DNA of 64,000 nt, from assembly GCF_037081715.1 (NCBI RefSeq), contig NZ_JAZDDH010000001.1, positions 1,612,001-1,676,000 of the forward strand, read 5' to 3'. Both the position numbers and the translations under genes were made by a program. Within the stretch, counting starts at the first letter, position 1; every line of letters starts with the position of its first letter. Positions 1 to 64,000 of this stretch are shown piece after piece. Source of the stretch: Halalkalicoccus sp. CG83 (GTDB lineage Archaea > Halobacteriota > Halobacteria > Halobacteriales > Halalkalicoccaceae). The notes below the pieces were generated by a model. That model was not told the DNA's origin. It saw nothing but the letters and a program-made list of their open reading frames with translations, and did not search any database.

Positions 1-1304
1 ACTTCCCCGATCGACAGTACGAGTCGCTGATGCGCTATCTGACGGCGGAGTACGAGGGACTCGAGGAGAGGAACGTCTACGCGAAGATCTGGCGCGACGA
101 GAACGACCCGCCCGACGGCCAGCACCATTACCCCGAACATCCCGTCGGCGAGCCGCTGATCGGCAAGCGCGGCCGGCTCGCCCGCGTGATCTACATGACG
201 AACATCGGGACGATCCCCGACAGCTTCACGTGCACCGTCCTCACCCGCGGAGAGAACGAGCGGGTCGGCGATCTCGACGAGAGCTACCTCGACACGCTCG
301 ATCCCGGCGACGTGTTCGTTCTGGGCGGCCAGCACTTCGAGTTCCGGTACAGGAGGGGGTCGAAAGTGTACGTCGACCGGACGAACGCACGGCCGACGGT
401 CCCCTCCTGGTTCTCCGAACGCCTGCCGCTCTCGTACGACCTCGCCTGCGAGATCCTCGGGTTCAATCGCGAACTGACGGAGCACTACGGGGCCGGCGGG
501 CCGCCGGCGGTGCGAAACTGGCTCCGGGAGTTCCCGATCGACGACCACAGCGTCCGCGCGATCACCCGGATGTTCGACGAGCAGGTGCGTTACGCCGGCC
601 TCGAGAGCGTGAGCACCGACGAGCGGCTGGCGATCGAGGAGGAGCACGACCGCGACGAGTACAAACGCCGCTACTACGTCCGCTCGAACTACGGCCGACG
701 GTTCAACGAGGGGTTCTCCAGGCTGCTGGCCTATCGGTGTGCCCAGTCGGCGAACGCGAACGTCAACGTCGCCGTCGCGGACAACGGCTTCGCGCTGTCG
801 ATGCCGCTCAACCGGAAGGTCGATCTCGTAGGACTGATCGAGGGACTCGATCCCGAGAACGTCCGGGGGCTGCTCCGCGAGAGCCTCGCGGGAACCGACC
901 TCCTCCAGCGGTACTTCCGAATCAACGCCACCCGGTCGCTGATGATCCTGAAACGCTACAAGGGCTACGAGAAATCGGCGAGCCAACAGCAGGTCTCGAG
1001 CGAGATGCTGCTGGGGTTCGCGGGCGACCTCGAGGAGTTCGCCGTCCTTGAGGAGACCTACCGCGAGATCCTCGAGGACAAACTCTCCGTCTCGGCGATC
1101 GGAGACGTTCTGCGGTCGATTCGCGACGGCGAACTAACGATCGAACGCGAGCGCGTCGACTCGCCGTCGCCGCTCTCCTTCGGCCTGGCAACGCTGTCGG
1201 CGAGCGACGTCGTCCTCGCGGAGGACGAGAGCGCCGTGCTCAAGGAGTTCCACGACCGGGTGCTCGAGACGATCGGCGAGGACGCGGCCGTCCTCGGTAA
1301 CTGA
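1..1304 (+). CDS. Lhr-type ATP-dependent helicase, C-terminal part (partial)
   Basis: Carboxy-terminal 433 residues of a large superfamily 2 helicase. The frame is already open at base 3, so the start and the RecA-like core with its Walker motifs lie outside the window. The visible part contains the stretch 'IYMTNIGTIPD' and 'FVLGGQHFEF', typical of the region after the helicase core in Lhr proteins, and then a block around residues 230-290 ('FNEGFSRLLAYR', 'VAVADNGFALSMP') that resembles the DEAD/H-associated domain. Lhr proteins are known as DNA-repair-linked helicases; the role here is inferred from the family. The gene ends with TGA at 1302-1304 and is followed by a convergent gene after 66 bases. 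Confidence 0.85.
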   Translation, partial: FPDRQYESLMRYLTAEYEGLEERNVYAKIWRDENDPPDGQHHYPEHPVGEPLIGKRGRLARVIYMTNIGTIPDSFTCTVLTRGENERVGDLDESYLDTLDPGDVFVLGGQHFEFRYRRGSKVYVDRTNARPTVPSWFSERLPLSYDLACEILGFNRELTEHYGAGGPPAVRNWLREFPIDDHSVRAITRMFDEQVRYAGLESVSTDERLAIEEEHDRDEYKRRYYVRSNYGRRFNEGFSRLLAYRCAQSANANVNVAVADNGFALSMPLNRKVDLVGLIEGLDPENVRGLLRESLAGTDLLQRYFRINATRSLMILKRYKGYEKSASQQQVSSEMLLGFAGDLEEFAVLEETYREILEDKLSVSAIGDVLRSIRDGELTIERERVDSPSPLSFGLATLSASDVVLAEDESAVLKEFHDRVLETIGEDAAVLGN

Positions 1305-1370
1305 TCGAGCGATCGACGGTCGTTCGGTCGACGAATCCGAGAGGTTCCGACGACCGGTTCGAGACGAGCG

Positions 1371-2483
1371 TTAGTTCGCAGCGCAGTTGTTCGGCCCGAG
1401 TTCGAGCCGTGCGGTCTCCTCGCCGAGCGGTTCCAGTCCCCAGTTGACCCGCTTGATGCGTCGGTAGTTCGCCGGCGTCTCTCCGAGACCCTCGACGACG
1501 CGCTCGACGAACGCCGCCTCGCTATCGATAGCCAGTAAATCGTTCGTCGTGCGGAGCTCGCCGAGCGTCGTCGCCAACGGACGGTCGGTCTCGCTGCCGA
1601 AGTGGCCCGGGAGGACGAGGGTTTCCTCGGGCATAGCGGCTATCTCTCGCAGAGTGGCGAACAGCCGCGCCGCGGCCCGCCGAACCGCGGCCTCGTCATC
1701 GTCCTCGAGGTCGGGCCGACCGACGCTCCGGACGAACAGCGTATCACCCGAGAGGAGCGCGTTTCCGAAACGCAGCGAGACGCTGCCCGGCGTGTGGCCG
1801 GGCGTGTGGACCACCTCGAGAGCACGTTCGCCGACGGCGATCCGGTCGCCGCCCTCGATCGAGACGTACCAGTCGAGATGCCCGCCGTCGGCCTCGTGGA
1901 GGAGGTAGGGAACGGTCAGTTCGGCGGCGAGTCTGCGGCCGCCGCTGACGTGATCCGCGTGGGCGTGAGTATCGACGACGCCGACGATCTCGAGGTCACG
2001 CTCGCGCGCGATGTCGACGTACTCCTGGACGTAGAGGCTGGGATCGACTACGACCGCCTCGCCGTCGTCGTGGACGACGTACGAGAGACAGCCCGTCCCC
2101 GGACGGACGACCTGTACCACGCCGTCGACACTCCCGATCTCGTAGGACTGGTGGACCCGTCCCCAGCCCCGCATCCCGTCGGTCATCGAGGCGGCGTCGT
2201 AGCCCCGTTCGCGGAGGAAGTCGGCCGCGCGGGCGGAGGTCACCCCCGCCACGCAGACGACGTACACCGGCACGTCCGCGGGGATCTCGCCCGTCTCGAT
2301 CGCTGCCTCGAGCCCGTCGTAGTCCTTTGCGAGGAGCTGGTCGTAGAGCGGGACGTTGTACGCCCCGTCGATGTGCCACTTCTCGTAGTCGCGCTCGCGC
2401 CGGACGTCGAGGAGAAAGGCGTCCGCGTCGTCACTGAGCTCCGCTATCCGCGCCGGGTTCACTCCAGTTGCTCTACTTTCCAT
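1371..2483 (-). CDS. rhodanese / metallo-beta-lactamase fusion protein (persulfide dioxygenase-like)
   Basis: 370 residues. Residues 1-105 form a rhodanese domain with a CxxGxxS active-site loop (Cys77). Residues 115-340 form a metallo-beta-lactamase fold with the motif THAHADH (His173, His175, Asp177, His178), His230 in 'HTPGHTPG', Asp246 in 'LSGDTLF' and a further His in 'LPGHFG'. Fusions of this kind belong to the ETHE1-like/YcbL-like hydrolases that act on glutathione-type persulfides or thiosulfate. The rhodanese domain is N-terminal, the reverse of some persulfide dioxygenases, so the exact substrate is uncertain. The thiol used in a haloarchaeon (gamma-glutamylcysteine rather than glutathione) is inference. 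A TATA-like element GCTTATC lies about 40 nt upstream of the ATG. Confidence 0.85.
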   Translation of the reverse strand: MESRATGVNPARIAELSDDADAFLLDVRRERDYEKWHIDGAYNVPLYDQLLAKDYDGLEAAIETGEIPADVPVYVVCVAGVTSARAADFLRERGYDAASMTDGMRGWGRVHQSYEIGSVDGVVQVVRPGTGCLSYVVHDDGEAVVVDPSLYVQEYVDIARERDLEIVGVVDTHAHADHVSGGRRLAAELTVPYLLHEADGGHLDWYVSIEGGDRIAVGERALEVVHTPGHTPGSVSLRFGNALLSGDTLFVRSVGRPDLEDDDEAAVRRAAARLFATLREIAAMPEETLVLPGHFGSETDRPLATTLGELRTTNDLLAIDSEAAFVERVVEGLGETPANYRRIKRVNWGLEPLGEETARLELGPNNCAAN

Positions 2484-2576
2484 TGCCGTTCACTACGGCT
2501 GTACGTACGTCACCGGTCGTGATAAGCTAGAGACGGAGCCGTGTCTCGTGTCGGGTGGACCGAACTGGTGGGTCGA

Positions 2577-5483
2577 TCATCGCTCTGCCCAGTCGACGAT
2601 CCGCCCGTAGAGGTCGTCAGACCGGAGCGCGTCGCCCGTTCCGACGAGGACGAGCGACTTCTTCGCCCGGGTCAGTGCGACGTTCACCCGGCGGTAGTCG
2701 TCGAAGATCGGTCCCTCCATGTCGGCGGAATCGCTCGCGACCAGCGAGACGATCACGACCTCCTTGCTCGATCCCTGAAACCGATCGACGGTGTCGACCG
2801 TCACCGCCTCGGGTACCCGTCCGTCGATCGTCGTCACCTGCGCGCGGAAGGGTGCGATGACGCCGATGTCGGCCGGGTCGACGCCCGCTTCGGCGAACCG
2901 CTCGACGAGTTCGGCGATCCGCCCCGCTTCCCGTTCGTCGGTGTGTCTCCCGTCGTCGCCCTCGACGTCGACGAACGACGCTCGCTCTCTGAGGGCTTCG
3001 GGGAGCGCCTCGAACGAGACGCTCTCGAGGTCGTCGATCCGCTGGCGGGCGACTGCTCCCGTCGCCGGCCGGAGCTTCCCGTCGTAGAACTCACGCGAGG
3101 AAAAGGACTGGATCCGCTGGGCCATGCGGTACTGGCGATCGAGCATCACACCCGCCTCGGGGTGGGTTTCGATCAACCGCTCGAACAGCGACCGCGAGAG
3201 CTCGTTCTCCGTGCGGACCACGGGCGGGAGCTGGTGATGGTCGCCGACGAGGACGAACCGTTTCGCTCGATTGATCGCCGCGAGCGTCGCGGGCTCCGTG
3301 AGCTGGGAGGCCTCGTCGACCAGCGCGACGTCGAACTCCTGCTCGCGCATGATCCGCGAGCCACAGCTCGCGGTCGTCGCGGCCACGACGGACGCCTCGC
3401 GCAGCTCCCGTGCTCGCTCCTCGGGATCGCCCCGACGCTCGAGCAGGAACGGCTGCATGTCCGGGCGCACCCCGTGTTCGGTGCCGAAGCGGACGAACTC
3501 CGTGAAGCCCTGGTCGCGAAGCGCCTCCAGCGCGTTGTCGACCGCGCGGTTCGTAAAGGCCGACAGCAGCACTCGGTCGCCGCGCTCGACCAGCGCGCGG
3601 ATCGTCCGGGCGATGGTGTAGGTCTTCCCGGTTCCCGGCGGGCCGTGGATCAGCGCGAAGTCCTCGGCGGCGACGGCTTGTCTGACGGCCTCGTCCTGGG
3701 AGGCGTTGTTCCCGATGAACGTCTCCTCGCTCTCGCCGAACTCGGGCGCCTCCTCGCCGAACAGCACCGCCTTCCTGCGGGGGTCGCCCTTCAACAGCGC
3801 GTCGTGGAGCGCCGTGAGCATCCCGTCAGAACTCATGTCCGAGGGATAGACGTCGAGCCGTCTCAGCGGAACCGGCTCGTCGGTCGCGACGACGACCTCC
3901 TCGCCCAGGCGCTCGATTCGCGCGAGCTCCGCGTGGCCTCGGATGGGATCGCCGTCGCTCGCGAGCGCCACGTCGCCCTCGCGGAGCTTCGAGACGGCAC
4001 CGGAGCCGCGGGCGCGAAGCTCCCAGCGGCCGTCCTCGCGCATCGTCTCGCTGACGGGCTCGAGGCCGATCAGCGCGCGGTCGTCGTCGGCGCGCTCCTG
4101 GGGGGTCTGTTCCCAGAGCTTCGCGTACTCGCGGTGGGTCTCGCGGCGTTCCTCCTCGATCAGGCGGTAGGTCCGATCGAAGTACTCGCGCTCGTGCTCG
4201 GGGAGGGCACTCGCGATCTTCCCGGCCTTCGACTCCTGGTCGAGGCGTCCGGAGACCACCATGCAGGTGTCCTGCTCGAAGCAGTACTCGCATTTGGCGT
4301 CGGCCTCGTAGCCCGTCGGCACGCCGAAGCCGTGCTCCATGGCGGCGATCTCGTTTCGCGTCCGAACGACGAACTCGAGCAGCCCGTGTCCGATCGAGAA
4401 CTCCTTGGCCGGCGAGAGGTCGCCCGTCGCCTCGTTCCGGTCGAGTGCGGAGTTCTTCGTATACAGAAGCGTACCGGTGTCTGGCGGCTCCGTGTCGCCG
4501 GACGCCGTCCGGCTGCCAGCGGGACCTCGTCCCGCGCTATCGCCGGAGCCGTTGGCTCCGGCTGCCCGAGACGTCGAAGACGTCTCGCTGTCCACGCCGC
4601 CGCGCTCCTCGAGCAACAGCGCGTAGCAGGCGGCCTGGATCTTGTCCTGGAAGCGCGGATCGCGATTGGTGTTCTTCCCCGTCTTCAGCTCGACGGGCAT
4701 CCCCCGCCGGAGCGCGTCAGCCCGGCCCTTGATGCCGAAGCGCTCGCTGATCAGCGTGTACTCGCTCCGCCAGTCGTCCTCCTCCCCCAAGGTCCCCTGC
4801 GAGAGCCAGCCGTCGATCGCGCGGGCGTTCGCGCGGACGTCGGCCTCGACCTCCGCGGCCGACTTCTCCAGCAGCCCGAGTTCGAGACCCGCCTCGGCGA
4901 CCCGGTCCTCGACCGCGGCGTCGAACTCCCGGCCACGGAGCAGGTCGCCGAACACCTCGTGGACGATGGTCCCCTTCACGACGGGGTAGTTGAGCGGCAC
5001 GCCCGAGAGCTTGTTCAGGTAGTACATCCGGGGACACTGCACCCACGAGCGGACGTCGGTGACGTTGACGAGGAAGTCCGGCTCGAGGACGACGTACGAC
5101 CCTTTCGACGTGGCATAACCGCGCTCGCCACGGAACTCCGTCTCCTCGACGTCGGTGACCAGCAGCTCCATCCCCGGCTCCAGCAGCTCGGCCGTCTCGA
5201 CCCACTTTCCCCAGAGCGTGACCGTGAACTCCCTGCCGATGACCTCCGATCGCTCGCCTTCGAGGCGTTCCACTCCGCCGTCGGATTCCGGATCCGACGA
5301 GGATCGCGAAGCTCCACGCCGCTCACTTCCGGAGGATTTCCGTCGATCCTCGGCCCCCTGCGTGGTGTCGCGTCCCTTCACGTCATCGATCCGGACGAGC
5401 GGCTCGGCGAGTTCCCGTTCACCGTACTGCGTCGAAACGCTCCGTCGCTCGCCGGGGTCGATGACGGTTCCGCGTATCTGCAC
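2577..5483 (-). CDS. Dna2-like nuclease-helicase (Cas4-type nuclease plus superfamily 1 helicase)
   Basis: 968 residues, GTG start. Residues 1-140 look like an OB-type domain interrupted by a Ser/Arg/Glu-rich stretch at 45-80. Residues 145-410 form a Cas4/RecB-type nuclease: iron-sulfur cysteines Cys150, Cys398, Cys401 and Cys407, His175, an acidic residue in 'GRAD' (Asp256) and the VELK motif (Glu265, Lys267). Residues 590-960 form a superfamily 1 helicase: Walker A GPPGTGKT at 614-621, DEAS at 723-726, GDHHQLPP at 747-754, and 'VDTVDRFQGSSKE' and 'NVALTRAKK' near the end. This is the Dna2 arrangement used in Okazaki-fragment processing and end resection; the archaeal role is inferred. A low-complexity insert (about 297-335) sits inside the nuclease domain. 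A TTTTT box about 25 nt upstream suggests a leaderless GTG start. Confidence 0.92.
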   Translation of the reverse strand: MQIRGTVIDPGERRSVSTQYGERELAEPLVRIDDVKGRDTTQGAEDRRKSSGSERRGASRSSSDPESDGGVERLEGERSEVIGREFTVTLWGKWVETAELLEPGMELLVTDVEETEFRGERGYATSKGSYVVLEPDFLVNVTDVRSWVQCPRMYYLNKLSGVPLNYPVVKGTIVHEVFGDLLRGREFDAAVEDRVAEAGLELGLLEKSAAEVEADVRANARAIDGWLSQGTLGEEDDWRSEYTLISERFGIKGRADALRRGMPVELKTGKNTNRDPRFQDKIQAACYALLLEERGGVDSETSSTSRAAGANGSGDSAGRGPAGSRTASGDTEPPDTGTLLYTKNSALDRNEATGDLSPAKEFSIGHGLLEFVVRTRNEIAAMEHGFGVPTGYEADAKCEYCFEQDTCMVVSGRLDQESKAGKIASALPEHEREYFDRTYRLIEEERRETHREYAKLWEQTPQERADDDRALIGLEPVSETMREDGRWELRARGSGAVSKLREGDVALASDGDPIRGHAELARIERLGEEVVVATDEPVPLRRLDVYPSDMSSDGMLTALHDALLKGDPRRKAVLFGEEAPEFGESEETFIGNNASQDEAVRQAVAAEDFALIHGPPGTGKTYTIARTIRALVERGDRVLLSAFTNRAVDNALEALRDQGFTEFVRFGTEHGVRPDMQPFLLERRGDPEERARELREASVVAATTASCGSRIMREQEFDVALVDEASQLTEPATLAAINRAKRFVLVGDHHQLPPVVRTENELSRSLFERLIETHPEAGVMLDRQYRMAQRIQSFSSREFYDGKLRPATGAVARQRIDDLESVSFEALPEALRERASFVDVEGDDGRHTDEREAGRIAELVERFAEAGVDPADIGVIAPFRAQVTTIDGRVPEAVTVDTVDRFQGSSKEVVIVSLVASDSADMEGPIFDDYRRVNVALTRAKKSLVLVGTGDALRSDDLYGRIVDWAER

Positions 5484-5520
5484 GGTCGAACCAGGCCGGC
5501 GCCGCGAAAAACGCTGTCGG

Positions 5521-5961
5521 TTACCGCCCTAACAGCGGGACGTAGGCGTGCATCCCCTTCGCCAGGCCGTTCGAGAGCGGCAGCGGTCGCCAGGAGAGGT
5601 CGTAGATCAGCCCGTCGTCCTCGTCGCCGCTGCTCACCTCGTGGGCCCACTCGTCGCGCGACTCCTCGACGTGCATGTGAAAGAAGTGCCGCGCGACGCG
5701 TTTCCCGTCCGGGCGGCGCCACCGGTCGGAGGCGAGGTGGAACACCGGCGAGTCGTGGGCGATCCCCGACTCCTCACGAAGCTCACGCCGGACGGCGACC
5801 TCGGGGGTCTCGTGGCGGTCGATGCCGCCCTTCGGAACCTGGACGCCGGCGTCCGGATCGGCGCGCTCGCGGAACACCAGTAGCTGGTCTCCCTCCTCGT
5901 CGGTCCGTCTCGTGACGTACGCGTAGGCCTTCTGCGAGTAGGCCGATCCCAGACCTGACAT
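5521..5961 (-). CDS. NUDIX hydrolase
   Basis: 146 residues if started at the ATG at 5959-5961. A longer frame exists, but the NUDIX fold begins right after this Met, and the TATA-like GGTTTATTCG lies 28 nt upstream, as expected for a leaderless mRNA. The NUDIX box is complete: GGIDRHETPEVAVRRELREE followed by SGI, fitting GX5EX7REUXEEXGU. These enzymes hydrolyse nucleoside diphosphates linked to another group; the substrate is unknown here. The C-terminal half contains Trp-rich segments and ends 'LLGR'. It lies 37 bases downstream of the start side of the Dna2-like gene on the same strand, so the two may be transcribed together. Confidence 0.85.
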   Translation of the reverse strand: MSGLGSAYSQKAYAYVTRRTDEEGDQLLVFRERADPDAGVQVPKGGIDRHETPEVAVRRELREESGIAHDSPVFHLASDRWRRPDGKRVARHFFHMHVEESRDEWAHEVSSGDEDDGLIYDLSWRPLPLSNGLAKGMHAYVPLLGR

Positions 5962-5971
5962 ACCCCTCACG

Positions 5972-5990
5972 TTATTCGTACAGCGAATAA
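5972..5990. promoter_or_regulatory. inverted repeat over the NUDIX promoter
   Basis: TTATTCG (5972-5978) and CGAATAA (5984-5990) are perfect 7-bp arms around a 5-bp spacer. The repeat overlaps the TATA box of the minus-strand NUDIX gene and lies between that box and its start. On the plus strand the same AATAAA could serve the divergent gene at 6100. This is a good candidate operator for one or both genes. The regulator is unknown. Confidence 0.5.
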
Positions 5991-6099
5991 ACCGTTTCGG
6001 CTGCAGATGTCGACCCGAGCGAGTGCGGAGCCTGGCCGACACCCGCTTGCCGGTCGGCGGAGAACGGCCGGCATGCGGATTCGCGAGTGACCTAGCATC

Positions 6100-6621
6100 G
6101 TGCAGGACGTCGTCGAGTCGGGCGAGGACCCCGACGGCTGGCGGGCGGCCGGCGGGAAACGCGCGGATGGGCTCGGCACGGACCTCTATCTCGGCCACCC
6201 GCGAGCCGGCGTCTACCAGATCAAGACGTACGCGAGAAACCCCTTCTCGGTCGAGGGCGTCGGCACGCGGGTGGCACGCCGCCTCGACGACGAGATCGGT
6301 TCGTTCCTACCGACCGAGGGCGAGGGTCGCTTCGCCGTCCGGTCCGCACCCGGCGACGAGGAGGAGGCGAAGGTACGTGCGAGACGCCTCGAGGAGACAA
6401 TCAGGGCCCACGCCGACGCGCCGACGACGCCCGACGCGCTGTTCGAGGACGTGATGGATGCGGTCGAGAGCCCCGCGTTCGGCCCGATGGAGTACGACGG
6501 CTACGGCCGCCCCGAGAGCCTCGACCGTCTCGCGGAAAGCTTCGAGGAGGCCGAGTCGCTGCTCGACGCCGAACTTGACGAGTTGATCGAGAGCGACGAG
6601 GTCGACCGCGGGTTCCAGTAG
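6100..6621 (+). CDS. conserved hypothetical protein (173 aa)
   Basis: 173 residues, GTG start. An in-frame TGA at 6088-6090 limits the start to this codon or one just beside it. Acidic, with no membrane segment, signal peptide or recognisable catalytic motif. The N-terminal part ('GWRAAGGKRADGLGTDLYLG') is followed by a possible beta strand 'GVYQIKTYAR' and then a long helical, Glu-rich second half. Codon composition is like its neighbours, which supports it being real. I do not recognise the family; it has the look of a haloarchaea-specific protein. Its start lies about 138 bases from the divergent NUDIX start. Confidence 0.7.
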   Translation: MQDVVESGEDPDGWRAAGGKRADGLGTDLYLGHPRAGVYQIKTYARNPFSVEGVGTRVARRLDDEIGSFLPTEGEGRFAVRSAPGDEEEAKVRARRLEETIRAHADAPTTPDALFEDVMDAVESPAFGPMEYDGYGRPESLDRLAESFEEAESLLDAELDELIESDEVDRGFQ

Positions 6622-6650
6622 GTTAAGTCCGCGCGGGCCGACGATCCGAC

Positions 6651-7034
6651 ATGGACGCCGAGAGCACGCTTCTCGAGTACTACGACGCGCTCCGCGCCGG
6701 CGAGCCCCTCCACCCGTACTTCGCCGAGGAGGAGGGTGCGCTGAAGTTCGGCATCTCCGAGCGCCTCGACGGCTACGAGGAGATCGAGGACGGCCTTCGC
6801 GAGCAGACGGAGACGACCGACGACTGGACGGTCGAGAGCCGCGACCTCGTCGTGACCGAACGCGAGCGGACCGCCTGGTTCGGCGACGACGTCCGGATGG
6901 CCTGGACGACCGCCGACGGCGATCGGCACGACTTCGACACCCGCTGGAGCGGCTGTCTCGAGCGTCGCGGGGACGGAGGCGACGCCGACTGGCGGTTCGT
7001 CTCGATGCACGTCAGCGTCGCTCGGGGACTGTGA
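6651..7034 (+). CDS. NTF2/SnoaL-like fold protein
   Basis: 127 residues. The pattern of an N-terminal helix with 'LLEYYDALRAGEPLHPYFAEEEGALKFGISERLDGYEEI', several beta strands ('WTVESRDLVVTERERTAWFGDDVRMAW') and a terminal 'DWRFVSMHVSV' fits the NTF2-like cone fold used by SnoaL-type and DUF4440-type proteins. Such proteins are small enzymes or ligand binders; nothing fixes a substrate. A GGTTAAGTC box 26 nt upstream of the ATG implies its own leaderless promoter. Its stop TGA shares bases with the start of the next gene (TGATG), so the two are probably translated together. Confidence 0.75.
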   Translation: MDAESTLLEYYDALRAGEPLHPYFAEEEGALKFGISERLDGYEEIEDGLREQTETTDDWTVESRDLVVTERERTAWFGDDVRMAWTTADGDRHDFDTRWSGCLERRGDGGDADWRFVSMHVSVARGL

Positions 7035-7234
7035 TGGTCGGACCGATGAGCGACGAGGAGCGACGCGCCGGCACCCAGCGGCTGTACGCCGGGTTCGTCG
7101 CCCTCGTCGGCGCCTCGGCCGGCCTGATGGCGATCTCGGGCGGGGCCACCCTCCTCCAGACCGCGGTCGTGGTGTTAGGGGGCCTCGTCGTCGGGGCCGG
7201 TCTGATGTGGTACCTGCTCCGGATGGGGCGTTAA
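7034..7234 (+). CDS. small two-helix membrane protein
   Basis: 66 residues from the ATG at 7034, which overlaps the previous stop by one base. An internal Met at 7046 is an alternative start. Two hydrophobic segments are visible ('GFVALVGASAGLMAISGG' and 'LLQTAVVVLGGLVVGAGLMWYLL'), joined by a very short loop, with a charged N terminus and a terminal RMGR. No known family. Its TAA overlaps the stop of the convergent metalloprotease-like gene by four bases (TTAA). Confidence 0.65.
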   Translation: MVGPMSDEERRAGTQRLYAGFVALVGASAGLMAISGGATLLQTAVVVLGGLVVGAGLMWYLLRMGR

Positions 7235-8184
7235 TCGACGCGCGCGAGCCATCTCTCCGGGTGGTCGAGTTCGTCGTTCGTCGGCAGGTGGTCTGGGGAC
7301 TCCCAGACGACGCTCGCGCCCTCGATGCCGCGGGCGTCCGCGACCGCCTCGAAGAAGGCCTTGCCGCGCTCGTACTGGCGACGCTTCAACCCGAGGCCGA
7401 GCAGCCGACGGACGAGTCGTGCGATCGGGCCCCGACCCCGACGTCGGGCCTCGACCTTCTCGCGGAGGTCCTCGTACTCGTCGTCGAACGCCCGGTCCAT
7501 GAGGAGTTCGGCGTACCCCTCGACGGCCGTCATCGCGGCGTCGAGCTCGCGAAACGCCGTCCGGTCGAACGCGCCCCCCGCGAGCGACTCGACGCCGCGT
7601 TCCATCTGAGACTCGAGGTACGAGGGGAGCCACGGAGCGGCGCCGAACTCCGCGGCGTGGGTCACCTCGTGGAAGGCGATCCACCGGCGAAAGCGCGCCT
7701 CGTCGACGTCGAGTTCGCGAGCGACCTGGCGGATGTTCGGGTGGACGAAGTAGAGCGCGTGCTCCTGGTCGCCGTCGGCCAGCAGGAGAGGGTCGTACTG
7801 GCCGAGGACGTTCTTGCCGAGAAACGAGAGCATCAGCGTCGTCGAGGCGGTGTTGAGCACGCGAGCGGCGCCCGGAAAGATCGCGTCGGTGCGGCTCTCG
7901 AGGGGGGCCATCACCCGCCGAAACGTCGAGACGTTGGCGTCGATCCAGTGGTGACGGTTCTGGATCTCGATCGTCCGCGGCAGGTCGAACGAGACGACCG
8001 CGACCTCACGGATCGCCGAGCGGGCGGCCCGCACGTCGGCGCGATACCCCTCGATCTCCGTCGGGGTGAGATCGACCGAACCGGGCGGCGTCGCGTTCTT
8101 CGCCGCCGCCGCGACGGCGTCCCAGTCGACCGGCCCCTCGCCAGAAGCCCCCGAGATCGTCCGGAGAGTTCGAAGGAGATTCAC
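7231..8184 (-). CDS. zincin-like metalloprotease, DUF2342 / F420-biosynthesis-associated family
   Basis: 317 residues, GTG start with a TATA-like CATTTTCTCC about 25 nt upstream. It contains HEVTH (HExxH zinc motif) in 'WIAFHEVTHAAEF', and the surrounding architecture (N-terminal helical part, 'LGQYDPLLL' and 'FVHPNI' before the motif, a long helical tail) matches the family annotated as coenzyme F420 biosynthesis-associated or DUF2342. The family resembles zinc metalloproteases; true substrates are unknown and the F420 link is only genomic association in other organisms. No signal peptide is seen, so it is probably cytoplasmic. Confidence 0.8.
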   Translation of the reverse strand: MNLLRTLRTISGASGEGPVDWDAVAAAAKNATPPGSVDLTPTEIEGYRADVRAARSAIREVAVVSFDLPRTIEIQNRHHWIDANVSTFRRVMAPLESRTDAIFPGAARVLNTASTTLMLSFLGKNVLGQYDPLLLADGDQEHALYFVHPNIRQVARELDVDEARFRRWIAFHEVTHAAEFGAAPWLPSYLESQMERGVESLAGGAFDRTAFRELDAAMTAVEGYAELLMDRAFDDEYEDLREKVEARRRGRGPIARLVRRLLGLGLKRRQYERGKAFFEAVADARGIEGASVVWESPDHLPTNDELDHPERWLARVD

Positions 8185-8232
8185 GACCCGACGTTCGATT
8201 CGCGCGGAGAAAATGCTTCGGACTCTCGGAGA

Positions 8233-8625
8233 CTAGCTCTCGTAGTCGGAGAGTTCGACCTCCTCGTACTCCTCGGTCTCGGAGTCGAGGACGAACTTCT
8301 TCGCGACCACGGCGACGACCAGCAGGAAAAGCAGACCGATGACCATACCGATCCCGCCGCCTCCGTCCTCGACGTCGGCGTCCTCGGCGTCCTCGGCGTC
8401 CTCGGCGTCCTCGACGTCGACCTCGGTCGCTGCCTCGTCGTCGATCTCGACGTCCTCATCGACTCCGTCGTCCTCGGAGCCGAACAGGCCGAGCGAGGGA
8501 CCGGTCGATTCCTCGTCGTTCTCGTTACCCGTGGCACCGAGCATCCGATCGAGGCCGCTGGCGCTAGGACTGAACTCGAGGTTCTCGACGTTGATCTCGA
8601 AAACCGTAGTCTTCTTCTCTCCCAT
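8233..8625 (-). CDS. small acidic membrane-anchored protein
   Basis: 130 residues from the ATG at 8623-8625, chosen because a CGGCTAAGTG box lies about 28 nt upstream and the upstream extension is non-biological in composition. Order: a conserved-looking N terminus 'TTVFEINVENLEFSPSAS', an acidic linker made of repeated Ala-Glu-Asp, one membrane segment ('GIGMVIGLLFLLVVAVVAKKF') and an acidic tail. No enzymatic motif. It is divergent from the LSm/L37e operon. Function unknown. Confidence 0.7.
   Translation of the reverse strand: MGEKKTTVFEINVENLEFSPSASGLDRMLGATGNENDEESTGPSLGLFGSEDDGVDEDVEIDDEAATEVDVEDAEDAEDAEDADVEDGGGGIGMVIGLLFLLVVAVVAKKFVLDSETEEYEEVELSDYES
8365..8415. repeat. 9-bp tandem repeat encoding an AED-type acidic linker
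   Basis: The unit GTCCTCGGC is repeated perfectly three times from 8380, followed by one copy with a single change and preceded by a partial related copy. It lies inside the small membrane protein gene and encodes Ala-Glu-Asp triplets on the minus strand. Nine-base periodicity keeps the frame, so copy number could vary between strains. Confidence 0.85.
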
Positions 8626-8745
8626 GGTCACGAATGGACCGACCGAACACTTAGCCGTTTTGGACGCCGGAGCCGGGTCGTTCCCGTGCCGAGCGGGACC
8701 GCTCCTTTCGGTACGTTTAAGTGAGAATCGGGTGCGCGTAGGGGT

Positions 8746-8931
8746 ATGAGTGGACGACCGCTTGACGTGCTCGAGGCCGCGATCGGCGATCCCGTGACGG
8801 TCCGCCTGAAGGACGGCGAGGAGTTCGACGGCACGCTCACCGGGTACGACCAGCACATGAACGTCGTCATCGAGGACGAGGACAACACAACCATTATACG
8901 CGGCGATAACGTGGTCTCGATAACTCCATGA
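8746..8931 (+). CDS. Sm-like (LSm) archaeal RNA-binding protein
   Basis: 61 residues. Sm1 and Sm2 motifs are visible: '[30 protein letters not shown]' and '[10 protein letters not shown]'. The short form is typical of haloarchaeal LSm, which forms a ring that binds U-rich RNA. The TATA-like TTTAAG box ends about 28 nt upstream, implying a leaderless transcript. The gene overlaps the L37e start by four bases (ATGA). This LSm-L37e pairing is a classic conserved archaeal arrangement. Confidence 0.95.
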
Positions 8932-9104
8932 CTGGCGCAGGAACCCCGAGCCAAGGGAAGAAGAACATCACGACGCACGTCAAGTGCCGACGCTGTGGCG
9001 AGAAGTCGTATCACTCCAAGAAGAAGGAGTGTTCGTCGTGCGGGTTCGGCAAGTCGAAGAAGCAACGCGGCTACGCCTGGCAGTCGAAGACCGGCGACAA
9101 CTGA
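8928..9104 (+). CDS. rpl37e: 50S ribosomal protein L37e
   Basis: 58 residues, read directly from the bases. It starts at the ATG that overlaps the LSm stop and ends at TGA 9102-9104. It has two CxxC pairs ('CRRCG' and 'CSSCG') forming the zinc ribbon, and a basic tail '[12 protein letters not shown]', as in archaeal and eukaryotic L37e of the large ribosomal subunit. It is strongly basic, in contrast to most proteins here. It is cotranscribed and translationally coupled to LSm. Confidence 0.96.
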
Positions 9105-9177
9105 GCACTGACCGCCTCTCCTCTCTCCGCTCTCTTCGGCGTAGCGACGGCCGCGCGTTTGCCGACGAAATATGCAC

Positions 9178-9236
9178 GACCGTGTATAGATTCGCCACGG
9201 TCACGGAACGGGAATCCAGCTACGCGAGATTTTTAC
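9178..9236 (+). promoter_or_regulatory. purF upstream region: inverted repeat and TATA box
   Basis: GACCGTG (9178-9184) and CACGGTC (9196-9202) form perfect 7-bp arms with an 11-bp spacer, a 25-bp element. About 28 nt before the purF ATG (9259) is the T-rich box GATTTTTAC, the likely TATA element for a leaderless mRNA. The repeat sits just upstream of that box, where an activator or repressor could act. It might instead be a structure at the end of the LSm-L37e transcript. Confidence 0.5.
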
Positions 9237-9258
9237 CGATGGACGACGAGTCGTTGAT

Positions 9259-10722
9259 ATGGACACCGGGCGAACGTTCGACGCGGGCGGTCCGACGGAG
9301 AAATGCGGGGTCGTCGGCGTCTCCTTCGCCGAGCGCGGTGCAGCACTGCCGCTGTACTACTCGCTGTACGCGCTCCAGCACCGCGGACAGGAATCGGCAG
9401 GCATCGTCACTCACGACGGGTTCCAGCAGCACGGCCACGTCGAGCGGGGACTGGTCGGTGACGCCTTCTCCCAGGAGGACCTCGACGCGCTGAACGGATC
9501 GGCGGGGATCGGTCACGTCCGCTACCCCACCTCGGGCGGGCTCGACCGCTCCTGTGCCCAGCCGTTTTCGGTCTCGTTCAAGAGCGGGTCGCTGGGGCTC
9601 AGCCACAACGGCAACCTCGTCAACGCCGACGAGCTCCGCGAGGAACTGGAGAACCTCGGTCACGCCTTCACGAGCGACGGCGACACCGAGGTGATCGCCC
9701 ACGACCTGGCACGGAACCTACTGGAGGAGGATCTCATCCGCGCGGTGAAGCGGACGATGGGGCGGGTCCACGGCTCGTACTCGCTGACGATCATGCACGA
9801 CGAGACCGTGTTGGGCGTGCGCGACCCCGAGGGGAACCGGCCGCTCTGCATCGGAAAGCTCGAGGACGGCTACGTGCTGGCGAGCGAGTCCGCCGCGATC
9901 GACACGCTCGACGGCGAGCTGGTGCGTGACGTCCGTCCCGGCGAACTGGTCGTCCTCCACGAGGACGGCGAGGGGTTCGACTCCCACCGGCTCGTCGACC
10001 GGGAGAACACCGCCCACTGCTTCTTCGAGCACGTCTACTTCGCCCGACCGGACTCCGTGATCGACGGTACCCTCGTCTACGAGGCCCGCCGCGAGCTCGG
10101 TCGACGGCTCTGGGAGGAGAGCAGCGTCGACACCGACGTGGTGATGCCGGTTCCGGACTCGGGACGGGCGTTCGCGAGCGGCTACGCCGAGGCGTCGGAG
10201 GGCGTCGAGTTCGCCGAGGGCCTGATGAAGAACCGGTACGTCGGCCGGACGTTCATCATGCCGACCCAGGACGAACGCGAGCGCGCCGTTCGGTTGAAGC
10301 TCAACCCGATCAAGAGCACCGTCGAGGGCCGGACGGTGACGCTGATCGACGACAGCATCGTTCGCGGGACGACGTCGAACCAGCTCGTGGCGTTGCTCCG
10401 GGAGGCCGGCGCCGAGGAGGTCCACATGCGGATCGGCGCCCCGCAGATCGTCGCCCCCTGCTACATGGGGATCGATATGGCCTCGCGCGAGGAGCTCATC
10501 GCCGCCGACCGATCGACCGAGGAGATCCGCGAGGAGATCGGCGCGGACAGCCTAGCGTACCTCTCGGTCGACGCCGTCGCCGACGCGCTCGGCGAGGTCC
10601 GGGAGGACCTCTGTCTGGGCTGTGTCACCGGCGAGTACCCCTACGACATCGAGGGCGAGGCGTCCGACCGCGAGGTCGAGCGACCGTCGATCTCGGAGTC
10701 GTCGCTGCCCGCCGACGACTGA
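9259..10722 (+). CDS. purF: amidophosphoribosyltransferase
   Basis: 487 residues. It catalyses the first committed step of purine synthesis, transferring glutamine-derived ammonia to PRPP. A 15-residue propeptide precedes the N-terminal nucleophile Cys16 in 'EKCGVVG'. The glutaminase domain follows ('ALQHRGQESAGI', 'GHVRYPTSG', 'LSHNGNLVN'), then the phosphoribosyltransferase domain with the PRPP loop 'VTLIDDSIVRGTTS'. The cysteines in 'PYCYMG'-like and 'CLGCVTGEYP' positions fit iron-sulfur or structural cysteines of the B. subtilis-type enzyme. Full length. The purA gene is at the other end of the window, not linked. Confidence 0.96.
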   Translation: MDTGRTFDAGGPTEKCGVVGVSFAERGAALPLYYSLYALQHRGQESAGIVTHDGFQQHGHVERGLVGDAFSQEDLDALNGSAGIGHVRYPTSGGLDRSCAQPFSVSFKSGSLGLSHNGNLVNADELREELENLGHAFTSDGDTEVIAHDLARNLLEEDLIRAVKRTMGRVHGSYSLTIMHDETVLGVRDPEGNRPLCIGKLEDGYVLASESAAIDTLDGELVRDVRPGELVVLHEDGEGFDSHRLVDRENTAHCFFEHVYFARPDSVIDGTLVYEARRELGRRLWEESSVDTDVVMPVPDSGRAFASGYAEASEGVEFAEGLMKNRYVGRTFIMPTQDERERAVRLKLNPIKSTVEGRTVTLIDDSIVRGTTSNQLVALLREAGAEEVHMRIGAPQIVAPCYMGIDMASREELIAADRSTEEIREEIGADSLAYLSVDAVADALGEVREDLCLGCVTGEYPYDIEGEASDREVERPSISESSLPADD

Positions 10723-10817
10723 CGGACACGACGGTCGAATCCCGCATCCGTTTCACCGAGCGGGCCCCTATCGTGGCAACGTTTATCGGGGTCACCGACG
10801 AACCCGAGGCTCGTCGC

Positions 10818-10859
10818 ATGATACCACGAGCCACCGTATCGACGAGGAAGTCGCGATGA
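10818..10859 (+). CDS. mini-ORF (13 aa) overlapping the start of the Tat-protein gene
   Basis: ATG at 10818 to TGA at 10857-10859, reading MIPRATVSTRKSR. The TGA lies inside the ATGA of the next gene's start (10856). A TATA-like GTTTATC at 10781-10787 fits a transcript start near 10811, just before this ATG. The mini-ORF would therefore be the first ORF on the mRNA and the amidase operon would depend on reinitiation after it. Nothing in the peptide itself suggests a function. Confidence 0.4.
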   Translation: MIPRATVSTRKSR

Positions 10860-11176
10860 CCCGACGGCGGACCTTTCTCGCGCTGCTGGGCGCGACGGCG
10901 GTCGCGAGCGCGACGAACGCCGACGCGGCGGACGAGTCCGAGGAACGACCGACCGAACCAGGGGCCACGGCGGAGCTCGACCCCGCGGAGGCGCTGCTCG
11001 CGTACGTCGTCGCGAACTACGGCGATCGGTTCGAGGACGAGGACCTCGACGTGATCCGCGAGGGGATCGAGGGGTCGCTCGACTCGGCGGCCGCCTTCCG
11101 GGAGGTCGGCCTCGAGAACGCGGACGAGCCGGCCTACGGGTTCAGCGCGTATCGGGCCCGAGGTGACGACCGGTGA
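10856..11176 (+). CDS. small Tat-exported protein, amidase partner
   Basis: 106 residues from the ATG at 10856. The N terminus 'MTRRRTFLALLGATAVASA' is a twin-arginine signal, and 'ATNADAA' gives a cleavage site. The mature part is about 80 acidic, probably helical residues ('LLAYVVANYGDRFEDEDLDVIREGIEGSL') with no Cys and no known motif. The stop overlaps the GTG start of the amidase (GTGA), so the two are coupled. The family is not recognised. Such small helical Tat proteins beside an enzyme could be a subunit or assembly partner, but the amidase itself has no export signal, so this is speculative. Confidence 0.75.
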   Translation: MTRRRTFLALLGATAVASATNADAADESEERPTEPGATAELDPAEALLAYVVANYGDRFEDEDLDVIREGIEGSLDSAAAFREVGLENADEPAYGFSAYRARGDDR

Positions 11177-12591
11177 TCGCCGACGAGATCCTCGTTGGCT
11201 CGGTCGACGATCTGGGTCGGCGGCTTCGGGAGGGCGAGTTCACCGTCAGGGAGCTCACCGAGGCGTACCTGGATCGCCTCGAACGGATCGGACCCGAGCT
11301 GAACGCCGTCGTGACGGTCACGCGTGAACGGGCGCTCGAGACGGCCGATCGACTCGACGACGAACTCGAGGCCGGCGACGACCGCGGCCCGCTCCACGGG
11401 ATCCCGTACGGGGTGAAGGACCTCGTCGCGACCGAGGGGTACCCGACGACGTGGGGCGCCGAACCGTATCGCGATCAGGAGATCGACGAGGACGCAGCCG
11501 TCGTGACGCGGCTCGAGGAGGCCGGCGCCGTGTTGGTCGGAAAGCTCGCCATGGTCGAACTCGCCGGCGGGTTCGGCTACGACAGCGCGAACGCCTCGTT
11601 CACCGGTCCCGGGCGGAACCCCTGGAACGTCGACGCCTGGAGCGGCGGCTCCTCGAGCGGCTCCGCCGCCGCGGTGGCGGCCGGTCTCGTCGGCTTCGCG
11701 ATCGGTACGGAGACGTGGGGGTCGCTCAACACGCCCGCGGCGTTCTCGGGGGTCAACGCGGTTCGGCCGACCTACGATCGGGTGAGCCGCGACGGCGTGA
11801 TGGCGCTGTCGTGGACGATGGACAAGGTCGGGCCGATGTGCCGGGCCGTGGGCGGCTGTGAGCACGTGCTGCGGGCGATGGCCGAACCCGGCGAGACCGG
11901 ACGAGGACGATCGGCGCCGTCGTCGAAACGGGGTCTCGGCGGGACCGACCGACGGAGCGGTTTTCGCGTCGCGGTCCCCGAGGGGGCGGGCGAGGACGAA
12001 CAGGCGGCCGTCCGGGAGAACTTCGAGCGCACGCTCGGGACGCTCGAGGAGTTCGCGACGGTCGAGCGCGTCTCGCTTCCCGACCTCCCGTTCGCCGCCA
12101 TGGCGGGGACGATCATCGACGCCGAGGCCGCCGCGGCGTTCGAGGACCTGATCGAGAGCGGCGCGGTCCACGAACTCGATGACGGGACCCACCAGCTCGG
12201 GAGCTACCGCGCGACGGTCGTCCTCGCGAGGGACTACGTCAACGCCAATCGCGTCCGAACGAGGGCCCAACGCGAACTCGACGCCCTGCTCGCCGAGTAC
12301 GACGCGCTCGTGGCGCCGGCGCGCGGATCCGTGGCGAATCCGATCGAGGAGTCGCTGACCGAGTACTTCGGCCAGTTCGCGTCGCCGCCGGTGAACGCTG
12401 CCGCGAACGTGACCGGCCTCCCGGGCGTCACGACGCCGAACGGGTTCGGCGAACGCGGCCTCCCGACGGCGGTCGAGTTCGTCGGCCGCGCCTGGGAGGA
12501 GACGACGGTGCTCGCGGTGGCATGCGAGTACGAGCGCCGAACCGATCGCGTCGACCACGCGACGCTGATCGAGGCGCTCGAGGGGTACTGA
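11173..12591 (+). CDS. amidase (amidase signature family)
   Basis: 472 residues, GTG start overlapping the preceding stop. The Ser-cisSer-Lys triad is present: Lys82 in 'GIPYGVKDLV', the cis-Ser within 'SGGSSSGSAAAVAAG' (about 160-162) and the nucleophile Ser184 in 'GTETWGSLNTPAAF'. It hydrolyses amide bonds; the exact substrate cannot be told. The unusual Trp in place of the common Gly before the nucleophile (TWGS rather than TGGS) and the Asn-Thr-Pro after it distinguish it from the GatA branch. No signal peptide, so probably cytoplasmic. It is not GatA, as no gatB or gatC is nearby. Confidence 0.9.
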   Translation: MIADEILVGSVDDLGRRLREGEFTVRELTEAYLDRLERIGPELNAVVTVTRERALETADRLDDELEAGDDRGPLHGIPYGVKDLVATEGYPTTWGAEPYRDQEIDEDAAVVTRLEEAGAVLVGKLAMVELAGGFGYDSANASFTGPGRNPWNVDAWSGGSSSGSAAAVAAGLVGFAIGTETWGSLNTPAAFSGVNAVRPTYDRVSRDGVMALSWTMDKVGPMCRAVGGCEHVLRAMAEPGETGRGRSAPSSKRGLGGTDRRSGFRVAVPEGAGEDEQAAVRENFERTLGTLEEFATVERVSLPDLPFAAMAGTIIDAEAAAAFEDLIESGAVHELDDGTHQLGSYRATVVLARDYVNANRVRTRAQRELDALLAEYDALVAPARGSVANPIEESLTEYFGQFASPPVNAAANVTGLPGVTTPNGFGERGLPTAVEFVGRAWEETTVLAVACEYERRTDRVDHATLIEALEGY

Positions 12592-12699
12592 GGTGCGGAT
12601 CGAACGACTTCGGCGCCGATCCGAATTCGTCCCGACGGCGTTCGATGGGGCCTCGATCGGTGGACGTGTGATCCGCCCGTTCCCGCGGCGTTCCGGACG

Positions 12700-13263
12700 T
12701 CAGTAGACGCCGTGGAGGAGGGCGTACACCGCGATGCCGAGGGAGAAGGAGATCAGCCACAGCGAGGCGGCGACGCGACCGACCCGCGCGTGCGACGTTC
12801 GGCGTAGCTCCCGAACCGATCGAGTGGCCGCGAGCAGCAACACGTAGTAGAGCAGCGGGATGCAGACCACCGCGAGCAGGATGTGGACTCCCAGCAGCGG
12901 GAGGTAGACGAACCGATAGACCGTCTCGGGACCAGGAAACGGCTCCGGGCCACCCAGCAGCGTTAGGCGGTAGAGGTAGAGCCCGAGGAAACCGACGAAC
13001 AGGACGGTCGAGACGATCATCGCGACGCGGTGACGTTCGACTCGCCCCGTGCGGATCCAGTGCCAGCCGAGGCTGATCGTGAGGATGGCGCTCGCGCTGA
13101 TGGCGGCGTTGACGGTCGGGATCGCGTCGACGAGCCAGCCGGGCGCCTCGGGAACGACGGTGGCGGGGACGTACCCGAGGGCGGCTCCGAAGACGAGCGC
13201 GAGCGAGACGGCGGTCAGGACGCCGGTGAGCGCCGGCACGTGGCCTCGGACCTGCTGTTGCAT
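12700..13263 (-). CDS. DUF420 family membrane protein
   Basis: 187 residues from the ATG at 13261-13263, with TATA-like GCCTATACT about 28 nt upstream. The longer upstream frame is low-complexity and antisense to the next gene. Five hydrophobic segments: about 10-32, 43-65, 80-100, 118-140 and 165-185. His residues occur in helices 2 and 3 ('GWHWIRTGRVERHRVAM') and helix 4 ('LLGVHILLAV'). This matches DUF420, a family linked to haem-copper oxidase assembly. The function is inferred; no oxidase gene is in this window. Confidence 0.8.
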   Translation of the reverse strand: MQQQVRGHVPALTGVLTAVSLALVFGAALGYVPATVVPEAPGWLVDAIPTVNAAISASAILTISLGWHWIRTGRVERHRVAMIVSTVLFVGFLGLYLYRLTLLGGPEPFPGPETVYRFVYLPLLGVHILLAVVCIPLLYYVLLLAATRSVRELRRTSHARVGRVAASLWLISFSLGIAVYALLHGVY

Positions 13264-13366
13264 ACGCGCATAGAGGGTAGTCACCAGTATAGGCGTTCTC
13301 ACACGTAACGAGATTCGGCCGACAGAACTACATCGATCAGACCGCTCTATCGAGTCGATAGTATTC

Positions 13367-14725
13367 ATGGAACCGACGAGAAATACGAGGGGCCATCGAG
13401 GCAACGATGACGGACGGGGACCGTTTTCCCGGCGGGCGTTTCTGGGGACCGTCGGCGCGGCCTCCGTAGCCCTGGCAGGCTGTATGAATGACGGCTCGGA
13501 CGGGAACGGAGACGAGAGCGACGGCACCGGAAACGGGAACGGTACCGGAAACGAGAGCAACGGTACCGGAAACGAGAGCGGGAACGAGAGCGACGGCGGC
13601 GAGGAGAACGAGAGCAGCGCAGCAGCGGCGGCGATCGACTACGGGGAGCTGATCGACGACTTCCAGGACGGCGGCGGCTGGTTCGCCGGCGGCGACGTCC
13701 AGATCACCCCCGACGACAGCGAGGCCGTGGTAGGCGAACACTCGCTGCGCGTCGAGAGCGAGAGCGACGTCGCGACGATCGCCTGGGCGGCCGCCTCGCC
13801 GCTCGACTTCTCGGATCAGTACCTCTCGATGGCGGTGAAGGTCGCCGCTCCGGTCGGCGGACGGCTACAGCTCGACGTCCGGGCTCCCGGGAGCAGCGAT
13901 CGGGTCGTGAGCACCCGTCACCTCCCACCCGGGGTCGACGACTGGTTCCGCGTGGACTTCGGCTACACCCGCGGGATCGGGAGCCCGAACTTCGAACGGG
14001 TCCAGGAGGTCCGCCTCGAGATGGTCGCCCCCGACGGCGGTCCGATCCAGTACTGGGTCGACGACTTCCGCGCGACGCCCGCGCGCGACGAGAGCAACGT
14101 CATCATGGCGTTCTACGGCGGACTCGAGTCCCACTACGAGACCGTCTTCCCGCTGCTCGAGGAGCGCGGCTGGACCGGCGTCGCGGCGGTCTCACAGGAT
14201 CTGCTCAATCGTTCCGGCCGGCTCTCGATCGATCAGCTCCGCGAGATGCGCGACGCCGGCTGGGAGGTCTGTTCGTTCCCCCAGCACGCCGGCCGGCTCC
14301 CGCAGCTCGACGCCGAGGAACAGCGCCGCGTCATCGAGAACAACCGCGACTATCTCGCGAACCGCGGCTTCGAGGACGGTTCGCGGCACTTCTTCGCGCC
14401 GTACAACACGATGAACACGGACACGCTGAACGTCCTCCGCGATACACACGAGCTGGGTTTCCTCTTCGGCGGGAACTCGAGCGGCATCCCCCCGACGGGC
14501 CGCCACACCGTCTCCGCGATCAACGGCGGCGACTACGACAGCAGCCGTGCGGCGATCCTCCGGGCGGACATCCACAACCAGGTGGTCGTCCCCTACTTCG
14601 AGGAGGTCGGCGAGGAAGGGATGGCCGTCGAGGACTTCGAGGCCCAGCTCGATCGGATCGAGGACAACAGCTACGGCAGCGGACTGGTCCCCATCACGCC
14701 GTCAGAGCTGCTCGAGTACTACTGA
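13367..14725 (+). CDS. Tat lipoprotein polysaccharide deacetylase
   Basis: 452 residues. The Tat motif 'SRRAFLGTVG' is followed by the lipobox ALAGC (Cys about 40), so it is probably lipid-anchored outside the membrane. Residues 42-85 are a Gly/Asn/Glu/Ser/Thr repeat linker. Residues 90-240 form a beta-rich, carbohydrate-binding-like domain ('SPLDFSDQYLSMAVKVAAPVGGRLQLDVRA', 'VQEVRLEM', 'YWVDDFRA'). Residues 245-450 are a NodB-like deacetylase barrel ('VIMAFYGG', 'MRDAGWEVCSFPQHAGRLPQL', 'FFAPYNTMN'). The first metal-binding Asp-Asp of classical NodB enzymes is not obvious ('MAFYGGLESHY'), so activity is not certain. First of four neighbouring exported proteins. Confidence 0.82.
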   Translation: MEPTRNTRGHRGNDDGRGPFSRRAFLGTVGAASVALAGCMNDGSDGNGDESDGTGNGNGTGNESNGTGNESGNESDGGEENESSAAAAAIDYGELIDDFQDGGGWFAGGDVQITPDDSEAVVGEHSLRVESESDVATIAWAAASPLDFSDQYLSMAVKVAAPVGGRLQLDVRAPGSSDRVVSTRHLPPGVDDWFRVDFGYTRGIGSPNFERVQEVRLEMVAPDGGPIQYWVDDFRATPARDESNVIMAFYGGLESHYETVFPLLEERGWTGVAAVSQDLLNRSGRLSIDQLREMRDAGWEVCSFPQHAGRLPQLDAEEQRRVIENNRDYLANRGFEDGSRHFFAPYNTMNTDTLNVLRDTHELGFLFGGNSSGIPPTGRHTVSAINGGDYDSSRAAILRADIHNQVVVPYFEEVGEEGMAVEDFEAQLDRIEDNSYGSGLVPITPSELLEYY

Positions 14726-14968
14726 AACCGGACCCGTCAGCCGCGAGGAAGCGACGGCACGGCCGGTTCGGGTGGTTTGGGTGCCGTCCCGACGAATCGC
14801 ACTCGGGTCGTTCGATCCGTCGGTCGGATCTCGTCACGGCTTCCGGTCCCCGTAGTCACGGCAATCCTGGAGACGCCTTCGACGAACGAACGCCGTGGAC
14901 GATACGGGAGACGCGAGGAGGAAACCTCATCGAGGAGGTTACGTGAGTGCGGTCGTTTCTCTCGGGCA

Positions 14969-16306
14969 ATGGAACCGGATCGGACGTCGTCGACACGACG
15001 GCGGGTGCTCGCTGTAGTGGGGGGGCTTCTCGGTGGTGGCTGTACCACCCGGGAACCGGCGGATGGGTCCTCGAACGACTCGGCGAGTAACCGCAGTTCC
15101 CCGAACGCCACGAACGCTACGAACTCGTCGGAGTCGGCGATCCAGGAGGACTGGCTGCCGACGGCGAAATCACCGCTCGAGGCGGACATCGCGTCGACCG
15201 AACTCGTCGTGAACCTCGACGTTCCGTGGGACCTCGCGTTCACGTCGACGGGCGAACTCTTCGTCACCGAGCGGACCGGGACGCTGCTGCGATTCGAGAC
15301 GGAGGACGTACTGGCCGTCGCCGACGACGAGGTCGGCCCGCTCGATGCGACGTCCGTTCCCGAAACGGACCGATACCGCGGGCTCGGCGACCACCTCCTC
15401 GGCGTCACACCGCATCCGGACTTCCCGGACCCGTCCCTCCTGTACGTCTACGGTACGATCACCCACGGCGAGGAGTCGTACAACCGGGTCCTGCGATACG
15501 ATCCTCGTGCCGAGGAGCCCGAAGCGACGATCGAGGTCCTCGTCGACCGTCTCGAGGGTGATTACACGATCGGCGGCCGACTCGAGTTCGGCCCGGAGGG
15601 CGACCTCTGGGTTCCGATCGGAACGAAGACGGAGGACGTAGCTCAGGACCCCGCCGTACTCGGTGGAAACGTCCTGCGACTCGCCCCGGACGGTACTCCG
15701 GCGGCGGCGAACCCGTCGCTCGGTGCGGACGCCGATCCGCGGACGTTCACCTACGGCCATCGAAATCCACAGGGCATCGACTGGCTACCGAACGGCGTTC
15801 CGCTGGTCACCGACCACGGGCCGACCGGCCGGGACGAGATCAACCGTCTCTCCCCGGGAGCCAACTACGGTTGGCCACGCGCACAGGACGAGAGCGGGTA
15901 CGTCGACCGGCCGGAGTACGATCGTCCGCTGCTCAACACCGGGCCGGACGAAACCTGGGCGCCCTCGGGTTGCGTCCTCTACACCGGCGACGCCGTTCCG
16001 GAGTGGCGAAGCCGTCTGCTCGTAGCGACCCTCCAGGGGAGGGATCTCGCGATCGTCACGCTTCGCCCGCCCGACGCCGATCAGCCCCCGTTGGACGGCG
16101 AGTCGACCCGGTACGACATGGAGTGGCTCGACGAGACGTACACGGCGACGGCCCACCACGTCCTCGAGGACGAGTTCGGCCGACTGCGTAACGTAGCCCA
16201 GGCCCCGGACGGAACCGTACTGGCGTCCTCCTCGAACCGCGACGGACTGGCCGACGAGGACCCACGGGACGAGGACGACGTTCTCGTTCGACTGACGGCC
16301 GCGTAA
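14969..16306 (+). CDS. PQQ-dependent sugar dehydrogenase family lipoprotein
   Basis: 445 residues from the ATG at 14969. 'STRRRVLAVVGGLLGGGC' is an Arg-rich, Tat-like signal with a lipobox ending at Cys. After a Ser/Asn linker comes a six-bladed propeller of the glucose/sorbosone dehydrogenase (GSDH, Hhip-like) type: 'VPWDLAFTSTGELFVTERTGTLLRFE', 'GDHLLGVTPHPDFP', 'GRLEFGPEGDLWVPIGT', 'YGHRNPQGIDWLP', 'TDHGPTGRDEINRLSPGANYGWP'. The conserved His in 'GVTPHPDF' and the Asn/Gln in 'HRNPQG' are where PQQ and calcium bind in homologues. It presumably oxidises sugars outside the cell; cofactor and substrate are inferred. Confidence 0.87.
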   Translation: MEPDRTSSTRRRVLAVVGGLLGGGCTTREPADGSSNDSASNRSSPNATNATNSSESAIQEDWLPTAKSPLEADIASTELVVNLDVPWDLAFTSTGELFVTERTGTLLRFETEDVLAVADDEVGPLDATSVPETDRYRGLGDHLLGVTPHPDFPDPSLLYVYGTITHGEESYNRVLRYDPRAEEPEATIEVLVDRLEGDYTIGGRLEFGPEGDLWVPIGTKTEDVAQDPAVLGGNVLRLAPDGTPAAANPSLGADADPRTFTYGHRNPQGIDWLPNGVPLVTDHGPTGRDEINRLSPGANYGWPRAQDESGYVDRPEYDRPLLNTGPDETWAPSGCVLYTGDAVPEWRSRLLVATLQGRDLAIVTLRPPDADQPPLDGESTRYDMEWLDETYTATAHHVLEDEFGRLRNVAQAPDGTVLASSSNRDGLADEDPRDEDDVLVRLTAA

Positions 16307-16831
16307 GTGCGCTCGACGGCGGGTTCCGAACGTCTCGCAGTCCTCGGCGGGCGCCCCGGTAGCGGTCGACGGCGACGACGGGCTACGGACCGTAGCACGA
16401 CGCCAGCAGGACCTGGCCGATCGGGTCCGTTCCGCTGACGGCGGACCGGCACGACACGACCGATCCTCGGCGGTGCGCTACGATGTCTCGGGAGGACCTG
16501 ACGGCGTCCACTGCTTGCTCGATCGGCCGATCGTGGGCGTGAGCGGCGCCGGTCCACTAGGTCCTCGGCCGAGACGACGATCGAAGGGAGCGTCCGATGG
16601 CCTGCGAACGGAGTCCGACGATCTGACGGGACCGCGACGCCGCCGGCCGTCGTTCCGAACCCTGAACGTCGACGCGACGGAGGGCGATCACGAACGGGTG
16701 CTGGCGGCGTCACCCTTCGATCACCGAGAATCGCTCACGCGAACGTACCGCTCGATGAATGACAAACGGACGTTCATTCAATCGAACGACGAAAATCACT
16801 TTTGTCGCTATCCCATTGACGATCAGGCACG
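16307..16831. other. 525-bp gap without a convincing gene
   Basis: GC-rich for the first 430 bases, with open frames on both strands that lack start signals, homology-like motifs or the codon pattern of the neighbours. It could be a decayed gene, but no product is recognisable. The last 90 bases are AT-richer and hold an inverted repeat and the presumed promoter of the next gene (CACTTTT about 30 nt upstream of its ATG). Confidence 0.6.
16756..16780. promoter_or_regulatory. TGAATGA-n11-TCATTCA inverted repeat, operator candidate
   Basis: Perfect 7-bp arms (16756-16762 and 16774-16780) around an 11-bp spacer, 52 bp upstream of the LVIVD gene start and just upstream of its TATA-like box. Half-sites of the type TGAATGA/TCATTCA resemble TetR-family operators. 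No regulator gene is adjacent. Confidence 0.5.
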
Positions 16832-18619
16832 ATGCGCATTTCGAGCGACGTTCAGAACGACAGCGGTGATGGAGAGGATACCGGACTCGGCGCGCGAACC
16901 CGCCGTACGGTTCTGCGCGGCGCGGCGGCCGCGCTCGGCGTCACCACAGCCGTCGGCGTCGGGAGCGCTCACGATCGGAGCGACGGTGGCGCCAACAGCA
17001 AGTTCGCCGTGAGCGACCACGACGACCGTGCGAGCGGCGATGATCCCGAACCCGAGACCAGGGGTACGAGCGAAAACGCGACCCGGGTCGGCTATCACAG
17101 CCTCGGCGACGTGGGCACCGAGACCGAGGGCGGTCAGCCCGAGGACCCCCATCGGGGTGGTATCACCGAGATCCGGGTTCGGACGAACGAGGCTCTCGAC
17201 CGCGACTTCGCCTACGTCGGGGTCTTCTCCTCGGAGGACGAGTCGGGGAACCGGGGCATGGCGATCATCGACGTCACGGACTACACTCGAGCGGACGGAT
17301 CCGGAGACCTCGACGACGCCGAGATGGAGGTCGTCTCCTTCCTCCCGAACAACAACACGGGCACCGCGATAATGGACGTCAAACCCAACGAGAGCGGTGA
17401 TTTCGTGTTCCTCGGTACACAGCCCATCACGTTGCTTTACGGCGACGTGAGCACGTCGGAGCCCGAGGACGACCCCGGAACCGGCGCAAACACTGGTGGC
17501 CTCATCGCGGTCGACGTCTCCGATCCCGAGAACCCGGAGGCCGTCGCCTCCCTCTCCAACGAGGTCTTCACAACGGGGATCCACAACCTCTTCTCGCATC
17601 GGATCGACGGCGAGGACTACGTCTTCGCGAACAAGGACATCGACCAGGACAGCATCGCCGGACTGTACGTCTACAGGCTCGATCGGTCGCTGGCCGAACC
17701 GACGCTCGAACCGGTCAACTACTACAACGTCAACGGTGACCACGGCCGCGAGCAGGCCGCGGCGCCCGTACCCGTCCCCGGCGGCGACCACTACTGCCAC
17801 GACAACGAAGTCATCGACGACCCGCGAACCGGCACACCGACGCTGTACCTCGCCTACTGGGATCGAGGCATCCACGCACTCGACGTCTCGGACCCGTCCG
17901 ACATCGAGAAGATCGGACAGTTCGACATGAAACAGGGACACTTCGTGACGCCCGCGCCCGAGCTCGTCCCGCTTCGCGACGAGGACGGCAACGTCGTCGA
18001 GGACGAGAACGGCGACAGCGTGGAGAAACGCGTCGTCGTCGCCAGCCACGAGGAGCCCTCGAGCGACTACGACGACGGTGACGAGGGGAAGACCAACCCC
18101 GATAGCACCGGTACCGTCTTCCTGATCGACGCCGACGGCGTCCACGAGACCGACGGCGTCACCGAGATGGGCGAACTCGCGAACTGGACGTGGTACGACG
18201 ATCCCGCCATCGAGTTCGACGACTTCGAACTCAGCCCGCACAACTGTGACGTCTCGAAGCACGTCGTCAAACCCGGCGGCAAGATCGACGAGCAGTTCTG
18301 GATCCATCAAGGACACTACCACGCGGGGGTTCAGTTCCTCCGGATCCGTGCCGGCGAGGACGACGGGACGACCGGCGGGCTCGCCAGGGACCACGACGCC
18401 ACCGACTGGTCGATCACCGAGGAGGGCTTCTCCCGACCGGTCGAGGAGGATCTCGAATCGGAGTCCGGTCTGGAGGGACTCAGCGGCGTAACGCCGGACG
18501 TATGGGCGGCCGTCGAGATGAACGGGGTCACGTTCCTCTCGGACATCAACCAGGGCGTCCACGCCGTCCACCACGACGACTTCCCCGTCGGCAACGAGAC
18601 GGTCAGCACCGGTAACTGA
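16832..18619 (+). CDS. Tat-exported LVIVD-repeat beta-propeller protein (595 aa)
   Basis: 595 residues. The twin-arginine signal 'RTRRTVLRGAAAALGVTTAVGVGSAH' ends near residue 47, with no lipobox Cys, so it is probably a free exported protein. The body has repeated 'IIDVTD', 'AVDVSDPENPEAV' and 'ALDVSDPSDIEKIG' strands characteristic of LVIVD propellers, with a His-rich C-terminal section ('DQFWIHQGHYHAGVQFL', 'GVHAVHHDDF'). LVIVD proteins are known mostly as surface proteins of unknown function. It is paralogous in fold to the gene at 28529-29836 but longer. The neighbours are exported enzymes. Function not known. Confidence 0.85.
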   Translation: MRISSDVQNDSGDGEDTGLGARTRRTVLRGAAAALGVTTAVGVGSAHDRSDGGANSKFAVSDHDDRASGDDPEPETRGTSENATRVGYHSLGDVGTETEGGQPEDPHRGGITEIRVRTNEALDRDFAYVGVFSSEDESGNRGMAIIDVTDYTRADGSGDLDDAEMEVVSFLPNNNTGTAIMDVKPNESGDFVFLGTQPITLLYGDVSTSEPEDDPGTGANTGGLIAVDVSDPENPEAVASLSNEVFTTGIHNLFSHRIDGEDYVFANKDIDQDSIAGLYVYRLDRSLAEPTLEPVNYYNVNGDHGREQAAAPVPVPGGDHYCHDNEVIDDPRTGTPTLYLAYWDRGIHALDVSDPSDIEKIGQFDMKQGHFVTPAPELVPLRDEDGNVVEDENGDSVEKRVVVASHEEPSSDYDDGDEGKTNPDSTGTVFLIDADGVHETDGVTEMGELANWTWYDDPAIEFDDFELSPHNCDVSKHVVKPGGKIDEQFWIHQGHYHAGVQFLRIRAGEDDGTTGGLARDHDATDWSITEEGFSRPVEEDLESESGLEGLSGVTPDVWAAVEMNGVTFLSDINQGVHAVHHDDFPVGNETVSTGN

Positions 18620-18757
18620 GGACCTGTTCGAGGCCCGGCTGACCGGAATCGGGAGCTGATCCGTGACGCGTCACCGTATCATTCAGTTACTTGATATCTA
18701 AAGTCAAATTATTAATATAGGTAGTTTTACCGGCGAAGAGACCGTTGGCGGTAGCGG

Positions 18758-20515
18758 ATGGTCAGATCACACCGTCGACGGACGATACTGAAAACGGCAG
18801 GCGCGGTCGGCGTGGCCTCGTTGTTCCCGGCCAGCCGAGCCGCCGCCGATACCTCCACGATCGACGACGCACTCGATACCACGAGCGATGCGTCCCAGGA
18901 GGTCCTCGTGGTCTTCGATACGAACGCGGACGTCGACCGTCTCAGACATCTCGATCTCGATTCCGGTTACCACGCGTTCGAGGTCCTTCCGATCGGCTAT
19001 ACCGAGCTCACCGGCAGCCAGATCGAGACGGTCGCGGGTTGGCCGAACGTGAGATACGTACAACGAAACGCCGAACTGGAGTACTACAACGACGACGGCC
19101 GCGACAGCACTCGCGTCGGATCGGTCCAGACCGACCTCGGCTATACCGGAGGAAGCGTTCACTCGGTCGTGATCGATACGGGCATCGACGGTGACCACCC
19201 GGACCTCGACGGCAACCTCGTTGGCAACTGGCGCTACGTCGATCCCCTCAGCGACTCGGACGACACGGTCTGGAAGGAGGCCGGCGACCTCGATACCGAC
19301 GACAACGGTCACGGAACCCATGCCAGCGGAAGCGTCGCTGCCGACGGGACCCAAAGCGACGGCGAGTTTCGTGGCATGGCCCCCGACGCCGACCTCACCG
19401 TCTACTCCGCGGGTCTGACCCTGCTTCTGGTCAAGGCGGTCGCCGCGTTCGATCACATGATCGCCCGCAAACGGGCCGGTGACACCGACGTACAACTCGT
19501 CTCGAACTCCTACGGCTCCTCGGGAGGTGCCGATTTCAACCCCGACGACGCGCTGAACGTCGCCTCCTGGGAGGCGTTCGACGCGAACGTCCTGCCGCTG
19601 TTCTCGGCGGGCAACAGCGGGTCGGAGACGAACACTCTCAACGACTACGCCAAGGCACCCCACGTTCTGGGCGTGGCGGCGACCAACGACGACGAGACCG
19701 TAACCGACTTCTCCTCACGCGGTCGCTCGCCGGACTACGACGGTGAAACGAACTACGATCGACGAAAGGCACTCGACAACCTCGAGGCCTACCACGCCGC
19801 CGACAGAACCGAGACCGAGGTCGATTCCGGCTCGTATGCGGGGACGGTGGGACCCGACAGCAGCGAGTTCCACGAATGGGACGCCCCCTCGAAGGCCGGG
19901 TACGTCGAGGCGACGCTCTCGTGGGACCCCGACGCCGAGGACGTCGACTTCTACCTCCGCAAGGGCGGCGAGAACGGCGAGATCGTCGCCAGCAGCGCGA
20001 CGCTCGACGAGCCAGAGGAGCTCTCCGGATCGATCGAGGGCGGCGAGACGTACTACTTCGAGATCAGACCGTTCCTCAACGTCGCCGCGGAGTACGACGT
20101 CGAGTTCACGGCCTACGAGGGTCTCAACCGGAACGTCGATCCCCTGGGGATCTACCGTAACGGCGTCGGTGCCAACGGCAACCTCGTGATGAGTACGCTC
20201 GCACCCGAGGACCCGCTACAGGCGTACGACGACGACACCGAGGTGTGGTACGGTCGTATCAGCGGCACCAGCATGTCCTGTCCGATCACCGCGGGCGTGG
20301 CGACGCTGGTCATCGACGCGTACCGCCAGAACGGCCACGGAACGCCCGACTCCATCGACGTGCTCAACACGGTAGAGACCGAGGCACGGGACGTCCACGA
20401 CGGCTATACGCCCGCGAACATCGGTGCCGGGTTCGTCGACGGATACGAGGCCGTACGACGGGCCGAAGCGGATGATCTCGGGACATTCGGTACGGTGAAG
20501 CTGGTCGACGAGTAG
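18758..20515 (+). CDS. Tat-exported subtilisin-like serine protease with internal PPC domain
   Basis: 585 residues. Tat signal 'RRRTILKTAGAVGVASLFPASRAAA', then a propeptide-like region (to about 110). Catalytic triad: Asp140 in 'VVIDTGIDGDHPDL', His185 in 'DNGHGTHASG', Ser505 in 'SGTSMSCPITAG', with the oxyanion Asn286 in 'FSAGNSGS'. A pre-peptidase C-terminal (PPC) type beta domain, about residues 355-455 ('SGSYAGTVGPDSSEFHEW' to 'AEYDVEFTAYEG'), is inserted between the oxyanion Asn and the catalytic Ser instead of following the protease. The enzyme is a halolysin-like extracellular endopeptidase. The upstream region is AT-rich, with GTAGTTTTAC about 30 nt before the start. Confidence 0.92.
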   Translation: MVRSHRRRTILKTAGAVGVASLFPASRAAADTSTIDDALDTTSDASQEVLVVFDTNADVDRLRHLDLDSGYHAFEVLPIGYTELTGSQIETVAGWPNVRYVQRNAELEYYNDDGRDSTRVGSVQTDLGYTGGSVHSVVIDTGIDGDHPDLDGNLVGNWRYVDPLSDSDDTVWKEAGDLDTDDNGHGTHASGSVAADGTQSDGEFRGMAPDADLTVYSAGLTLLLVKAVAAFDHMIARKRAGDTDVQLVSNSYGSSGGADFNPDDALNVASWEAFDANVLPLFSAGNSGSETNTLNDYAKAPHVLGVAATNDDETVTDFSSRGRSPDYDGETNYDRRKALDNLEAYHAADRTETEVDSGSYAGTVGPDSSEFHEWDAPSKAGYVEATLSWDPDAEDVDFYLRKGGENGEIVASSATLDEPEELSGSIEGGETYYFEIRPFLNVAAEYDVEFTAYEGLNRNVDPLGIYRNGVGANGNLVMSTLAPEDPLQAYDDDTEVWYGRISGTSMSCPITAGVATLVIDAYRQNGHGTPDSIDVLNTVETEARDVHDGYTPANIGAGFVDGYEAVRRAEADDLGTFGTVKLVDE

Positions 20516-20906
20516 GAACCGATCGACGCCGTCGATCCCGCCGGGTGGAGGGGTCGATCGCCCAGGCGTCGAACGTCCCCGCTGACGGAACCGACGACGG
20601 CGGACGGAACGTCCCTGCCACCGATCGGGATACGAACTCACTGATCTCGGGGGCGAAGACGAACAGTCGGAACGTGCTCGGCGTTCGTGTCGCCACCGCC
20701 GTGGGCGGTGCTGAAGCTGGAGAACGTGAGCGCAACGGGCGCGATACGGAACGGCTCCGTTCCCCGGAAGTCGGGGTTCGCGCCACGAGGATTGTGCGTG
20801 GGTGATGTCCACGGAGGGACCACGTCGGGCGTCGCCCGACTGGCCGCCGGAGACCGCGTTTCCGACGGAATCACCTGGCATCTTCGGCGGGTGTGCCGCC
20901 GTGCGA
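20516..20906. other. 391-bp gap before tRNA-Leu, no gene recognised
   Basis: GC-rich sequence between the protease and the minus-strand tRNA-Leu. Short open frames exist in several phases but none has a start context or recognisable protein. Because it lies at the 3' end of a tRNA gene it is a place where integrated elements leave scars, but I could not align it with the tRNA 3' end. Confidence 0.5.
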
Positions 20907-20991
<85 letters not shown>

Positions 20992-21180
20992 TCGCTGTCT
21001 CTTTTCGCGTCCTGTAGTATCCCGGGGTCGAATAAAAGGGCTTCCCTTTCGGTCGGTTCGCCGCCGAGACTCCGCGTTCGACGCCTCCCGTGGGCCTCGG
21101 CACGTTCCGAAGGGCCCGTTCGAGACGGGAGCCACCCGTCGAGACCGGGTATTCAAATGAGCAGCCGCCCTACCGCCTGC

Positions 21181-21708
21181 ATGGCGAAGTACTCCACCGG
21201 CGGTTCGGGCGGCGGCGACGGCGGCGATGCGTGCGAGCTCTGCGGAGCCGACACCGACTCGCTTCGCACCGCCTCGATCGCTGGCGCGACCCTCCAGGTC
21301 TGTGCCGACTGTGCGCCACACGACGACGCCAAGAAGAAGTCGAAGCGGAGGCGAGGCGGAAACGAGGACGGCGGAGGCGGCGGGAACGACGAGCGCGATC
21401 GGAAGCAGCGTGCCGCGCGCAACGTGGCCGCGGTGCGCGACGGCCAGCAGGCCGACTCCTCACACTGGGAGCGCGAGGGGACGAACTACGACGACGACCC
21501 GCTCCCCTACCTCCTCTCGGGCTACGGCGACCGGATGAGCGAGGCGCGCCAGGAGGCCGGCCTCCAGCTCTCGGAGCTCGCCGACGAGCTCGGCGTCCCC
21601 GAGGAGCAGCTGATGGCGGTCGAGCAGGGCCGGGCCGCCCGCGCGGGCGTCGGCGGCTCGCTGATCGCGGAGATCGAGTCCGAGCTCGACGTCGAACTCG
21701 CCGAGTGA
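21181..21708 (+). CDS. MBF1-type transcription factor (zinc ribbon plus HTH)
   Basis: 175 residues from the ATG at 21181. An in-frame Met at 21157 exists, but the TATA-like GTATTCAAAT (21150-21159) lies over it and about 27 nt before 21181, so the shorter, leaderless form is preferred. The N-terminal zinc ribbon has CELCG and CADC pairs (about residues 18-45), then a basic Lys/Arg linker 'KKKSKRRRGG' and a Gly-rich stretch, then a Cro/C1-type HTH near the C terminus ('EARQEAGLQLSELADELGVPEEQLMAVEQG'). This is the archaeal multiprotein bridging factor arrangement, thought to link transcription and translation machinery. Confidence 0.9.
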   Translation: MAKYSTGGSGGGDGGDACELCGADTDSLRTASIAGATLQVCADCAPHDDAKKKSKRRRGGNEDGGGGGNDERDRKQRAARNVAAVRDGQQADSSHWEREGTNYDDDPLPYLLSGYGDRMSEARQEAGLQLSELADELGVPEEQLMAVEQGRAARAGVGGSLIAEIESELDVELAE

Positions 21709-21820
21709 TCGGTTCCGGCGTCGTTCGTCGGCGGGCGTCCGGTCGGCGACGTCCGCCGGCGAGCCCGCGTCGAGGAGTGACGACCGACAGTATAACTACC
21801 TGCGCGGGGAACGACCGTCG

Positions 21821-23056
21821 ATGACGCTCACCCGCGCGCCCGCCGAGCCGTACGTGAGGGAGTTCGAGGCGACCGTCGAGCGAATCGACGGCCGGGAGCT
21901 CGTCCTCGATCGGAGCTACTTCTACCCCGAGAGTGGCGGCCAGCCGGCCGACAAGGGAGAGATCAGCGGGATCGGAATCTCGGACGTCCGGGCCCACGAC
22001 GGGGAGACGATCCACGTCCTCGAGGAGGAGTCCGACCTCGAGGCCGGCGATCGGGTCGACTGCGCGGTCGATCCGGCGTTCCGCACCTACTGCATGCGGG
22101 CACACACCGCGAGCCACGTCCTCTACGGGGCCGGACGACGGCTGCTCGACGACCTCGGCTACGGCGGGTTCGACATCGGCGAGGAGAAGGTCCGCATCGA
22201 CTTCGAGACCTCCACCGAGATCGACGACGACGTGTTGGTGGAGCTCGAACGGCTCACGAACCGGACGGTCTGGGAGAGCCGAGCCGTGAGCTGGGAGACG
22301 GTCCCCGCCGAGGAGGCGACGAGTCGCGAGGAAGTCGCGTTCAACACGAAGACCGAGGAGGGGGTCTTCGGCGACGGTGAGGGGGTGCGGATCGTCACGG
22401 TCGGCGAGGCCGACGCCGGCGACCCGATCGGCCCCTCCGAGGGGACGTGGGACGTCGCCGCCTGCGGCGGGACGCACGTCTCGAACACCCGCGAGATCGG
22501 TCCCGTAAGCGTGCTCGAGCGTTCGAACCCCGGCGAGGGACTCACCCGAGTGGAGCTGGCGGTCGGTCCCGCCGCCATCGAACACCGCACCGCGACCCGG
22601 ACGGCGGCGCTGTCGGCGGCCCGTGAGCTCGGGATCGGGGTCGCGGACCTCCCCGCGGCGGTCGAGCGGCGTAACGACCGGATCGAGGAGCTCGAGGACG
22701 AACGCGACGCGCTGCTCGATCGGGTGGTCGACGCCCGGATCGAGGCACTGCGCGAGGAGGTCGTCGAGCGTGCCGGCGAGCGCTGGCTCGTCGGCTCGGT
22801 GCCGGACGCCGACGGCGACACGCTTTCGGATCGGGCGCGCAGATTGGCCGGCGAGGAGTACGAGGTGGTCGCGCTCGTGAGCGACGAGCGACCGCCGACG
22901 GTCGCCGTCGCCTCCGAAAGCGGGACCGACGCGGGCGCGATCGTCGACGACCTCACCGACGAGTTCGGCGGCGGCGGTGGCGGCGGCCACGAGTTCGCTC
23001 AGGGAGGCGGGATCGGCGAGGAGCCCGAACGGATCGTCGAGTTTCTCCGAAACTGA
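21821..23056 (+). CDS. alanyl-tRNA editing protein AlaX with C-terminal DHHA1 domain
   Basis: 411 residues. It hydrolyses mischarged Ser- or Gly-tRNA(Ala) in trans. The editing core has the two zinc motifs HTASH and CGGTH, the four ligands being His/His and Cys/His. The N-terminal part 'RSYFYPESGGQPADKG' is typical of the family, and the C-terminal 290-411 is a C-Ala/DHHA1 domain ending in the Gly-rich 'GGGGGGHEFAQGGG'. A Glu/Arg coiled segment ('RRNDRIEELEDERDALLD') links the two. A TATA box AGTATAACT lies 28 nt upstream of the ATG. Size and domains match the long AlaX-L class. Confidence 0.92.
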   Translation: MTLTRAPAEPYVREFEATVERIDGRELVLDRSYFYPESGGQPADKGEISGIGISDVRAHDGETIHVLEEESDLEAGDRVDCAVDPAFRTYCMRAHTASHVLYGAGRRLLDDLGYGGFDIGEEKVRIDFETSTEIDDDVLVELERLTNRTVWESRAVSWETVPAEEATSREEVAFNTKTEEGVFGDGEGVRIVTVGEADAGDPIGPSEGTWDVAACGGTHVSNTREIGPVSVLERSNPGEGLTRVELAVGPAAIEHRTATRTAALSAARELGIGVADLPAAVERRNDRIEELEDERDALLDRVVDARIEALREEVVERAGERWLVGSVPDADGDTLSDRARRLAGEEYEVVALVSDERPPTVAVASESGTDAGAIVDDLTDEFGGGGGGGHEFAQGGGIGEEPERIVEFLRN

Positions 23057-23284
23057 TCCGGCCGACCACGAATCAGGAAACCGCCTCCCGGTTCGACCGA
23101 GGGGACCGTTCGATCGGAGAAAGCGAAGCGAACCGAGGATCGGCCGTTCGGTCGGAACCCCGCCGTTCCGAACGCTCGCCGGTGGATCTCGTATCGTCCG
23201 GATAGACGTCCGTCCCGTTCAGTGGAGACCGAATCCGTAGTTTCAATGCCAAAATACTTACTTTAGCTCCGTCGAATAATCTCA

Positions 23285-23359
23285 ATGGAAACAGCCTCCT
23301 CGAGTCGTCGTAGTACCGTCGCCTCTCCCCCGCTGCCCGCGGCGGAACGATCGATATGA
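23285..23359 (+). CDS. mini-ORF (24 aa) overlapping the ZIP transporter start
   Basis: ATG at 23285 to TGA at 23357-23359, which overlaps the ATG of the transporter at 23356 (ATGA). The AT-rich box AAAATACTTACTTTA (23251-23265) lies about 28 nt upstream of the mini-ORF ATG, so a leaderless mRNA would begin at the mini-ORF and not at the transporter. The peptide begins METASSSRRS and ends AERSI; it is Ser/Ala/Pro-rich without Cys or His, so it does not look like a metal sensor itself. Confidence 0.45.
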   Translation: METASSSRRSTVASPPLPAAERSI

Positions 23360-24186
23360 GCGCCGCACAGGACCTCTTCGTCTCCATCGCTGGAACGGAT
23401 CCCGTGGTTCAAGGGCTCGTCGGGGGGATCGTGATCGCCACGCTCAACCTGATCGGCGCGGTCCTGGTGTTCGTCTGGCGCGATCCGTCGCAACGCTCCA
23501 TGGACGTGACGCTCGGGGCCGCGGCCGGCATCATGCTCGCCGCCAGTTTCACCAGTCTCATCCTCCCCGGTATCGAGGCCGGCGGGGTCCTCCCCGTGAT
23601 CGTCGGTCTCGTCCTCGGAGTCGTGGTGCTCGATCAGGCGGACGCCTGGGTGCCACACATCCACGTCCTCATCACGGGGCAGATCAGGGAGGACCGCGAT
23701 TCGACGGCCGCCGTCGCGGAGGGGGTCGACGAGTCGCGAGTCGCCGCCGTCCTCCTGTTCATCGTGGCGATAACGCTCCACAACATGCCCGAAGGGTTGG
23801 CCGTCGGCGTCGGATTCGGGTCGGGAAACCTCGACGATGCGATCTCGCTGATGGTGGCGATCGGAATACAGAACGTCCCGGAGGGGCTCGCCGTCTCGGT
23901 CGCGGCCATCAACGCGGGGTTTCACCGGACGTTCTACGCGGTGCTCACCGGGATTCGCGCCGGACTCGTCGAGATCCCGCTCGCAGTCTTCGGCGCCTGG
24001 GCCGTCACCGTCGCCCAGCCACTTCTCCCCTACGCGATGGGCTTCGCCGCCGGAGGGATGCTGTTCGTGATCAGCGACGAGATCATCCCCGAGACCCACT
24101 CCAACGGGAACGAACGTCTCGCTACGCTCGGGATAATGGCCGGTCTGATCGTGATGCTCTACCTCGACGTGGCGCTCGAGGCCTGA
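23356..24186 (+). CDS. ZIP family metal transporter
   Basis: 276 residues, about eight membrane segments. The hallmark motifs of ZIP carriers are present: 'TLHNMPEGLAVGVGF' in helix 4 and 'IGIQNVPEGLAVSVA' in helix 5, whose His/Asn/Glu residues line the metal path. A loop around 105-125 is charged ('REDRDSTAAVAEGVDES'). It imports zinc or other divalent cations across the cytoplasmic membrane; the ion is not determined. Translation is probably coupled to the upstream mini-ORF. Confidence 0.9.
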   Translation: MSAAQDLFVSIAGTDPVVQGLVGGIVIATLNLIGAVLVFVWRDPSQRSMDVTLGAAAGIMLAASFTSLILPGIEAGGVLPVIVGLVLGVVVLDQADAWVPHIHVLITGQIREDRDSTAAVAEGVDESRVAAVLLFIVAITLHNMPEGLAVGVGFGSGNLDDAISLMVAIGIQNVPEGLAVSVAAINAGFHRTFYAVLTGIRAGLVEIPLAVFGAWAVTVAQPLLPYAMGFAAGGMLFVISDEIIPETHSNGNERLATLGIMAGLIVMLYLDVALEA

Positions 24187-24317
24187 CGGTATCGATCCTC
24201 GCCTACCGCCGATGGAACGTGAGGCGGACGAGATCCGCGCCGTCACCGTTGCCGTGGCCGTCGCGAGTCGATCTCACGGGGGAACGGCTTTTTCTCGCCG
24301 GTGATCGAACGGGTGGC

Positions 24318-25436
24318 ATGGAGCTCACCGCGGAACAGCAGGCGATCCGTGACGTAGTCCGGGAGTTCGCCGTCGAGGAGCTCGAACCGAGGGCCGCCGA
24401 GGCCGATCGCACCCAGTCGTTTCCGGAGGAGGTCTGGGACGGGCTGGCCGACCTCGACCTGACGGGGCTGACGACCCCCGAGGAGTACGGCGGCTACGAC
24501 GCCGATCGTCTCACTTACAGCGTCGTCAACGAGGAACTCGCCTACGGCCACCTCTCGGTCGCGACCGCCCTCTCGGTCCACTGTCTCGCCACCTCGTGCA
24601 TCGCGGAGTTCGGCTCCGAGGATCTGAAGGAACGATGGCTGCCCGAGATGGTCTCGGGGAGGCCCGTCGGCGCGTTCGCGCTCTCTGAGCCCGAGGCGGG
24701 GTCGAACCCTGCCGAGATGAGCACCCACGCCGAGCGCGACGGCGACGAGTACGTCATCGACGGCAAGAAGCAGTGGATCACGAACGGCGCGCGGGCGGGC
24801 GTGATCGTCCTCTTCGCGAAGACCGGGGAGGACGAGATCACGCAGTTCCTCGTCCCTGCGAACGCCGAGGGGCTCGAGATCGGGAAGAAGGAGGAGAAGC
24901 TCGGACTGCGAGCGAGCGATACGACCGCGCTACTGTTCGACGAGGTCCGGATCTCCGCGGAGAACCGTCTCACCGAGGAGGGCCGCGGACTGAGCGCCGC
25001 GCTCTCGATTCTGACCGGCGGCCGGATCGGGATCGCGAGCCAGGCGGTCGGGCTCTCGCAGGCGGCGATGGACGACGCGCTCGCCTACTCGAAGGAACGC
25101 GAGCAGTTCGGCGGTCCGATCGCCGACGTTCAGACGGTCCAGCACAAGCTTGCGGAGATGGAAACGCGGCTCCGGGCGGCACGACTGCTCACCCGCGAGG
25201 CCGCCCGCCGGGAGGACGCGGGCGAGGACCCGCGGCTCGACGCGAGCATCGCGAAGCTCTTCGCGAGCGAGGCGGCGATGGAGATCACCAACGAGGCGCT
25301 TCAGATCCACGGCGGCTACGGCTACACAACCGACTTCGACGTCGAGCGGTACTACCGCGACGCACGCATCACGACGATCTACGAGGGTACCAGCCAGATC
25401 CAGAAGAACGTGATCGCCCGCGAGCTCTTGGACTGA
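24318..25436 (+). CDS. acyl-CoA dehydrogenase
   Basis: 372 residues from the ATG at 24318, with GCTTTTTCTC about 28 nt upstream. Classic three-part fold: N-terminal helices, the central strand domain with 'AFALSEPEAGSNPAEM' and 'KQWITNGARAG', and a C-terminal helical bundle with 'QFGGPIADVQTVQHKLAEM' and 'QIHGGYGYTTDFDVERYYRDARI'. The catalytic Glu is in 'IYEGTSQIQKN'. It is FAD-dependent and oxidises acyl-CoA to enoyl-CoA in fatty-acid or branched-chain amino-acid degradation; the chain type is unknown. A decayed copy of its 3' end follows. Confidence 0.94.
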   Translation: MELTAEQQAIRDVVREFAVEELEPRAAEADRTQSFPEEVWDGLADLDLTGLTTPEEYGGYDADRLTYSVVNEELAYGHLSVATALSVHCLATSCIAEFGSEDLKERWLPEMVSGRPVGAFALSEPEAGSNPAEMSTHAERDGDEYVIDGKKQWITNGARAGVIVLFAKTGEDEITQFLVPANAEGLEIGKKEEKLGLRASDTTALLFDEVRISAENRLTEEGRGLSAALSILTGGRIGIASQAVGLSQAAMDDALAYSKEREQFGGPIADVQTVQHKLAEMETRLRAARLLTREAARREDAGEDPRLDASIAKLFASEAAMEITNEALQIHGGYGYTTDFDVERYYRDARITTIYEGTSQIQKNVIARELLD

Positions 25437-25491
25437 GGGGGCCCCGGCGGAAATACAACGGTCGAGGCACGCCGGGGCGTGCCGAGGGCTT

Positions 25492-25548
25492 TCGAGCGGT
25501 AGGAGTCAGATCCGGAAGAACGTCATCGCTCGCGAACCGCTCGGGTGA
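25492..25548 (+). pseudogene. remnant of an acyl-CoA dehydrogenase 3' end
   Basis: In one frame the bases read SSGRSQIRKNVIAREPLG followed by TGA (25546-25548). This lines up with the end of the intact gene just upstream (YEGTSQIQKNVIARELLD then stop). By my count 38 of 51 bases agree from GGTA onward. The rest of the gene is missing. It is probably a relic of a tandem duplicate or a deleted paralog, squeezed in the 113 bases before the convergent cysE stop. Confidence 0.7.
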
Positions 25549-25549
25549 C

Positions 25550-26068
25550 TCAGGCGCCGGAGTCGATCGGCGTCGCGGGGTTTCCGGCGACGGTCGTCCC
25601 CTCCGGAACGGAGGAGACGACGACCGAGCCGGCGCCGACGCTCGCCCCGTCCCCGACGGTGATCGCGCCGATCAGCGTGGCGTTCGCCCCGAGGACGACG
25701 TCGTCCCCGACTGTGGGGTGGCGCTTTCCCGGGTGGTTCGCGTCCCCGCCGAGCGTACAGCCGTGATACATCAGCACGTCGTCGCCGATCTCAGCGGTCT
25801 CGCCGATCACGACCCCGGCGCCGTGGTCGATGACGCACCGACGGCCGATCTCGGCACCCGGGTGGATCTCGACGCCGGTGATCAGCCGAACGAGCGTCGA
25901 GAGCACCCGCGCGGTCAGTCGGAAGCCGCGGTTCCAGAGGGCGTGAGTCGGCCGGTAGAGCCACAGCGCGTGCATCCCTGGGTAGCAGAGCAGCACGTCC
26001 CAGGTGCCTCGAGCGGCCGGATCGCGACGCTTGACGGCGGCAACGTCCTCGCTAAGCCTGCCGAACAT
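25550..26068 (-). CDS. cysE: serine O-acetyltransferase
   Basis: 172 residues. It acetylates serine with acetyl-CoA, the first step of cysteine synthesis. The N-terminal helical part '[18 protein letters not shown]' is followed by left-handed beta-helix hexapeptide repeats: '[34 protein letters not shown]', then 'MYHGCTLGG', with catalytic His/Asp residues in '[11 protein letters not shown]' and 'MYHGCTLGG'. It has the short form common in archaea and Bacillus EpsC-type enzymes. No cysK is nearby. An overlapping upstream mini-ORF precedes it. Confidence 0.92.
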
Positions 26069-26198
26069 GGTCCTCCTCGCGGGGCGTGCGGTCCTCGAAC
26101 GATCCCGTCCGGGCCGGCGGACGTCGACACGCGTTCTCGAACGATCGTCCGTGGTCGTCGACCGCGCGAGTCGGGCGCGAAACAGCGATCGCCGTCAT
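26052..26198 (-). CDS. upstream ORF (48 aa) overlapping cysE start by 17 nt
   Basis: ATG at 26196-26198, TAG at 26052-26054, extending 17 nt into cysE in another frame. The only convincing promoter upstream of cysE (CCGTTTTTTCTCC near 26226) is 28 nt from this ATG and about 155 nt from the cysE ATG. The peptide starts [10 protein letters not shown], is Arg-rich and has one Cys codon. As a leader of a cysteine-synthesis gene it could regulate it, but a single Cys codon is weak support. It may simply be an unused frame. Confidence 0.3.
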
Positions 26199-26258
26199 GC
26201 CTATCGGTCGGCGACGGCCGGAGAAAAAACGGTCGGGTTCATCGGATTCTCGCAATCG

Positions 26259-26459
26259 CTACCAGTAGGGGTTCGAAAGTCGCCGGCGCGAGCGAACTCC
26301 GAGTGCGATGGATCCGAGGAGGGCGGCGACGAGCAGGACGACGACGACGAGCGGTCGGGCTCCGACGACCGTCTCCGTGGCGAGCGTGACGAACGATCCG
26401 AGCGTCAGGAGAGCGACGGCGACGAGCACCAGCGCGACGACGAGCGAGTCCGAGCGCAT
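26259..26459 (-). CDS. small two-helix membrane protein (66 aa)
   Basis: 66 residues with two hydrophobic stretches ('LVVALVLVAVALLTLGSFVTLA' and 'PLVVVVLLVAALLGSIALGV'), then a basic tail 'RSRRRLSNPYW'. A TATA-like CGTTTATGACG lies 27 nt upstream, which supports it being expressed as a leaderless mRNA. No family recognised. It is divergent from the CAP-domain gene. Confidence 0.6.
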   Translation of the reverse strand: MRSDSLVVALVLVAVALLTLGSFVTLATETVVGARPLVVVVLLVAALLGSIALGVRSRRRLSNPYW

Positions 26460-26530
26460 ACCGGGTGATCGCGTGCCGACGTCATAAACGTGTCCGGTCG
26501 CTTATAGTCTTCGGGCCCGTATCGGTGGTA

Positions 26531-26599
26531 ATGGTACCCCGCGATACGAGAGGGGAGGAATCGCACCGTCGAGGAACCGCAGTCCTCCGATCGACGTGA
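26531..26599 (+). CDS. mini-ORF (22 aa) overlapping the CAP-protein start
   Basis: ATG at 26531, TGA at 26597-26599, overlapping the GTG of the CAP gene at 26596 (GTGA). The TATA-like GCTTATAGTC (26501-26510) lies 26 nt upstream of the mini-ORF ATG. The peptide MVPRDTRGEESHRRG... is Arg/Glu-rich and without recognisable function. The CAP gene itself has only a GTG start and no promoter of its own at the right distance. Confidence 0.42.
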   Translation: MVPRDTRGEESHRRGTAVLRST

Positions 26600-27318
26600 T
26601 CCTCCGGACGCTCTGGCGGGCGATCACGACGGTCCTGGGTGCGGCGCTGCTCGTCGGCGTGCTGTTGAGCCTGCTCTGGACCGCCTCCCTGATGGGGCTG
26701 GTCGACACCGGCGAGGTCGACTCGCCCGTAGTCGAGGACGTCGTCGAGCCACCGCAGTGGTTCGTCGACTCGCCGCTGGTTTGGGAGGTCCCGGCGGGCG
26801 AGCAGACCGGAGGCCCACAGGAGACGCCCGAGGCACCGGAGGGCTCCTCGCCGCCCGAAGGTGATCCCGGGACGACGAGCACCGACGGCGGCGTGACCTC
26901 CGACGAGGTCGAAGCCGAGATCCACGACCAGGTCAACGAGATCCGTGCCGAACGCGGCCTCTCAGAGCTCGAGCACGACGACGAGATCGCGTCGGTCGCC
27001 CGGATCCACAGCCAGGACATGAACGAGCGCGATTACTTCAGCCACACCAACCCGGAGGGCGAGACGCCGGCAGACCGCTTCGGCGATCTCTACCCTGCGG
27101 AGTGTCGGGCGGTAGGTGAGAACCTCGCGTACATCCAGACCGGCGCCGGCGGTTACGGTTCGGCGGAGGAGATCGCAGACCGGATCGTTCAGGGCTGGAT
27201 GGACTCCGACGGTCACCGCGAGAACCTGCTTCGCGAGGACTGGGACTCCGAGGGGATCGGCGTCTACATCGAGGACGGCCGGATCGACGCCACCCAGAAC
27301 TTCTGTACGACCACGTGA
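26596..27318 (+). CDS. membrane-anchored CAP-domain (SCP/PR1-like) protein
   Basis: 240 residues, GTG start. One N-terminal membrane segment (residues 8-35, 'AITTVLGAALLVGVLLSLLWTASL'), a Pro/Glu/Gly-rich linker (60-100), then a CAP domain at about 103-238: 'IHDQVNEIRAERGLSELEHDDEIASVARIHSQDMNERDYFSHTNPEG', 'AVGENLAY', 'IVQGWMDSDGHRENLL'. The two His of the CAP cavity (in 'YFSHTNPEG' and 'DGHRENLL') are present. It is probably displayed on the outer face of the membrane. CAP domains have varied or unknown activities in prokaryotes. Confidence 0.88.
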   Translation: MILRTLWRAITTVLGAALLVGVLLSLLWTASLMGLVDTGEVDSPVVEDVVEPPQWFVDSPLVWEVPAGEQTGGPQETPEAPEGSSPPEGDPGTTSTDGGVTSDEVEAEIHDQVNEIRAERGLSELEHDDEIASVARIHSQDMNERDYFSHTNPEGETPADRFGDLYPAECRAVGENLAYIQTGAGGYGSAEEIADRIVQGWMDSDGHRENLLREDWDSEGIGVYIEDGRIDATQNFCTTT

Positions 27319-27320
27319 GG

Positions 27321-27341
27321 AACCCGCCGAACCGGCGGGTT
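27321..27341. terminator. GC-rich hairpin after the CAP gene
   Basis: AACCCGCCG (27321-27329) and CGGCGGGTT (27333-27341) form perfect 9-bp arms with a 3-nt loop, two bases after the CAP stop codon. It could end the CAP transcript. The right arm overlaps a TATA-like GGTTGAA that would serve the GTG at 27370, so it may also be an operator. Confidence 0.45.
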
Positions 27342-27369
27342 GAAGGCCGGGCCGACCCGACTCCCGGCC

Positions 27370-28104
27370 GTGACTACCGTTTGCGTACTCGCCGACCCGC
27401 CGCGCGAGGGACTGGTCCTGCCCGAACTGAGCGAGTCAGGGCCGCTGTCGCCGTCCGAGGCGGCCGACCTCTACGCGGCGATGCTCGCCGACGTCTGTCT
27501 CGCGATCGAGCGAAGCGGCGGCGAACTGCTCGTCAACTACCGGCCGGCGGAGCTGCTTCCGGACGAGCACGCGGACGTCGAGAGCGAGGCGGCGGTCCGA
27601 TCGACGCTCGAGGGCATCCTCGAGGAGCCGCTGCGAACGAAGCCCCAGGTCGGCTCGACGTTCGCTGCGCGGGCGGGAAACACCACGACCCACCTGCTCG
27701 AACGGGAGGAGGTCGACTCGGTCGCGATCGTCGAGCCCACCGCGGCGCTGCTCTCGCGGACGCACATCGACAGCGCCGCGATGAAGCTCCGACACAGCCC
27801 GGTGGTGCTCGGGCCCGCGAGCGACGGACGGGTCCACTACGCGGGGTTCACCGAACCGATCGACTTCGAGGGGGCCTACGAGCCGCCCGCGGTGGAGACG
27901 CTCACCTGGCGCGGCCGCGACGCCGGTCACGACGTCGACTTCCTGCCGATGCTGCCGACCGTCGAGACGCCCGACGACCTGGCGACGCTCGTCCCGCTGA
28001 TCCGTGCACGTGCTGCTGCAGAGCGGATCATCCCCGTACATACCGCGACCTGGATCGACGATCGGGACCTGCGCGTCGAGGACGACGAACTAGTGATGGG
28101 GTAA
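27370..28104 (+). CDS. DUF2064-like nucleotide-sugar transferase fold protein
   Basis: 244 residues from the GTG at 27370, 27 nt after GGTTGAA. A TTG ten codons upstream is possible but less likely. The start 'VCVLADPPREG' and later 'PVVLGPASDGRVHYAGF' match the pattern of DUF2064/MobA-like GT-A proteins ('VVLGPA.DGGYYLIG'), as does 'EAADLYAAMLADVCLAIERSG'. The usual acidic metal motif after the fourth strand is replaced by 'VAIVEPTAALL', so activity may be altered. It precedes tRNA-Ser by 39 bases. Assignment is from pattern only. Confidence 0.6.
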   Translation: MTTVCVLADPPREGLVLPELSESGPLSPSEAADLYAAMLADVCLAIERSGGELLVNYRPAELLPDEHADVESEAAVRSTLEGILEEPLRTKPQVGSTFAARAGNTTTHLLEREEVDSVAIVEPTAALLSRTHIDSAAMKLRHSPVVLGPASDGRVHYAGFTEPIDFEGAYEPPAVETLTWRGRDAGHDVDFLPMLPTVETPDDLATLVPLIRARAAAERIIPVHTATWIDDRDLRVEDDELVMG

Positions 28105-28143
28105 CCGACAGGCCTTAGAGCGGCGCGGGAGAAGGACCGACGA

Positions 28144-28227
28144 GGTGGGGTGGCAGAGCGGACCATTGCGCCTGCCTTGAGAGCAGGTGGCCGAGAGGCC
28201 TCATGGGTTCAAATCCCATCCCCACCG
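28144..28227 (+). tRNA. tRNA-Ser (TGA)
   Basis: 84-nt class II tRNA. The acceptor GGTGGGG (28144-28150) pairs with CCCCACC (28220-28226), discriminator G. The anticodon stem CCTGC/GCAGG closes CTTGAGA, anticodon TGA. The variable arm contains GGCCGAGAGGCC. The T arm is ATGGG-TTCAAAT-CCCAT. Degenerate look-alikes of its 3' end occur at about 28328 and 30030. Confidence 0.95.
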
Positions 28228-28232
28228 TAAGA

Positions 28233-28256
28233 GCGCGCCGCACTCACGCGGCGCGC
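28233..28256. terminator. hairpin downstream of tRNA-Ser
   Basis: GCGCGCCGC (28233-28241) and GCGGCGCGC (28248-28256) form perfect 9-bp arms with a 6-nt loop, five bases after the tRNA. It is followed by a short GATTTCG. It may act in tRNA 3' processing or termination; archaeal terminators usually need only a T run, so the role is uncertain. Confidence 0.45.
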
Positions 28257-28327
28257 GATTTCGTGACGGTTGGATTTGAAGCAGGGAGAGCACAGGCTCC
28301 CAAGCGAAGCGAGCAGGTCCGTCTTCG

Positions 28328-28470
28328 TGTGATTCGGATCCCATGCCCGCCGCTTTTCGGCAACGGCGACGTACTCACGACCGTAGTAGTCCGCGCGCCC
28401 CGCCGACTCCGCGTGATCGCTGTCCAACCGCGGATCACGGAACCGCTCGTCTCGTCGGCGTTCCGAGCGG
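28328..28470 (+). repeat. degenerate direct repeat, copy A (tRNA-3'-end-like sequence plus aminotransferase 5' remnant)
   Basis: From about 28328 the sequence GATTCGGATCCCATGCCCGCCG resembles the last 24 nt of tRNA-Ser (17 of 24 by my count). It then runs about 110 bases parallel to 30048-30160: CGGCAACGGCGACG against CGGCAACGACGCCG, CGCCGACTCCGCGTG against CGCCGACTCTGCATG, CCGCGGATCACGG against CCGCGGATCACCG. In frame it reads IAVQPRITEPLVSS, matching the start of the aminotransferase (MTTGRPRITERVAAS). The ATG has become GTG and the rest of the gene is absent. Confidence 0.65.
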
Positions 28471-28528
28471 AACGGCATTCCAGGAGCCGGGACGTATCGG
28501 ATTCCAGCCTCCCGACCCCGGATACCGG

Positions 28529-29836
28529 CTACTTGTCGGGCTCGGGACCCAGGCCGGGGCGCTCTGGCGGTGCGCTTCCCTCGAACGACGGCGATCGACT
28601 TCGTCCGCGGTCGGCATGGAGGAACGAGATGCCGCCTGCATGATCGTCCGAACGGGCTCCGTAGATACCCCCGAGCGTGAATCCGCGTTCACGGACGGCG
28701 GTCCAGAACGAGTACCCGTCGGGGTTGTAGAAGTACAACTCCTCGGGGTCCGTCTCGTCGGTAACGTCGTACACCCGGACGCCACCGTTGTACCACGACG
28801 TGTGGATCCGGTTCTGCGTCACGTCGAAGTTGTGTGACGTCCGAAGGCCGACGTTGACGTCCGGTGGCGAGATGAACCCGACCTGCTCTACGTCGTCCCA
28901 GTCGCTCGTGTCGAAGATCCGGATGCCGCCGTACTGCTCGGTGTCGGGATCCGCCTCCAGGCGGTTCGGGAACTTCTCGTCGCCGACGAACGTGAGACCG
29001 CCGTCGGGCGACGGCTGGACGTAGTGGGCGTTCCCATCGCCGGCATAGTACCGTTCTAGTGGGAAGGGATCCGGCTGCGGCGTGTCCGCCTCGGGTGCGT
29101 CGCCGAACTGAGCGACCAGCTCGGGATCAGTCGGGTCGCTCACGTCCGCGACGACGACGCCTGCATCCCAGTACACCTGATAGAGGAGGTCGTCTTGGAC
29201 GTAGACGTCGTGATTCGGGCTGACCCCCCCGGCCGCAAATTCGGGGAAATCGTCCGCGAGTCGGTACTCGCCGATCTTCTCGGGGTCCGTCGGGTCACTC
29301 ACGTCGACGATATCCGTGCGCGCCTCGCTGAACGTGTTCTCATCCGACTCGTTGATCGTGAGGTAGGCATATCCGTCCTTCAGGAAGGCGTTGTGGACAT
29401 GATGGGCGTCGTGGAAGGCCAGCTCTTCGGGATCCGTGGGGTCGCTTACGTCGACGGTCGTGATCCCCGTTCCGCCGTTGTGGGCCATCACGGCGAGGTC
29501 GTCCTCGACCTTCACATCGAGAACGCCGCCGACCTCGCCCTCGTCGTCGCCGCCGATCTCATCAGGCTCCGACGCCTCGATATCCGCGACCAGTTCCGGT
29601 CGATTCGGATTACGCCAGTCGACGATCCCCATCCCGTCACCGGTCGCCACGTAGGCGTGGGTCTCCTGTGCGACGACCTCCATCGCGCCATCCACCGCCT
29701 GCTCGCTGAACAGCCGGAGCTCGTCGGGGTCCTGCTGTGGCGGTCGTGCGCTTACCGTCCCGATGCTTCCGAGCGCTCCGGTGGCGCCCAGTACTTTGAG
29801 TACCGTTCGTCGACTCGGTGTTGGATCGATTACCAT
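28529..29836 (-). CDS. Tat-exported LVIVD-repeat beta-propeller protein (435 aa)
   Basis: 435 residues. Twin-arginine signal 'SRRTVLKVLGATGALGSIGTVSARP' with an AxA-like cleavage site. Repeated propeller strands are obvious: 'GMGIVDWRNPNRPELVADI', 'ITTVDVSDPTDPEELAFH', 'DIVDVSDPTDPEKIGEY', 'VVADVSDPTDPELVAQF', 'GGVRVYDVTDETDPEELYF'. His residues recur ('HDAHHVHNAF'). A shorter relative of the gene at 16832. It lies between two degenerate repeats that both resemble the tRNA-Ser 3' end, so it may have arrived by integration. Function unknown. Confidence 0.85.
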   Translation of the reverse strand: MVIDPTPSRRTVLKVLGATGALGSIGTVSARPPQQDPDELRLFSEQAVDGAMEVVAQETHAYVATGDGMGIVDWRNPNRPELVADIEASEPDEIGGDDEGEVGGVLDVKVEDDLAVMAHNGGTGITTVDVSDPTDPEELAFHDAHHVHNAFLKDGYAYLTINESDENTFSEARTDIVDVSDPTDPEKIGEYRLADDFPEFAAGGVSPNHDVYVQDDLLYQVYWDAGVVVADVSDPTDPELVAQFGDAPEADTPQPDPFPLERYYAGDGNAHYVQPSPDGGLTFVGDEKFPNRLEADPDTEQYGGIRIFDTSDWDDVEQVGFISPPDVNVGLRTSHNFDVTQNRIHTSWYNGGVRVYDVTDETDPEELYFYNPDGYSFWTAVRERGFTLGGIYGARSDDHAGGISFLHADRGRSRSPSFEGSAPPERPGLGPEPDK

Positions 29837-29935
29837 GAGTGGTATTCACTCCCTCAGTGTGTTTCGTACAGAAGACCATATATTTGTTTATATTATATAT
29901 CATATAATAAATCATACTTGAGTGATTCTATTAGT
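29837..29935. promoter_or_regulatory. AT-rich divergent control region with palindromes
   Basis: This stretch is strikingly AT-rich compared with its surroundings. It holds TATTATAT (29891-29898) and ATATAATA (29902-29909), perfect 8-bp arms around ATC, and GAGTG (29837-29841)/CACTC (29847-29851) directly before the LVIVD start. It is the presumed promoter/operator of the minus-strand LVIVD gene. Confidence 0.55.
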
Positions 29936-30029
29936 GCCGGAATTGGCTGCAAGCCGTTTGCGGCGAGCGGAAAGCGCTGACGAGCGATTGGGGTCATGGA
30001 ACGGGCGAGCGGACGTGAGCGACGTTCGG

Positions 30030-30165
30030 GGGTTCGAATTCCATTCCTACCGCTTTTTCCGGCAACGACGCCGTGCTCACGAACGTATTAGTTCGCGCCT
30101 CCCGCCGACTCTGCATGACCACTGGACGGCCGCGGATCACCGAGCGTGTCGCCGCCTCGGAACGA
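30030..30165 (+). repeat. degenerate direct repeat, copy B (tRNA-3'-end-like sequence plus aminotransferase 5' end)
   Basis: GGGGTTCGAATTCCATTCCTACCG (30030-30053) matches the last 24 nt of tRNA-Ser at 19 positions by my count and includes a T-loop-like GTTCGAATTCC. The next 110 bases align with copy A at roughly three quarters of positions and run into the intact aminotransferase. Copies A and B bracket the LVIVD gene, about 1.7 kb apart. Confidence 0.6.
30080..30095 (+). promoter_or_regulatory. aminotransferase promoter with palindrome over the TATA box
   Basis: CGAAC-GTATTA-GTTCG: 5-bp arms flanking the TATA-like GTATTA, centred about 27 nt before the ATG at 30115. This is the expected spacing for a leaderless mRNA and an obvious place for a repressor. 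The degenerate copy at 28344 onward has lost most of the symmetry. Confidence 0.5.
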
Positions 30166-31275
30166 TCGGCGATCCGCGTGATGTTCGACATGGCGGAGGC
30201 CCACGACGGCGACCTCGTCAGGCTCGAGGTAGGCGAACCGGACTTCGACACGCCCGAGCACGTCGTCAGGGCGGCGTTCGAGGCCGCCCGCGCGGGCGAG
30301 ACGCACTACACCTCGAACGCGGGGCTGCCGGCGCTTCGCGAGGCGATCGCCGACGCGGACGAGGCGGTCGTTCCCGACGGAGTGACGGTCACGACCGGCG
30401 GGATGGAGGCACTCCACCTCGCGATGCTGACCGTCGTCGATCCCGGCTCGGAGGTGGTGATCCCCGCGCCCGCCTGGCCCAACTACCGGACCCAGACGCG
30501 GCTCGCGGACGGCGTGCCGGTTGAGGTCCCGCTGCCCGAGGAACGAGGGTTCGCGCTCGATCCCGACCCGATGATCGAGGCGATGGGCGGGGACACCGCG
30601 GCGGTCGTCCTGACGAACCCCTCGAATCCCACTGGTAGAGTGTTCGACCCCGAGGCGATCCGCGAGGTGGCCGCGGCGGCAACGGAGCACGGCGCCTACG
30701 TGATCGCGGACGAGGTCTATCGCGGGCTGGTCTACGAGGGAGCGGATCGCGCGATCGCGAGCTACGTCGATGACCCCGACTCCGTCCTCACGGTCGACTC
30801 CTGTTCGAAGCGCTACGCGATGACCGGCTGGCGGGTCGGCTGGCTCGCCGGCCACCCCGACCTGATAAGCGAGGTGAACAAGATCCACGAGAGCACGACC
30901 GCCTGTGCCTCGAGCGTCGCCCAGCACGCCGCGATCGCCGCCATCACCGGCCCACAGGAGCGGACGAGGGCGATGTACGAGGCGTTCGCGGAACGCCGCG
31001 AGTACGTCGTCGAGCGGATCGACGCCATGCCGGTCGTCTCATCGGCCCCGCCGGAGGGGGCGTTCTACGCGTTTCTCGACGTCCGGGCCCTGCCGGGCGA
31101 CACCCTCTCGATCGCGAAACGCCTGCTCCGCGAGCACGGCGTCGTCACCGCGCCCGGGAACGGGTTCGGCGATCCCGGCGCGGGCTACCTCCGCGTGAGC
31201 TTCGCGAACGGGCTCGACCGGCTCGAGGCGGGCTTCGACGGGATCGAGGCGATGGTCCGCGAGGAGGCGACGTAG
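30115..31275 (+). CDS. PLP-dependent aminotransferase class I/II (aspartate aminotransferase-like)
   Basis: 386 residues from the ATG at 30115. Fold type I landmarks: 'LEVGEPDFDTPEHV' at the N terminus, 'TSNAGLPALREAIA', Asn168 in 'LTNPSNPTGRVF', Asp199 in 'VIADEVYRGLVY' and the Schiff-base Lys232 in 'DSCSKRYAMTGWRVGW'. 'GAGYLRVSFAN' near the end carries the substrate-carboxylate Arg. It probably transfers amino groups between aspartate or another amino acid and 2-oxoglutarate. The following amidohydrolase starts on the very next base after its TAG, so the two once formed an operon. Confidence 0.92.
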   Translation: MTTGRPRITERVAASERSAIRVMFDMAEAHDGDLVRLEVGEPDFDTPEHVVRAAFEAARAGETHYTSNAGLPALREAIADADEAVVPDGVTVTTGGMEALHLAMLTVVDPGSEVVIPAPAWPNYRTQTRLADGVPVEVPLPEERGFALDPDPMIEAMGGDTAAVVLTNPSNPTGRVFDPEAIREVAAAATEHGAYVIADEVYRGLVYEGADRAIASYVDDPDSVLTVDSCSKRYAMTGWRVGWLAGHPDLISEVNKIHESTTACASSVAQHAAIAAITGPQERTRAMYEAFAERREYVVERIDAMPVVSSAPPEGAFYAFLDVRALPGDTLSIAKRLLREHGVVTAPGNGFGDPGAGYLRVSFANGLDRLEAGFDGIEAMVREEAT

Positions 31276-32183
31276 GTGGACCTCGCGATCACGAACGCGC
31301 TCGTGTTGACGCTCGACGAGAGCCGACGAGGGCTCGGCATCATCGACGACGGCGCGGTCGGCGTGACTCGCGGCGAGATCGCGTTCGTCGGTCCGACCAC
31401 TGAACTCGACGGGACGAGCGCCGATCGGGTGATCGATGCCACCGGCGCGGCGGTCCTCCCGGGACTCGTCGAATCCGAGCCCGCTACGGTTCCGAGGCTT
31501 CGACGGTCGGGGTCCTCGACGACCGCGGGCTGCTCGACGAACGGCTGATCGCCGTCCACTGTCATGGCGCGACCCCCGAGGAGCGAGCGCGGATCGCCGA
31601 CCGCGGTGCACGGGTGATCGGCTGTCCGAGCTCGATCGCGGCGATCGACGGGATCGTCGGCCCAATTACGGAGTTCCTCGAGGAGGGAACGACGGTCGGA
31701 CTGGGCACCGATCAGGCGCCGGGATCCGGCGGCCACGAGATGCTCCGCGAGCTTCGGACCGCGAGCCTGCTCTCGAAGACCGACCGCGGCGATCCGACGA
31801 GCCTGCCGGCGTGGAAGGCGCTCGATCTCGGCACCGTCGGCGGGGCGCGGGCGCTCGGGCTCGCCGACCGAGTGGGAACGATCGAGGTCGGAAAACGCGC
31901 GAATCTCGCGGTGTTCCCGCTCGATACGCCGTCGGTCGCATCCGCCGTCGGCGAGCCGCTTCACACGGCCGTCCCGAACCTCGTCTACGGCGGTGCGCGC
32001 GCCGAGACCGTCCTCGTCGACGGCCAGCCGGTGTTTCTCGACGGGAAGTTCACCGCCCTCGACGGCCGGGCGATCCTCGAGGAGGCGAACGAGCGCGCCC
32101 GGGCCCTCTTCGGGCGTGCGAGCGAGGACTGGCGCAAAGCGGGTTCGAAGCTCGTCTCGGACGTCGAGGCGGGCTGGCTCTAG
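31276..32183 (+). pseudogene. amidohydrolase (MtaD/SsnA-like deaminase), internally deleted and frameshifted
   Basis: The first frame (GTG 31276 to about 31480) reads the N-terminal strands of a cytosine-deaminase-type amidohydrolase up to 'GAAVLPGLV', where 'NAHTH' should follow. It then runs into a segment that reads, in another frame from about 31484, 'RYGSEASTVGVLDDRGLLDERLIAVHCHGATPEE' and continues through 'VIGCPSSIAAIDG', 'VGLGTDQAPGSGGHEML' to the normal C terminus at 32183. About 130-140 residues including the HxH metal motif are missing, and the junction is out of frame. The protein cannot be a working deaminase. Confidence 0.8.
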
Positions 32184-32947
32184 AACACGAGCACGATCGG
32201 GACGTTTCCTGACGTGATCGACCAGTAGAGCGCGAGGAACTGGATGGCGTTGAACAGTCCGTGGATGGTCGCCGGGACGACGAGGTTCTCGCTGTACTCG
32301 TAGCTCACCCCGAGGATGAGGCTGAGAACGACGTACGTCGCGATCGTCGCGACCAGCCCCTCGCCGGTGAGCGAGCCGACGTGGGCGACGGCGAAAATGA
32401 CGCTGGCGATGGTGATGCCGATCGGTACGCCGAAGCGGAGTCGGAGGAGCTGCTGGATGATGCCCCGGAAGAGCAGCTCCTCGCCGGGACCGACCAGCAG
32501 GATCGAGAGCGGCACCATCACCAACAGGAGCTCGGGAGTCTGCACGCCGCGCTCGAGCAGCGTGTGCTGTGCGGACTCGATGCCGAACGTCGTCTGCAGG
32601 AGGCTGATTCCGATGAGCGCGACGAACAGCCCGATCAGCCCCGAAACGATCCAGATCAGGTCGCGCAGATCCGGTAGGTCGACCATCAGCAGTCCGAGTC
32701 CCTCCTCGCGCGTCGAGAGGTAGAACAGCGCGACCGAGCCGAAGCCGAGTCCCTGGACCGTGACGACGCTGACGGCGATCAGCACGGTCGGACGCTCGGT
32801 GACCGCGATGCCGACCGCCGAGAGGACGCCGATCCCGATGGCGGTGAACAGCGAACCGACGGTGAAGCCGGCGACCCCGATCAGCAGCACGACCGCGAGC
32901 GTCTTGGCGTGTGCGACCGGGCCGGCGCCCGTGGTTGGAGAGGCCAT
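32180..32947 (-). CDS. CPBP-family intramembrane metalloprotease (CAAX-like)
   Basis: 255 residues, about eight membrane segments. The family motifs are all present: EExxxR in 'LLVGPGEELLFRGIIQQLL', the middle His in 'VIFAVAHVGSL' and 'HGLFNAIQF' near the end. These are Abi/CAAX-type intramembrane glutamic proteases; in prokaryotes they are linked to protein maturation or bacteriocin self-protection, but the substrate here is unknown. Its stop shares CTAG with the convergent amidohydrolase pseudogene. Confidence 0.88.
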   Translation of the reverse strand: MASPTTGAGPVAHAKTLAVVLLIGVAGFTVGSLFTAIGIGVLSAVGIAVTERPTVLIAVSVVTVQGLGFGSVALFYLSTREEGLGLLMVDLPDLRDLIWIVSGLIGLFVALIGISLLQTTFGIESAQHTLLERGVQTPELLLVMVPLSILLVGPGEELLFRGIIQQLLRLRFGVPIGITIASVIFAVAHVGSLTGEGLVATIATYVVLSLILGVSYEYSENLVVPATIHGLFNAIQFLALYWSITSGNVPIVLVF

Positions 32948-33036
32948 TGGCCGCCGTTGGGATCGGGCCGTCTTTGGCCTGTCGTTTGCCCGCTACGCAC
33001 AGTAACCCTTTTGCGGCCCTCGAACACAGCGGGAGT

Positions 33037-33357
33037 ATGGACTGGCCGCACGACCCGGACGGCGAGGAGGGCAGCGAGGGAATGCGCAAGTACGGCATGG
33101 CGATTCTCGCGAAGAAGCTCGACGAGGAGGAGGACTTCCCCCTCTCGTTCGAGGAGTTCGCAGCCGAGTACGGCGAGGACCCGATCCGGATCAACTACCG
33201 GACGGTCGTCCCCGCTCGCGAGATCCTCGAATCGGTCGCGGTCGAGGAGGTCGAGGACATCGTCGAGTTCCACCGGGCGGTCGGCAAGGCGATGCGCGAG
33301 GGCGGCTTCTGGGACTACCACCCGGTCGGCGCGAGCCCCGAGCGGAAGTCGGCTTAA
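33037..33357 (+). CDS. conserved haloarchaeal protein (DUF5785-like)
   Basis: 106 residues from the ATG at 33037, with CCCTTTTGC about 27 nt upstream. Acidic and soluble: 'MDWPHDPDGEEGSEGMRKYGMAILAKKLDEEEDFPL' followed by a helical 'FEEFAAEYG' and 'REILESVAVEEVEDIVEFHRAVGKAM'. I recall this pattern from haloarchaeal proteins annotated as DUF5785; no function is known. The stop TAA shares TTAA with the convergent uridine kinase. Confidence 0.75.
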   Translation: MDWPHDPDGEEGSEGMRKYGMAILAKKLDEEEDFPLSFEEFAAEYGEDPIRINYRTVVPAREILESVAVEEVEDIVEFHRAVGKAMREGGFWDYHPVGASPERKSA

Positions 33358-34034
33358 TCACCGTCGTACTCGAGAAGCGACGGCGATCGGGCGTCCGCGT
33401 CGAACGATCCGGGTTCACGACGTCCGCGGCGGGCGTCGTCGATGGCCGACTCGAGCAGTTCGATCGCGACCGCGTTCGCCCCCTCCGGGATCACGAGGTC
33501 GGCGTGCTTCTTCGTCGGCTCGACGAACTGCTCGTGCATCGGTTTGACCGTCGAGAGGTACTGCTCCATCACTCCCTCGAGGCTGCGCCCGCGTTCGAGC
33601 ACGTCGCGGCGGATCCGCCGGAGGATCCGTACGTCGGCGTCGGTCTCGACGTAGAGCTTGAGATCGAGCATCTCGTTTATCACCTCGTCGTACAGCGCGA
33701 AGATCCCCTCGACGACGATCACGTCGGTCGGCTCGACGCGGACCCGCTCGTCGGTCCGGGCGTGCTCGGCGAAGTCGTACTGGGGCATCTCGACCGCCCG
33801 ACCCTCGAGCAGACCTTCGAGCTGGGTCCGGATCAGTCCCCACTCGAACGCCGAGGGGTGGTCGTAGTTGATCGACTCGCGTTCCTCGAACGAGAGGTCC
33901 GTGTCCTCGTAGTAGTTGTCGAGCGGGACGTGGGTAACGGCCCCGTCGAAGCCGTCGGTCACCTCGTGGGCGACGGTGGTCTTCCCCGCGCCGGTACCCC
34001 CGGCGATCCCGATCACGAACGAGGGAATGGTCAT
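33354..34034 (-). CDS. udk: uridine kinase
   Basis: 226 residues. Phosphorylates uridine (and cytidine) in pyrimidine salvage. The Walker A motif 'GIAGGTGAGKTTVA' is at the N terminus, then 'VPLDNYYEDTDLSFEERESINYDHPSAFEW' (nucleoside site), 'MPQYDFAEHAR', 'VIVVEGIFALYDE' (Walker B region) and 'RRIRRDVLERGRSLEGVMEQY' (lid). A CGTTAAAGC box about 27 nt upstream supports the chosen ATG. The C-terminal 25 residues are a variable acidic tail. Confidence 0.93.
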   Translation of the reverse strand: MTIPSFVIGIAGGTGAGKTTVAHEVTDGFDGAVTHVPLDNYYEDTDLSFEERESINYDHPSAFEWGLIRTQLEGLLEGRAVEMPQYDFAEHARTDERVRVEPTDVIVVEGIFALYDEVINEMLDLKLYVETDADVRILRRIRRDVLERGRSLEGVMEQYLSTVKPMHEQFVEPTKKHADLVIPEGANAVAIELLESAIDDARRGRREPGSFDADARSPSLLEYDGD

Positions 34035-34167
34035 CGTCGAGGGTGGCGGTGCCGAGCGCTTTAACGTCCCGATTCCGGGTTCGGATCCGCGATCGCTAAA
34101 GTAGATCGTCCGTGGGAATAAGTCTACTGGGGGTACGCTTTAGCCGTCCGCCGTGGAAATGGATAGC

Positions 34168-34722
34168 ATGGTCGAGGATCGCACAGTGAGGGAAGCGATG
34201 ACCACGGCATACGTGGGAGTGAGCGAATCGGATACGATCGGTGACGTGGTCGACGTCATGTTCGACGACGGGGTCGCGGGGGTGGTCGTTCTCCGTGGAC
34301 AGAACCCCGTCGGCACCGTCACCGAGCGCGACCTGCTGCGGGCGGCCGCGACGGGAGCGCTCCCGCTCGAGGCGGGGATCGCCTCCGTGATGTCGGGACC
34401 GGGTCCGAGCATCGACGTCGAGACGCCGCTCGCGGAGGCCGCGAGCACGCTCTCGACGGAGAACGAACGACAGCTGCTCGTCACGAACGGGGACGGCGAC
34501 GGGCTGGTCGGTATCCTGACCGCACAGGACGTCATCGCCGCCGCCGCCTCCTCGTTCTCCTCGCCCGATCCCGAGCCCGAGACGACGCCGATGGCGATGG
34601 ACGAACGACCCGAACGACCCGAGTACACGACCCAGAGCGTCTGTGAGGTGTGTGGGTCGCTGATGCCCGAACTCGAGACGGTCGACGGACAGGCCGTCTG
34701 CAGCGACTGTCGTGCGGTCTGA
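34168..34722 (+). CDS. CBS-domain protein with C-terminal zinc ribbon
   Basis: 184 residues from the ATG at 34168; GTG 34153 and ATG 34159 are in frame, but the TATA-like CGCTTTAG (34136-34143) is about 27 nt before 34168. Two CBS motifs: 'TVREAMTTAYVGVSESDTIGDVVDVMFDDGVAGVVVL' with 'GTVTERDLLRA', and 'SIASVMSGPGPSIDVETPLAEAASTLS'-like with 'GILTAQDVIAA'. A short zinc ribbon follows (CEVCG...CSDC). CBS pairs bind adenosyl ligands; the ribbon suggests a nucleic-acid or protein partner. Regulatory target unknown. Confidence 0.85.
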   Translation: MVEDRTVREAMTTAYVGVSESDTIGDVVDVMFDDGVAGVVVLRGQNPVGTVTERDLLRAAATGALPLEAGIASVMSGPGPSIDVETPLAEAASTLSTENERQLLVTNGDGDGLVGILTAQDVIAAAASSFSSPDPEPETTPMAMDERPERPEYTTQSVCEVCGSLMPELETVDGQAVCSDCRAV

Positions 34723-34763
34723 CCGATCGACCCATCCGTCCGGATCCCGTCGGTCGAGACGGA

Positions 34764-35297
34764 ATGGACCCCGAGACGGCGATCGAACCGGCGACGCTCG
34801 AGGAGGTCTCGACGATCGCGGACTGCTGGGTGGCGCTCGCGAGCGACCAGCGCACCCACGGCTCACATCTGGCCGCGGCGGCGAACCGCGAGCGGATCCT
34901 CGACTCGATCGCCCACCACGTCGCGGAGGGAACGCTGTTGGTCGCGTGGGCGGACGTCGATGAGGGCGGGGATCGCGACGGAGACGAGCGGGCGAGCGAG
35001 AGCGAGTCGGAGATCGTCGGCTTCGTCATGTTCTCGATCGAACAGCGCCTCTACGCCGTCTCGACGACTCGAGGAATCGTCCACAACCTCTACGTGGTCC
35101 CCGAGCGCCGCGGCGAGGGGATCGGCTCCGAGCTGCTCTCGGCAGCCGAGAGCGAACTCGCCGGGCGCGGCGCCGAACGGATCAGCCTCGAGGCGCTGGT
35201 CGGCAACGACGAGGCGCGTCGCTTCTACGAGGCGCAGGGCTACACACCCCACCGGATCGAGTTCGAGAAACGAGCCGAAACGGATAACACGACGTAA
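34764..35297 (+). CDS. GNAT family N-acetyltransferase
   Basis: 177 residues from the ATG at 34764. The acetyl-CoA site is clear: 'LYVVPERRGEGIGSELLSAAESELAGRGAERISLEAL' (motif A, R/Q-x-x-G-x-G) and 'NDEARRFYEAQGY' (motif B). An acidic insertion 'DEGGDRDGDERASESESE' lies in the middle. The acceptor substrate is unknown. It follows the CBS gene by 41 bases on the same strand and may be cotranscribed. Confidence 0.88.
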   Translation: MDPETAIEPATLEEVSTIADCWVALASDQRTHGSHLAAAANRERILDSIAHHVAEGTLLVAWADVDEGGDRDGDERASESESEIVGFVMFSIEQRLYAVSTTRGIVHNLYVVPERRGEGIGSELLSAAESELAGRGAERISLEALVGNDEARRFYEAQGYTPHRIEFEKRAETDNTT

Positions 35298-35316
35298 CGA
35301 GAGCGTGTGAACGTTC

Positions 35317-35390
35317 GCCAGAGGAGCTTGGGTGGTTCAAGCACCCGACTTGTAATCGGGAGTTCGGGGGTTCAAATCCCTCCTCTGGCT
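35317..35390 (+). tRNA. tRNA-Thr (TGT)
   Basis: 74-nt class I tRNA. The acceptor GCCAGAG (35317-35323) pairs with CTCTGGC (35383-35389), discriminator T. The D arm GCTT...AAGC, anticodon stem CCCGA/TCGGG with loop CTTGTAA giving TGT, and T arm GGGGG-TTCAAAT-CCCTC are all intact. CCA is not encoded. Confidence 0.95.
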
Positions 35391-35580
35391 TCTTACCCTC
35401 GGGATACGTTTCACGTACAACGGCCGGTCGATACGCCGTTCAATCCCACATGGCAGTGAGTTCGATGGCGTCTTCCGCAGTGACTACCGCTGACCAAGGC
35501 GAAGCGGCGACGGTGAGACGACGGACGAGAGCGCCACAGCGGCCATCGAGGCCGTCGGTCCACGCGGGCAAACCCAGGAC

Positions 35581-36303
35581 TCACGCGTCATCGCCGACGG
35601 ACTGGTCGGCACTCTCGACGTGGTCGGCGAGGGTCCCGAGGAAACGGGCGGCGTCGGCCCCGTCGACGACCCGATGATCGAAGCTCAGGTCGAGCGTCAG
35701 TCGTCGACGAAACTCGACGTCGCCGTCGTCGGGTCGGGCACGTTCGACGATCCGGCCGACCCCGAGGATCGCCACCTCGGGCGGGTTGATGACCGGGGTG
35801 AACGAGTCGACGCCGAGGGGACCCAGGTTCGAGACGGTGATCGTGCCGCCTCGGAGATCGCGCATCTCGTACTCGCCACGCTGGACGCGGTCGGTCAGAC
35901 GACGGCGCTCGGTCGCGATCTCGTTCAGTGATTTCGAGCCGATGTCCGCGATCACGGGTGCGACGAGGCCGGCATCGATGTCGACGGCGACGCCGACGTT
36001 GTGTTCCTCGTACAACCGGTGTGTACCGTCCTCGAACGTCGCGTTGAACGACGGGTGGGTCTCGAGCGTCTCCGAGAGCGCAGCGAGCAGGACGTCCATG
36101 ACCGAGACGTCGTCGGTGGTATCGGCCACGGTCACCACTGCTTCCGCGTCCACCTCGCGACTCACCGTCACGTGGACCGCGTTCTGATAGCTCTCCTGGA
36201 GGCGGTTCGCGATGGTCCTGCGCATCGGACTCAGGGATCGCTCGTCGACGACCGTCCGTGGCGCAGGGCCATCGTCGTCGCTGTTCTCCGGCACGGAAAT
36301 CAC
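35581..36303 (-). CDS. 2-oxoacid dehydrogenase E2 catalytic domain (acyltransferase, no lipoyl domain)
   Basis: 240 residues, GTG start at 36303 overlapping the stop of the lipoyl gene (GTGA). It contains only the E2 catalytic core: 'SLSPMRRTIANRLQESYQNAVHVTVSREVDAE', 'THPSFNATF', 'GLVAPVI', 'GGTITVSNLGPLGVDSFTPVINPPEVAILGVG' and the active-site 'FDHRVVDGADAARFL' (HxxxDG). The usual N-terminal lipoyl and subunit-binding domains are absent, the lipoyl domain being a separate gene just upstream. It forms the core of a pyruvate-, acetoin- or branched-chain-type dehydrogenase complex and transfers the acyl group to CoA. Confidence 0.9.
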   Translation of the reverse strand: MISVPENSDDDGPAPRTVVDERSLSPMRRTIANRLQESYQNAVHVTVSREVDAEAVVTVADTTDDVSVMDVLLAALSETLETHPSFNATFEDGTHRLYEEHNVGVAVDIDAGLVAPVIADIGSKSLNEIATERRRLTDRVQRGEYEMRDLRGGTITVSNLGPLGVDSFTPVINPPEVAILGVGRIVERARPDDGDVEFRRRLTLDLSFDHRVVDGADAARFLGTLADHVESADQSVGDDA

Positions 36304-36563
36304 CCCGGCTCGATCCACGCGAGCGTATCACCGATCGTGAACTCGTCACCCTCGTCGTGAGCGATCTCGTCCAGCGTGCCGTCGGTAGGTGCCTCCATGT
36401 CGACGCTGACCTTCTCGACCTGTATCTCACAGAGGCTGTCACCCTCTTCGACGGCGCTACCTTCGCCGACGAACCAGTTCACGACGACTCCCTCCTCGGC
36501 GTCGACGTCGGCCGTCCAGTCCCCGTCGGCGGCGATGGCGACGCGGTCGGTGTTCTCGCTCAT
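36300..36563 (-). CDS. stand-alone lipoyl-domain protein
   Basis: 87 residues, a complete biotinyl/lipoyl domain: 'GVVVNWFVGEGSAVEEGDSLCEIQVEKVSVDMEAPTDGTLDEI'. The lipoylated Lys lies in 'QVEKVSVDM' where E2 proteins have 'ETDKA'. Start ATG directly abuts the E1beta stop (TAGATG); its own stop overlaps the E2 GTG. It probably acts as the swinging-arm carrier between E1 and the separate E2 core. Confidence 0.9.
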   Translation of the reverse strand: MSENTDRVAIAADGDWTADVDAEEGVVVNWFVGEGSAVEEGDSLCEIQVEKVSVDMEAPTDGTLDEIAHDEGDEFTIGDTLAWIEPG

Positions 36564-37592
36564 CTATCGAGTGGCCTGGATGGCGTCCTCGATGTCCTGA
36601 ACGTCCGGGATGACCTCGTTCTCCATGGACCGGGCGTACGGGATCGGGACGTCGGGAAGGGCGACCCGCTCGACGGCGTCCAGATTCTCGAGCGCTTCGT
36701 CGGCGACGCTGGCGACGATCTCGCCCGTGACGCCGAACGACCGGTAGTCCTCGTCCACGACGACCAGATTGCCGGTCTTCCGGACCGAGTCGACGACCGT
36801 CTCCGTGTCCAACGGTACGAGCGTACGCAGATCGATCACCTCGGCGTCGACGCCGTCGTCGGCCAACGACTCGGCGGCCTCGAGCGCCCGGTGGACGTGA
36901 AGCCCGAGCGTGACGACGGTGACGTCGGAACCCTCTCGCTTGACGTCGGCGCTCCCGAACGGGATCGTGTAGTCCGTTTTGGGAACCGGCGTTTTCGGTC
37001 CGCCGGGTGCGGGCATCCAGCCGATGCCCATCAGGCGCTTGTGGAACAGATAGACGACGGGGTCGTCGTCGCGGATGGCGTTGTGCATCAGTCCCTTGGC
37101 GTCGTAGGCCGTCGACGGGACGACGACCTTCATGCCGGGGAGGTGGGCGAAGGTTCCGTAGAGGGTCTGTGAGTGCTGGCCGGCGTCGTTGTACGTGCCG
37201 CCGACGGCGGCGGTGAGCACCATCGGGACGTTCACCGATCCCCCGCTCATGTAGGTGTTCTTCGCCATGTTGTTGTAGATCTGGTCCATCGCGACGCCGA
37301 AGAAGTCGACGAACATCAGCTCCGCGATGGGGCGCATCCCCGCCTGTGCGGCGCCGACGGCCGCGCCGAGGTACGCGGTCTCGCTGATCGGGACGTCCAT
37401 CACCCGATCGTAGCCGAACTCGTCGAGCAGTCCCTCGGTGCTGTCGAAGATGCCGCCGTAGTCGGCGACGTCCTCGCCCATGTAGAACACCTCCTCGTCC
37501 TCGCGCATCTCGTGGGCGATCGCCTCGACCATCGCCCGGCTCATCGTCAGTTCACGCTCGACCACCCGTCGGTCCCGTTCCTCTTGTGCCAT
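36564..37592 (-). CDS. 2-oxoacid dehydrogenase E1 component, beta subunit
   Basis: 342 residues. Transketolase-like pyrimidine-binding domain: 'EDEEVFYMGEDVADYGGIFDSTEGLLDEFGYDRVMDVPISETAYLGAAVGAAQAGMRPIAE', 'GGTYNDAGQHSQTLYGTFAHLPGMKVVVPST', then the C-terminal transketolase domain with 'VIDLRTLVPLDTETVVDSV'. With the alpha subunit it decarboxylates a 2-oxo acid using thiamine diphosphate. The ATG overlaps the E1alpha stop by one base (TGATG). Confidence 0.93.
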   Translation of the reverse strand: MAQEERDRRVVERELTMSRAMVEAIAHEMREDEEVFYMGEDVADYGGIFDSTEGLLDEFGYDRVMDVPISETAYLGAAVGAAQAGMRPIAELMFVDFFGVAMDQIYNNMAKNTYMSGGSVNVPMVLTAAVGGTYNDAGQHSQTLYGTFAHLPGMKVVVPSTAYDAKGLMHNAIRDDDPVVYLFHKRLMGIGWMPAPGGPKTPVPKTDYTIPFGSADVKREGSDVTVVTLGLHVHRALEAAESLADDGVDAEVIDLRTLVPLDTETVVDSVRKTGNLVVVDEDYRSFGVTGEIVASVADEALENLDAVERVALPDVPIPYARSMENEVIPDVQDIEDAIQATR

Positions 37593-38638
37593 CAGTCGTC
37601 ACCTCCCGCGAGTTCGAACTCCGGTTCGCTGTCCGTCGCGCCCGACGGCGGGTTCACGAACACGTCCTCGTACGCGTCCTCCGGATCGGGCCGTGGCTGG
37701 TCCTTGGCCCACTCGATGGCCTCGTCGACGCGCTCCTGGGCCTTCGTCCGGAGTTCGTCGAGCGTCTCCCCTTCGATACCGTACGCCTCCATGTCCTCGA
37801 CGAGGCGTTCGATCGAATCGCGCGCCGCCGCCGCCTCCTGGTTCTCCGTGGGTCGATACGCCTCCGGATCGCCCATGAAGTGGCCCATCCGCCGGTGGAC
37901 TTGCACCTCCATGAGCGTCGGGCCGTTCTGATCGCGGGCGCGGCCGATCGCGTCCCCGGCGGCCTCGTAGATGGCCACGGCGTCGTCGTAGTCGACGCGG
38001 ACGCCGGGCATGTCGAACCCGCCGGCCCGCTTCGAACCGTCCCGAACGTCGCTCACCCGCTCTTTGGGCATGCTGATCGCCCAGTCGTTGTCCTCGATGA
38101 CGAACACGACCGGCAGGTCGTGGACGGCGGCGAAGTTCAGCGACTCCAGGAACGCGCCCTGGCTGATGGCGCCCTCGCCGAGGAACGCGACGGCGACGCT
38201 GTCCTCGTTGCGTTTCTTGGCGGCGAGACCGGCGCCGGCGGCGGGCGGACACCCCTGGGCGATGATGCCGCTCCCGGCGAAGTTGATCTCCGGGTCGAAC
38301 AGGTGCATGTGGCCTCCCTTCCCCTTGCTCAGACCGGTCTCGCGGCCGAAGATCTCCGCTGTCGTTCGTTTCAGATCGATCCCTTTCGCGATGGCGACGT
38401 GGTGTGGTCGATGCGGTGCGGTGACGGTGTCCTCGTCCTCGAGATGATGGCAGACGCCGACGGCGGCGGCCTCCTGCCCCGCGGCGAGGTGGAGCTCTCC
38501 GGGAATCGGCCCCGCCGAGATGTCGAACGCGGGCTGTTTGCCCTCGAGGTACTCCTCCTGGAGGCGCTCCTCGTAGTACCGCGCGGTCACCATGTCCTCG
38601 TACATCCGGGTCAAGTGTCCTCTGCTAACGCTTGGCAT
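37592..38638 (-). CDS. 2-oxoacid dehydrogenase E1 component, alpha subunit
   Basis: 348 residues from the ATG at 38636-38638, with the TATA box CTATAATAG 27 nt upstream. The thiamine diphosphate motif is 'GEGAISQGAFLESLNFAAVHDLPVVFVIEDNDWAIS' (GxG...N). Other landmarks: 'EELHLAAGQEAAAVGVC'-type start, 'GRETGLSKGKGGHMH' and 'HRRMGHFMGDPEAYRP'. The sequence 'WAISMP' is closer to branched-chain and acetoin-type E1 than to bacterial pyruvate E1, but the substrate is uncertain. First gene of a four-gene operon lacking a local E3. Confidence 0.92.
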   Translation of the reverse strand: MPSVSRGHLTRMYEDMVTARYYEERLQEEYLEGKQPAFDISAGPIPGELHLAAGQEAAAVGVCHHLEDEDTVTAPHRPHHVAIAKGIDLKRTTAEIFGRETGLSKGKGGHMHLFDPEINFAGSGIIAQGCPPAAGAGLAAKKRNEDSVAVAFLGEGAISQGAFLESLNFAAVHDLPVVFVIEDNDWAISMPKERVSDVRDGSKRAGGFDMPGVRVDYDDAVAIYEAAGDAIGRARDQNGPTLMEVQVHRRMGHFMGDPEAYRPTENQEAAAARDSIERLVEDMEAYGIEGETLDELRTKAQERVDEAIEWAKDQPRPDPEDAYEDVFVNPPSGATDSEPEFELAGGDD

Positions 38639-38660
38639 GATGGTATGAGCGTATTGATGA

Positions 38661-38669
38661 CTATTATAG
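38661..38669 (-). promoter_or_regulatory. TATA box of the E1alpha operon
   Basis: CTATTATAG on the plus strand (CTATAATAG on the coding strand) lies in a locally AT-rich stretch, centred 27 nt upstream of the E1alpha ATG. It is one of the clearest haloarchaeal TATA elements in the window and implies a leaderless mRNA for the complex. Confidence 0.7.
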
Positions 38670-38808
38670 TTGAGGGGGTTTTCGGCCGAATCGCCACCCG
38701 ACGTGGACGACCTCCGACGGCGAGTGGAAGAGGGGTCGGGAGTCACCGGTAGCGGTCGCTGAAGGCTCCGTCTGAACGCTAGTCGTCTGATTTGCCGCTT
38801 CGGGTCTC

Positions 38809-39792
38809 TCAGAAGTCGCCGAGCGAGCGCTGGTTGCGAACCAGGGGGTAGGCCTCGTAGCCCTCCTCGCGCGTGAGATGCGTCGCGAGCGCCTCGGCGG
38901 AGCCGTGCTGGGTGTAGACGACCTCGGGGTCGACGGTGCGAACCACCTCCAGCAGTTCGGCGAAATCGCAGTGGTCCGAGAGGGGGAACGTCGCGTGGTA
39001 GTCCCCACGGTATTTGAACGCGTCGTCGATCGCCCACCCCGAGAACCCCGCCTTGATCGCCTCCCGTTCGCGGACGAGCGCGTCGACGAACGAGAGCTTG
39101 TTCGTCTGCGTCGGTAGGACGAGGACGTCTCCGGCGCCGAGCTCCGTCCCCTCGCGATACCGCCGGGCTCCGAACTCGACGTCGCAGTGCTCCTCGATCA
39201 CCGCGTTGATCCTGGCGGTCGCCTGCGTCACGAACAGCCGTTCCCGTGAGGACCGGTTCGCGAGCAACTGGAGCTCCTGGGCTCGACCCAGCGTGTAGCC
39301 GAAGGCGAGCACCGGCCGGTCGTACGTCCCGTCCAGCCACTCGACGATCTCCCGTTCGACCGTCTCCTGGGGCGGAAGCACGTACGCCGGCTCGCCGTAG
39401 GTCGCCTCGATCACGAGCACGTCCGCGTCGACCGGCTCGAATCCCTCGAGGTAGAAGCGATCGCGGATCGAGAGGTCGCCGGTGTAGAGATACCGGGTCC
39501 CGTCGGGGTCCGTGATCCGCGTGGCGCTCGACCCGGGGACGTGTCCGGCGTCGAAGAGCTCCACTGCGGGGTGCGTCCGGCGCTCGAGCGGCGTCTCCTC
39601 GCGCCGGGCGCGGGCGAGCGCCGCCGTCAGGTCGGAACAGATCACGGCGCCGGGGTCGTCCCGGTAGAGGTGATCGCCGTGTGCGTGGCTCAGGACGCGA
39701 ACCCCGTCGCCGGTACGTTCGCCGTCACAGACGACGGTCTTGCCGTTCGTGAGGTCGAACCGGACGCCGTCGCCGAGACGAACCCGGCGCAT
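38809..39792 (-). CDS. metallo-beta-lactamase fold exonuclease (SNM1/beta-CASP-like)
   Basis: 327 residues. Motif 'VLSHAHGDHLY' (HxHxDH), 'FDAGHVPGSS', 'YTGDLSIRD' and later 'FPLSDHCDFAELLEVV' plus 'YTQHGSAE' give the metal ligands of MBL nucleases of the SNM1/beta-CASP type, often annotated as mRNA 3'-end processing factor. It starts 67 bases downstream of the DNA ligase stop on the same strand, the same pairing seen for LigD-like repair nucleases in other organisms. A repair role is therefore inferred. Confidence 0.85.
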   Translation of the reverse strand: MRRVRLGDGVRFDLTNGKTVVCDGERTGDGVRVLSHAHGDHLYRDDPGAVICSDLTAALARARREETPLERRTHPAVELFDAGHVPGSSATRITDPDGTRYLYTGDLSIRDRFYLEGFEPVDADVLVIEATYGEPAYVLPPQETVEREIVEWLDGTYDRPVLAFGYTLGRAQELQLLANRSSRERLFVTQATARINAVIEEHCDVEFGARRYREGTELGAGDVLVLPTQTNKLSFVDALVREREAIKAGFSGWAIDDAFKYRGDYHATFPLSDHCDFAELLEVVRTVDPEVVYTQHGSAEALATHLTREEGYEAYPLVRNQRSLGDF

Positions 39793-39859
39793 CAGTCGAC
39801 CCTCGTCGTCGTTTCGATCCGGCGGGACGCCGAACCGTTCGCAGGGGGTTCCATCTGAG

Positions 39860-41550
39860 TCATTGGTTCTCGTAGAGCGTCGTGATCCGATCGAGCGTGT
39901 CCGCGTCGGCGACCGAGAGGTCCTCCCGGCGACGGACGAACCGCGGGAACCGAAGCGCGTACCCCGAGTCGTACGTCGGCGAGGACTGGATCTCCTCGTA
40001 CTCGACCTCGAGGACGACCTCCGGACGAACGGCGACGTCCCGGCCGTCGGTCTCCGTGATCAGCGGCTCGAGTCGGTCGGTGAGCGCCGCGAGCTGTTCG
40101 TCGGTGTAGCCCGTCGCCAGGCGGCCGACCTCGCGTAGCTCGTCGGCCCCCGCGTCACGACACGCCAGATACAGCCGTCCGAGCTGGTTCCGCCGCCGTC
40201 CCTCGCTGTACTTCGCGCGGGTGACGACGACGTCGAGCGGCTCCATCGTCGGCTTGACCTTCAGCATGTAGCCGACGCGTCGACCCGGCTGGTACGGAAC
40301 GTCGAGGTTCTTCAGCATCAGCCCCTCGTGGCCCGCGGCGAGCGCGTCCTCGTAGAGCTCGCGGGCCGCGGCCGGATCGTTTGGATCGAAGCGTGTATGC
40401 TGGGCCGGCTCGATCTCCCACGGTTCGGGATCGAGCACCGTCGTCAGTCGGTCCAGACGCTCGTCGAGCGAGCGCTCGAGCAGCGACTCGCCGTCGAGGT
40501 AGAGCAGATCGAAGAGGTAGACGATCACGGGCGTCCGTTCGACGGCCGCCTCGACGTCGTGTTTCCGCTTGATCCGCGTCGAGAGGTCCTGGAACGGCGT
40601 GAGCTCGCCCGTTTCGGGATCGTAGCCGACGATCTCCCCCTCGAGGATGCAGGCGTCGGCCGTGACGTGCGTACGGACGCTCTCGACGACGTCCGGGAAC
40701 TGCTCGGTGACCTCATCGAGACGCCGGGTGTACGCGCGCACCGTCCCGCCGTCCTTGTGGATCTGGATCCTGACGCCGTCGTACTTGTACTCGCCAACAC
40801 GGTCCGGTCGTCGTCGGTGATCGAGTCGATGCCGTCCTCGACGGAGTCGGCGGCGTTCGCGAGCATCACCTGGAGCGGGCGGAAGAGCTCGATCTCCAGG
40901 TCCCGGAGGCCCTGCTCGCCGGCCTCCCGGGCGGTACGCGCGACGAGCGGGTAGTCGTTGGTCACCTGGTAGGCGTACTCGACGCTCTCGGTCGCCCCTT
41001 CGCTCCCGTCGAGATACGCCTGGGCGATCGCGTCGCGAACCGTGCCCTCCCCGACGCCGATCCGTAGATGTCCGAGCACCGTTCGGACGACGTAGCGAGC
41101 CTCGTCGGGGTCGGCGCTCGAGAGGAGCTTCGCGACGGCGTCGATCCGCCGCTGGCGGCTTCCCTCGCCCTCGTACGAGACGAGATCGCGGAGCGTCTCG
41201 AAGACGTCCGTTACCGTGAGCTCCGTCGTGAACAGCGTCTGTTGGGTCTGGTTCTCGACCGCTGTGGCGGCGGCCGCACCCAGGTCGCCGGTCTCGCGCC
41301 AGGTGGCCTCGATCTCCTCCGTGTCGACGCCGGTCGCCTTGGCGATCGCCCGGGTGGTGAGGCTCGAGGAGATCCCGAGATCGACCCGCTCGTACGCGGG
41401 CGCCACCCTCCCGCGGAACAGCGGGAGCAACGTCGGAAGCTCGTCGGTGGCCGCGTCCTCCAGCGCCGACGCGAGGATAGCCGTCTTCTCGTCGGTCGAC
41501 GAGGTGGACTCGATCCGCCGATAGATCTCGACGAGGTCGCCGTACTGCAT
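39860..41550 (-). CDS. ATP-dependent DNA ligase, interrupted by a frameshift
   Basis: The N-terminal half reads from the ATG at 41548-41550 ('MQYGDLVEIYRRIES') through the DNA-binding domain to '..ITDDDRTVLA'. The C-terminal half continues in another frame from about 40793 with 'EYKYDGVRIQIH', whose Lys is the adenylation site, through 'LEGEIVGYDP', 'VYLFDLLYLDG', 'GHEGLMLKNLD', 'YMLKVKPTMEPLDVVVT' to TGA at 39860. One base appears to be missing between the two (GTGTTGGCGAGTAC; a G more would restore VLAEYKYDG). Family length is about 560 residues. Either a sequencing error or a very recent knockout; the rest is intact. Leaderless promoter CGTTTTAC about 30 nt upstream. Confidence 0.9.
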
Positions 41551-41708
41551 GTGATGGCTGTCGGTACGAATCGCGCGCGTAAAACGCTGTACCCGGATTC
41601 CGCGAGAGCGGACGGGACACGCGGAGGGGCTCCACTACACGATACGTCCAACGGACGCGACTGCGATTTCCCTCCACCGATCGAACGGGACGGTCGACCG
41701 ACGGCGAC

Positions 41709-42077
41709 CTACTCGATGAGGCACTTCACCGGGTTCGCGTCCTCGCCGAGCCGCTGTTGGTCGTCCTCCGAGATCGGTCCGCCGATCGTCTCCCACGACC
41801 CGCCTCCGTCTCCGTCGGTCTCGCCGTCTTCGATCGTCCCGTCGCCGCTCGTATCGCTCTCGTCGGCGCCGGCATCGGTGTCGGTGCGATCGTCCGTCGA
41901 GCCGTCGGACGGAGATGCGTCGGTACCCCCGAGATCGAGCGCGAGCGGCCCGACCGTCGCGAGCAGACCGAGGACGGTCAGCGCGATCCCCACGACCAGC
42001 AGCACTGCCGGTAGCCGTCTCCGCGTCGATCGTTCGCGTCTCCGCGGTGGTCGATCCGGTATCTGCCAACGACTCAC
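41709..42077 (-). CDS. small membrane protein with acidic extracytoplasmic tail
   Basis: 122 residues from a GTG at 42075-42077. An Arg-rich N terminus ('PPRRRERSTRRRLP'), one membrane segment ('AVLLVVGIALTVLGLLATVGPLAL') and a 75-residue Asp/Ser/Gly-rich tail ending 'GEDANPVKCLIE' with a single Cys. The positive-inside pattern puts the acidic tail outside. It follows copD on the same strand but after a 146-bp gap with its own repeats. The start is uncertain and the family unknown. Confidence 0.55.
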   Translation of the reverse strand: MSRWQIPDRPPRRRERSTRRRLPAVLLVVGIALTVLGLLATVGPLALDLGGTDASPSDGSTDDRTDTDAGADESDTSGDGTIEDGETDGDGGGSWETIGGPISEDDQQRLGEDANPVKCLIE

Positions 42078-42086
42078 TGGTGTTCT

Positions 42087-42120
42087 GTTCGTTCTGTGTG
42101 TTCGTTCGTTATGAACGTTC
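42087..42120. repeat. direct repeats GTTCGTTC and GAACGTTC palindrome
   Basis: GTTCGTTC occurs at 42087-42094 and 42100-42107 (13-bp register), followed by the palindrome GAACGTTC at 42113-42120. They lie immediately upstream of the GTG start of the minus-strand gene and may be regulator-binding sites. Confidence 0.45.
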
Positions 42121-42223
42121 GTCAGACACCTGTCAAGCACCGAGAGAGGTCGAGGTCCCGACCAGCACGGATCGCCCGCGATCCCGCCGAGTCCGTCGCT
42201 CGTCCGAGCCCTGTGAGCATCGC

Positions 42224-43360
42224 CTACTCGTCGGAGCCGAACTCGCCCAGTTCGTAGCCGAGCGTGAGCGAGCCGAACAGGGCGATGGCGACGGCACCGA
42301 GTTCGAGGAGCCGCCCGAAGTCGACGAACGTGACGGTCGCGACGATCCCGTCGGAGGCCGCCGCCGCGGGCTCGAGGACTTCGTACGGCGCCACGGCGGT
42401 GGTGATCGCCACCGAGAGCCCGATCGCGAGGACCAACACCGCCAGTTCCAGTCGGATCGACCGGGTGAACGTCGATACGGCGTCCGCCGGTTCGATCCGC
42501 GGACCGACGATCGTCAGCATTCCCGGCAGAACCGCCGCGTCGTTCGTCTCGCGCACCGAGTAGGCGATCCGTTCGTGGAGGACGAATCGATTGAATCCGC
42601 CGATCCCGGCCGCGATCGTGACCAGCACCACCTTCAACGAGAGGAGGACGCCGTAGGGGGTCGTGACGAGCGCGGCGAGCGTCGGCACGTGCCACGCGGC
42701 GATGACGGTGCCGGTGGCGAAGGCGACGGTGACGCCCGCGACGGCGATCATCGAGAACCGGCGGGTGGCCGAGAGGAGGAACTCCGCCGTCTCCGTCTCG
42801 GAGTCGCTCGACACCAGTCCGGGGAGCACTGCGAGGACGGCGAGGCCGCCGGCCCACAGTGCGGCGCCCGTCATGTGCCCCACCTTCGCGAGTATGGCCA
42901 GGCTGGAGCTCTCGACCGCCGCCGAGTAGCGCGTACAGCAGAACGCGAGGAGCATGGCGAGCGCGCCGACGAACACCGTTCCGAGCCAGAGACTCCGGGA
43001 CGTACGATCGGGGATCGCGTGGCGCGCCACGGTCGACAGACCTACGACGGCCGCGGCGACGATCGAGGCCGTCCACATTCGACCCGACGCGGTCGAGCCC
43101 GCCCACGCGACGAACGAGTCGACGTCGACCGACGGTGCGTTCCCGACCGCCAGCGCGGTGCCGGCCAGGACCGCCGCGACGAGCGCCGCCCCGACGAGGG
43201 TCAGAGCCGCGTGATGCACTCGCGCCGTGTCGAGACCCTGGCGCTCCAGTTCGGGGAAGACGACGAACCGAAAGGTCGGCGGCGCTCCCACGAGGAGCAT
43301 CAGTGCCGCCACCAGCACGCCACGGAGCGCCGGCGTCCCCGGGTCGAGCGTTGGGATCAT
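42224..43360 (-). CDS. CopD-family copper transport/resistance membrane protein
   Basis: 378 residues with eight or nine membrane helices. The layout and motifs ('LRGVLVAALMLLVGAPPTFRFVVFPEL', 'MWTASIVAAAVVG', 'LAKVGHMTGAALWAGGLAVLAVLPGLV', 'FNRFVLHERI') fit CopD/YcnJ proteins that move copper into the cytoplasm or protect from it. The His in 'KVGHMTGAALWAGG' is the conserved one of the family. The start is the ATG at 43358-43360, which overlaps an upstream mini-ORF by ATGA. No copC-like gene is adjacent. Confidence 0.85.
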   Translation of the reverse strand: MIPTLDPGTPALRGVLVAALMLLVGAPPTFRFVVFPELERQGLDTARVHHAALTLVGAALVAAVLAGTALAVGNAPSVDVDSFVAWAGSTASGRMWTASIVAAAVVGLSTVARHAIPDRTSRSLWLGTVFVGALAMLLAFCCTRYSAAVESSSLAILAKVGHMTGAALWAGGLAVLAVLPGLVSSDSETETAEFLLSATRRFSMIAVAGVTVAFATGTVIAAWHVPTLAALVTTPYGVLLSLKVVLVTIAAGIGGFNRFVLHERIAYSVRETNDAAVLPGMLTIVGPRIEPADAVSTFTRSIRLELAVLVLAIGLSVAITTAVAPYEVLEPAAAASDGIVATVTFVDFGRLLELGAVAIALFGSLTLGYELGEFGSDE

Positions 43361-43494
43361 CTCCCCCTCTCCGCTCCTCGCTCGCAGCCCCTCGGTTTCC
43401 CCGGGGAGGTCTCCACTCCGTCTCGTCCGCCGCGGGCCGTCGATCCCGGCCGGCCGGCGGTACCCGTCGAGCCGCTGATCGGATCTGCGCTCAT
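43357..43494 (-). CDS. mini-ORF (45 aa) overlapping the copD start
   Basis: ATG at 43492-43494, TGA at 43357-43359, overlapping the copD ATG by four bases. AT-rich AAATACGGATAAA (43516-43528) lies about 27 nt upstream of the mini-ORF ATG, so transcription should begin here and not at copD. The peptide begins MSADPISGST and is Gly/Arg-rich with one Cys ('PRGCERGAERGR'). Between 43495 and 43779 nothing else convincing is present except this promoter and a second AT-rich patch (CTATATACC). Confidence 0.42.
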   Translation of the reverse strand: MSADPISGSTGTAGRPGSTARGGRDGVETSPGKPRGCERGAERGR

Positions 43495-43779
43495 GGTCAA
43501 GTACACGCTATCGACAAATACGGATAAACCCCGTTCGCTGATTTTTCCGCTATATACCATTTCACACATAATACTAGTCGGCTGACACTGTGGCGCTCCT
43601 CGCGTCCTTACCGAAGCGTACCGGCCTTCCCCTCCGCGGATTCCCTCCTCGGCGTTCAGTCACGAAGTCGGCGGTCCGGCTAGACGACTTCCGAGGAGGG
43701 AAGCGAGAGAGGAGCGCGTACGTTCGGCCGCCGAACGTCGACGCGACCCGCGCCACACTGGCAGATCGGGCGGCGGCCT

Positions 43780-45153
43780 TCACCAGGTGCAGATCTCGAT
43801 CCTGACGTCCCAGGTCCCGTTGCGCCACGGGAGGATGGCGTCGTTCTCGAACACGATCCGGTGGGTGCCCGCGTCGTCGGTAGTGAACGAGCCGTCCACG
43901 GAGTCGTCGCTCACCCCCTCGACCAGCGACCCGCCGGACGGACCGGTGACGGAGATCGTCGGATCGACGCCCTCGCGCGTCTCGGAGCCGATCGTCACCT
44001 CGACGTTCTCCTTCAGATCGAACGAGTAGGTGTGCGACGAGCGGTCGTCCACGGTGATCGTCTCCTCGACGGGGACGTAGCACTCCGCGACGTAGAGGGT
44101 GTCGACGTCCGCGCCGCTGACGCTCAGCGCGTAGGCGCCCCGCTCGTCGAAACGCACCGAGAAGCGCGCCGTCGCCGTCTCTCCTGCCGCGATCGACAGC
44201 TCTCGCGTCTCGATGACGTCGCCGTCGCGCTCGAGTTCGGCGACGAACCCTCCCTTCTGACCGCCCACGTTCGCGATCCGTGCCGCCACCTCGACGGTCT
44301 CGCCGACGGTGACGAACGTCCGGTCGATCGTGGTGGCGGTGATCTCGAACTCCGGCGGCGGCGCGACGACCACGGTGTCGACGTTCACCTCGCCGACGCC
44401 GACCTCGTACGTGCCGGGTTCGTCGAAGGCGTACTCGAACCGCACCGAGGAGGTCTCCCCGGCGCCGATCACCACGTCCCGCGTCTCGACGGTCGTCCCG
44501 TCGATCCGGAGCTCCGCACCGAACGTCCCCTCCTGGCCGCCCACGTTCGTGATCCGTGCCGCCACCTCGATGGTCTCGCCGGGTGCGACCGTCGTCCTAC
44601 TCACCGAGGCACCTACGAGGTCGAACTCCGGCGGCGGCAGCTCGACGACCACCGTCCCCGCCTCCACGTCGTTGACGCTCACCTCGTACTCGCCGGGCTC
44701 GGCGAAGGAGCCCGAGAACGTTACCGACTCGGTCGCGCCCGCCTCGACCGTCACCTCCTCGGTATCGACGATCGCCCCGTCGATACGAAGCTCCGCGTGG
44801 AACGTCCCCTCCCGTTCGCCCCGGTTCTCGAGCGTCCCCGTCACCTCGATCGAGTCCTCGACCGTGATCTCCGTCTCGCTGACCGTGGCGTCCGTCACCG
44901 TGACCGAGGGATCCGAAGCCGTCCGGTTCGTCCCCTCGTTCGCGTTTTCGTTCTCGCTCTCGCTCCCGCCGTCGTTCTCGCCGGCGGGATCGTCGGTTCC
45001 GAACCCCAGACAGCCGGCCGAGACGGTGGCCGCCGCACCGCCCAGCAGGAGGCGTCTCCGCCGGAGGTCGATTCCCGCCGAACCGCCCTCACGTCGCCGG
45101 CGTCCATCGGCTTCCTCGGTCGTGACTGCGGGTTCGTTCTGTGATGGGTCCAT
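43780..45153 (-). CDS. lipoprotein with three CARDB-type repeats
   Basis: 457 residues. Tat-like 'DLRRRRLLLGGAAATVSAGC' with the lipobox Cys near 48, then a Glu/Asn/Ser linker. Three tandem domains of about 90 residues share 'VTGTLENRGEREGTFHAELRIDG', 'VAARITNVGGQEGTFGAELRIDG' and 'VAARIANVGGQKGGFVAELERDG', each ending in 'V..DVEAGTVVV'-like strands: CARDB (cell-adhesion-related) folds. The C-terminal 100 residues ('HTYSFDLKENVEVTIGSETREGVDP') look like a PPC-type beta domain. A surface adhesin or scaffold is inferred. Confidence 0.87.
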   Translation of the reverse strand: MDPSQNEPAVTTEEADGRRRREGGSAGIDLRRRRLLLGGAAATVSAGCLGFGTDDPAGENDGGSESENENANEGTNRTASDPSVTVTDATVSETEITVEDSIEVTGTLENRGEREGTFHAELRIDGAIVDTEEVTVEAGATESVTFSGSFAEPGEYEVSVNDVEAGTVVVELPPPEFDLVGASVSRTTVAPGETIEVAARITNVGGQEGTFGAELRIDGTTVETRDVVIGAGETSSVRFEYAFDEPGTYEVGVGEVNVDTVVVAPPPEFEITATTIDRTFVTVGETVEVAARIANVGGQKGGFVAELERDGDVIETRELSIAAGETATARFSVRFDERGAYALSVSGADVDTLYVAECYVPVEETITVDDRSSHTYSFDLKENVEVTIGSETREGVDPTISVTGPSGGSLVEGVSDDSVDGSFTTDDAGTHRIVFENDAILPWRNGTWDVRIEICTW

Positions 45154-45533
45154 TCCCTCGTACCTCGACCTCGGTAGCTCCGTGCCCGACGACCATGGGC
45201 ATTTCTCCTCTCGAACGGGGGCCCATCTCGACGGTGAACGGTCGGTCGTCGGACACGGTTCCTGTCCACGATCCTATATAACTGGCGCGCGATCGAAGCC
45301 GTTAGGTATATTTATCAACGAACATACCATTGATTGCTGACTAATAGTCAGCAGCTCTGGCACGGAAAAGCTCCCTCCCCCGGGTGGCTTTCGTGGCGTT
45401 CGACCGAGTGTCCGTCCGTCCCTCCGTTTTCCGGATCGACGCCGAGCGAGAGTCCGTCGGTCGGCCCCGATCGTGATCGGCCCGACCATCGTCTCGGAGT
45501 CGCCGACCAGTCGGCGCGCGAGGACGGCGCGTC
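45154..45533. other. 380-bp intergenic region with AT-rich promoter patches
   Basis: No gene is convincing here. Two AT-rich elements serve the minus strand: GTTATATAGG (near 45275) and TAAATATACC (near 45310). A 19-bp palindrome lies further upstream. The half nearer to 45533 is GC-rich and holds the 3' end of the neighbouring lipoprotein transcript. Confidence 0.55.
45335..45353. promoter_or_regulatory. 19-bp palindrome upstream of the CARDB gene
   Basis: TGCTGACTA (45335-45343), A, TAGTCAGCA (45345-45353): perfect 9-bp arms around a single base. It lies beside the TATA-like patch of the CARDB gene, about 180 bp before its ATG. The symmetry and position suit a homodimeric regulator. As RNA it could also form a stem without a proper loop, which is less likely to be a terminator. 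Confidence 0.55.
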
Positions 45534-46175
45534 TCAGCCGTGTTGGATTCGTTCGAACAGGCTGAGTATCCGCTGTCTCTCGCCGCTCAGGCTGGTCGGA
45601 TGGACGCCGACGCCGTCGATGCGATCCTCGCCGTGATCGAGCGACAGCACGTGGAGGCTCACGTCGATCGACTCGCCCGAGTGTACGGCCTCCGCGCGGT
45701 GGACGGCGACCTCTCGCCGATCGCCCAGAACCCGGACGGCGTCGGTCCCGACCCGCTCGAAGGTCTCGAAACGATCGTACTCGGACTGGAGATCCGCGAC
45801 CAGCCGCCGATCGTCCAGCCCCTCCAGCGGATGGGACGTCCGTCCGAACAGCTCCGTTCGCGGCGCGCTGATCACGCCGAACGTCCCGAGGTACTCGTCC
45901 TCGAGCGGGCCGACCGAGAGGCGTTTCCGGTACTCCGAGACGTGACACGTCGCCTCGATCTCCCGCGGCTGGCCGGCGACCGTCACCGTGTAGCTCCGCT
46001 CCGTTCGGTCGGACCGGCTCACCTCGTATTCGGTCTCGGCGAGCGCGCCGTCGGCGACCGTGACCGTCGTGGCCTCGGTCTCGAGCGGTGCCGTGCCGAG
46101 CGCGAACTCGAGACAGCCGGCGGTCGCCGTCAGTCCGGCCACGGCGCCCAGCAGTACCGACCGACGTGTCGTCAT
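45534..46175 (-). CDS. haloarchaeal lipoprotein, paralog 1 of 3 (DUF6517-like)
   Basis: 213 residues from the ATG at 46173-46175. Signal 'TTRRSVLLGAVAGLTATAGC' with a lipobox. The body follows the family plan: 'DGALAETEYEVSRSDR', 'VTVAGQPREIEATCHVSEYRKRL', 'LGTFGVISAPRTELFGRTSHPLE', 'DVSLHVLSLDHGEDRIDGVGVHPTSLSGE'. The same plan is seen in the next two genes. Function unknown; anchored outside the membrane. Confidence 0.8.
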   Translation of the reverse strand: MTTRRSVLLGAVAGLTATAGCLEFALGTAPLETEATTVTVADGALAETEYEVSRSDRTERSYTVTVAGQPREIEATCHVSEYRKRLSVGPLEDEYLGTFGVISAPRTELFGRTSHPLEGLDDRRLVADLQSEYDRFETFERVGTDAVRVLGDRREVAVHRAEAVHSGESIDVSLHVLSLDHGEDRIDGVGVHPTSLSGERQRILSLFERIQHG

Positions 46176-46213
46176 CGCTACGAGTAGCGGCCGCGTCGTC
46201 AAAAGCGTCGGTG

Positions 46214-46852
46214 CTATCGGTCCGCGGCGGTGATCCCCCCCGCGAGGGTGACGACCGTCTCCTCCTCGCCGCTCAGGGGGCGCGGGTAGATCGCCAGCAC
46301 GAGGACGTGGTCGTCGTCGGTCTCGGCGACGCCAACGTGGACGAAGACGCCGAAGCTCACCCCCATGAGCGTCGCCCGCCCCTCGAACTTCGAGACCTCG
46401 ATCGCCTCGTCGAGGATGGTGACCGTCCGCCGGTCGATCTCCGCATCGATCGAGACCTCCTCGTAGCGCGACTGGAGCTCGCTCGCGATCTCCCGGTTGC
46501 CCATCTCCTCGACCGGGTTGAAGGGCCGTCCGAGCACCTCGATCTTCGGCGTGGCGAACGTCGCGAACACCGCCGCTCGTGTCTCTCCCAGCGGGCTGAG
46601 GTCGATCGGTCGGTCGTACTCCGTTCGGACGTTCACGACGTCGATCTCGCGGGAGGCGGCGCCGGTCCCGACGGTGCGGGTCTCCTCGATCTCGACGGTT
46701 CGGTAGTGCTCGTAGTCGGTCTCGGCGAGAACCCGCTCGTCGACCGTCGCCGGCCGGGCGGCGAACTCCCCGCCACGGACCACCTCGAGACAGCCGGCGC
46801 CGAGGAACGAGCAAGCGACGAGCGCACCCAGTTCTCGGCGTCCCAGACGCAT
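46214..46852 (-). CDS. haloarchaeal lipoprotein, paralog 2 of 3 (DUF6517-like)
   Basis: 212 residues. 'MRLGRRELGALVACSFLGAGC' gives a twin-arginine-like signal and lipobox. Conserved blocks: 'DERVLAETDYEHYRTVEIEETRTV', 'SREIDVVNVRTEYDRPIDL', 'AVFATFATPKIEVLGRPFNPV', 'VFVHVGVAETDDDHVLVLAIYPRPLSGEE'. Spaced 38 and 42 bases from its paralogs, all on the same strand, so probably one transcript. Function unknown. Confidence 0.8.
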   Translation of the reverse strand: MRLGRRELGALVACSFLGAGCLEVVRGGEFAARPATVDERVLAETDYEHYRTVEIEETRTVGTGAASREIDVVNVRTEYDRPIDLSPLGETRAAVFATFATPKIEVLGRPFNPVEEMGNREIASELQSRYEEVSIDAEIDRRTVTILDEAIEVSKFEGRATLMGVSFGVFVHVGVAETDDDHVLVLAIYPRPLSGEEETVVTLAGGITAADR

Positions 46853-46894
46853 GTGTGACGGTGAACTAGGGTCGGCCGGTAGTAAGCGTCCGGG

Positions 46895-47545
46895 TCACTC
46901 CGTCGTCGGCGATAGCGACTCCGCGAGCGCCGCGACGTTCTCGTACTCCCCGTCGAGCCATCGGGGATGGACGCCGACGAGGACGACGAAGTCGTCATCG
47001 TTCGTCGCCGCCCCCAGGTGAACGTAGACTTCGAGGGTCGTCGGGCCGAGCACCGCCCGCCCCTCGAACGTCGAGACGTCGACCGCCTCGCCGAAGACGG
47101 TGAGCGTCCGCTCGTCGACCTCCTCGCCGATCGAGAGCTCGTCGAAGTTCGAACTCAGCTCCGTCGCGAGCCGTCGCGTGCTGATCCGATCGCCGGGGTG
47201 GAACCGACGGCCGAACGCCTCGAACTGAGGGGTGGCGAACGCGATGAACGCGGCCGCCCGTAGGCGGCCGGCCGTCCCCAGATCGACCGCTCTGTCACAC
47301 TCGACGAGGACGTTCACCAGTTCGACCTCCCGTGATTGGCCGGCGATCTCGAACGCCTCCCGAATCGTCTCCGAACGGGTCTCGTGGTGGCGATAGCCCG
47401 TCTCGGCCAGTGCCTCGTCGGTCGGACGGGCGCCGACCGCCTCGAAGGTGAGCGGCTCCTCGTTGCGGACGAACCCGAGACAGCCGGTCGTGCCGACTAC
47501 CCCGGCGAGCAGCCCGGTGCCGAACGCGCGGCGCGTAACTCTCAT
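46895..47545 (-). CDS. haloarchaeal lipoprotein, paralog 3 of 3 (DUF6517-like)
   Basis: 216 residues. 'MRVTRRAFGTGLLAGVVGTTGC' is a twin-arginine signal with lipobox. Blocks parallel to the others: 'DEALAETGYRHHETRSETIREAF', 'SREVELVNVLVECDRAVDLG', 'AFIAFATPQFEAFGRRFHPG', 'VYVHLGAATNDDDFVVLVGVHPRWLDGEYE'. The TATA-rich AACATATTATTTC lies about 25 nt upstream of the ATG, probably the promoter of the three-gene set. Confidence 0.82.
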   Translation of the reverse strand: MRVTRRAFGTGLLAGVVGTTGCLGFVRNEEPLTFEAVGARPTDEALAETGYRHHETRSETIREAFEIAGQSREVELVNVLVECDRAVDLGTAGRLRAAAFIAFATPQFEAFGRRFHPGDRISTRRLATELSSNFDELSIGEEVDERTLTVFGEAVDVSTFEGRAVLGPTTLEVYVHLGAATNDDDFVVLVGVHPRWLDGEYENVAALAESLSPTTE

Positions 47546-47613
47546 GCATAAAACATATTATTTCAAATGTAATAAGCTTGTAGGGTAGTGGGAGACTGCG
47601 GAACGCCGGGGCG

Positions 47614-49101
47614 TTACAGGCGATAGGAGCTCCCGTCGGCGTCGTCCTCGACGGTGACGCCGAGCGCCTCGAGGTCGTCACGCAGCGCGTCCGCCCGCTC
47701 GTAGTTGCCCGCCTCGCGCTCCGCCTCGCGCATCTCGAGGAGCAGTTCGACCAGGTCGCCGGCGAGTTCGACCCGACCGTCGTCGCCCGTGTCGCCGAGC
47801 GTGAACCCGAGCACGTCGCTCCCGAGTTCGTCGAACGTCTCCAGAGCGCGACGGAGCCCGCGGTAGTCGAACTCCTCGCGAGCGTCGAGGTGGCGGTTGA
47901 CGGCGGTGGCGATCGAGAGCAGCGCCGCGAGCGCCTCGCGGGTGTTGAAGTCGTCGTTCATCCCCTCGACGAACGCCTCGCGGGCCTCGTCGATCGTTTC
48001 ACGGAGGTCGGCGTCCTTGACCTTCGTCCGGGCGTCGGGACCATCGACGGCCCCACTCGCCCGCTCGTAGGTGCGTTCGAGCCGTTCCCAGCGCTCCTCG
48101 GCCTCCTCGATCGCGTCCTCGCCGTAGGCCTGTCGGCTGTTGTAGGCGCTCGAGAGCAGGAACATCCGGACGACGTCGGCGCCGACCGCGTCCACGACGT
48201 CCTCGACGTAGAAGTAGTTGCCCAGGCTCGAGGACATCTTCTCGCCGCCGGTCTCGAGCAGTCGGACGTGGAGCCAGTACCTCGCGAACTGCTCGCCCGT
48301 CGCGGCCTCGCTCTGGGCGATCTCGTTCTCGTGGTGGGGAAAGACGAGGTCCTGGCCGCCGACGTGGATATCGATCGACTCGTCGAGGTGGGTCATGCTC
48401 ATCGCCGAACACTCGATGTGCCAGCCCGGCCGGCCCTCGCTCCAGGGCGACTCCCAGGTCTGGCCGCCGGGCTCTCCAGCGTGAGAGGCCGTCTCGCTGT
48501 CCTCCGAGCCCTGCTCGGAGACCTCCTCGGGGTGGGCCTCGCCGGCCTTCCAGAGCGCGAAGTCCGCGGGGTTTCGCTTCTCGCCTCGCTCGTCGGGATC
48601 GCCCTGGGACTCGATCTCGTCGAGTCGCTGGTTCGAGAGCTTCCCGTACTCCTCGAACTCGCCGACGTCGAAGTAGACCGAGCCGTTCGACTCGTAGGCG
48701 TAGCCCCGGTCGATCAGCCGCTCGATCAGGTCGACGATCTCGGGGACGTGCTCCGAGACCCGCGGGTAGACCTCCGCGCGCTTCAGGTTCAGCGAGCGCA
48801 TGTCCCGCAGGGTGGCGCCGATCATCTCGCGGGCGATCGCGGCCTCCGAGTCGCCCTTCTCGCCGATCTCGGCGACGATCTTCTCGTTGACGTCGGTGAA
48901 GTTCTCGACGTGGCGCACGTCGTAGCCGAGGTGTTCGAGCCACCGGTGCATGACGTCGACGTGCACCCAGGCGCGAGCGTGGCCCAGGTGGGCTGGATCG
49001 TACACCGTCAGGCCACAGTAGTAGAGGAGCACCGAGTCGGGGTCGTGTGGCTCGAACGGTTCGCGCTCGCCCGAGAGCGTGTTCGTCACGTGCAGGCTCA
49101 T
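47614..49101 (-). CDS. cysS: cysteinyl-tRNA synthetase
   Basis: 495 residues. Class I synthetase with the HIGH-type 'PAHLGHARAWVHVD' and KMSKS-type 'GEKMSSSLGN'. The zinc site includes Cys29 in 'YYCGLTVYD' and 'GWHIECSAMSMTHL' with the downstream 'GGQDLVFPHHENEIAQ'. A Glu/Ser/Gly insertion of about 25 residues ('EVSEQGSEDSETASHAGEPG') sits before the 'WESPW' strand, a haloarchaeal-style acidic insertion. TATA-like GTTGAAAGG is 27 nt upstream. Charges tRNA-Cys for translation. Confidence 0.95.
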   Translation of the reverse strand: MSLHVTNTLSGEREPFEPHDPDSVLLYYCGLTVYDPAHLGHARAWVHVDVMHRWLEHLGYDVRHVENFTDVNEKIVAEIGEKGDSEAAIAREMIGATLRDMRSLNLKRAEVYPRVSEHVPEIVDLIERLIDRGYAYESNGSVYFDVGEFEEYGKLSNQRLDEIESQGDPDERGEKRNPADFALWKAGEAHPEEVSEQGSEDSETASHAGEPGGQTWESPWSEGRPGWHIECSAMSMTHLDESIDIHVGGQDLVFPHHENEIAQSEAATGEQFARYWLHVRLLETGGEKMSSSLGNYFYVEDVVDAVGADVVRMFLLSSAYNSRQAYGEDAIEEAEERWERLERTYERASGAVDGPDARTKVKDADLRETIDEAREAFVEGMNDDFNTREALAALLSIATAVNRHLDAREEFDYRGLRRALETFDELGSDVLGFTLGDTGDDGRVELAGDLVELLLEMREAEREAGNYERADALRDDLEALGVTVEDDADGSSYRL

Positions 49102-49198
49102 CCCCCTGAACTCGCCCCGGCGAGCCTTTCAACCCGTCGGTACCCGTATGGAGGACCGACACAAACAACTATGCCGTCGGGATGCGGATCCTCGATCG

Positions 49199-49984
49199 AT
49201 GACGTCGGTGCGATCGTTGGAGGAACCCGTCCGGGTGTTACACGTCGATGATGACCGGACGTTCACGCGACTGACCCGAGCCACCCTCAAGGAACTCGAC
49301 GACGACATCGAACTCCGCTCCGAGAACGACCCGGCCGCGGTGCTCGATCGGCTGGCGTCGAGGAAGATAGAATGCGTGGTGAGTGACTATCAGATGCCGG
49401 AGATCGACGGCCTCGATCTCCTGGCTCGCGTCCGGGAGAAGTACGACGGCCTACCGTTCATCCTCTTCACCGGCCAGGGTAACGAGACGGTCGCGAGCGA
49501 AGCGATCTCCGTCGGCGTTACCGACTACGTCTCGAAGGACGGCGGCATCGAGCAGTTCGAGCTGCTGGCGAACCGGATCCGGGGAGCGGTCGAGCAGCGC
49601 CGAACCGAGCGGGTGCTCGCGGAGACGCGGGTCAGAGACGACACCCTCCTCGAGACGGCGCCGAACGCGATCTTCGTCGTCGACGCCGAGGAGGGGACGC
49701 TGCTCGAGGTCAACGAGGCCGCCAGCGAGCTGCTGGGACGACCGCGCGAGGAGCTTCGTGGCCTCCACCAGACCGAACTCCACCCGCCGGAGGATCGCGA
49801 CCGCTACGAGCGGATCTTCGCCGAGCACGCCGAATCGCGCGGCGTGATCCACGACGACCGCGACCTGTTCGTCGTCCACGACGACGGCCACCGTATTCCC
49901 GTCGAGATCAGCGCCGGTCCGGTCGAGCTCGACGGGCGACGACTGGTCCAGGCGATCTTTCGCGACCTCCGCGAACGCCGGTGA
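49199..49984 (+). CDS. response regulator with REC and PAS domains
   Basis: 261 residues from the ATG at 49199 (an ATG at 49148 is in frame but less supported). The receiver domain at residues 10-125 has 'VLHVDDDRTFTRLT', the phospho-acceptor Asp in 'VVSDYQMPEIDGLDLL', and 'FTGQGNETVASEAISVGVTDYVSKD'. The PAS domain at 140-255 has 'LLETAPNAIFVVDAEEGTLLEVNEAASELLGRPREELRG' and 'HRIPVEISAGPVELDG'. No kinase or DNA-binding output domain follows, which is common in haloarchaeal two-component systems. Its partner kinase is not nearby. Confidence 0.88.
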   Translation: MTSVRSLEEPVRVLHVDDDRTFTRLTRATLKELDDDIELRSENDPAAVLDRLASRKIECVVSDYQMPEIDGLDLLARVREKYDGLPFILFTGQGNETVASEAISVGVTDYVSKDGGIEQFELLANRIRGAVEQRRTERVLAETRVRDDTLLETAPNAIFVVDAEEGTLLEVNEAASELLGRPREELRGLHQTELHPPEDRDRYERIFAEHAESRGVIHDDRDLFVVHDDGHRIPVEISAGPVELDGRRLVQAIFRDLRERR

Positions 49985-50054
49985 CGAACGGCACGGAGGA
50001 TCGCGGGGGCTCGAAGACGACAGTTCTATGTCCACGCCATCGCTAGCTCCGTCC

Positions 50055-50930
50055 ATGCAGGCGCTCGTCATCGTCGGCCACGGGTCGCATCTCAACCCCG
50101 GTTCGTCGACCCCGACGTTCGCCCACGCGGACACGGTCCGCGAGGCGGGGGCGTTCGACGAGGTACGGGAGGCGTTCTGGAAGGAGGAGCCCTCGTTCAG
50201 GGAGGTGCTTCGTACCCTCGAGAGCGACACCGTCTACGTCGTCCCGCTGTTCGTCAGCGAGGGCTACTTCACCGAGCAGGTGATCCCCCGCGAGCTACGT
50301 CTCGACGGGTGGGACGTCGAGAACTGGGAGTCCGGGGACGGCGTCAGTGCGAGCTACGCAACCCACGGGGCGACCGACGTCGAGAAGACGGTCCACTACT
50401 GCGGGCCCGTAGGGACCCACGACTCGATGAGCGACGTGATCGCAAAGCGTGCGGAGACGGTCACCGGAAACCCCGACGTGGGCGAGGGGTTCGGGCTCGC
50501 CGTCGTCGGCCACGGAACCGATCGAAACGAGAACAGCGCAAAGGCGATCGAGTACCACGCCGAACGCATTCGGGAGGCGGACCGGTTCGACGAAGTGAAG
50601 GCGTTGTTCATGGACGAGGAGCCGGAGGTCGACGACGTCACCGACCACTTCGAGAGCGACGACGTCGTCGTCGTCCCGCTGTTCATCGCGGACGGCTTCC
50701 ACACCCAGGAGGACATCCCCGAGGACATGGGGATGGTCGACGACTACCGCGAGGGCTACGACGTCCCCACGGAGATCGACGGCCACCGGCTCTGGTACTC
50801 CGGCGCGGTCGGGACGGAACGACTGATGGCCGACGTTATCCTCGAGCGCGCCGCCGAGGCGGGCGCGGCGCTCGAGGGCGCGATCGACCGCGTCCGGCGT
50901 GACGCGAACGCCGAGGTCGCGGGCGACTGA
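50055..50930 (+). CDS. CbiX-type sirohydrochlorin chelatase
   Basis: 291 residues from the ATG at 50055; TATA-like CAGTTCTATG about 30 nt upstream supports it over an in-frame ATG at 50028. Two CbiX repeats: 'LVIVGHGSHLNPGSS' with 'VYVVPLFVSEGYFTEQVIP', and 'LAVVGHGTDRNENSAKAIEYHAE' with 'VVVVPLFIADGFHTQEDIPEDMG'. The His of each 'GHG' motif and of 'GFHTQEDIP' line the metal site. It inserts cobalt or iron into sirohydrochlorin for cobalamin or sirohaem. One base separates its stop from the next gene. Confidence 0.92.
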   Translation: MQALVIVGHGSHLNPGSSTPTFAHADTVREAGAFDEVREAFWKEEPSFREVLRTLESDTVYVVPLFVSEGYFTEQVIPRELRLDGWDVENWESGDGVSASYATHGATDVEKTVHYCGPVGTHDSMSDVIAKRAETVTGNPDVGEGFGLAVVGHGTDRNENSAKAIEYHAERIREADRFDEVKALFMDEEPEVDDVTDHFESDDVVVVPLFIADGFHTQEDIPEDMGMVDDYREGYDVPTEIDGHRLWYSGAVGTERLMADVILERAAEAGAALEGAIDRVRRDANAEVAGD

Positions 50931-50931
50931 G

Positions 50932-52011
50932 ATGAACGCCGCCCAGCTCGACGCCTTCCTCGCGGCCGCGACCGATGGAATCGAGTTCGACGGGCTCTCG
51001 GTCACCCCCGCGGACGCCGGGTACGCCGTCTCGGCCGGCGACGGATGCGACGAGATCGGGACCGACGAGGAGCTTCGGGCGTTCGCCGAGGAGAACCCGT
51101 GGTTCGTCTCGAACTGGCACTACTGGAACCACGTCGTCGGCGACGCCGAGGCACGATACGCCTTCCTCCGGTGGCTCGAACGGGCCGAGGAGCGTTCGGT
51201 GCGCGAGCGCTACGAGGCGCTCGCCGACGGCGTAGCCCGATCGTGGGGTCAGCTCCGACTCGAGGCGCGCCTCGGCGAGGACGGCCGACGGCGGTACGCG
51301 ATCCGTCACGAGGCGGACATCGACGTGCCCTCGAGCGACCTCGACCGCTACGACGACCCGCTCGCGGCCCGCGAGCTCGTGAAGCTCGACGACCGGGGAC
51401 GATACCGGCCGCTTAAGACCGCGCCGACGCTGCCGACGGGCTGGAGCTACCCGGACCTCGACGGCCACGACCTCGTCCGAACGGTCGACTTCGTCTACCC
51501 CGCGACGATCGCGAACTGGCACCGCGAGAACGAGGGGGCGCTCGACGTGACCCACTTCCGGGAGGCCGCCGAGCGCCAGACGGGGATCTACGACGTCGTC
51601 GACGAGCTTTCCGTCGAGGAGCTCGAGGCCGCAACCGAGAGCTGCTGTGTCGACTCGCAGTGTCTCAAGCGGCGCATGTGGGACGAGGACGAGGAGACCG
51701 AGCTCGACGTCCCTCGGGGCAAGGGGGAGTTCCCCTGTCGCGAGCCGTGTTCGCTGTTCGTCACCGCGGCGAGGAAGTTCGTCACGCTCGGCCGCGAGGA
51801 GACCCGCAGCTACGAGTTCGAGCTGACGCCGACCGAGAAGGAGCAGCTCGAGGAGATCGTCGACGCCGTCGCCGAGGGGCGGGTCGAGGAGATCCGCGAG
51901 GCGGACCTGAACGAGGGAGCCAACCGGTATCGAGCGCGGTATCTACGCGCGCGTCGAACGGACGAACACGGGCTCTCGGGGACGCCGACCTACCCCGAGG
52001 ATCACGGCTAA
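50932..52011 (+). CDS. DR2241-type protein, partner of CbiX
   Basis: 359 residues. It has the family pattern 'ENPWFVSNWHYWNH', 'YPATIANWHREN', a Cys block 'ESCCVDSQCLKRRMW' and 'FPCREPCSLFVTAARKFV', the Cys residues being likely iron-sulfur ligands. Named after Deinococcus DR2241, the family is repeatedly found next to CbiX in haloarchaea and is presumed to act with it in tetrapyrrole metal insertion. The precise role is not known. One base after the chelatase stop, so cotranslated. Confidence 0.87.
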   Translation: MNAAQLDAFLAAATDGIEFDGLSVTPADAGYAVSAGDGCDEIGTDEELRAFAEENPWFVSNWHYWNHVVGDAEARYAFLRWLERAEERSVRERYEALADGVARSWGQLRLEARLGEDGRRRYAIRHEADIDVPSSDLDRYDDPLAARELVKLDDRGRYRPLKTAPTLPTGWSYPDLDGHDLVRTVDFVYPATIANWHRENEGALDVTHFREAAERQTGIYDVVDELSVEELEAATESCCVDSQCLKRRMWDEDEETELDVPRGKGEFPCREPCSLFVTAARKFVTLGREETRSYEFELTPTEKEQLEEIVDAVAEGRVEEIREADLNEGANRYRARYLRARRTDEHGLSGTPTYPEDHG

Positions 52012-52625
52012 CCCTGCAACAGGAGGGCCGCTCCGGCGATTCCGACCAGGACGACCCCGACCCCGAGGATGACGGCGGGGTTGCCGGTGAGCAGCGCGCC
52101 GACGACGACCAACAGCAGCGAGAGTACGACGATCGAGACCGCGGCGAGCGTCCGGAAGGGGAGACCCGAGTCGCGACCCCGACTGGGACTCCGGGTCCGG
52201 GTCCGGCTTCGGTTCCCCCCTCGGCTCCGCGGCTCGGACCCCTCGCGGGGTTTGGGGTGTGCCAGGCGTTCGTCGACCTCGACGGGTGACTTCTCGACCT
52301 GCCGAGTGGGTGGAATCAACGAGACGTCGACGTAGCCGGCCTCCGCGCCGTAGCCGGTGATGACCTTTAGACGGCCGCTGACCGGACGGGTGCGCTGGTC
52401 GACCGACGCCTCGATGGTGCGGGTGCGGCCCGCCTCGATGAAGTGGTTGCCGTCGGCGATCGCGATCGCCTTCGAGAGCTCGTCGTCGAGGTTGATGTGG
52501 ACGTGGGCCGCCTCACCGTGGTTCGTGAGTTCGATGGTGAAGCTATCGCTCGTCTCGAAGCGTTCCGGTACCTCGATCGAGTGGACCGAGCGGCGGTTGA
52601 GGTCGACGGACAGCGTGTCTGGCAC
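52008..52625 (-). CDS. conserved haloarchaeal protein with C-terminal membrane anchor
   Basis: 205 residues from the GTG at 52623-52625 ('VPDTLSVDLNRRSVHSIEVPERFET'). A beta-sandwich-like N-terminal domain ('FTIELTNHGEAAHVHINLDDELSKAIAI', 'GRTRTIEASVDQRTRPVSGRLKVITGYGAEAGYVDVSL') is followed by a basic Arg/Ser/Pro linker 'RSRGGNRSRTRTRSPSRGRD' and two membrane helices ('LAAVSIVVLSLLLVVVGALL', 'VILGVGVVLVGIAGAALLL'). The fold resembles immunoglobulin-like domains. Family unknown to me. Its stop shares CTAA with the convergent DR2241 gene. Confidence 0.75.
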   Translation of the reverse strand: MPDTLSVDLNRRSVHSIEVPERFETSDSFTIELTNHGEAAHVHINLDDELSKAIAIADGNHFIEAGRTRTIEASVDQRTRPVSGRLKVITGYGAEAGYVDVSLIPPTRQVEKSPVEVDERLAHPKPREGSEPRSRGGNRSRTRTRSPSRGRDSGLPFRTLAAVSIVVLSLLLVVVGALLTGNPAVILGVGVVLVGIAGAALLLQG

Positions 52626-52636
52626 GGTTGGAACAC

Positions 52637-52831
52637 TCAGGCCGTGGCGTCCTCCCGCATGTCGGGCGGCAGGAGGTTCGGAATGCCGTCCTCGATGGGG
52701 TAGCGCTCGCCACACTCCGTGCAGACGAGCGTGCCGGAGAGGATCTCCTCGCCGTCTCGATCGTCGGCCTCGAGCTCGAGGTCGGCCTTGTCGATCGGAC
52801 AGCAGACGATGTCGAGCAGCGACTCCTTCAC
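52637..52831 (-). CDS. Trm112-like zinc protein
   Basis: 64 residues, GTG start. The pattern 'MKESLLDIVCCPIDKADLELE', 'LVCTECGERYPIEDGIPNLLPPDM' with cysteine pairs CCP and CTECG fits Trm112/UPF0434 proteins, which activate methyltransferases acting on tRNA, rRNA and release factors. It lies 11 bases upstream of the following minus-strand gene, so the two are probably cotranscribed. Preceded by an 8-aa mini-ORF. Confidence 0.85.
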   Translation of the reverse strand: MKESLLDIVCCPIDKADLELEADDRDGEEILSGTLVCTECGERYPIEDGIPNLLPPDMREDATA

Positions 52832-52854
52832 AGACCCTCACCTGCGGGATGCAT
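52828..52854 (-). CDS. mini-ORF (8 aa) overlapping the Trm112-like start
   Basis: ATG at 52852-52854 followed by MHPAGEGL and TGA at 52828-52830, which overlaps the GTG of the Trm112 gene (GTGA). A TATA-like ATACTTTTCC (near 52886) lies about 32 nt upstream. The shortest of the set, so chance is not excluded. The main gene itself has only a GTG start. Confidence 0.35.
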   Translation of the reverse strand: MHPAGEGL

Positions 52855-52931
52855 GATCGCACCGACGAACGCGGGTAGGAAAAGTATGACGGGTTCGCGG
52901 CGCCTATACGCGGTTGAGACGAACCGCCACC

Positions 52932-53543
52932 ATGTCCGACGCCGTCATCCTCGCCGGGGGGCGCTCGACCCGGTTCGGCGACAGCGATAAGGCCTTCGCG
53001 GAGCTCGCGGGCAAAGCGATGATCCGCAGGGTCGCCGACCGGCTCGCCTCGACCACGGATCGACTGGTCGTGAACTGTCGAGCCGACCAGGTCCCGGCGG
53101 TCGGCGAGGTGCTCGAGGCCTATCCGAACCCGGTGGCGTTCGCCGAGGACCCCGACCCCGACGAGGGGCCGATGGCGGGGATCCGGACCGGACTTCGGGC
53201 GGCCGAGAGCGAGTACGCGTTCGTCGTCGCCTGCGACATGCCGTTCGTCGAGCCCGTGCTCGTCGCCCGCCTGTTCGAGCGCGCCCAGGGTTACGACGCC
53301 GCCGTTCCCCGGGTGGGCGACGGGTGGTTCCAGACCACCCACGCCGTCTACCGGGCCGAGGCGATGGCCGACGCCTGCGAACGGGCGCTCGCCGAGGGCG
53401 AACGGAAGGTGATCGCTCCGCTCGAACACCTGAATTACGTCGTGATCGACGAGAGCGAGGTCCTCGAACACGCCTCGCTCGACACCTTCGAGAACCTGAA
53501 CACCCGCGAGGAGTTCGAGGAAGCCGCCCGGCGGTTCAGATGA
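52932..53543 (+). CDS. mobA: molybdenum cofactor guanylyltransferase
   Basis: 203 residues from the ATG at 52932, with GCCTATACG about 27 nt upstream. It converts molybdopterin to the guanine dinucleotide form needed by formate dehydrogenase-type enzymes. N-terminal nucleotide loop 'VILAGGRSTRFGDSDKAFAEL', then 'EDPDPDEGPMAGIRTGLRAA', 'FVVACDMPFVEPVL' with the metal-binding Asp, and the end 'FENLNTREEFEE'. Its 3' end overlaps yqeC by 8 bases on the opposite strand. The nearby formate dehydrogenase is a plausible client. Confidence 0.9.
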   Translation: MSDAVILAGGRSTRFGDSDKAFAELAGKAMIRRVADRLASTTDRLVVNCRADQVPAVGEVLEAYPNPVAFAEDPDPDEGPMAGIRTGLRAAESEYAFVVACDMPFVEPVLVARLFERAQGYDAAVPRVGDGWFQTTHAVYRAEAMADACERALAEGERKVIAPLEHLNYVVIDESEVLEHASLDTFENLNTREEFEEAARRFR

Positions 53544-54249
53544 CGTCCACCACCTCGGCGTCGGCCATCCGCGCGAGGACGACCCGATCGACGTCGGCGC
53601 GTTCGTGGACCCCGCGTGCGATCTCACGGGCGACGCGCTCGTCGTCGGCATCGTCGACCTTGTTGATCAGCGGGACCGCTCTCGCGTCCTCGGGGACGTC
53701 CCGCAGCCCGCCCTCCGGACTCGCGAGCACCGTGGCGACCGTGTCGGAGGTGACGGCGTCGCCGATAGCGAGGCCGGTCAGCGCGGCGACGCGTTCGGGG
53801 CGGTGGACCGTCCGCTCGTCGAGCGGCTCGCCGACGACGTGCGCGCTCGCGACGGGGATCACGGTATCAGCGCTCCGTGGCAGCTGCGGCTCGCGCTCTC
53901 CGGGTGCCTTGAGCTCACGGGTGCGCGCGCCGTCGGCCTTCACCAACAGTGGGACGTCCGTCCGCTCGCCGAGTTCGTCGATCGTCTCGACCTCGTACCC
54001 CCGGTAACGATCGCCCTCGCGCTCCGGAACGACGCCCATCGGCCACTCGGTGGCGTTCTCGACGATCGCGAGGGGGTCGTCCGTCACCGTGACGCGCGAG
54101 ACCCGCGAGTCGAAGATCGGGATCCGAACGGTGGCAGTGACGACCGCCCGATCGAGGTGGTTCGCCAGCGCGTACAGCGTCGTCTTCTTCCCCCCGGCGC
54201 CGACCACGCAGACCGTCCCGGTCGCGCCGAGGGACTCGGCGAGCTCCAT
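53536..54249 (-). CDS. yqeC: YqeC-like selenium/molybdenum cofactor accessory protein
   Basis: 237 residues. The sequence 'VCVVGAGGKKTTLYALANHL' at the N terminus is the nucleotide-binding loop of YqeC, followed by 'VVTATVRIPIFDSRVSRV', 'VPLLVKADGARTRELKAPGEREPQLPRSADTVIPVASAHVVGEPLDE' and 'AVPLINKVDDADDE'. In bacteria yqeC travels with selenium-dependent molybdenum hydroxylases. Here no selenocysteine enzyme is visible, so its client is open, but it lies beside mobA and close to formate dehydrogenase. A TATA-like GGTTTGAGC is 28 nt upstream. Confidence 0.82.
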   Translation of the reverse strand: MELAESLGATGTVCVVGAGGKKTTLYALANHLDRAVVTATVRIPIFDSRVSRVTVTDDPLAIVENATEWPMGVVPEREGDRYRGYEVETIDELGERTDVPLLVKADGARTRELKAPGEREPQLPRSADTVIPVASAHVVGEPLDERTVHRPERVAALTGLAIGDAVTSDTVATVLASPEGGLRDVPEDARAVPLINKVDDADDERVAREIARGVHERADVDRVVLARMADAEVVDVI

Positions 54250-54258
54250 ACCACGGCT

Positions 54259-54316
54259 ACGGCGGTAGCGCTCAAACCAGTTGTGTCAGCGTGGACCGAT
54301 CGCTCGCTACCGCCGT
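54259..54316. promoter_or_regulatory. long inverted repeat in the yqeC upstream region
   Basis: ACGGCGGTAGCG (54259-54270) and CGCTACCGCCGT (54305-54316) are perfect 12-bp arms separated by 34 bases. The left arm starts 10 bp upstream of the yqeC ATG, inside its likely promoter, and the pair extends toward the divergent dehydrogenase gene. It could be paired operators or a stem in the leader RNA. Confidence 0.55.
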
Positions 54317-54435
54317 GCAGTCAGGTGGCCGGCGTGCTACCCTGCCGTTCAGTTGTTTTCCGAGGTTAAGTGTATGTTACCAATAAATACGGTCATATGT
54401 AGGGACTCCTTCCAGGTAACGAGGTCAGATACCAA

Positions 54436-55602
54436 ATGTCAATGGACGCCGTCGTTTATAAAGGAGAGCACGAGGTCGCCGTCGAGGAAGTGGACGAACC
54501 CGAGATCCAGCATCCCAACGACGTGGTGATCGACATCACGACGACCGCCATCTGCGGATCGGACCTCCACATGTACGAGGGCCGAACCGCCGCGGATCCG
54601 GGGATCGTCTTCGGCCACGAGAACATGGGGATCGTCGACGAGGTCGGCGAGGGGGTGACCACCCTGGAGGAGGGCGATCGGATCGTCCTGCCGTTCAACG
54701 TCGCCTGTGGCTTCTGTCAGAACTGCGAGGAGGGGTATACGGGGTTCTGTACCAACGTCAATCCCGGCTTCGCCGGCGGGGCGTACGGCTACGTCGCGAT
54801 GGGTCCCTACAAGGGCGGACAGGCCGAACGCCTCCGGGTACCGTACGCCGACTTCAACGCGCTGAAGCTCCCCGAGGGCCGGGAGTTCGAGGACTCGTTC
54901 ATCCTGCTCGCGGACGTCTTCCCGACGGGCTGGCACGGCACCGAACTCGCGAACCTCACGTCGGGTGAGTCGGTCGCGATCTTCGGCGCCGGCCCCGTGG
55001 GGACGATGGCCGCCTACAGCGCGAAACTGAAGGGCGCCGCCGAGATCTACGTCGTCGATCGGGTTCCGAGCCGCCTCGAGATGGTCGAGGAACACTGCGA
55101 CGCCACCCCGATCAACTTCGAGGACGCCGATCCCGTCGAACAGATCATCGACGCCCACGGCGACGAGGTCGACAAGGGCGTCGACGCCGTCGGCTATCAG
55201 GCGATCGACCCCGAGACGGATCCGGGAGACGACGCGTACGACCCCGCCCGCGAGAACCCCGCCGTCGTGCTCAACCAGCTCATCCAGGTCGTCAGGCCGA
55301 CCGGCGAGCTCGGCATTCCGGGCCTGTACGTCCCCTCTGACCCGGGCGCACCCGACGCCATGGCCGGCCAGGGGCGGCTGGGCATCGACTTCGGGAAGTT
55401 CTTCGAGAAGGGGCTGCGGTGTGGCACCGGCCAGGCCAACGTCAAGCGGTACAACCGATACCTCCGGGACATGATCATCGAGGGCCGCGCGGACCCGAGC
55501 TTCCTTGTCTCGCACCGCGAGGACCTCGAGCGCGCGCCCGAGATGTACGAGAAGTTCGACCAGCGCGAGGAGGGCGTCACGAAGGTGCTGCTCGAGCCGT
55601 AG
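54436..55602 (+). CDS. zinc-dependent dehydrogenase, formaldehyde dehydrogenase-like
   Basis: 388 residues from the ATG at 54436 (an ATG two codons later is also possible). It has a proper Shine-Dalgarno-like GAGGT about 11 nt before the start and a TATA-like ATAAATAC about 50 nt upstream, so a leadered mRNA, unlike most here. Medium-chain alcohol dehydrogenase: catalytic zinc 'ICGSDLHMYEGR' and 'FGHENMG', structural zinc CGFCQNCEEGYTGFC, Rossmann 'VAIFGAGPVGTMAAY'. The long insert around 235-300 and the ending fit glutathione-independent formaldehyde dehydrogenases. Substrate inferred. Confidence 0.88.
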   Translation: MSMDAVVYKGEHEVAVEEVDEPEIQHPNDVVIDITTTAICGSDLHMYEGRTAADPGIVFGHENMGIVDEVGEGVTTLEEGDRIVLPFNVACGFCQNCEEGYTGFCTNVNPGFAGGAYGYVAMGPYKGGQAERLRVPYADFNALKLPEGREFEDSFILLADVFPTGWHGTELANLTSGESVAIFGAGPVGTMAAYSAKLKGAAEIYVVDRVPSRLEMVEEHCDATPINFEDADPVEQIIDAHGDEVDKGVDAVGYQAIDPETDPGDDAYDPARENPAVVLNQLIQVVRPTGELGIPGLYVPSDPGAPDAMAGQGRLGIDFGKFFEKGLRCGTGQANVKRYNRYLRDMIIEGRADPSFLVSHREDLERAPEMYEKFDQREEGVTKVLLEP

Positions 55603-55717
55603 TCCCGTCGATCGCGTCGCGTCAGCGCGTTCTCTCCGTTCTTCTTCGTTCTTCGGTTCGCCCCGTTCGATTCGAACCCAGTCGACACTCGATCGATCCC
55701 GGCCGGGCCAGTGCCGG

Positions 55718-56575
55718 TTACTGGGGATCGGGATCGTGGGCCCAGCTTCCGTCCTCTCGGCGGTCGACGTCGGGCAGCTCCGCGAAGGTCGCGTCCAGCC
55801 AGCTCGACCACTCGTCGGTCGAGTCGTACCCCGCCGGGTGCTCGTCGTAGAGGGCGTCGGCGAGCTCCTCGGCGGTCGCACCCCCGCGCGCGGAGAGCGT
55901 CGCGAACGCGACCCGCGCCGCCGTCCGCTCCGCGTCGGTCAGGTCGAGCTCCTCGAAAGCGTGGCGAATGCTCCCGAAGGGCGCCTCGCCGCCGGCGTCC
56001 CGGACTTCGCGTCCGTCGCGATCGGGCTGCTCGACGCCGGTCTCGCCGGTGTATCGCCACCGGCTCTCGATCGAGCCGCTCGACTCCCCCGCTCCGTCCG
56101 CCGGCGGATCGACGTCAGGGAGCGCCGCGAGCCGTTTCTCGACGCAGTCGTCCCACCAGCGGTCGGCCGTCGCGTAGCCGGCGGGTTCCTCGCCGTAGGT
56201 GGCGTCGACGATCTCCGCCGTCGTCGCGTCGCCCCAGTACCGGAGAAAGGAGAACGCGCTGCGGACGGCTCGCTCCTCGTCGGGCCGGAGGTCGAACCCC
56301 TCGATGGATCGTTCGATGTCCTCGGGCGTGTCGATCCGGTCGTCTCGGTCGCCGGCCGGCGTCGCCTCGAGAAGGCGCTCGCCGTTCTCGGTCAGCTCGT
56401 ACTCGCCGTCGTCGACCTCCTCGACGAGCGCGTTCTCGACCAGCCGTGACAGCCGTTCGTCGAGCGCCTCGCGCGAGGCGTCGAGCTCCGACTCGATCGT
56501 CCCGGCGTCGGTCCGTCGACCCTCGAGCGCTTCGAGAACGGCTCGGTCCGGCTCCTCCAGCGTGTTCGAGCTCAT
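55718..56575 (-). CDS. winged-helix protein with a duplicated C-terminal module
   Basis: 285 residues. N-terminal winged helix ('LEALEGRRTDAGTIESELDASREALDERLSRLVENALVEEVDDGEYELTENGERLLEA'). Then two tandem copies of a module of about 63 residues: 'FDLRPDEERAVRSAFSFLRYWGDATTAEIVDATYGEEPAGYATADRWWDDCVEKRLAALPDVD' and 'LDLTDAERTAARVAFATLSARGGATAEELADALYDEHPAGYDSTDEWSSWLDATFAELPDVD'. The module looks like a second winged-helix-type or helical fold with conserved 'PAGY', Trp and 'LPDVD'. Probably a transcriptional regulator; ligand and targets unknown. TATA-like CTTTAAGG is 28 nt upstream. Confidence 0.8.
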   Translation of the reverse strand: MSSNTLEEPDRAVLEALEGRRTDAGTIESELDASREALDERLSRLVENALVEEVDDGEYELTENGERLLEATPAGDRDDRIDTPEDIERSIEGFDLRPDEERAVRSAFSFLRYWGDATTAEIVDATYGEEPAGYATADRWWDDCVEKRLAALPDVDPPADGAGESSGSIESRWRYTGETGVEQPDRDGREVRDAGGEAPFGSIRHAFEELDLTDAERTAARVAFATLSARGGATAEELADALYDEHPAGYDSTDEWSSWLDATFAELPDVDRREDGSWAHDPDPQ

Positions 56576-56671
56576 GGGAGCTCGTACGGTGACTCGATCC
56601 TTAAAGAGGCGCCTCCTCTCCGTGGAGGGGTCCGGTACGGATCGGATTCGAGGCGTGCCGCGGCTGGTCGA

Positions 56672-56833
56672 TCAGGCGCGAAGCCACGCCCTCGGGTGTG
56701 CCGACCGGAGGTGGTCCTGGTAGGCCTCGGTGACCGCCGAGTAGGAGTCGACGACGACGCTCCAGTCGCAGTGCTCGCACCGCCCGACGATCGATCCGTC
56801 CTCCGGCAGTCCGGGCTCGTCCGGAGCGTCCAT
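56672..56833 (-). CDS. small C2H2-like zinc-finger protein
   Basis: 53 residues from the ATG at 56831-56833. 'GRCEHCDWSVVVDSYSAVTEAYQDHLRSAHPRAWLRA' contains a CxxC pair and an HxxxxH-like pair (DHLRSAH), a zinc-finger pattern common among small haloarchaeal proteins. A longer upstream frame is possible but of poor composition. No function assigned. Confidence 0.6.
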   Translation of the reverse strand: MDAPDEPGLPEDGSIVGRCEHCDWSVVVDSYSAVTEAYQDHLRSAHPRAWLRA

Positions 56834-56968
56834 GAGTATGCGAGTGCTCGGACGTGCACCCACCTCTACCTGTCGCCCGGTTCGGATCGACGGCGATCCG
56901 TTCACGCTCTCGATGGATCGAACGTCCCGGCGACAACCGTTATGTCGATCAGTGCCGTAGCCGCGGTC

Positions 56969-57121
56969 ATGTGCAAGTACTGCGCCTACAACGCTCACGA
57001 GGGGTGGGATCAGCTCCTCCAGTACGACGTCACCTACCAGAGCAGCCGGAAGAAAGCGGAGAACTACGGCTTCCACGAGTCGTGGGACGACCTCCGCGAG
57101 CAGTTCTCGACGACGGACTAG
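56969..57121 (+). CDS. small conserved protein with CxxC motif (50 aa)
   Basis: 50 residues from the ATG at 56969; an in-frame ATG at 56942 is possible, but the TATA-like CCGTTATG lies about 30 nt before 56969. Sequence 'MCKYCAYNAHEGWDQLLQYDVTYQSSRKKAENYGFHESWDDLREQFSTTD' in outline: one CxxC at the start, several Tyr/Trp, and an acidic end. Too short for a family call. Its stop shares CTAG with the convergent GTPase gene. Confidence 0.6.
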   Translation: MCKYCAYNAHEGWDQLLQYDVTYQSSRKKAENYGFHESWDDLREQFSTTD

Positions 57122-58197
57122 GACGGGAACGGGTCCGCGACGTCCGCTAACCCCGCCTCGCGTTCCCCCTCCGTCACGAGCGCTTCGTCGAGCGTCTCTC
57201 TGATTCCGTCCTCGTCGAGCGCCGTGCCGATGAAGACGAGTTCGCTCCGGCGTTCGTCATCCGCGTGCCACTCGCCGATCGGTCCGGCCTTGATGGATTC
57301 GCCCGCGAGATTGAACCCCATGACGTCGTCGCGCCCGGCGAGCCGGAAGATCCCCTTCGCCCGAACGATCCCCGAGAGCGACTCGAACGCTTCGTCGAGT
57401 CGTTCGGGATGGAACGGTTCCCGACGTCGGTAGACGAACGACTCGACACCCAGTTCCTCGGCCGGGTGCGTGTGGCCATGCCCTCCGCTCGCGAGTTCGC
57501 GCTTCCAGCCGACGTGGCGCTGGGCCTCCTGGAGATCGAACCGGCCCGTTCCCAGCACTCGCTCGGGGGAGATCTCCGAGTAGGTCGTCCGGACGATCTC
57601 CGCGCGCGGTTGGAGGCGCTCGATCACGGCCTCGATCTCCTCCAGCTTCTCCTTCTCAACGAGGTCGGTCTTGTTCAGCAGGAGGAGGTCGCAGAACTCG
57701 ATCTGATCGATCAGGAGCTCGGTCAACGGACGGTCGAGGTCGGTACTCGAGCCCTCGTCCGGGACCTCGCCCGCGTCGAACGCCCGCTCGAACTCCGCGG
57801 CGTCGATCACCGAGACGGTGGTATCGAGATGAAACCCCTCGGGGAGATCGTCCTCGCCGCCCTCGGTGAAGGTCCGGGCGACGGGAATCGGCTCGCTGAT
57901 CCCGGACGACTCGACGAGCAGGTAGTCGAACTGGCGGCTCTCGGCGAGCCGCCTCGCCTCCGTCAGCAGGTCGTCGCGGAGCTCACAGCAGATACAGCCG
58001 TTCGAGAGATCGACGATTCCCTCCTCGTCCGTGCCCTCGCGGCGGATGAGGTCGGCGTCGACGTTCACCTCGCCCATGTCGTTGACGATCACCGCCACCT
58101 CGTATCCCTCCCGATTGGTGAGGACGTGGTTCATCAGCGTGGTCTTCCCGGCGCCGAGCGAGCCGCTGACCACGGTGACGGGTACGGTCTCTGTCAT
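57118..58197 (-). CDS. COG0523/CobW-family GTPase (metallochaperone-like)
   Basis: 359 residues. Walker A 'GSLGAGKTTLMNHVL', the family's metal motif CxCC at 68-71 ('NGCICCELRDD'), 'LLVESSGISEP' and the GTP-specificity 'NKTDL'. A short His-rich stretch 'GGHGHTHPAEE' precedes the C-terminal domain. Such proteins deliver zinc, nickel or other metals to enzymes. Here it lies 60 bases from the formate dehydrogenase on the same strand, so it could serve that enzyme or zinc homeostasis. TATA-like CCGTTAAGTCC is 28 nt upstream. Confidence 0.9.
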   Translation of the reverse strand: MTETVPVTVVSGSLGAGKTTLMNHVLTNREGYEVAVIVNDMGEVNVDADLIRREGTDEEGIVDLSNGCICCELRDDLLTEARRLAESRQFDYLLVESSGISEPIPVARTFTEGGEDDLPEGFHLDTTVSVIDAAEFERAFDAGEVPDEGSSTDLDRPLTELLIDQIEFCDLLLLNKTDLVEKEKLEEIEAVIERLQPRAEIVRTTYSEISPERVLGTGRFDLQEAQRHVGWKRELASGGHGHTHPAEELGVESFVYRRREPFHPERLDEAFESLSGIVRAKGIFRLAGRDDVMGFNLAGESIKAGPIGEWHADDERRSELVFIGTALDEDGIRETLDEALVTEGEREAGLADVADPFPS

Positions 58198-58257
58198 GGT
58201 CGAACGTGGGTCCGCGAGGACTTAACGGTGGGCTCCGATCGGGACGGGACGGGGCGA

Positions 58258-60393
58258 TCAGTCGTCGGCGGGCGCGTCCTCGCCGGGTTCGATTCCGACC
58301 TCGATCTCGGCGGCCGCGGCCTTGTACTCGGGGATCTTCGATCGCTCGTCGAGCACGTCGTTCGTGAGCTTGTTCGCGGAGGCCGCCGCGAAGTGCGGCG
58401 TCGTCCAGATGACCCCCTCCTTGGTGTCCTCGGTGACCTGTGCCTCGACGGTGATCTCGCCGCGCCGCGAGCGGAGCGTCACCTTCTGTCCGTCCTCGAT
58501 GCCGTAGCGCTCGGCGTCGTTCGGGTGGACGTCGACGAAGTTCTCGGGATGCTGGCGGTTGAGCGTCGGCGAGCGACGACTCATCGTCCCGGTGTTGTAG
58601 TGTTCCTCGAGCCGAGCCGTCGTCAGGATCAGCGGGTACTCCTCGTCCGGCGTTTCGGCGGGCGGAGTGTGGCTGACGCCCTCGATGTGACCCAGCCCGT
58701 TCTCGGTGTCGAAACTCTCCTCGTAGAGGTACTGATCGCCCTCGTCACCCTCCTCGTAGCAGGGCCACTGGATCCCCTCCTCGCCCAGCGCGTCGTAGGT
58801 CATCCCGTGGTAGCTCGGACAGACCTGCCGGAGCTCCTCGAACACCTCCTCCGGATCCGAGAAGTCGAAGCCGCCGTCCTCGCCGAAGAGTCGGGTACCG
58901 ATCTCCGAGACGATCTCGAGGTCGTGTTTCGTGTTCTCGTGGACCTTCTGGACGGGGCGCATGCGCTGGACCCGGCGGTCGGTGTTCGTCACGGTGCCGC
59001 CGCGTTCGGCCCACGTCGTCGCCGGCAGGATCACGTCGGCGTACTTCGCGGTCTCGGTCATGAAGATGTCCTGGACCGCGATGAACTCCAGCTGTTCGAA
59101 CCGCTCGGCGACGTTGTTCGCGTCGGGCTCGGACATGATGGGGTTCTCGCCCATGACGAAGAGCCCGTGGACCGATCTGCCCGCCTCGTGTGAGATCTCG
59201 ACGTTCGTCAGGCCCGGCTCCGGCGGGACGTCGAAGCCCCAGACCTCCTCGACGCTCTTTCTGGCCTCGTCGTCGTCGACGAGCTGATAGCCGGGGAGGA
59301 CGTTCGGCATCGCGCCGACGTCACACGTCCCCTGAACGTTGTTCTGGCCGCGAAGCGGGTTGACCCCGGTCCCGGGCTTGCCGAGGTTGCCCGTGATCAG
59401 CGCGAGGTTGATCTCGTTCTGGACGTTGTCGACGCCGCAGGCGTGCTGGCTCATCCCCATTCCGGTGAAGATGGCGGCGTTCTCGGCGCTGGCGTACTTC
59501 TCGGCCGCCTCCCGGATGTCCTCCAGGGGGACGCCACACTCCTCGGCGGCGGCCTCCGCGTCGAAGCCCTCGAGGGTCTCCTGCAGGTGCTCGAACCCCT
59601 CGGTGCGCTCCTCGATGAACGCCTCGTCGATCCACCCCTCGTCGGGGTTCTCCTCGTGGTTCTCGAGGATCGTCTTGAGGACGATGTTGAGGAGCGGGAT
59701 GTCCGTCCCGGGGTTCAGCTGCAGGTGCATGTGGCGGTCGGTCTCGTCGATCTTGAACGACCGCGTCGTCTTGTTCGCGTGCGGGTCGACCTGGATGACG
59801 GTCGCGCCGTCGAGTACCGCCTGTCGGAAGTAGACGCTGTTGGCGATCGGGTGCTGTTCGCCGGGGTTCGCACCCTGGATCCAGAAGACGTCCGCCTCCT
59901 CCCGGAGGTCGGCCATGCTGTTGGTCATCGCGCCCGCGCCGAGGCTCGTCCGCAGCGCCCACACGGTCGAGGCGTGACACATCCGCGTGCAGTTGTCGAC
60001 GTTGTTCGTGCCGTATCGACGCGCGAGCTTCTGGAGGAGGTAGTTCTCCTCGTTCATGGTCTTCGACGAGCCGTAGAAGCCCATGGCGTCGGGGCCGTGT
60101 TCTTCTCGTATGCGTTCGAGTTCGTCGACGATCCGTCCGTAGGCCTCCTCCCACGTCGCCTCCCGGAACTCGCCGTCCTCCTTGATCAGCGGATCGGTGA
60201 GTCGATCCTCGTGGTCGACGACCTGCGTGGCTGCACCGCCCTTGATGCAGATCTTTCCCTCGTTGACCGGCGCCTCGCCCCACGGCATGAAGCGCATGTC
60301 GCCGGGCTCCTCGCCCGGTTTGACCTGGATTCCACAGCCGACGCCGCAGTAGGGACAGATCGTCTTGACCGGCTCTTGCTCCTCACTCGCCAT
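58258..60393 (-). CDS. formate dehydrogenase alpha subunit, molybdopterin type
   Basis: 711 residues. It oxidises formate to CO2 with a bis-molybdopterin guanine dinucleotide cofactor. The N-terminal 4Fe-4S ligands are Cys13, Cys16, Cys20 and Cys49 ('CPYCGVGC', 'KICIKGG'). The metal ligand is Cys139 in 'NNVDNCTRMCHAST', so the cysteine and not the selenocysteine form. Further family blocks: 'GMGMSQHACGVDNVQ', 'RGQNNVQGTCDVGAMPNVLPGY', 'MGENPIMSEPD', 'PATTWAERGGTVTNTDRRVQ' and a C-terminal dinucleotide-binding domain. No beta or gamma subunit gene follows in the window, so the electron acceptor is unknown. Confidence 0.92.
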   Translation of the reverse strand: MASEEQEPVKTICPYCGVGCGIQVKPGEEPGDMRFMPWGEAPVNEGKICIKGGAATQVVDHEDRLTDPLIKEDGEFREATWEEAYGRIVDELERIREEHGPDAMGFYGSSKTMNEENYLLQKLARRYGTNNVDNCTRMCHASTVWALRTSLGAGAMTNSMADLREEADVFWIQGANPGEQHPIANSVYFRQAVLDGATVIQVDPHANKTTRSFKIDETDRHMHLQLNPGTDIPLLNIVLKTILENHEENPDEGWIDEAFIEERTEGFEHLQETLEGFDAEAAAEECGVPLEDIREAAEKYASAENAAIFTGMGMSQHACGVDNVQNEINLALITGNLGKPGTGVNPLRGQNNVQGTCDVGAMPNVLPGYQLVDDDEARKSVEEVWGFDVPPEPGLTNVEISHEAGRSVHGLFVMGENPIMSEPDANNVAERFEQLEFIAVQDIFMTETAKYADVILPATTWAERGGTVTNTDRRVQRMRPVQKVHENTKHDLEIVSEIGTRLFGEDGGFDFSDPEEVFEELRQVCPSYHGMTYDALGEEGIQWPCYEEGDEGDQYLYEESFDTENGLGHIEGVSHTPPAETPDEEYPLILTTARLEEHYNTGTMSRRSPTLNRQHPENFVDVHPNDAERYGIEDGQKVTLRSRRGEITVEAQVTEDTKEGVIWTTPHFAAASANKLTNDVLDERSKIPEYKAAAAEIEVGIEPGEDAPADD

Positions 60394-60401
60394 CGCCGAT
60401 C

Positions 60402-60430
60402 ACCACGTGGCTTATTACCATTAACCACGT
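60402..60430 (-). promoter_or_regulatory. formate dehydrogenase promoter flanked by direct repeats
   Basis: ACCACGT occurs at 60402-60408 and again at 60424-60430, 22 bp apart (two helical turns). Between them is the TATA-like TTATTACCATT, centred about 24 nt from the start of the formate dehydrogenase gene. This arrangement suggests a regulator binding on one face of the DNA over the promoter. The left copy also forms CACGTG. Confidence 0.55.
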
Positions 60431-60472
60431 AGAGGGGTACCAGCCACTTAATCCCTACGCGTTATCGAAACA

Positions 60473-60535
60473 ATGACACCACATCCTGATCGCCGATTCG
60501 GGCTCGAAATCGCCGATTCCAGGCGACCGGCGTGA
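60473..60535 (+). CDS. mini-ORF (20 aa) overlapping the start of the gene at 60532
   Basis: ATG at 60473, TGA at 60533-60535, overlapping the GTG at 60532 by GTGA. TATA-like ACTTAATCC lies about 24 nt upstream of this ATG; the GTG of the main gene has no promoter at that distance. The peptide MTPHPDRRFGLEIADSRRPA has no evident function. Confidence 0.42.
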   Translation: MTPHPDRRFGLEIADSRRPA

Positions 60536-61098
60536 GCCTCTCCCGTCCAATCGTCGTGGAGAAAGCCGAGGAGTACGCCGAGGAGGAGCCGCTGTACCCG
60601 GTCGAGGAGGAAGCGGTCGAGACGTATCCGGCGGCGTTCGCCGGAGGCGAGTTCGGCCGACGGGACGCCGAATGGGTCGTCCAGTGGCACTACCGACGCT
60701 TTCTCGGTGCCTACCCCGACGATCGACGCCGAGAGGGCGAGGAACGCTTCGGCGAGAACGAGCGCGGGGCGGTCCGCGAGGCCGTTCTGGGCGCTGCGAA
60801 CGCCGAGGGGCTCGAGGAACGCGTCGACCGCTTGCTGGAGCTCAAGGGGGTCGACCTGCGCGTCGCGAGCGCGTTCCTCCAGTTCATCGATCCGGGACGC
60901 TACGTGGCCGTCGACGGACGGACCTGGGGAGCGCTTCACGAGGCGGGCGAGCTGGACGATCCCCATCCCGATCCCGTTACCCTCGAGGAGTACCGTACGT
61001 TCCTCGCGGCCTGTCGACGCGTCGCCGAGGAGGCGGACGTGGACCTCTGGACGCTCTATCGAGCGCTCTGGCGGATCGGCAGAGGGGGCTCGGAGTAA
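60532..61098 (+). CDS. uncharacterised helical protein (HhH-glycosylase-like middle)
   Basis: 188 residues, GTG start. Mostly helical and acidic. The middle 'LLELKGVDLRVASAFLQFIDPGRYVAVDGRTWGAL' resembles the helix-hairpin-helix and following Asp-Gly region of DNA glycosylases, but no Lys/Asp catalytic pair can be placed with confidence. It could be a nucleic-acid-binding protein. Divergent from the formate dehydrogenase promoter region. Confidence 0.6.
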   Translation: MSLSRPIVVEKAEEYAEEEPLYPVEEEAVETYPAAFAGGEFGRRDAEWVVQWHYRRFLGAYPDDRRREGEERFGENERGAVREAVLGAANAEGLEERVDRLLELKGVDLRVASAFLQFIDPGRYVAVDGRTWGALHEAGELDDPHPDPVTLEEYRTFLAACRRVAEEADVDLWTLYRALWRIGRGGSE

Positions 61099-61143
61099 CG
61101 GTTTCTCACCGCCTCCCGACCCGACGACCGGGACGAGGATCGA

Positions 61144-61884
61144 TCAACGCCAGAAGGGACCCAGGGCGCGCACTCGCTTGTAGAGGTAGAGCACGCCGAC
61201 GGGAACGTTGACGATCCAGACGGCCGCCAGGAGGGGCCAGAACAACCGGTGGGGTTCCCAGTCGCTCGCCTCACGAACGTACCCGAGATCGAGGTACGTC
61301 GCGAGGGGCAGCAGCGTCCAGACGAGGAGAATGAGGCCGCCGCTGGGATTCGCGAGCCAGGCCACTCCCCATCCGACGAGGCAGGCGACGATCGCGTACA
61401 CCCATCGAGGTGATCGATCCGTCGCGGGTGAGGACGGGAGATCGAGAACGTACCGTCCGTCGACCCGGGATAAGGGAACGACGGCCCCGTAAAGATCCGC
61501 GAACGAACCCGGGGAGATGTCGAGACTCGAAAGCAACCGGGCCAACGGCGTCTCGGCGGTGAACGTCTCGGGCCACTCGACGTAGATCACCGCCTCGTCT
61601 CCGGAGTTCGTCCGGACGTCGAACGCGAGCACTACCGACGTTTCGATCGAGTCGGGGTAGGTCTCGGGGACGGCTACGGCCGACGTCCGTCGAACGGCCG
61701 TTATGGTGCCGGTCGTTCGCGTCTCCGCCGGAGCGTCCTCGACTCCTTCGACCCGACGGAGCGCCGCCTCCAACCCGAAGAACTCCTCCGCACGACGTTC
61801 GTGGTCGTCAGTCGGCTCTACCTCAACGTTCGATTGCTCGAGTTCCCGATCGCGCGTCCCGGAGTTCGATCCGTTCACAGCCAT
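61144..61884 (-). CDS. membrane protein with N-terminal soluble domain
   Basis: 246 residues. Residues 1-150 are soluble, with strands ('TTGTITAVRRTSAVAVPETYPDSIETSVVLAFDVRT', 'AVIYVEWPETF', 'RVDGRYVLDLP'). Residues 155-245 hold about three membrane segments ('WVYAIVACLVGWGVAWLANPSGG', 'LILLVWTLLPLATYLDLGYV', 'LFWPLLAAVWIVNVPVGVLYLY'), ending 'LGPFWR'. It looks like a haloarchaeal protein of unknown function. It lies 46 bases downstream of purA. Confidence 0.7.
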   Translation of the reverse strand: MAVNGSNSGTRDRELEQSNVEVEPTDDHERRAEEFFGLEAALRRVEGVEDAPAETRTTGTITAVRRTSAVAVPETYPDSIETSVVLAFDVRTNSGDEAVIYVEWPETFTAETPLARLLSSLDISPGSFADLYGAVVPLSRVDGRYVLDLPSSPATDRSPRWVYAIVACLVGWGVAWLANPSGGLILLVWTLLPLATYLDLGYVREASDWEPHRLFWPLLAAVWIVNVPVGVLYLYKRVRALGPFWR

Positions 61885-61930
61885 CGTACGCCATATGTCA
61901 CCTCGATGGTATATGAACCCGAAGACCTCG

Positions 61931-63295
61931 CTACTCGAACGGCGACTCGACGACGACGGTCTGCTCGCGACCGGGACCGACGCCCACGGCGTAGATCGGA
62001 ACCCCGAGTTCGTCGCTCACGTACTCGAGGTACGCGCGGGCGTTCGCGGGGATCGCATCGTAGCCCTCGTTCGCGACCGCCTCCCAGTCGGTCTCGGGCC
62101 AGCCGTCGAACTCCCGCAGCACCGGTTCGCAGTCGGCCCACCGCTCGGTGGTGGTCGGCGTCGTCTCGATCGTCTCCCCGTCGAGTTCGTAGGCGTGGCC
62201 GACGTTGACGCTCTCGAGGCCGGCCAGTACGTCGATATGGTTGATCGCGAGCCCCGTGAAGCCGCTGACGCGGGTTGCGTGGCGCAGCATGGGGACGTCG
62301 AGCCACCCGACGCGGCGGGGCCTGCCCGTGACGGTACCGTACTCGCCGCCCTCCTCGCGGATGTACTCGGCGAGTTCCTCGTTCTCGCCCTCGCCCTGCT
62401 CGTCGTAGCCGGGGGTGTCGCCGGCGACGCCCCCGAGTTCGGTCGGCAGCGGCCCGCTCCCGACCCGGGTGAGGTAGGCCTTGACGATGCCGATGACCTC
62501 CCCGTCGCCGATGACGCCCGGGCTGAGACCGGTCCCGGTCGCGGCACCGCCAGCGGTGGGGTTCGAGGACGTGACGTACGGGTAGTTGCCGTGGTCGATG
62601 TCGATGGTCGTTCCCTGTGCGCCTTCCACCATCACGGTCCGTCCGTCGGCCATGGCGTCGGTGAGGAAGTCGCCGGCGTTGACCGGCATCCCCTCCTCGG
62701 CGAGGCGTTCGCCGAACCGGCGGTACTGCTCGTAGAGGCTGGCGATGTCGAACTCCTCGCCGGTCTTGACGCCGAAGACGTCCTCCGCGAGCGCGCGCTT
62801 CTGCGGGACGACGTACTCGAGACGTTCCCGGAGAACGTCGGGATCGAGCAGGTCGCCGACCCGGATCCCCCGGCGGCCGGCTTTGTCCTCGTACGTTGGA
62901 CCGATCCCTCGACCCGTCGTGCCGACCTTCTGGTTCGAGTCGCTCTTGGCCTCCTCCTCGATGCCGTCGAGGACGCGGTGGTACGGCAGGATGACGTGGG
63001 CGCGTTCGGCGACGCGGACGTCGGGTTCGAGCCCCCGTTCGCGAAGGGCGTCGATCTCCTCGAACAGGGTCGCGGGGTTGACGACGCAGCCGTTGCCCAG
63101 CACGCCGATCTTCCCGCGAACGGCGCCGCTCGGTACGAGCGAGAGCTTGTACTCCTCGCCGCCGTGGACGACGGTATGGCCGGCGTTGTCGCCGCCCTGA
63201 TACCGGGCGACGACGTCGACTCGGTCGCCGTAGAGGTCGACGACCCCGCCCTTGCCCTCGTCGCCCAACTGGGCGCCGACGATCGTTACGGTCAT
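61931..63295 (-). CDS. purA: adenylosuccinate synthase
   Basis: 454 residues. Condenses IMP with aspartate using GTP on the way to AMP. N-terminal GTP loop 'GAQLGDEGKGGVVDLY' and 'YQGGDNAGHTVV', IMP site 'GTTGRGIGPTYEDKAGR', 'MVEGAQGTTIDIDHGNYPYVTSSNPTAGG' and the aspartate-binding 'GRPRRVGWLDVPMLRHA'. Full length with the family's usual blocks. The C-terminal end 'VGVGPGREQTVVVESPF' is typical. Confidence 0.95.
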   Translation of the reverse strand: MTVTIVGAQLGDEGKGGVVDLYGDRVDVVARYQGGDNAGHTVVHGGEEYKLSLVPSGAVRGKIGVLGNGCVVNPATLFEEIDALRERGLEPDVRVAERAHVILPYHRVLDGIEEEAKSDSNQKVGTTGRGIGPTYEDKAGRRGIRVGDLLDPDVLRERLEYVVPQKRALAEDVFGVKTGEEFDIASLYEQYRRFGERLAEEGMPVNAGDFLTDAMADGRTVMVEGAQGTTIDIDHGNYPYVTSSNPTAGGAATGTGLSPGVIGDGEVIGIVKAYLTRVGSGPLPTELGGVAGDTPGYDEQGEGENEELAEYIREEGGEYGTVTGRPRRVGWLDVPMLRHATRVSGFTGLAINHIDVLAGLESVNVGHAYELDGETIETTPTTTERWADCEPVLREFDGWPETDWEAVANEGYDAIPANARAYLEYVSDELGVPIYAVGVGPGREQTVVVESPFE

Positions 63296-63410
63296 AACGA
63301 GGAGAGGGTTTCGGACCGACCGTCATACCGATTACGATCCGCCTGACCCGTCACCGACCGATCTCCGGGCGAACGCGACGTGACGGCAGGGAACCAGAAC
63401 CGTTAACCAC

Positions 63411-63471
63411 ACCCACGATAATCAGTGGGTATCGACCTTCGACCCGACCGCCGACAGCAACTTTTAAAAGT
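63411..63471 (+). promoter_or_regulatory. promoter region of the HTH gene with two symmetric elements
   Basis: ACCCAC (63411-63416) and GTGGGT (63425-63430) form 6-bp arms around 8 bases, and ACTTTTAAAAGT (63460-63471) is a perfect 12-bp palindrome that contains the likely TATA box, 27 nt before the ATG at 63496. Autoregulation by the HTH protein is possible but not shown. Confidence 0.6.
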
Positions 63472-63495
63472 ACCAACGACAAGTTAACAAGTGCC

Positions 63496-63801
63496 ATGAT
63501 AGACCGGCTTGAAAAGGAAGTCGACATGCTGGAACGACATCTTCAGGTGCTGAAGATGGTCATCGAGAACGAACCCATCGGCATCGTGAAGATGTCAAAC
63601 GAAACCGGATATCCTCACCATAAGGTTCGCTACTCGCTGCGGGTCCTCGAGGAGGAGAACCTGATCGAGCCCTCCAGCCAGGGTGCGATCACCACGGAAC
63701 GTACCGAGGAGTTCGTCGACGAACTCGACGGTAAGCTCGACGAGACGATCGACAAGCTCGAAGGGATGAAGATCGGCGGCGTTGCCGAGGTCGAGAGCTA
63801 G
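63496..63801 (+). CDS. winged-helix DNA-binding protein (101 aa)
   Basis: 101 residues. 'LERHLQVLKMVIENEPIGIVKMSNETGYPHHKVRYSLRVLEEENLIEPSSQGAITTERTEEF' is a winged helix with a recognition helix in 'PHHKVRYSLRVLEE'. N and C ends are Leu/Glu-rich and could form a coiled-coil dimer ('DRLEKEVDMLERHL', 'LDGKLDETIDKLEGM'). It resembles haloarchaeal transcription regulators of unknown target. Leaderless promoter with ACTTTTAAAAGT. Its stop shares CTAG with the convergent partial gene. Confidence 0.85.
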   Translation: MIDRLEKEVDMLERHLQVLKMVIENEPIGIVKMSNETGYPHHKVRYSLRVLEEENLIEPSSQGAITTERTEEFVDELDGKLDETIDKLEGMKIGGVAEVES

Positions 63802-64000
63802 AGTTCCGGCACGCGGACGTGAAACGCATCGCGCATCTCGATGAGACAGAGGTGATAGCCGCTGCGCCGGGAGATCGTCACGTAGCTCTCGCGGGCGTTC
63901 CTCCCGAGCAGTCCCGACCGCGTTGCCTCCACGGCCGTCTCGAGGGCGTCAGGACCGAAGAAGCTCGTCGTCACCAGCATCGCCCCCGCTAACGTCTCCC
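63798..64000 (-). CDS. C-terminal part of an uncharacterised protein (partial)
   Basis: The frame is open to the window edge and ends at TAG 63798-63800. At least 66 residues are visible, including 'LVTTSFFGPDALETAVEATRSGLLGRNARESYVTISRRSGYHLCLIEMRDAFHVRVPEL'. The start lies outside. Alternating strands ('YVTISRRSGYHLCLIEMRDAFHVRV') look like a compact beta domain. Not enough to name a family. Confidence 0.65.
   Translation of the reverse strand, partial: ETLAGAMLVTTSFFGPDALETAVEATRSGLLGRNARESYVTISRRSGYHLCLIEMRDAFHVRVPEL

Follow-up and report, generated by a model that had tools for sequence, protein, structure and literature searches.

A short out-of-frame upstream ORF that overlaps the start of haloarchaeal ZIP transporter genes, a probable ribosome-loading element

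The window, meaning the whole stretch of 64,000 nucleotides analysed here, carries a ZIP metal transporter gene that is preceded by a short upstream open reading frame (uORF, or mini-ORF), and the stop codon of this frame overlaps the start codon of the transporter (Table 1). The initial annotation had reported the frame, its ATGA overlap and a transporter downstream. The frame and overlap are there as described, and the gene is a true member of the ZIP family, as its product scores 69.8 bits against a gathering score of 35.1. A longer ZIP N-terminus is ruled out, since an in-frame start 5' of 23356 is absent. The 24-residue peptide of the mini-ORF has no family match in Pfam. The stop/start overlap of 4 nt is of the type that defines haloarchaeal termination-reinitiation pairs, and it also has the RTGA form of the coupled small ORFs of mycobacteria.

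The TATA-like box is the best match near the mini-ORF, and its score exceeds the 95% level of the background (3.31) and falls short of the 99% level (5.29). The ZIP start itself scores -2.8 and hence has no TATA-like box. A TATA patch placed 28 nt from the mini-ORF ATG had been claimed, and here the box is present and the spacing is right to within a few nucleotides. The Shine-Dalgarno (SD)-like stretch before the ZIP start is weak in the window (duplex energy -5.0 kcal/mol), the homologues with a uORF averaging -7.89 kcal/mol. An overlapping ATG frame arises in 8% of 100 dinucleotide shuffles of the upstream sequence; taken alone the single locus is just mildly unusual, and the weight comes from the homologues.

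Table 1. Features of the ZIP locus and of a second, similarly arranged locus in the window
Feature	Position	Strand	Basis or remark
TATA-like box AATACTTA	23253..23260	+	PWM from 136 annotated genes, score 5.2 bits; begins 32 nt 5' of the mini-ORF ATG
uORF METASSSRRSTVASPPLPAAERSI, 24 codons, ATG to stop TGA	23285..23359	+	same layout in 77/178 ZIP homologues vs 24.8 expected
Weak SD-like GCGGAAC within the uORF	23342..23348	+	8-14 nt 5' of the ZIP start; chosen by eye
ATGA, 4-nt overlap of uORF stop with ZIP start	23356..23359	+	read from sequence
ZIP metal transporter gene, 276 aa	23356..24186	+	PF02535, E 3.1e-19
Extra unit: promoter, uORF and ZIP	23057..24275	+	flanking genes are neighbours in five sister genomes; right edge set by eye, approximate
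Second case: uORF MVPRDTRGEESHRRGTAVLRST; overlaps the CAP gene at its GTG start	26531..26599	+	with TATA
CAP-domain gene 3' of the second uORF	26596..27318	+	PF00188 match

ZIP loci were taken from the best 80 of 499 relatives, from searches at the level of genus, family and order, and from 120 further regions. The order-level search found a match in 196 of 392 genomes, and the 150 places listed were examined. The resulting 243 loci were reduced to 208 by removing one without a match and 34 with identical gene ends. Setting aside 19 bacterial and 10 low-scoring loci gave 179 haloarchaeal ZIP genes, 178 of them with a start in the accepted range. A gene was counted as having the layout when an ATG-initiated frame, out of phase with ZIP, started 15-150 nt upstream and ended between -3 and +15 nt from the ZIP start.

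Such an out-of-frame upstream frame ends at the ZIP start in 77 of the 178 haloarchaeal homologues, where shuffled sequences give 24.8; by this measure chance could account for roughly one in three of the 77. Two loci named Haloferax, L047 and L054, are among those that show the layout. With one gene per cluster at 85% identity the layout is present in 19 of 46 (5.7 expected; the maximum in 20,000 simulations was 16). The trait follows clades: of the 23 clusters that hold more than one gene, 19 are all-or-none, either uniformly with a uORF (for example 10/10, 7/7, 4/4, 3/3 and 3/3) or uniformly lacking one (for example 0/22, 0/10, 0/5, 0/4 and 0/4), and four are mixed (12/26, 22/26, 1/7 and 2/3). 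On a FastTree phylogeny of the 178 proteins the trait takes 22 changes, where shuffled labels take about 58, and the starred branches force just seven. A candidate start accompanied by such a frame exists in four of the 19 bacterial homologues, in every case far upstream (-92 to -137), and these were read as chance.

The layout stays at chance level in the control sets. Annotated plasmid genes were drawn from three records in two genera (a plasmid search of nine records served just for picking annotated records), with at least 100 aa, 60 nt of free space upstream and ZIP genes excluded; 15 of 115 have the layout, against 16.1 expected. Earlier counts of these plasmid genes were 22/143, made with no shuffle, and 15/118 against 16.5 with three ZIP genes still included; in the latter set a TATA box at the uORF occurs in 5 of 118 (4.3 expected). 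The ZIP genes located on these plasmid stretches, three in all, have no such uORF (0/3), and neither do the Halalkalicoccus ZIP paralogues of 33-40% identity (0/10, a count without a shuffle). For the acyl-CoA dehydrogenase gene that lies downstream of ZIP, a control consisting of the best 30 places (79 of 98 genomes had a match) gives 1/30 against 1.8 expected. That the layout is a general feature of haloarchaeal genes was rejected, as the annotated plasmid genes of these three records and two genera do not show it above chance. In the control sets the layout is not general, and it marks certain families or clades.

The promoter signal, too, often lies at the uORF. The TATA model was trained on the 136 annotated haloarchaeal plasmid genes, in which the start of the 8-mer peaks at -30, and ZIP coding DNA served as background; initial models trained solely on ZIP upstream regions were poor and hence were replaced. 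A narrower criterion gave a strict set of 64 uORF genes against 114 other genes. Scores above the 95% background level were found at 31 of the 64 uORF starts, a count that favours the ribosome-loading model in that 11 of the 64 offered several possible ATGs, among which the choice went to that preceded by the most AT-rich sequence; the remaining 33 uORF starts do not exceed this level. At the ZIP starts of the same genes the level is exceeded in 5 of 64, compared with 36 of 114 at the ZIP starts of the remaining genes.

Another view is given by 55 genes that lack a TATA box at the ZIP start and have an upstream ATG with one. Their frames end between -4 and +14 of the ZIP start in 43 of 55 cases against 13.0 expected, an interval that was picked after the positions had been seen; with one gene per cluster the same test gives 13 of 17 against 3.9, with a maximum of 11 in 20,000. 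These results suggest that some haloarchaeal ZIP genes have their promoter directly at the ZIP start and that others have the ribosome-loading layout. Among genes lacking a uORF, 67 of 101 also lack a recognised TATA box at the ZIP start, and 13 of these 67 have an ATG frame that ends within 40 nt of it.

The overlap between stop and start recurs while the frame itself varies. uORF length across the homologues ranges from 8 to 49 codons. In the strict set the overlap is +4 in 34 of 64 and 7 nt in 25 of 64, the latter being frequent where the gene starts with GTGGTAG. A 7-nt overlap would need the terminating ribosome to step back by 1 nt to re-initiate. In the GTGGTAG-start group the AT box, placed by eye, lies closer to 40 nt 5' of the uORF, so these mRNAs would not be strictly leaderless. 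In a cluster of seven genes, three of them from organisms named Halobellus, frames of 17, 27, 27, 37, 39 and 44 codons share the 4-nt overlap, and in the seventh member 1 nt separates stop from start.

Codon positions tell the same story. In the largest clade (n=10, all with 15 codons) the differences at positions 1, 2 and 3 are 0.37, 0.48 and 0.52 in the uORF, against 0.06, 0.02 and 0.25 in ZIP. In 12 smaller groups of two to six sequences each, a consistent excess at the third position was not seen in the uORF. Since lengths vary and codon positions carry no coding constraint, the uORF peptide is not conserved. For the ZIP family the architecture is conserved and the peptide is not; the window uORF has no close relative, the best ZIP identity being 76%. 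Three loci (L011, L026 and L120) have upstream regions that are alike with a small indel near the uORF start, and the frame of L011 ends 13 nt before ZIP without overlapping it.

The composition of the 64 strict-set uORFs was compared with expectation. Trp is enriched (42 against 20.5), probably in part from GTGGTAG starts, which force TGG TAG. Cys (26 against 19.2) and His (28 against 22.8) rise slightly, and a zinc-sensing peptide was rejected as a clear Cys/His signal is absent from these 64 uORFs.

SD-like sequence is enriched inside the upstream ORFs of the family. Pairing with the 16S tail before the ZIP start has a mean of -7.89 kcal/mol in genes with a uORF, where shuffles of their own composition give -5.89, and -4.17 in genes without. 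Pairing of -6 kcal/mol or stronger is found in 86% with a uORF (own shuffles 54%) and in 29% without. GTG starts are also commoner in genes with a uORF (43/77) than in those without (19/101). Independent contrasts on the tree, with seven usable pairs, were not significant for SD-like pairing or for GTG starts. The enrichment fits the available account of SD use in haloarchaea, in which SD sequences serve reinitiation rather than de novo initiation (PMC6728339).

The ZIP unit is a difference between relatives. In the window 1,261 nt (23057-24317), containing promoter, uORF and ZIP, separate an AlaX-type gene from the acyl-CoA dehydrogenase gene. In five other Halalkalicoccus genomes these two genes are about 40 nt apart, and two of the five (G002 and G004) have a ZIP gene of 68% identity at another place. 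L002, which is 76% identical to the window ZIP and its nearest tree neighbour, also has a uORF, though one that differs in sequence. The unit was probably gained by transfer, judging from this arrangement; it may instead have been lost in the sister genomes.

A CAP-domain gene downstream in the window has the same layout (Table 1). The CAP sample comprised 30 loci, 11 of which had an N-terminus close enough for judging. The same test finds the layout in four further Halalkalicoccaceae (L249, L251, L255 and L256), and in three more (L250, L252 and L253) a 17-codon frame ends in GTGA when a downstream start is taken. Counting the window, all eight Halalkalicoccaceae with a match thus show the layout (8 of 8), and their uORFs have 17, 22 or 27 codons; no match was found in two of the 10 genomes of the family. 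In the three judgeable homologues outside the Halalkalicoccaceae it is absent at the called start. The ZIP locus had been described as the cleanest of its set, which is doubtful as closer relatives keep the layout of the CAP gene.

Two other genes in the window were noted. A CopD-family gene (42224-43360, minus strand) has a long, TATA-placed frame that ends in RTGA at a possible start, and 4 of 10 CopD homologues have such a frame at differing positions. A gene at 17009-18619 (plus strand), with a sub-threshold LVIVD-repeat match, likewise has a long TATA-placed frame with an RTGA end at a possible start.

We therefore propose that the mini-ORF is probably a nonsense uORF that loads ribosomes by leaderless initiation followed by termination and reinitiation. 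From the observed anatomy, the enrichment, the lack of constraint at codon positions and the SD-like enrichment across the family, we infer the following course. Transcription would begin at or just 5' of ATG 23285, to judge from the TATA spacing; the mRNA would then be leaderless for the mini-ORF and ribosomes would enter there. They would translate a peptide of no importance, halt at TGA 23357-23359 and re-initiate at the overlapping ZIP ATG, helped in the family by the SD-like stretch within the mini-ORF. The uORF would enable translation of ZIP, not repress it. Selection would act on the start, the frame, the stop/start overlap and often the promoter spacing, and the peptide would not be selected. 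This is the most economical account. The initial annotation had called the mini-ORF leaderless and coupled to ZIP; coupling is supported, leaderlessness is probable from the promoter spacing, and the comparative evidence points to selection on the architecture.

The same annotation went further and took the mini-ORF for a gate on the transporter, a part that the analysis does not support. A regulatory uORF would damp ZIP or gate it conditionally, for instance according to the supply of metal, and would do so by stalling, by sensing through the peptide or by refolding of the RNA. Control of a metal transporter would come as no surprise, the layout is linked to particular gene families in the tested sets, and the label takes its 22 changes on the tree, though the starred branches force only seven. 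From -35 to +35 of the ZIP start the RNA also folds a little more stably in genes that have a uORF (-23.9 kcal/mol) than in those that lack one (-21.0). Against this, its fold is unremarkable, with z-scores near zero around the ZIP start (-0.33 with a uORF and -0.21 without), and an RNA switch draws no support from these z-scores. An attenuator with a sensing leader peptide would have conserved sensor codons or a stall peptide, and across the clades neither was seen. Cys and His are barely above expectation, codon positions are free of constraint, and a CAP-family gene shares the layout. We regard regulation of this kind as unlikely.

It is very improbable that the frame is a chance one, on an mRNA with a 5' UTR from which ZIP starts independently of a meaningless mini-ORF. 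The shuffles of the window's upstream sequence that yield such a frame, and the annotated control genes at their chance rate, are what would be expected then; the family-wide enrichment, the TATA placement and the SD-like placement are not. To the idea that ZIP shares an operon with a functional micropeptide we give almost no credence. Overlapping pairs often code for partners, to go by the title of one paper (PMC10666635), but both sequence and length are free even inside genera, the peptide in the window has no Pfam match, and a conserved micropeptide was ruled out as conservation between clades is absent.

The ribosome-loading reading can be extended, as a decidedly speculative and improbable conjecture, to a third way of starting translation, next to leaderless and leadered initiation. 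Nonsense mini-ORFs would then be selected, gene-specific loaders of haloarchaea, and on ZIP genes they would report metal status. ABCE1, a recycling factor, bears Fe-S clusters; reinitiation might rise when a shortage of metal, or oxidative stress, impairs it, a link to ABCE1 that is itself conjecture. If this were true the transporter would be produced exactly when needed.

If ribosome loading is what the mini-ORF does, the 5' leaders of haloarchaea would conceal translated frames that gene finders skip. Haloarchaea seldom use SD sequences de novo (PMC6728339, as far as its available text goes), which raises the question of how genes distant from the 5' end of an mRNA obtain ribosomes. A gene family that alternates between a start close to the promoter and a nonsense uORF would be a natural experiment on ribosome supply.

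Several known systems resemble the ZIP case, as described in the available parts of the cited papers. The mycobacterial "coupled" small ORFs (Shell et al. 2015, PMC4633059) have the same design: a leaderless transcript opens with an unannotated small ORF, the TGA of which overlaps the RTG of the next gene. In one example the peptide sequence is unconserved and the leaderless start and linkage are conserved. That work concerns bacteria and used RNA-seq and ribosome profiling, whereas the ZIP case is archaeal and known from sequence alone; it is, unlike the mycobacterial one, traced through one gene family, with overlaps of 4, 7 and 13 nt.

In Haloferax volcanii termination-reinitiation operates at overlapping gene pairs, and intragenic SD sequences are used for reinitiation and seldom de novo (Huber et al. 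2019, PMC6728339). When the SD was removed from seven pairs, reinitiation persisted in every one of them, and the outcome ranged from a strong loss to a gain. These pairs share the domain of life and the ATGA overlaps with the ZIP case; their partners are native overlapping genes, whereas the upstream partner of ZIP is a nonsense mini-ORF. uORFs were reported in 16 of 97 H. volcanii 5'-UTRs of 150-250 nt, possibly coding for small proteins of low pI (Babski et al. 2016, PMC4983044). Like the ZIP mini-ORF, they are short (15-31 aa) and precede haloarchaeal genes; the available text, unlike the present study, mentions neither stop/start overlap nor conservation across genomes. The term "uORF" is absent from the available text of a 2025 Ribo-seq paper on H. 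volcanii (PMC12482152).

A synthetic "nonsense" booster in E. coli (nfORF, PMC13255528) is a short nonfunctional upstream ORF with an RBS beside its stop that lifts translation of the target. It is engineered and bacterial, and, unlike the ribosome loading proposed for ZIP, its available description makes no mention of leaderless transcripts. A 2025 review (PMC12548453) suggests, in the part available, that ribosomes could reach a gene by way of a short upstream ORF, which would "deliver" them. In the literature searched we found no nonsense uORF that loads ribosomes onto a haloarchaeal ZIP gene, and none that is conserved across a family of archaeal genes. The mycobacterial design and reinitiation in Haloferax were already known, and what is new relative to that literature is a probable archaeal case that extends through a gene family.

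Follow-up and report, generated by a model that had tools for sequence, protein, structure and literature searches.

Degenerate tRNA-Ser 3′-end copies around an LVIVD-repeat gene in Halalkalicoccus, and a class of compact modules behind haloarchaeal tRNA genes

INTRODUCTION

In Halalkalicoccus sp. CG83, two worn copies of a tRNA-Ser 3′ end lie between the intact tRNA gene and an aminotransferase gene and bracket a single gene for an LVIVD-repeat protein, which raises the question of how the copies and the gene came to be there. A sequence-only reading of the locus had taken it for what remains after an element integrated at the tRNA, or a block was duplicated, and then decayed. In the present study, we analysed this junction in the window, i.e. 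the whole stretch of 64 kb of contig C1 from the 3.64 Mb genome (G000), together with its counterparts in relatives and the other tRNA genes of G000. The parts of the junction are listed in Table 1.

Table 1 Features of the tRNA-Ser/aminotransferase junction in window coordinates
Feature	Position	Strand	Basis
tRNA-Ser(TGA), intact	28144..28227	+	ARAGORN, Rfam RF00005
Module 1 spacer (tRNA-Ser)	28228..28329	+	Fold, inverted tRNA match, motif position, relatives' spacers
Copy A, degenerate tRNA-Ser T-loop to 3′ end, 17/23	28330..28352	+	Alignment; 22/22 orthologue in G001
A flank, remnant of aminotransferase promoter and first ~9 codons	28353..28441	+	Alignment with B, G001, G006, G004
LVIVD-repeat protein, 435 aa, Tat-like signal	28529..29836	-	Pfam, absence from nine family relatives
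AT-rich region (29% G+C) upstream of LVIVD	29837..29935	-	Composition
Copy B, degenerate tRNA-Ser T-loop to 3′ end, 19/23	30030..30052	+	Alignment
B flank, native aminotransferase promoter and first codons, contiguous with the gene	30053..30143	+	Alignment
Class I/II aminotransferase	30115..31275	+	Pfam PF00155, E 3.5e-67; synteny

RESULTS

Two worn tRNA-Ser copies flank a single gene

Local alignment of the A region (28324–28441) with the B region (30025–30143) gave a score of 102, whereas 300 dinucleotide shuffles averaged 22 and reached at most 33, and a whole-genome BLAST search returned B as the sole match of the A region (E 7.8e-19). These data clearly show that the two tRNA-Ser tail copies proposed from the sequence are real and align well above shuffled sequence. 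Taken by itself, the tRNA-like head of B is significant (0 of 300 shuffles) and that of A is borderline (2 of 300); as the orthologous copy in the congener G001 matches at 22 of 22 bases, we regard A as a true tRNA-Ser copy that has decayed. Behind each head, as had also been proposed, ~90 bp match the promoter and first codons of the aminotransferase, and in A this stretch reflects either an extended repeat on incoming DNA or an older gene duplication. A quartet test for a split of A and B after the species split gave 2, 2 and 1 sites, i.e. few sites that were evenly spread. By inspection, a GAACG...CGTTC inverted repeat precedes copy B; the possibility that the region upstream of B is homologous to module 1 was considered and rejected, as the match did not rise above shuffles (175 of 500).

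The LVIVD open reading frame (Pfam PF08309, E 2.7e-14) is the only plausible gene between tRNA-Ser and B, which confirms the single gene described there, and by inspection its N-terminus is predicted to be Tat-like (SRRTVLKVLG). Its promoter is presumed to sit in the AT-rich region. Homologues were found at 60–66% in other families, and two distant paralogues occur elsewhere in G000 itself; none was found in nine other genomes of the family. Since the gene is missing from these nine relatives and empty sites exist among them (see below), we infer that it was gained in the window lineage, between two repeats. A search for LVIVD on phages found none, and a plasmid source was rejected, as homologues at 55–56% are present in Natrinema and Halorussus plasmids, but without the flanks. 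In G210 (L142, 967–2850), an LVIVD homologue is located downstream of a tRNA-Arg that has at least two tandem copies, and its orientation with respect to the tRNA matches that of the LVIVD gene of the window; in G340 (L141, near 829) a homologue similarly lies near tRNA-Arg 3′-end copies, both homologues being from another family. Among the 29 homologues examined, this association of LVIVD with tRNA-Arg is suggestive only.

Relatives carry empty versions of the junction

The genes upstream of tRNA-Ser are common to all of the relatives compared, and synteny shows that, within the family, the aminotransferase lay next to tRNA-Ser ancestrally. In G006, the aminotransferase directly follows tRNA-Ser with neither a copy nor an LVIVD gene, and in G001 a spacer and one perfect 22-base copy of the tRNA 3′ end precede the aminotransferase, again with no LVIVD gene; the length of the G001 spacer is uncertain, because an N and a C-run within it resemble an assembly fault. 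The comparison thus yielded both a one-copy version, as the sequence-only reading had predicted, and a no-copy version, and these empty sites, together with the absence of LVIVD, support the insertion at this junction in the window lineage. In the sister genus (G007 and G008), further copies lie between tRNA-Ser and the aminotransferase, and no intact aminotransferase follows tRNA-Ser in G002, G003 or G004. The remnant in G004 (L127, from 4902) consists of the promoter and start plus short internal and 3′ pieces.

Several other features of the neighbourhood were noted. In G002 (L125, 2408–5023), ~2.6 kb separate the conserved upstream gene from tRNA-Ser, a stretch that the other relatives lack. 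By inspection, the GGACG/CGTCC loop in the first unit behind tRNA-Ser is inverted between G008 (L086) and G007 (L087). In the window, the amidohydrolase beside the aminotransferase appears to be truncated or split, with open reading frames at 31276–31548 (N-terminal 90 aa) and 31614–32183 (C-terminal 189 aa); the N-terminal part has relatives at the corresponding position in G001, G007 and G008.

The tRNA-Ser unit belongs to a genome-wide class of compact modules

We located the 44 tRNA genes of G000 and scanned the 20 kb downstream of each for a copy of its own last 22 bases. Such a copy, with 19–22 of 22 matches, was found at +87 to +169 for 16 of the 44 genes. Beyond +169, the 20 kb contained just four more copy matches, and no inverted-control matches were obtained in 880 kb. 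Copy A of tRNA-Ser, at +102 with 17 of 23 matches, is a decayed case of these copies, and the tRNA–spacer–A unit belongs to a class of compact modules that occurs across the genome. In G001, a copy was found within 1.4 kb for 15 of 31 tRNAs, and samples of ten tRNAs gave copies at three in G007, four in G031 and two in G032; cross-tRNA controls were low (for the latter three samples, 17 of 752 with the threshold unchanged). In the outgroup G497 there were five matches, each of which falls on a whole copy of the same tRNA nearby.

Because it is also found in G001, has a related spacer in G001, G007 and G008 and belongs to this class, the tRNA–A unit is not a one-off scar. The proposal of an integrated element or duplicated block that then decayed therefore holds as regards a lineage-specific insertion; tRNA–A and A–LVIVD–B are separate events, and tRNA–A is not a decayed long element.

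The anatomy of the class was examined in 39 modules from four genomes. The module is composed of the tRNA gene, a spacer of ~100 bp (74–169 bp, median 98) that has a hairpin on its 5′ side and, in most cases, an inverted T-arm, and an exact copy running from the T-loop start to the acceptor end of the tRNA. The boundaries of the copy are fixed: identity between tRNA and copy is 0.90–1.00 at positions −22 to −2 and is at a background of ~0.3 past a few flanking positions. Most spacers hold an inverted copy of the T-arm of their own tRNA, which scores higher than those of other tRNAs (Wilcoxon p 5e-8), and an Rfam search at seven loci matched tRNAs and no other RNA family. The spacer of module 1 at tRNA-Ser has a strong GC hairpin at ~28233–28255 (fold −21.6 kcal/mol) and an inverted T-arm, GGATTTGAA, at 28272–28280, followed by GCAGGGAG to 28288; its inverted match to the tRNA 3′ end was reached in 1 of 300 shuffles.

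The class is haloarchaea-wide. Among 392 genomes of the order (haloarchaea), 127 contain its motif, GATTYGAAGCAGGGAG, and none matches the reversed control; outside the haloarchaea, the motif was found in none of about 240 genomes from the phylum. In a phylum sample, all 22 genomes that gave a match were haloarchaeal. Of 30 sampled matches, 27 sit 31–201 bp downstream of a tRNA on the same strand. A viral source was rejected, as the 36 matches on viral contigs, all but one with less than 50% G+C, included none with the module architecture.

Modules turn over between congeners and some intervals hold genes

Module presence differs between G000 and G001 at tRNA-Phe, Ser-gga, Gly-ccc and Asn within a shared neighbourhood; at the first three, no precise empty-site alignment was obtained, as the junctions could not be aligned. 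Most spacers at tRNAs common to both genomes are no more alike than non-orthologous ones, the exceptions being Val-gac and Lys-ttt, with Ser-tga at the 95th percentile. Units within tandem arrays are non-identical (61–70% gapped global identity), except in the G001 tRNA-Phe array, which resembles a simple local tandem duplication.

Although most units are gene-free, some intervals contain single genes, i.e. a SnoaL-like gene at Val-tac and a multicopper oxidase gene between two modules at Gly-tcc in G000, and a HEPN-like gene at Val-cac in G001. At tRNA-Arg-ccg of G000 (L315), 11.4 kb extend to a distal copy with 20 of 22 matches, the open reading frame nearest to which encodes a phage integrase N-terminal domain (Phage_int_SAM); this interval is likely to be an integrative element.

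DISCUSSION

The T-loop is a known crossover sublocation for tyrosine recombinases that integrate at tRNA genes (PMC8371274) and, because the fixed left edge of the copies fits integrases using it, T-loop insertion can be proposed for the class. We give about an even chance to the reading that the modules are att-type insertions at the T-loop and that A and B flank one that carried a gene, LVIVD. A tyrosine-recombinase-type integrase would cross over at the T-loop, the insertion would restore the tRNA and leave the displaced 3′ end as a copy, and repeated insertions would accrete in tandem behind the tRNA. In the window lineage, a second insertion, with LVIVD as its putative cargo, would have entered at a relic copy, so that A and B would be its flanking repeats, and the incoming repeat would have reached past the tRNA copy, hence the aminotransferase start in both; archaeal att sites can reach outside the tRNA (PMC8371274). 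As expected for an integrative element, the tRNA and its 3′-end copy form direct repeats and empty sites occur in relatives (G006 and G001). Several observations count against insertion: no integrase gene was found between tRNA-Ser and B and no recombinase was identified for the modules, units of ~100–130 bp would make a very small integrating circle, aminotransferase sequence as in A and B is unusual for an attP, and in the one integrase-bearing interval seen (tRNA-Arg-ccg) no clear inverted T-arm was found before the distal copy. The duplication-like G001 tRNA-Phe array and the region upstream of B, with no demonstrable homology with module 1, count in the same direction.

Block duplication is a possible, though less probable, origin of the A/B repeat. 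Here the relic and the aminotransferase would have been duplicated in tandem, the first aminotransferase would have decayed to its start and LVIVD would have arrived later by an unrelated route. The start remnant at the same place in G004 shows that such a remnant can outlive its gene, and A lies on a long branch, with 13 A-only against 4 B-only changes. However, no further aminotransferase sequence was found in 28442–28640, and this history requires a duplication and a deletion, as well as an independent gain of a gene no more than 90 bp from where the repeat ends.

That the modules are ordinary long integrative elements (proviruses or plasmids) shrunk by deletion is distinctly unlikely. Haloarchaeal elements do leave partial tRNA copies (PMC3119063 and PMC7921747), and the 11.4 kb tRNA-Arg-ccg interval encodes a Phage_int_SAM protein; set against this are the short spacers of the 39 modules, the rarity of intermediate-distance copies within 20 kb and the conserved inner architecture. 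A host RNA feature, i.e. a 3′ trailer terminator or a switch pairing the inverted T-arm with the tRNA 3′ half or the copy, would suit the complementarity specific to the own tRNA and the folding of the last 80 nt, which is better than that of shuffles (mean z −2.55), but is highly improbable, as congeners differ in presence at the same tRNA, most G000/G001 spacers are not conserved beyond the non-orthologous background and more than half of the G000 tRNAs have no module.

Among known systems, the tyrT distal repeats (rtT) of E. coli are near-identical tandem units, confined to a single locus, each starting with a short tRNA 3′ end, whereas the units of module arrays differ from one another and many tRNAs are involved. 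The core of an integron recombination site is GTTRRRY, and such a site was rejected for the modules, as their T-arm copies read GTTCRAA, with C at position 4. The modules might form a haloarchaeal tRNA-anchored cassette system, integron-like with the tRNA as anchor, in which small units ending in an inverted plus direct T-arm recombination site, sometimes with one gene, are added serially; we consider this doubtful. Archaeal integron cassette arrays, as far as the available excerpt describes them (PMC9668308), consist of tandem units, some with one gene, that end in a recombination-like site with inverted arms. The modules may be partly similar to these, most of their units being gene-free; no integron integrase was seen for them and their anchor is a tRNA. 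The likeness to tRNA integrative elements (PMC8371274) lies in the intact tRNA with a 3′ copy; in contrast with these, modules are mostly ~100 bp, lack an integrase, occur at more than one-third of tRNAs and have an inverted T-arm specific to their own tRNA. In Haloferax gibbonsii there are 11 partial tRNAs, several of which lie right beside the full copy (PMC7921747), and the partial tRNAs of Haloquadratum walsbyi are tied to prophages and repeat-mediated deletions (PMC3119063). These are likewise remnants of the same tRNA, noted case by case in the excerpts available and with no common ~100 bp architecture described there.

No systematic description of the compact module was found in the literature, subscription papers being outside the scope of the search, and its novelty is provisional; the recurrent insertion of DNA, sometimes one gene, at tRNAs appears not to have been systematically described before. 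If the modules are recombination products, haloarchaeal tRNA genes would be standing entry points at which DNA builds up one unit at a time, and a testable recombinase would be predicted from the sharp boundary at the T-loop and the inverted arm specific to the own tRNA. This would also explain the partial tRNAs listed in haloarchaeal genome papers and offer single genes, LVIVD among them, a way into chromosomes.
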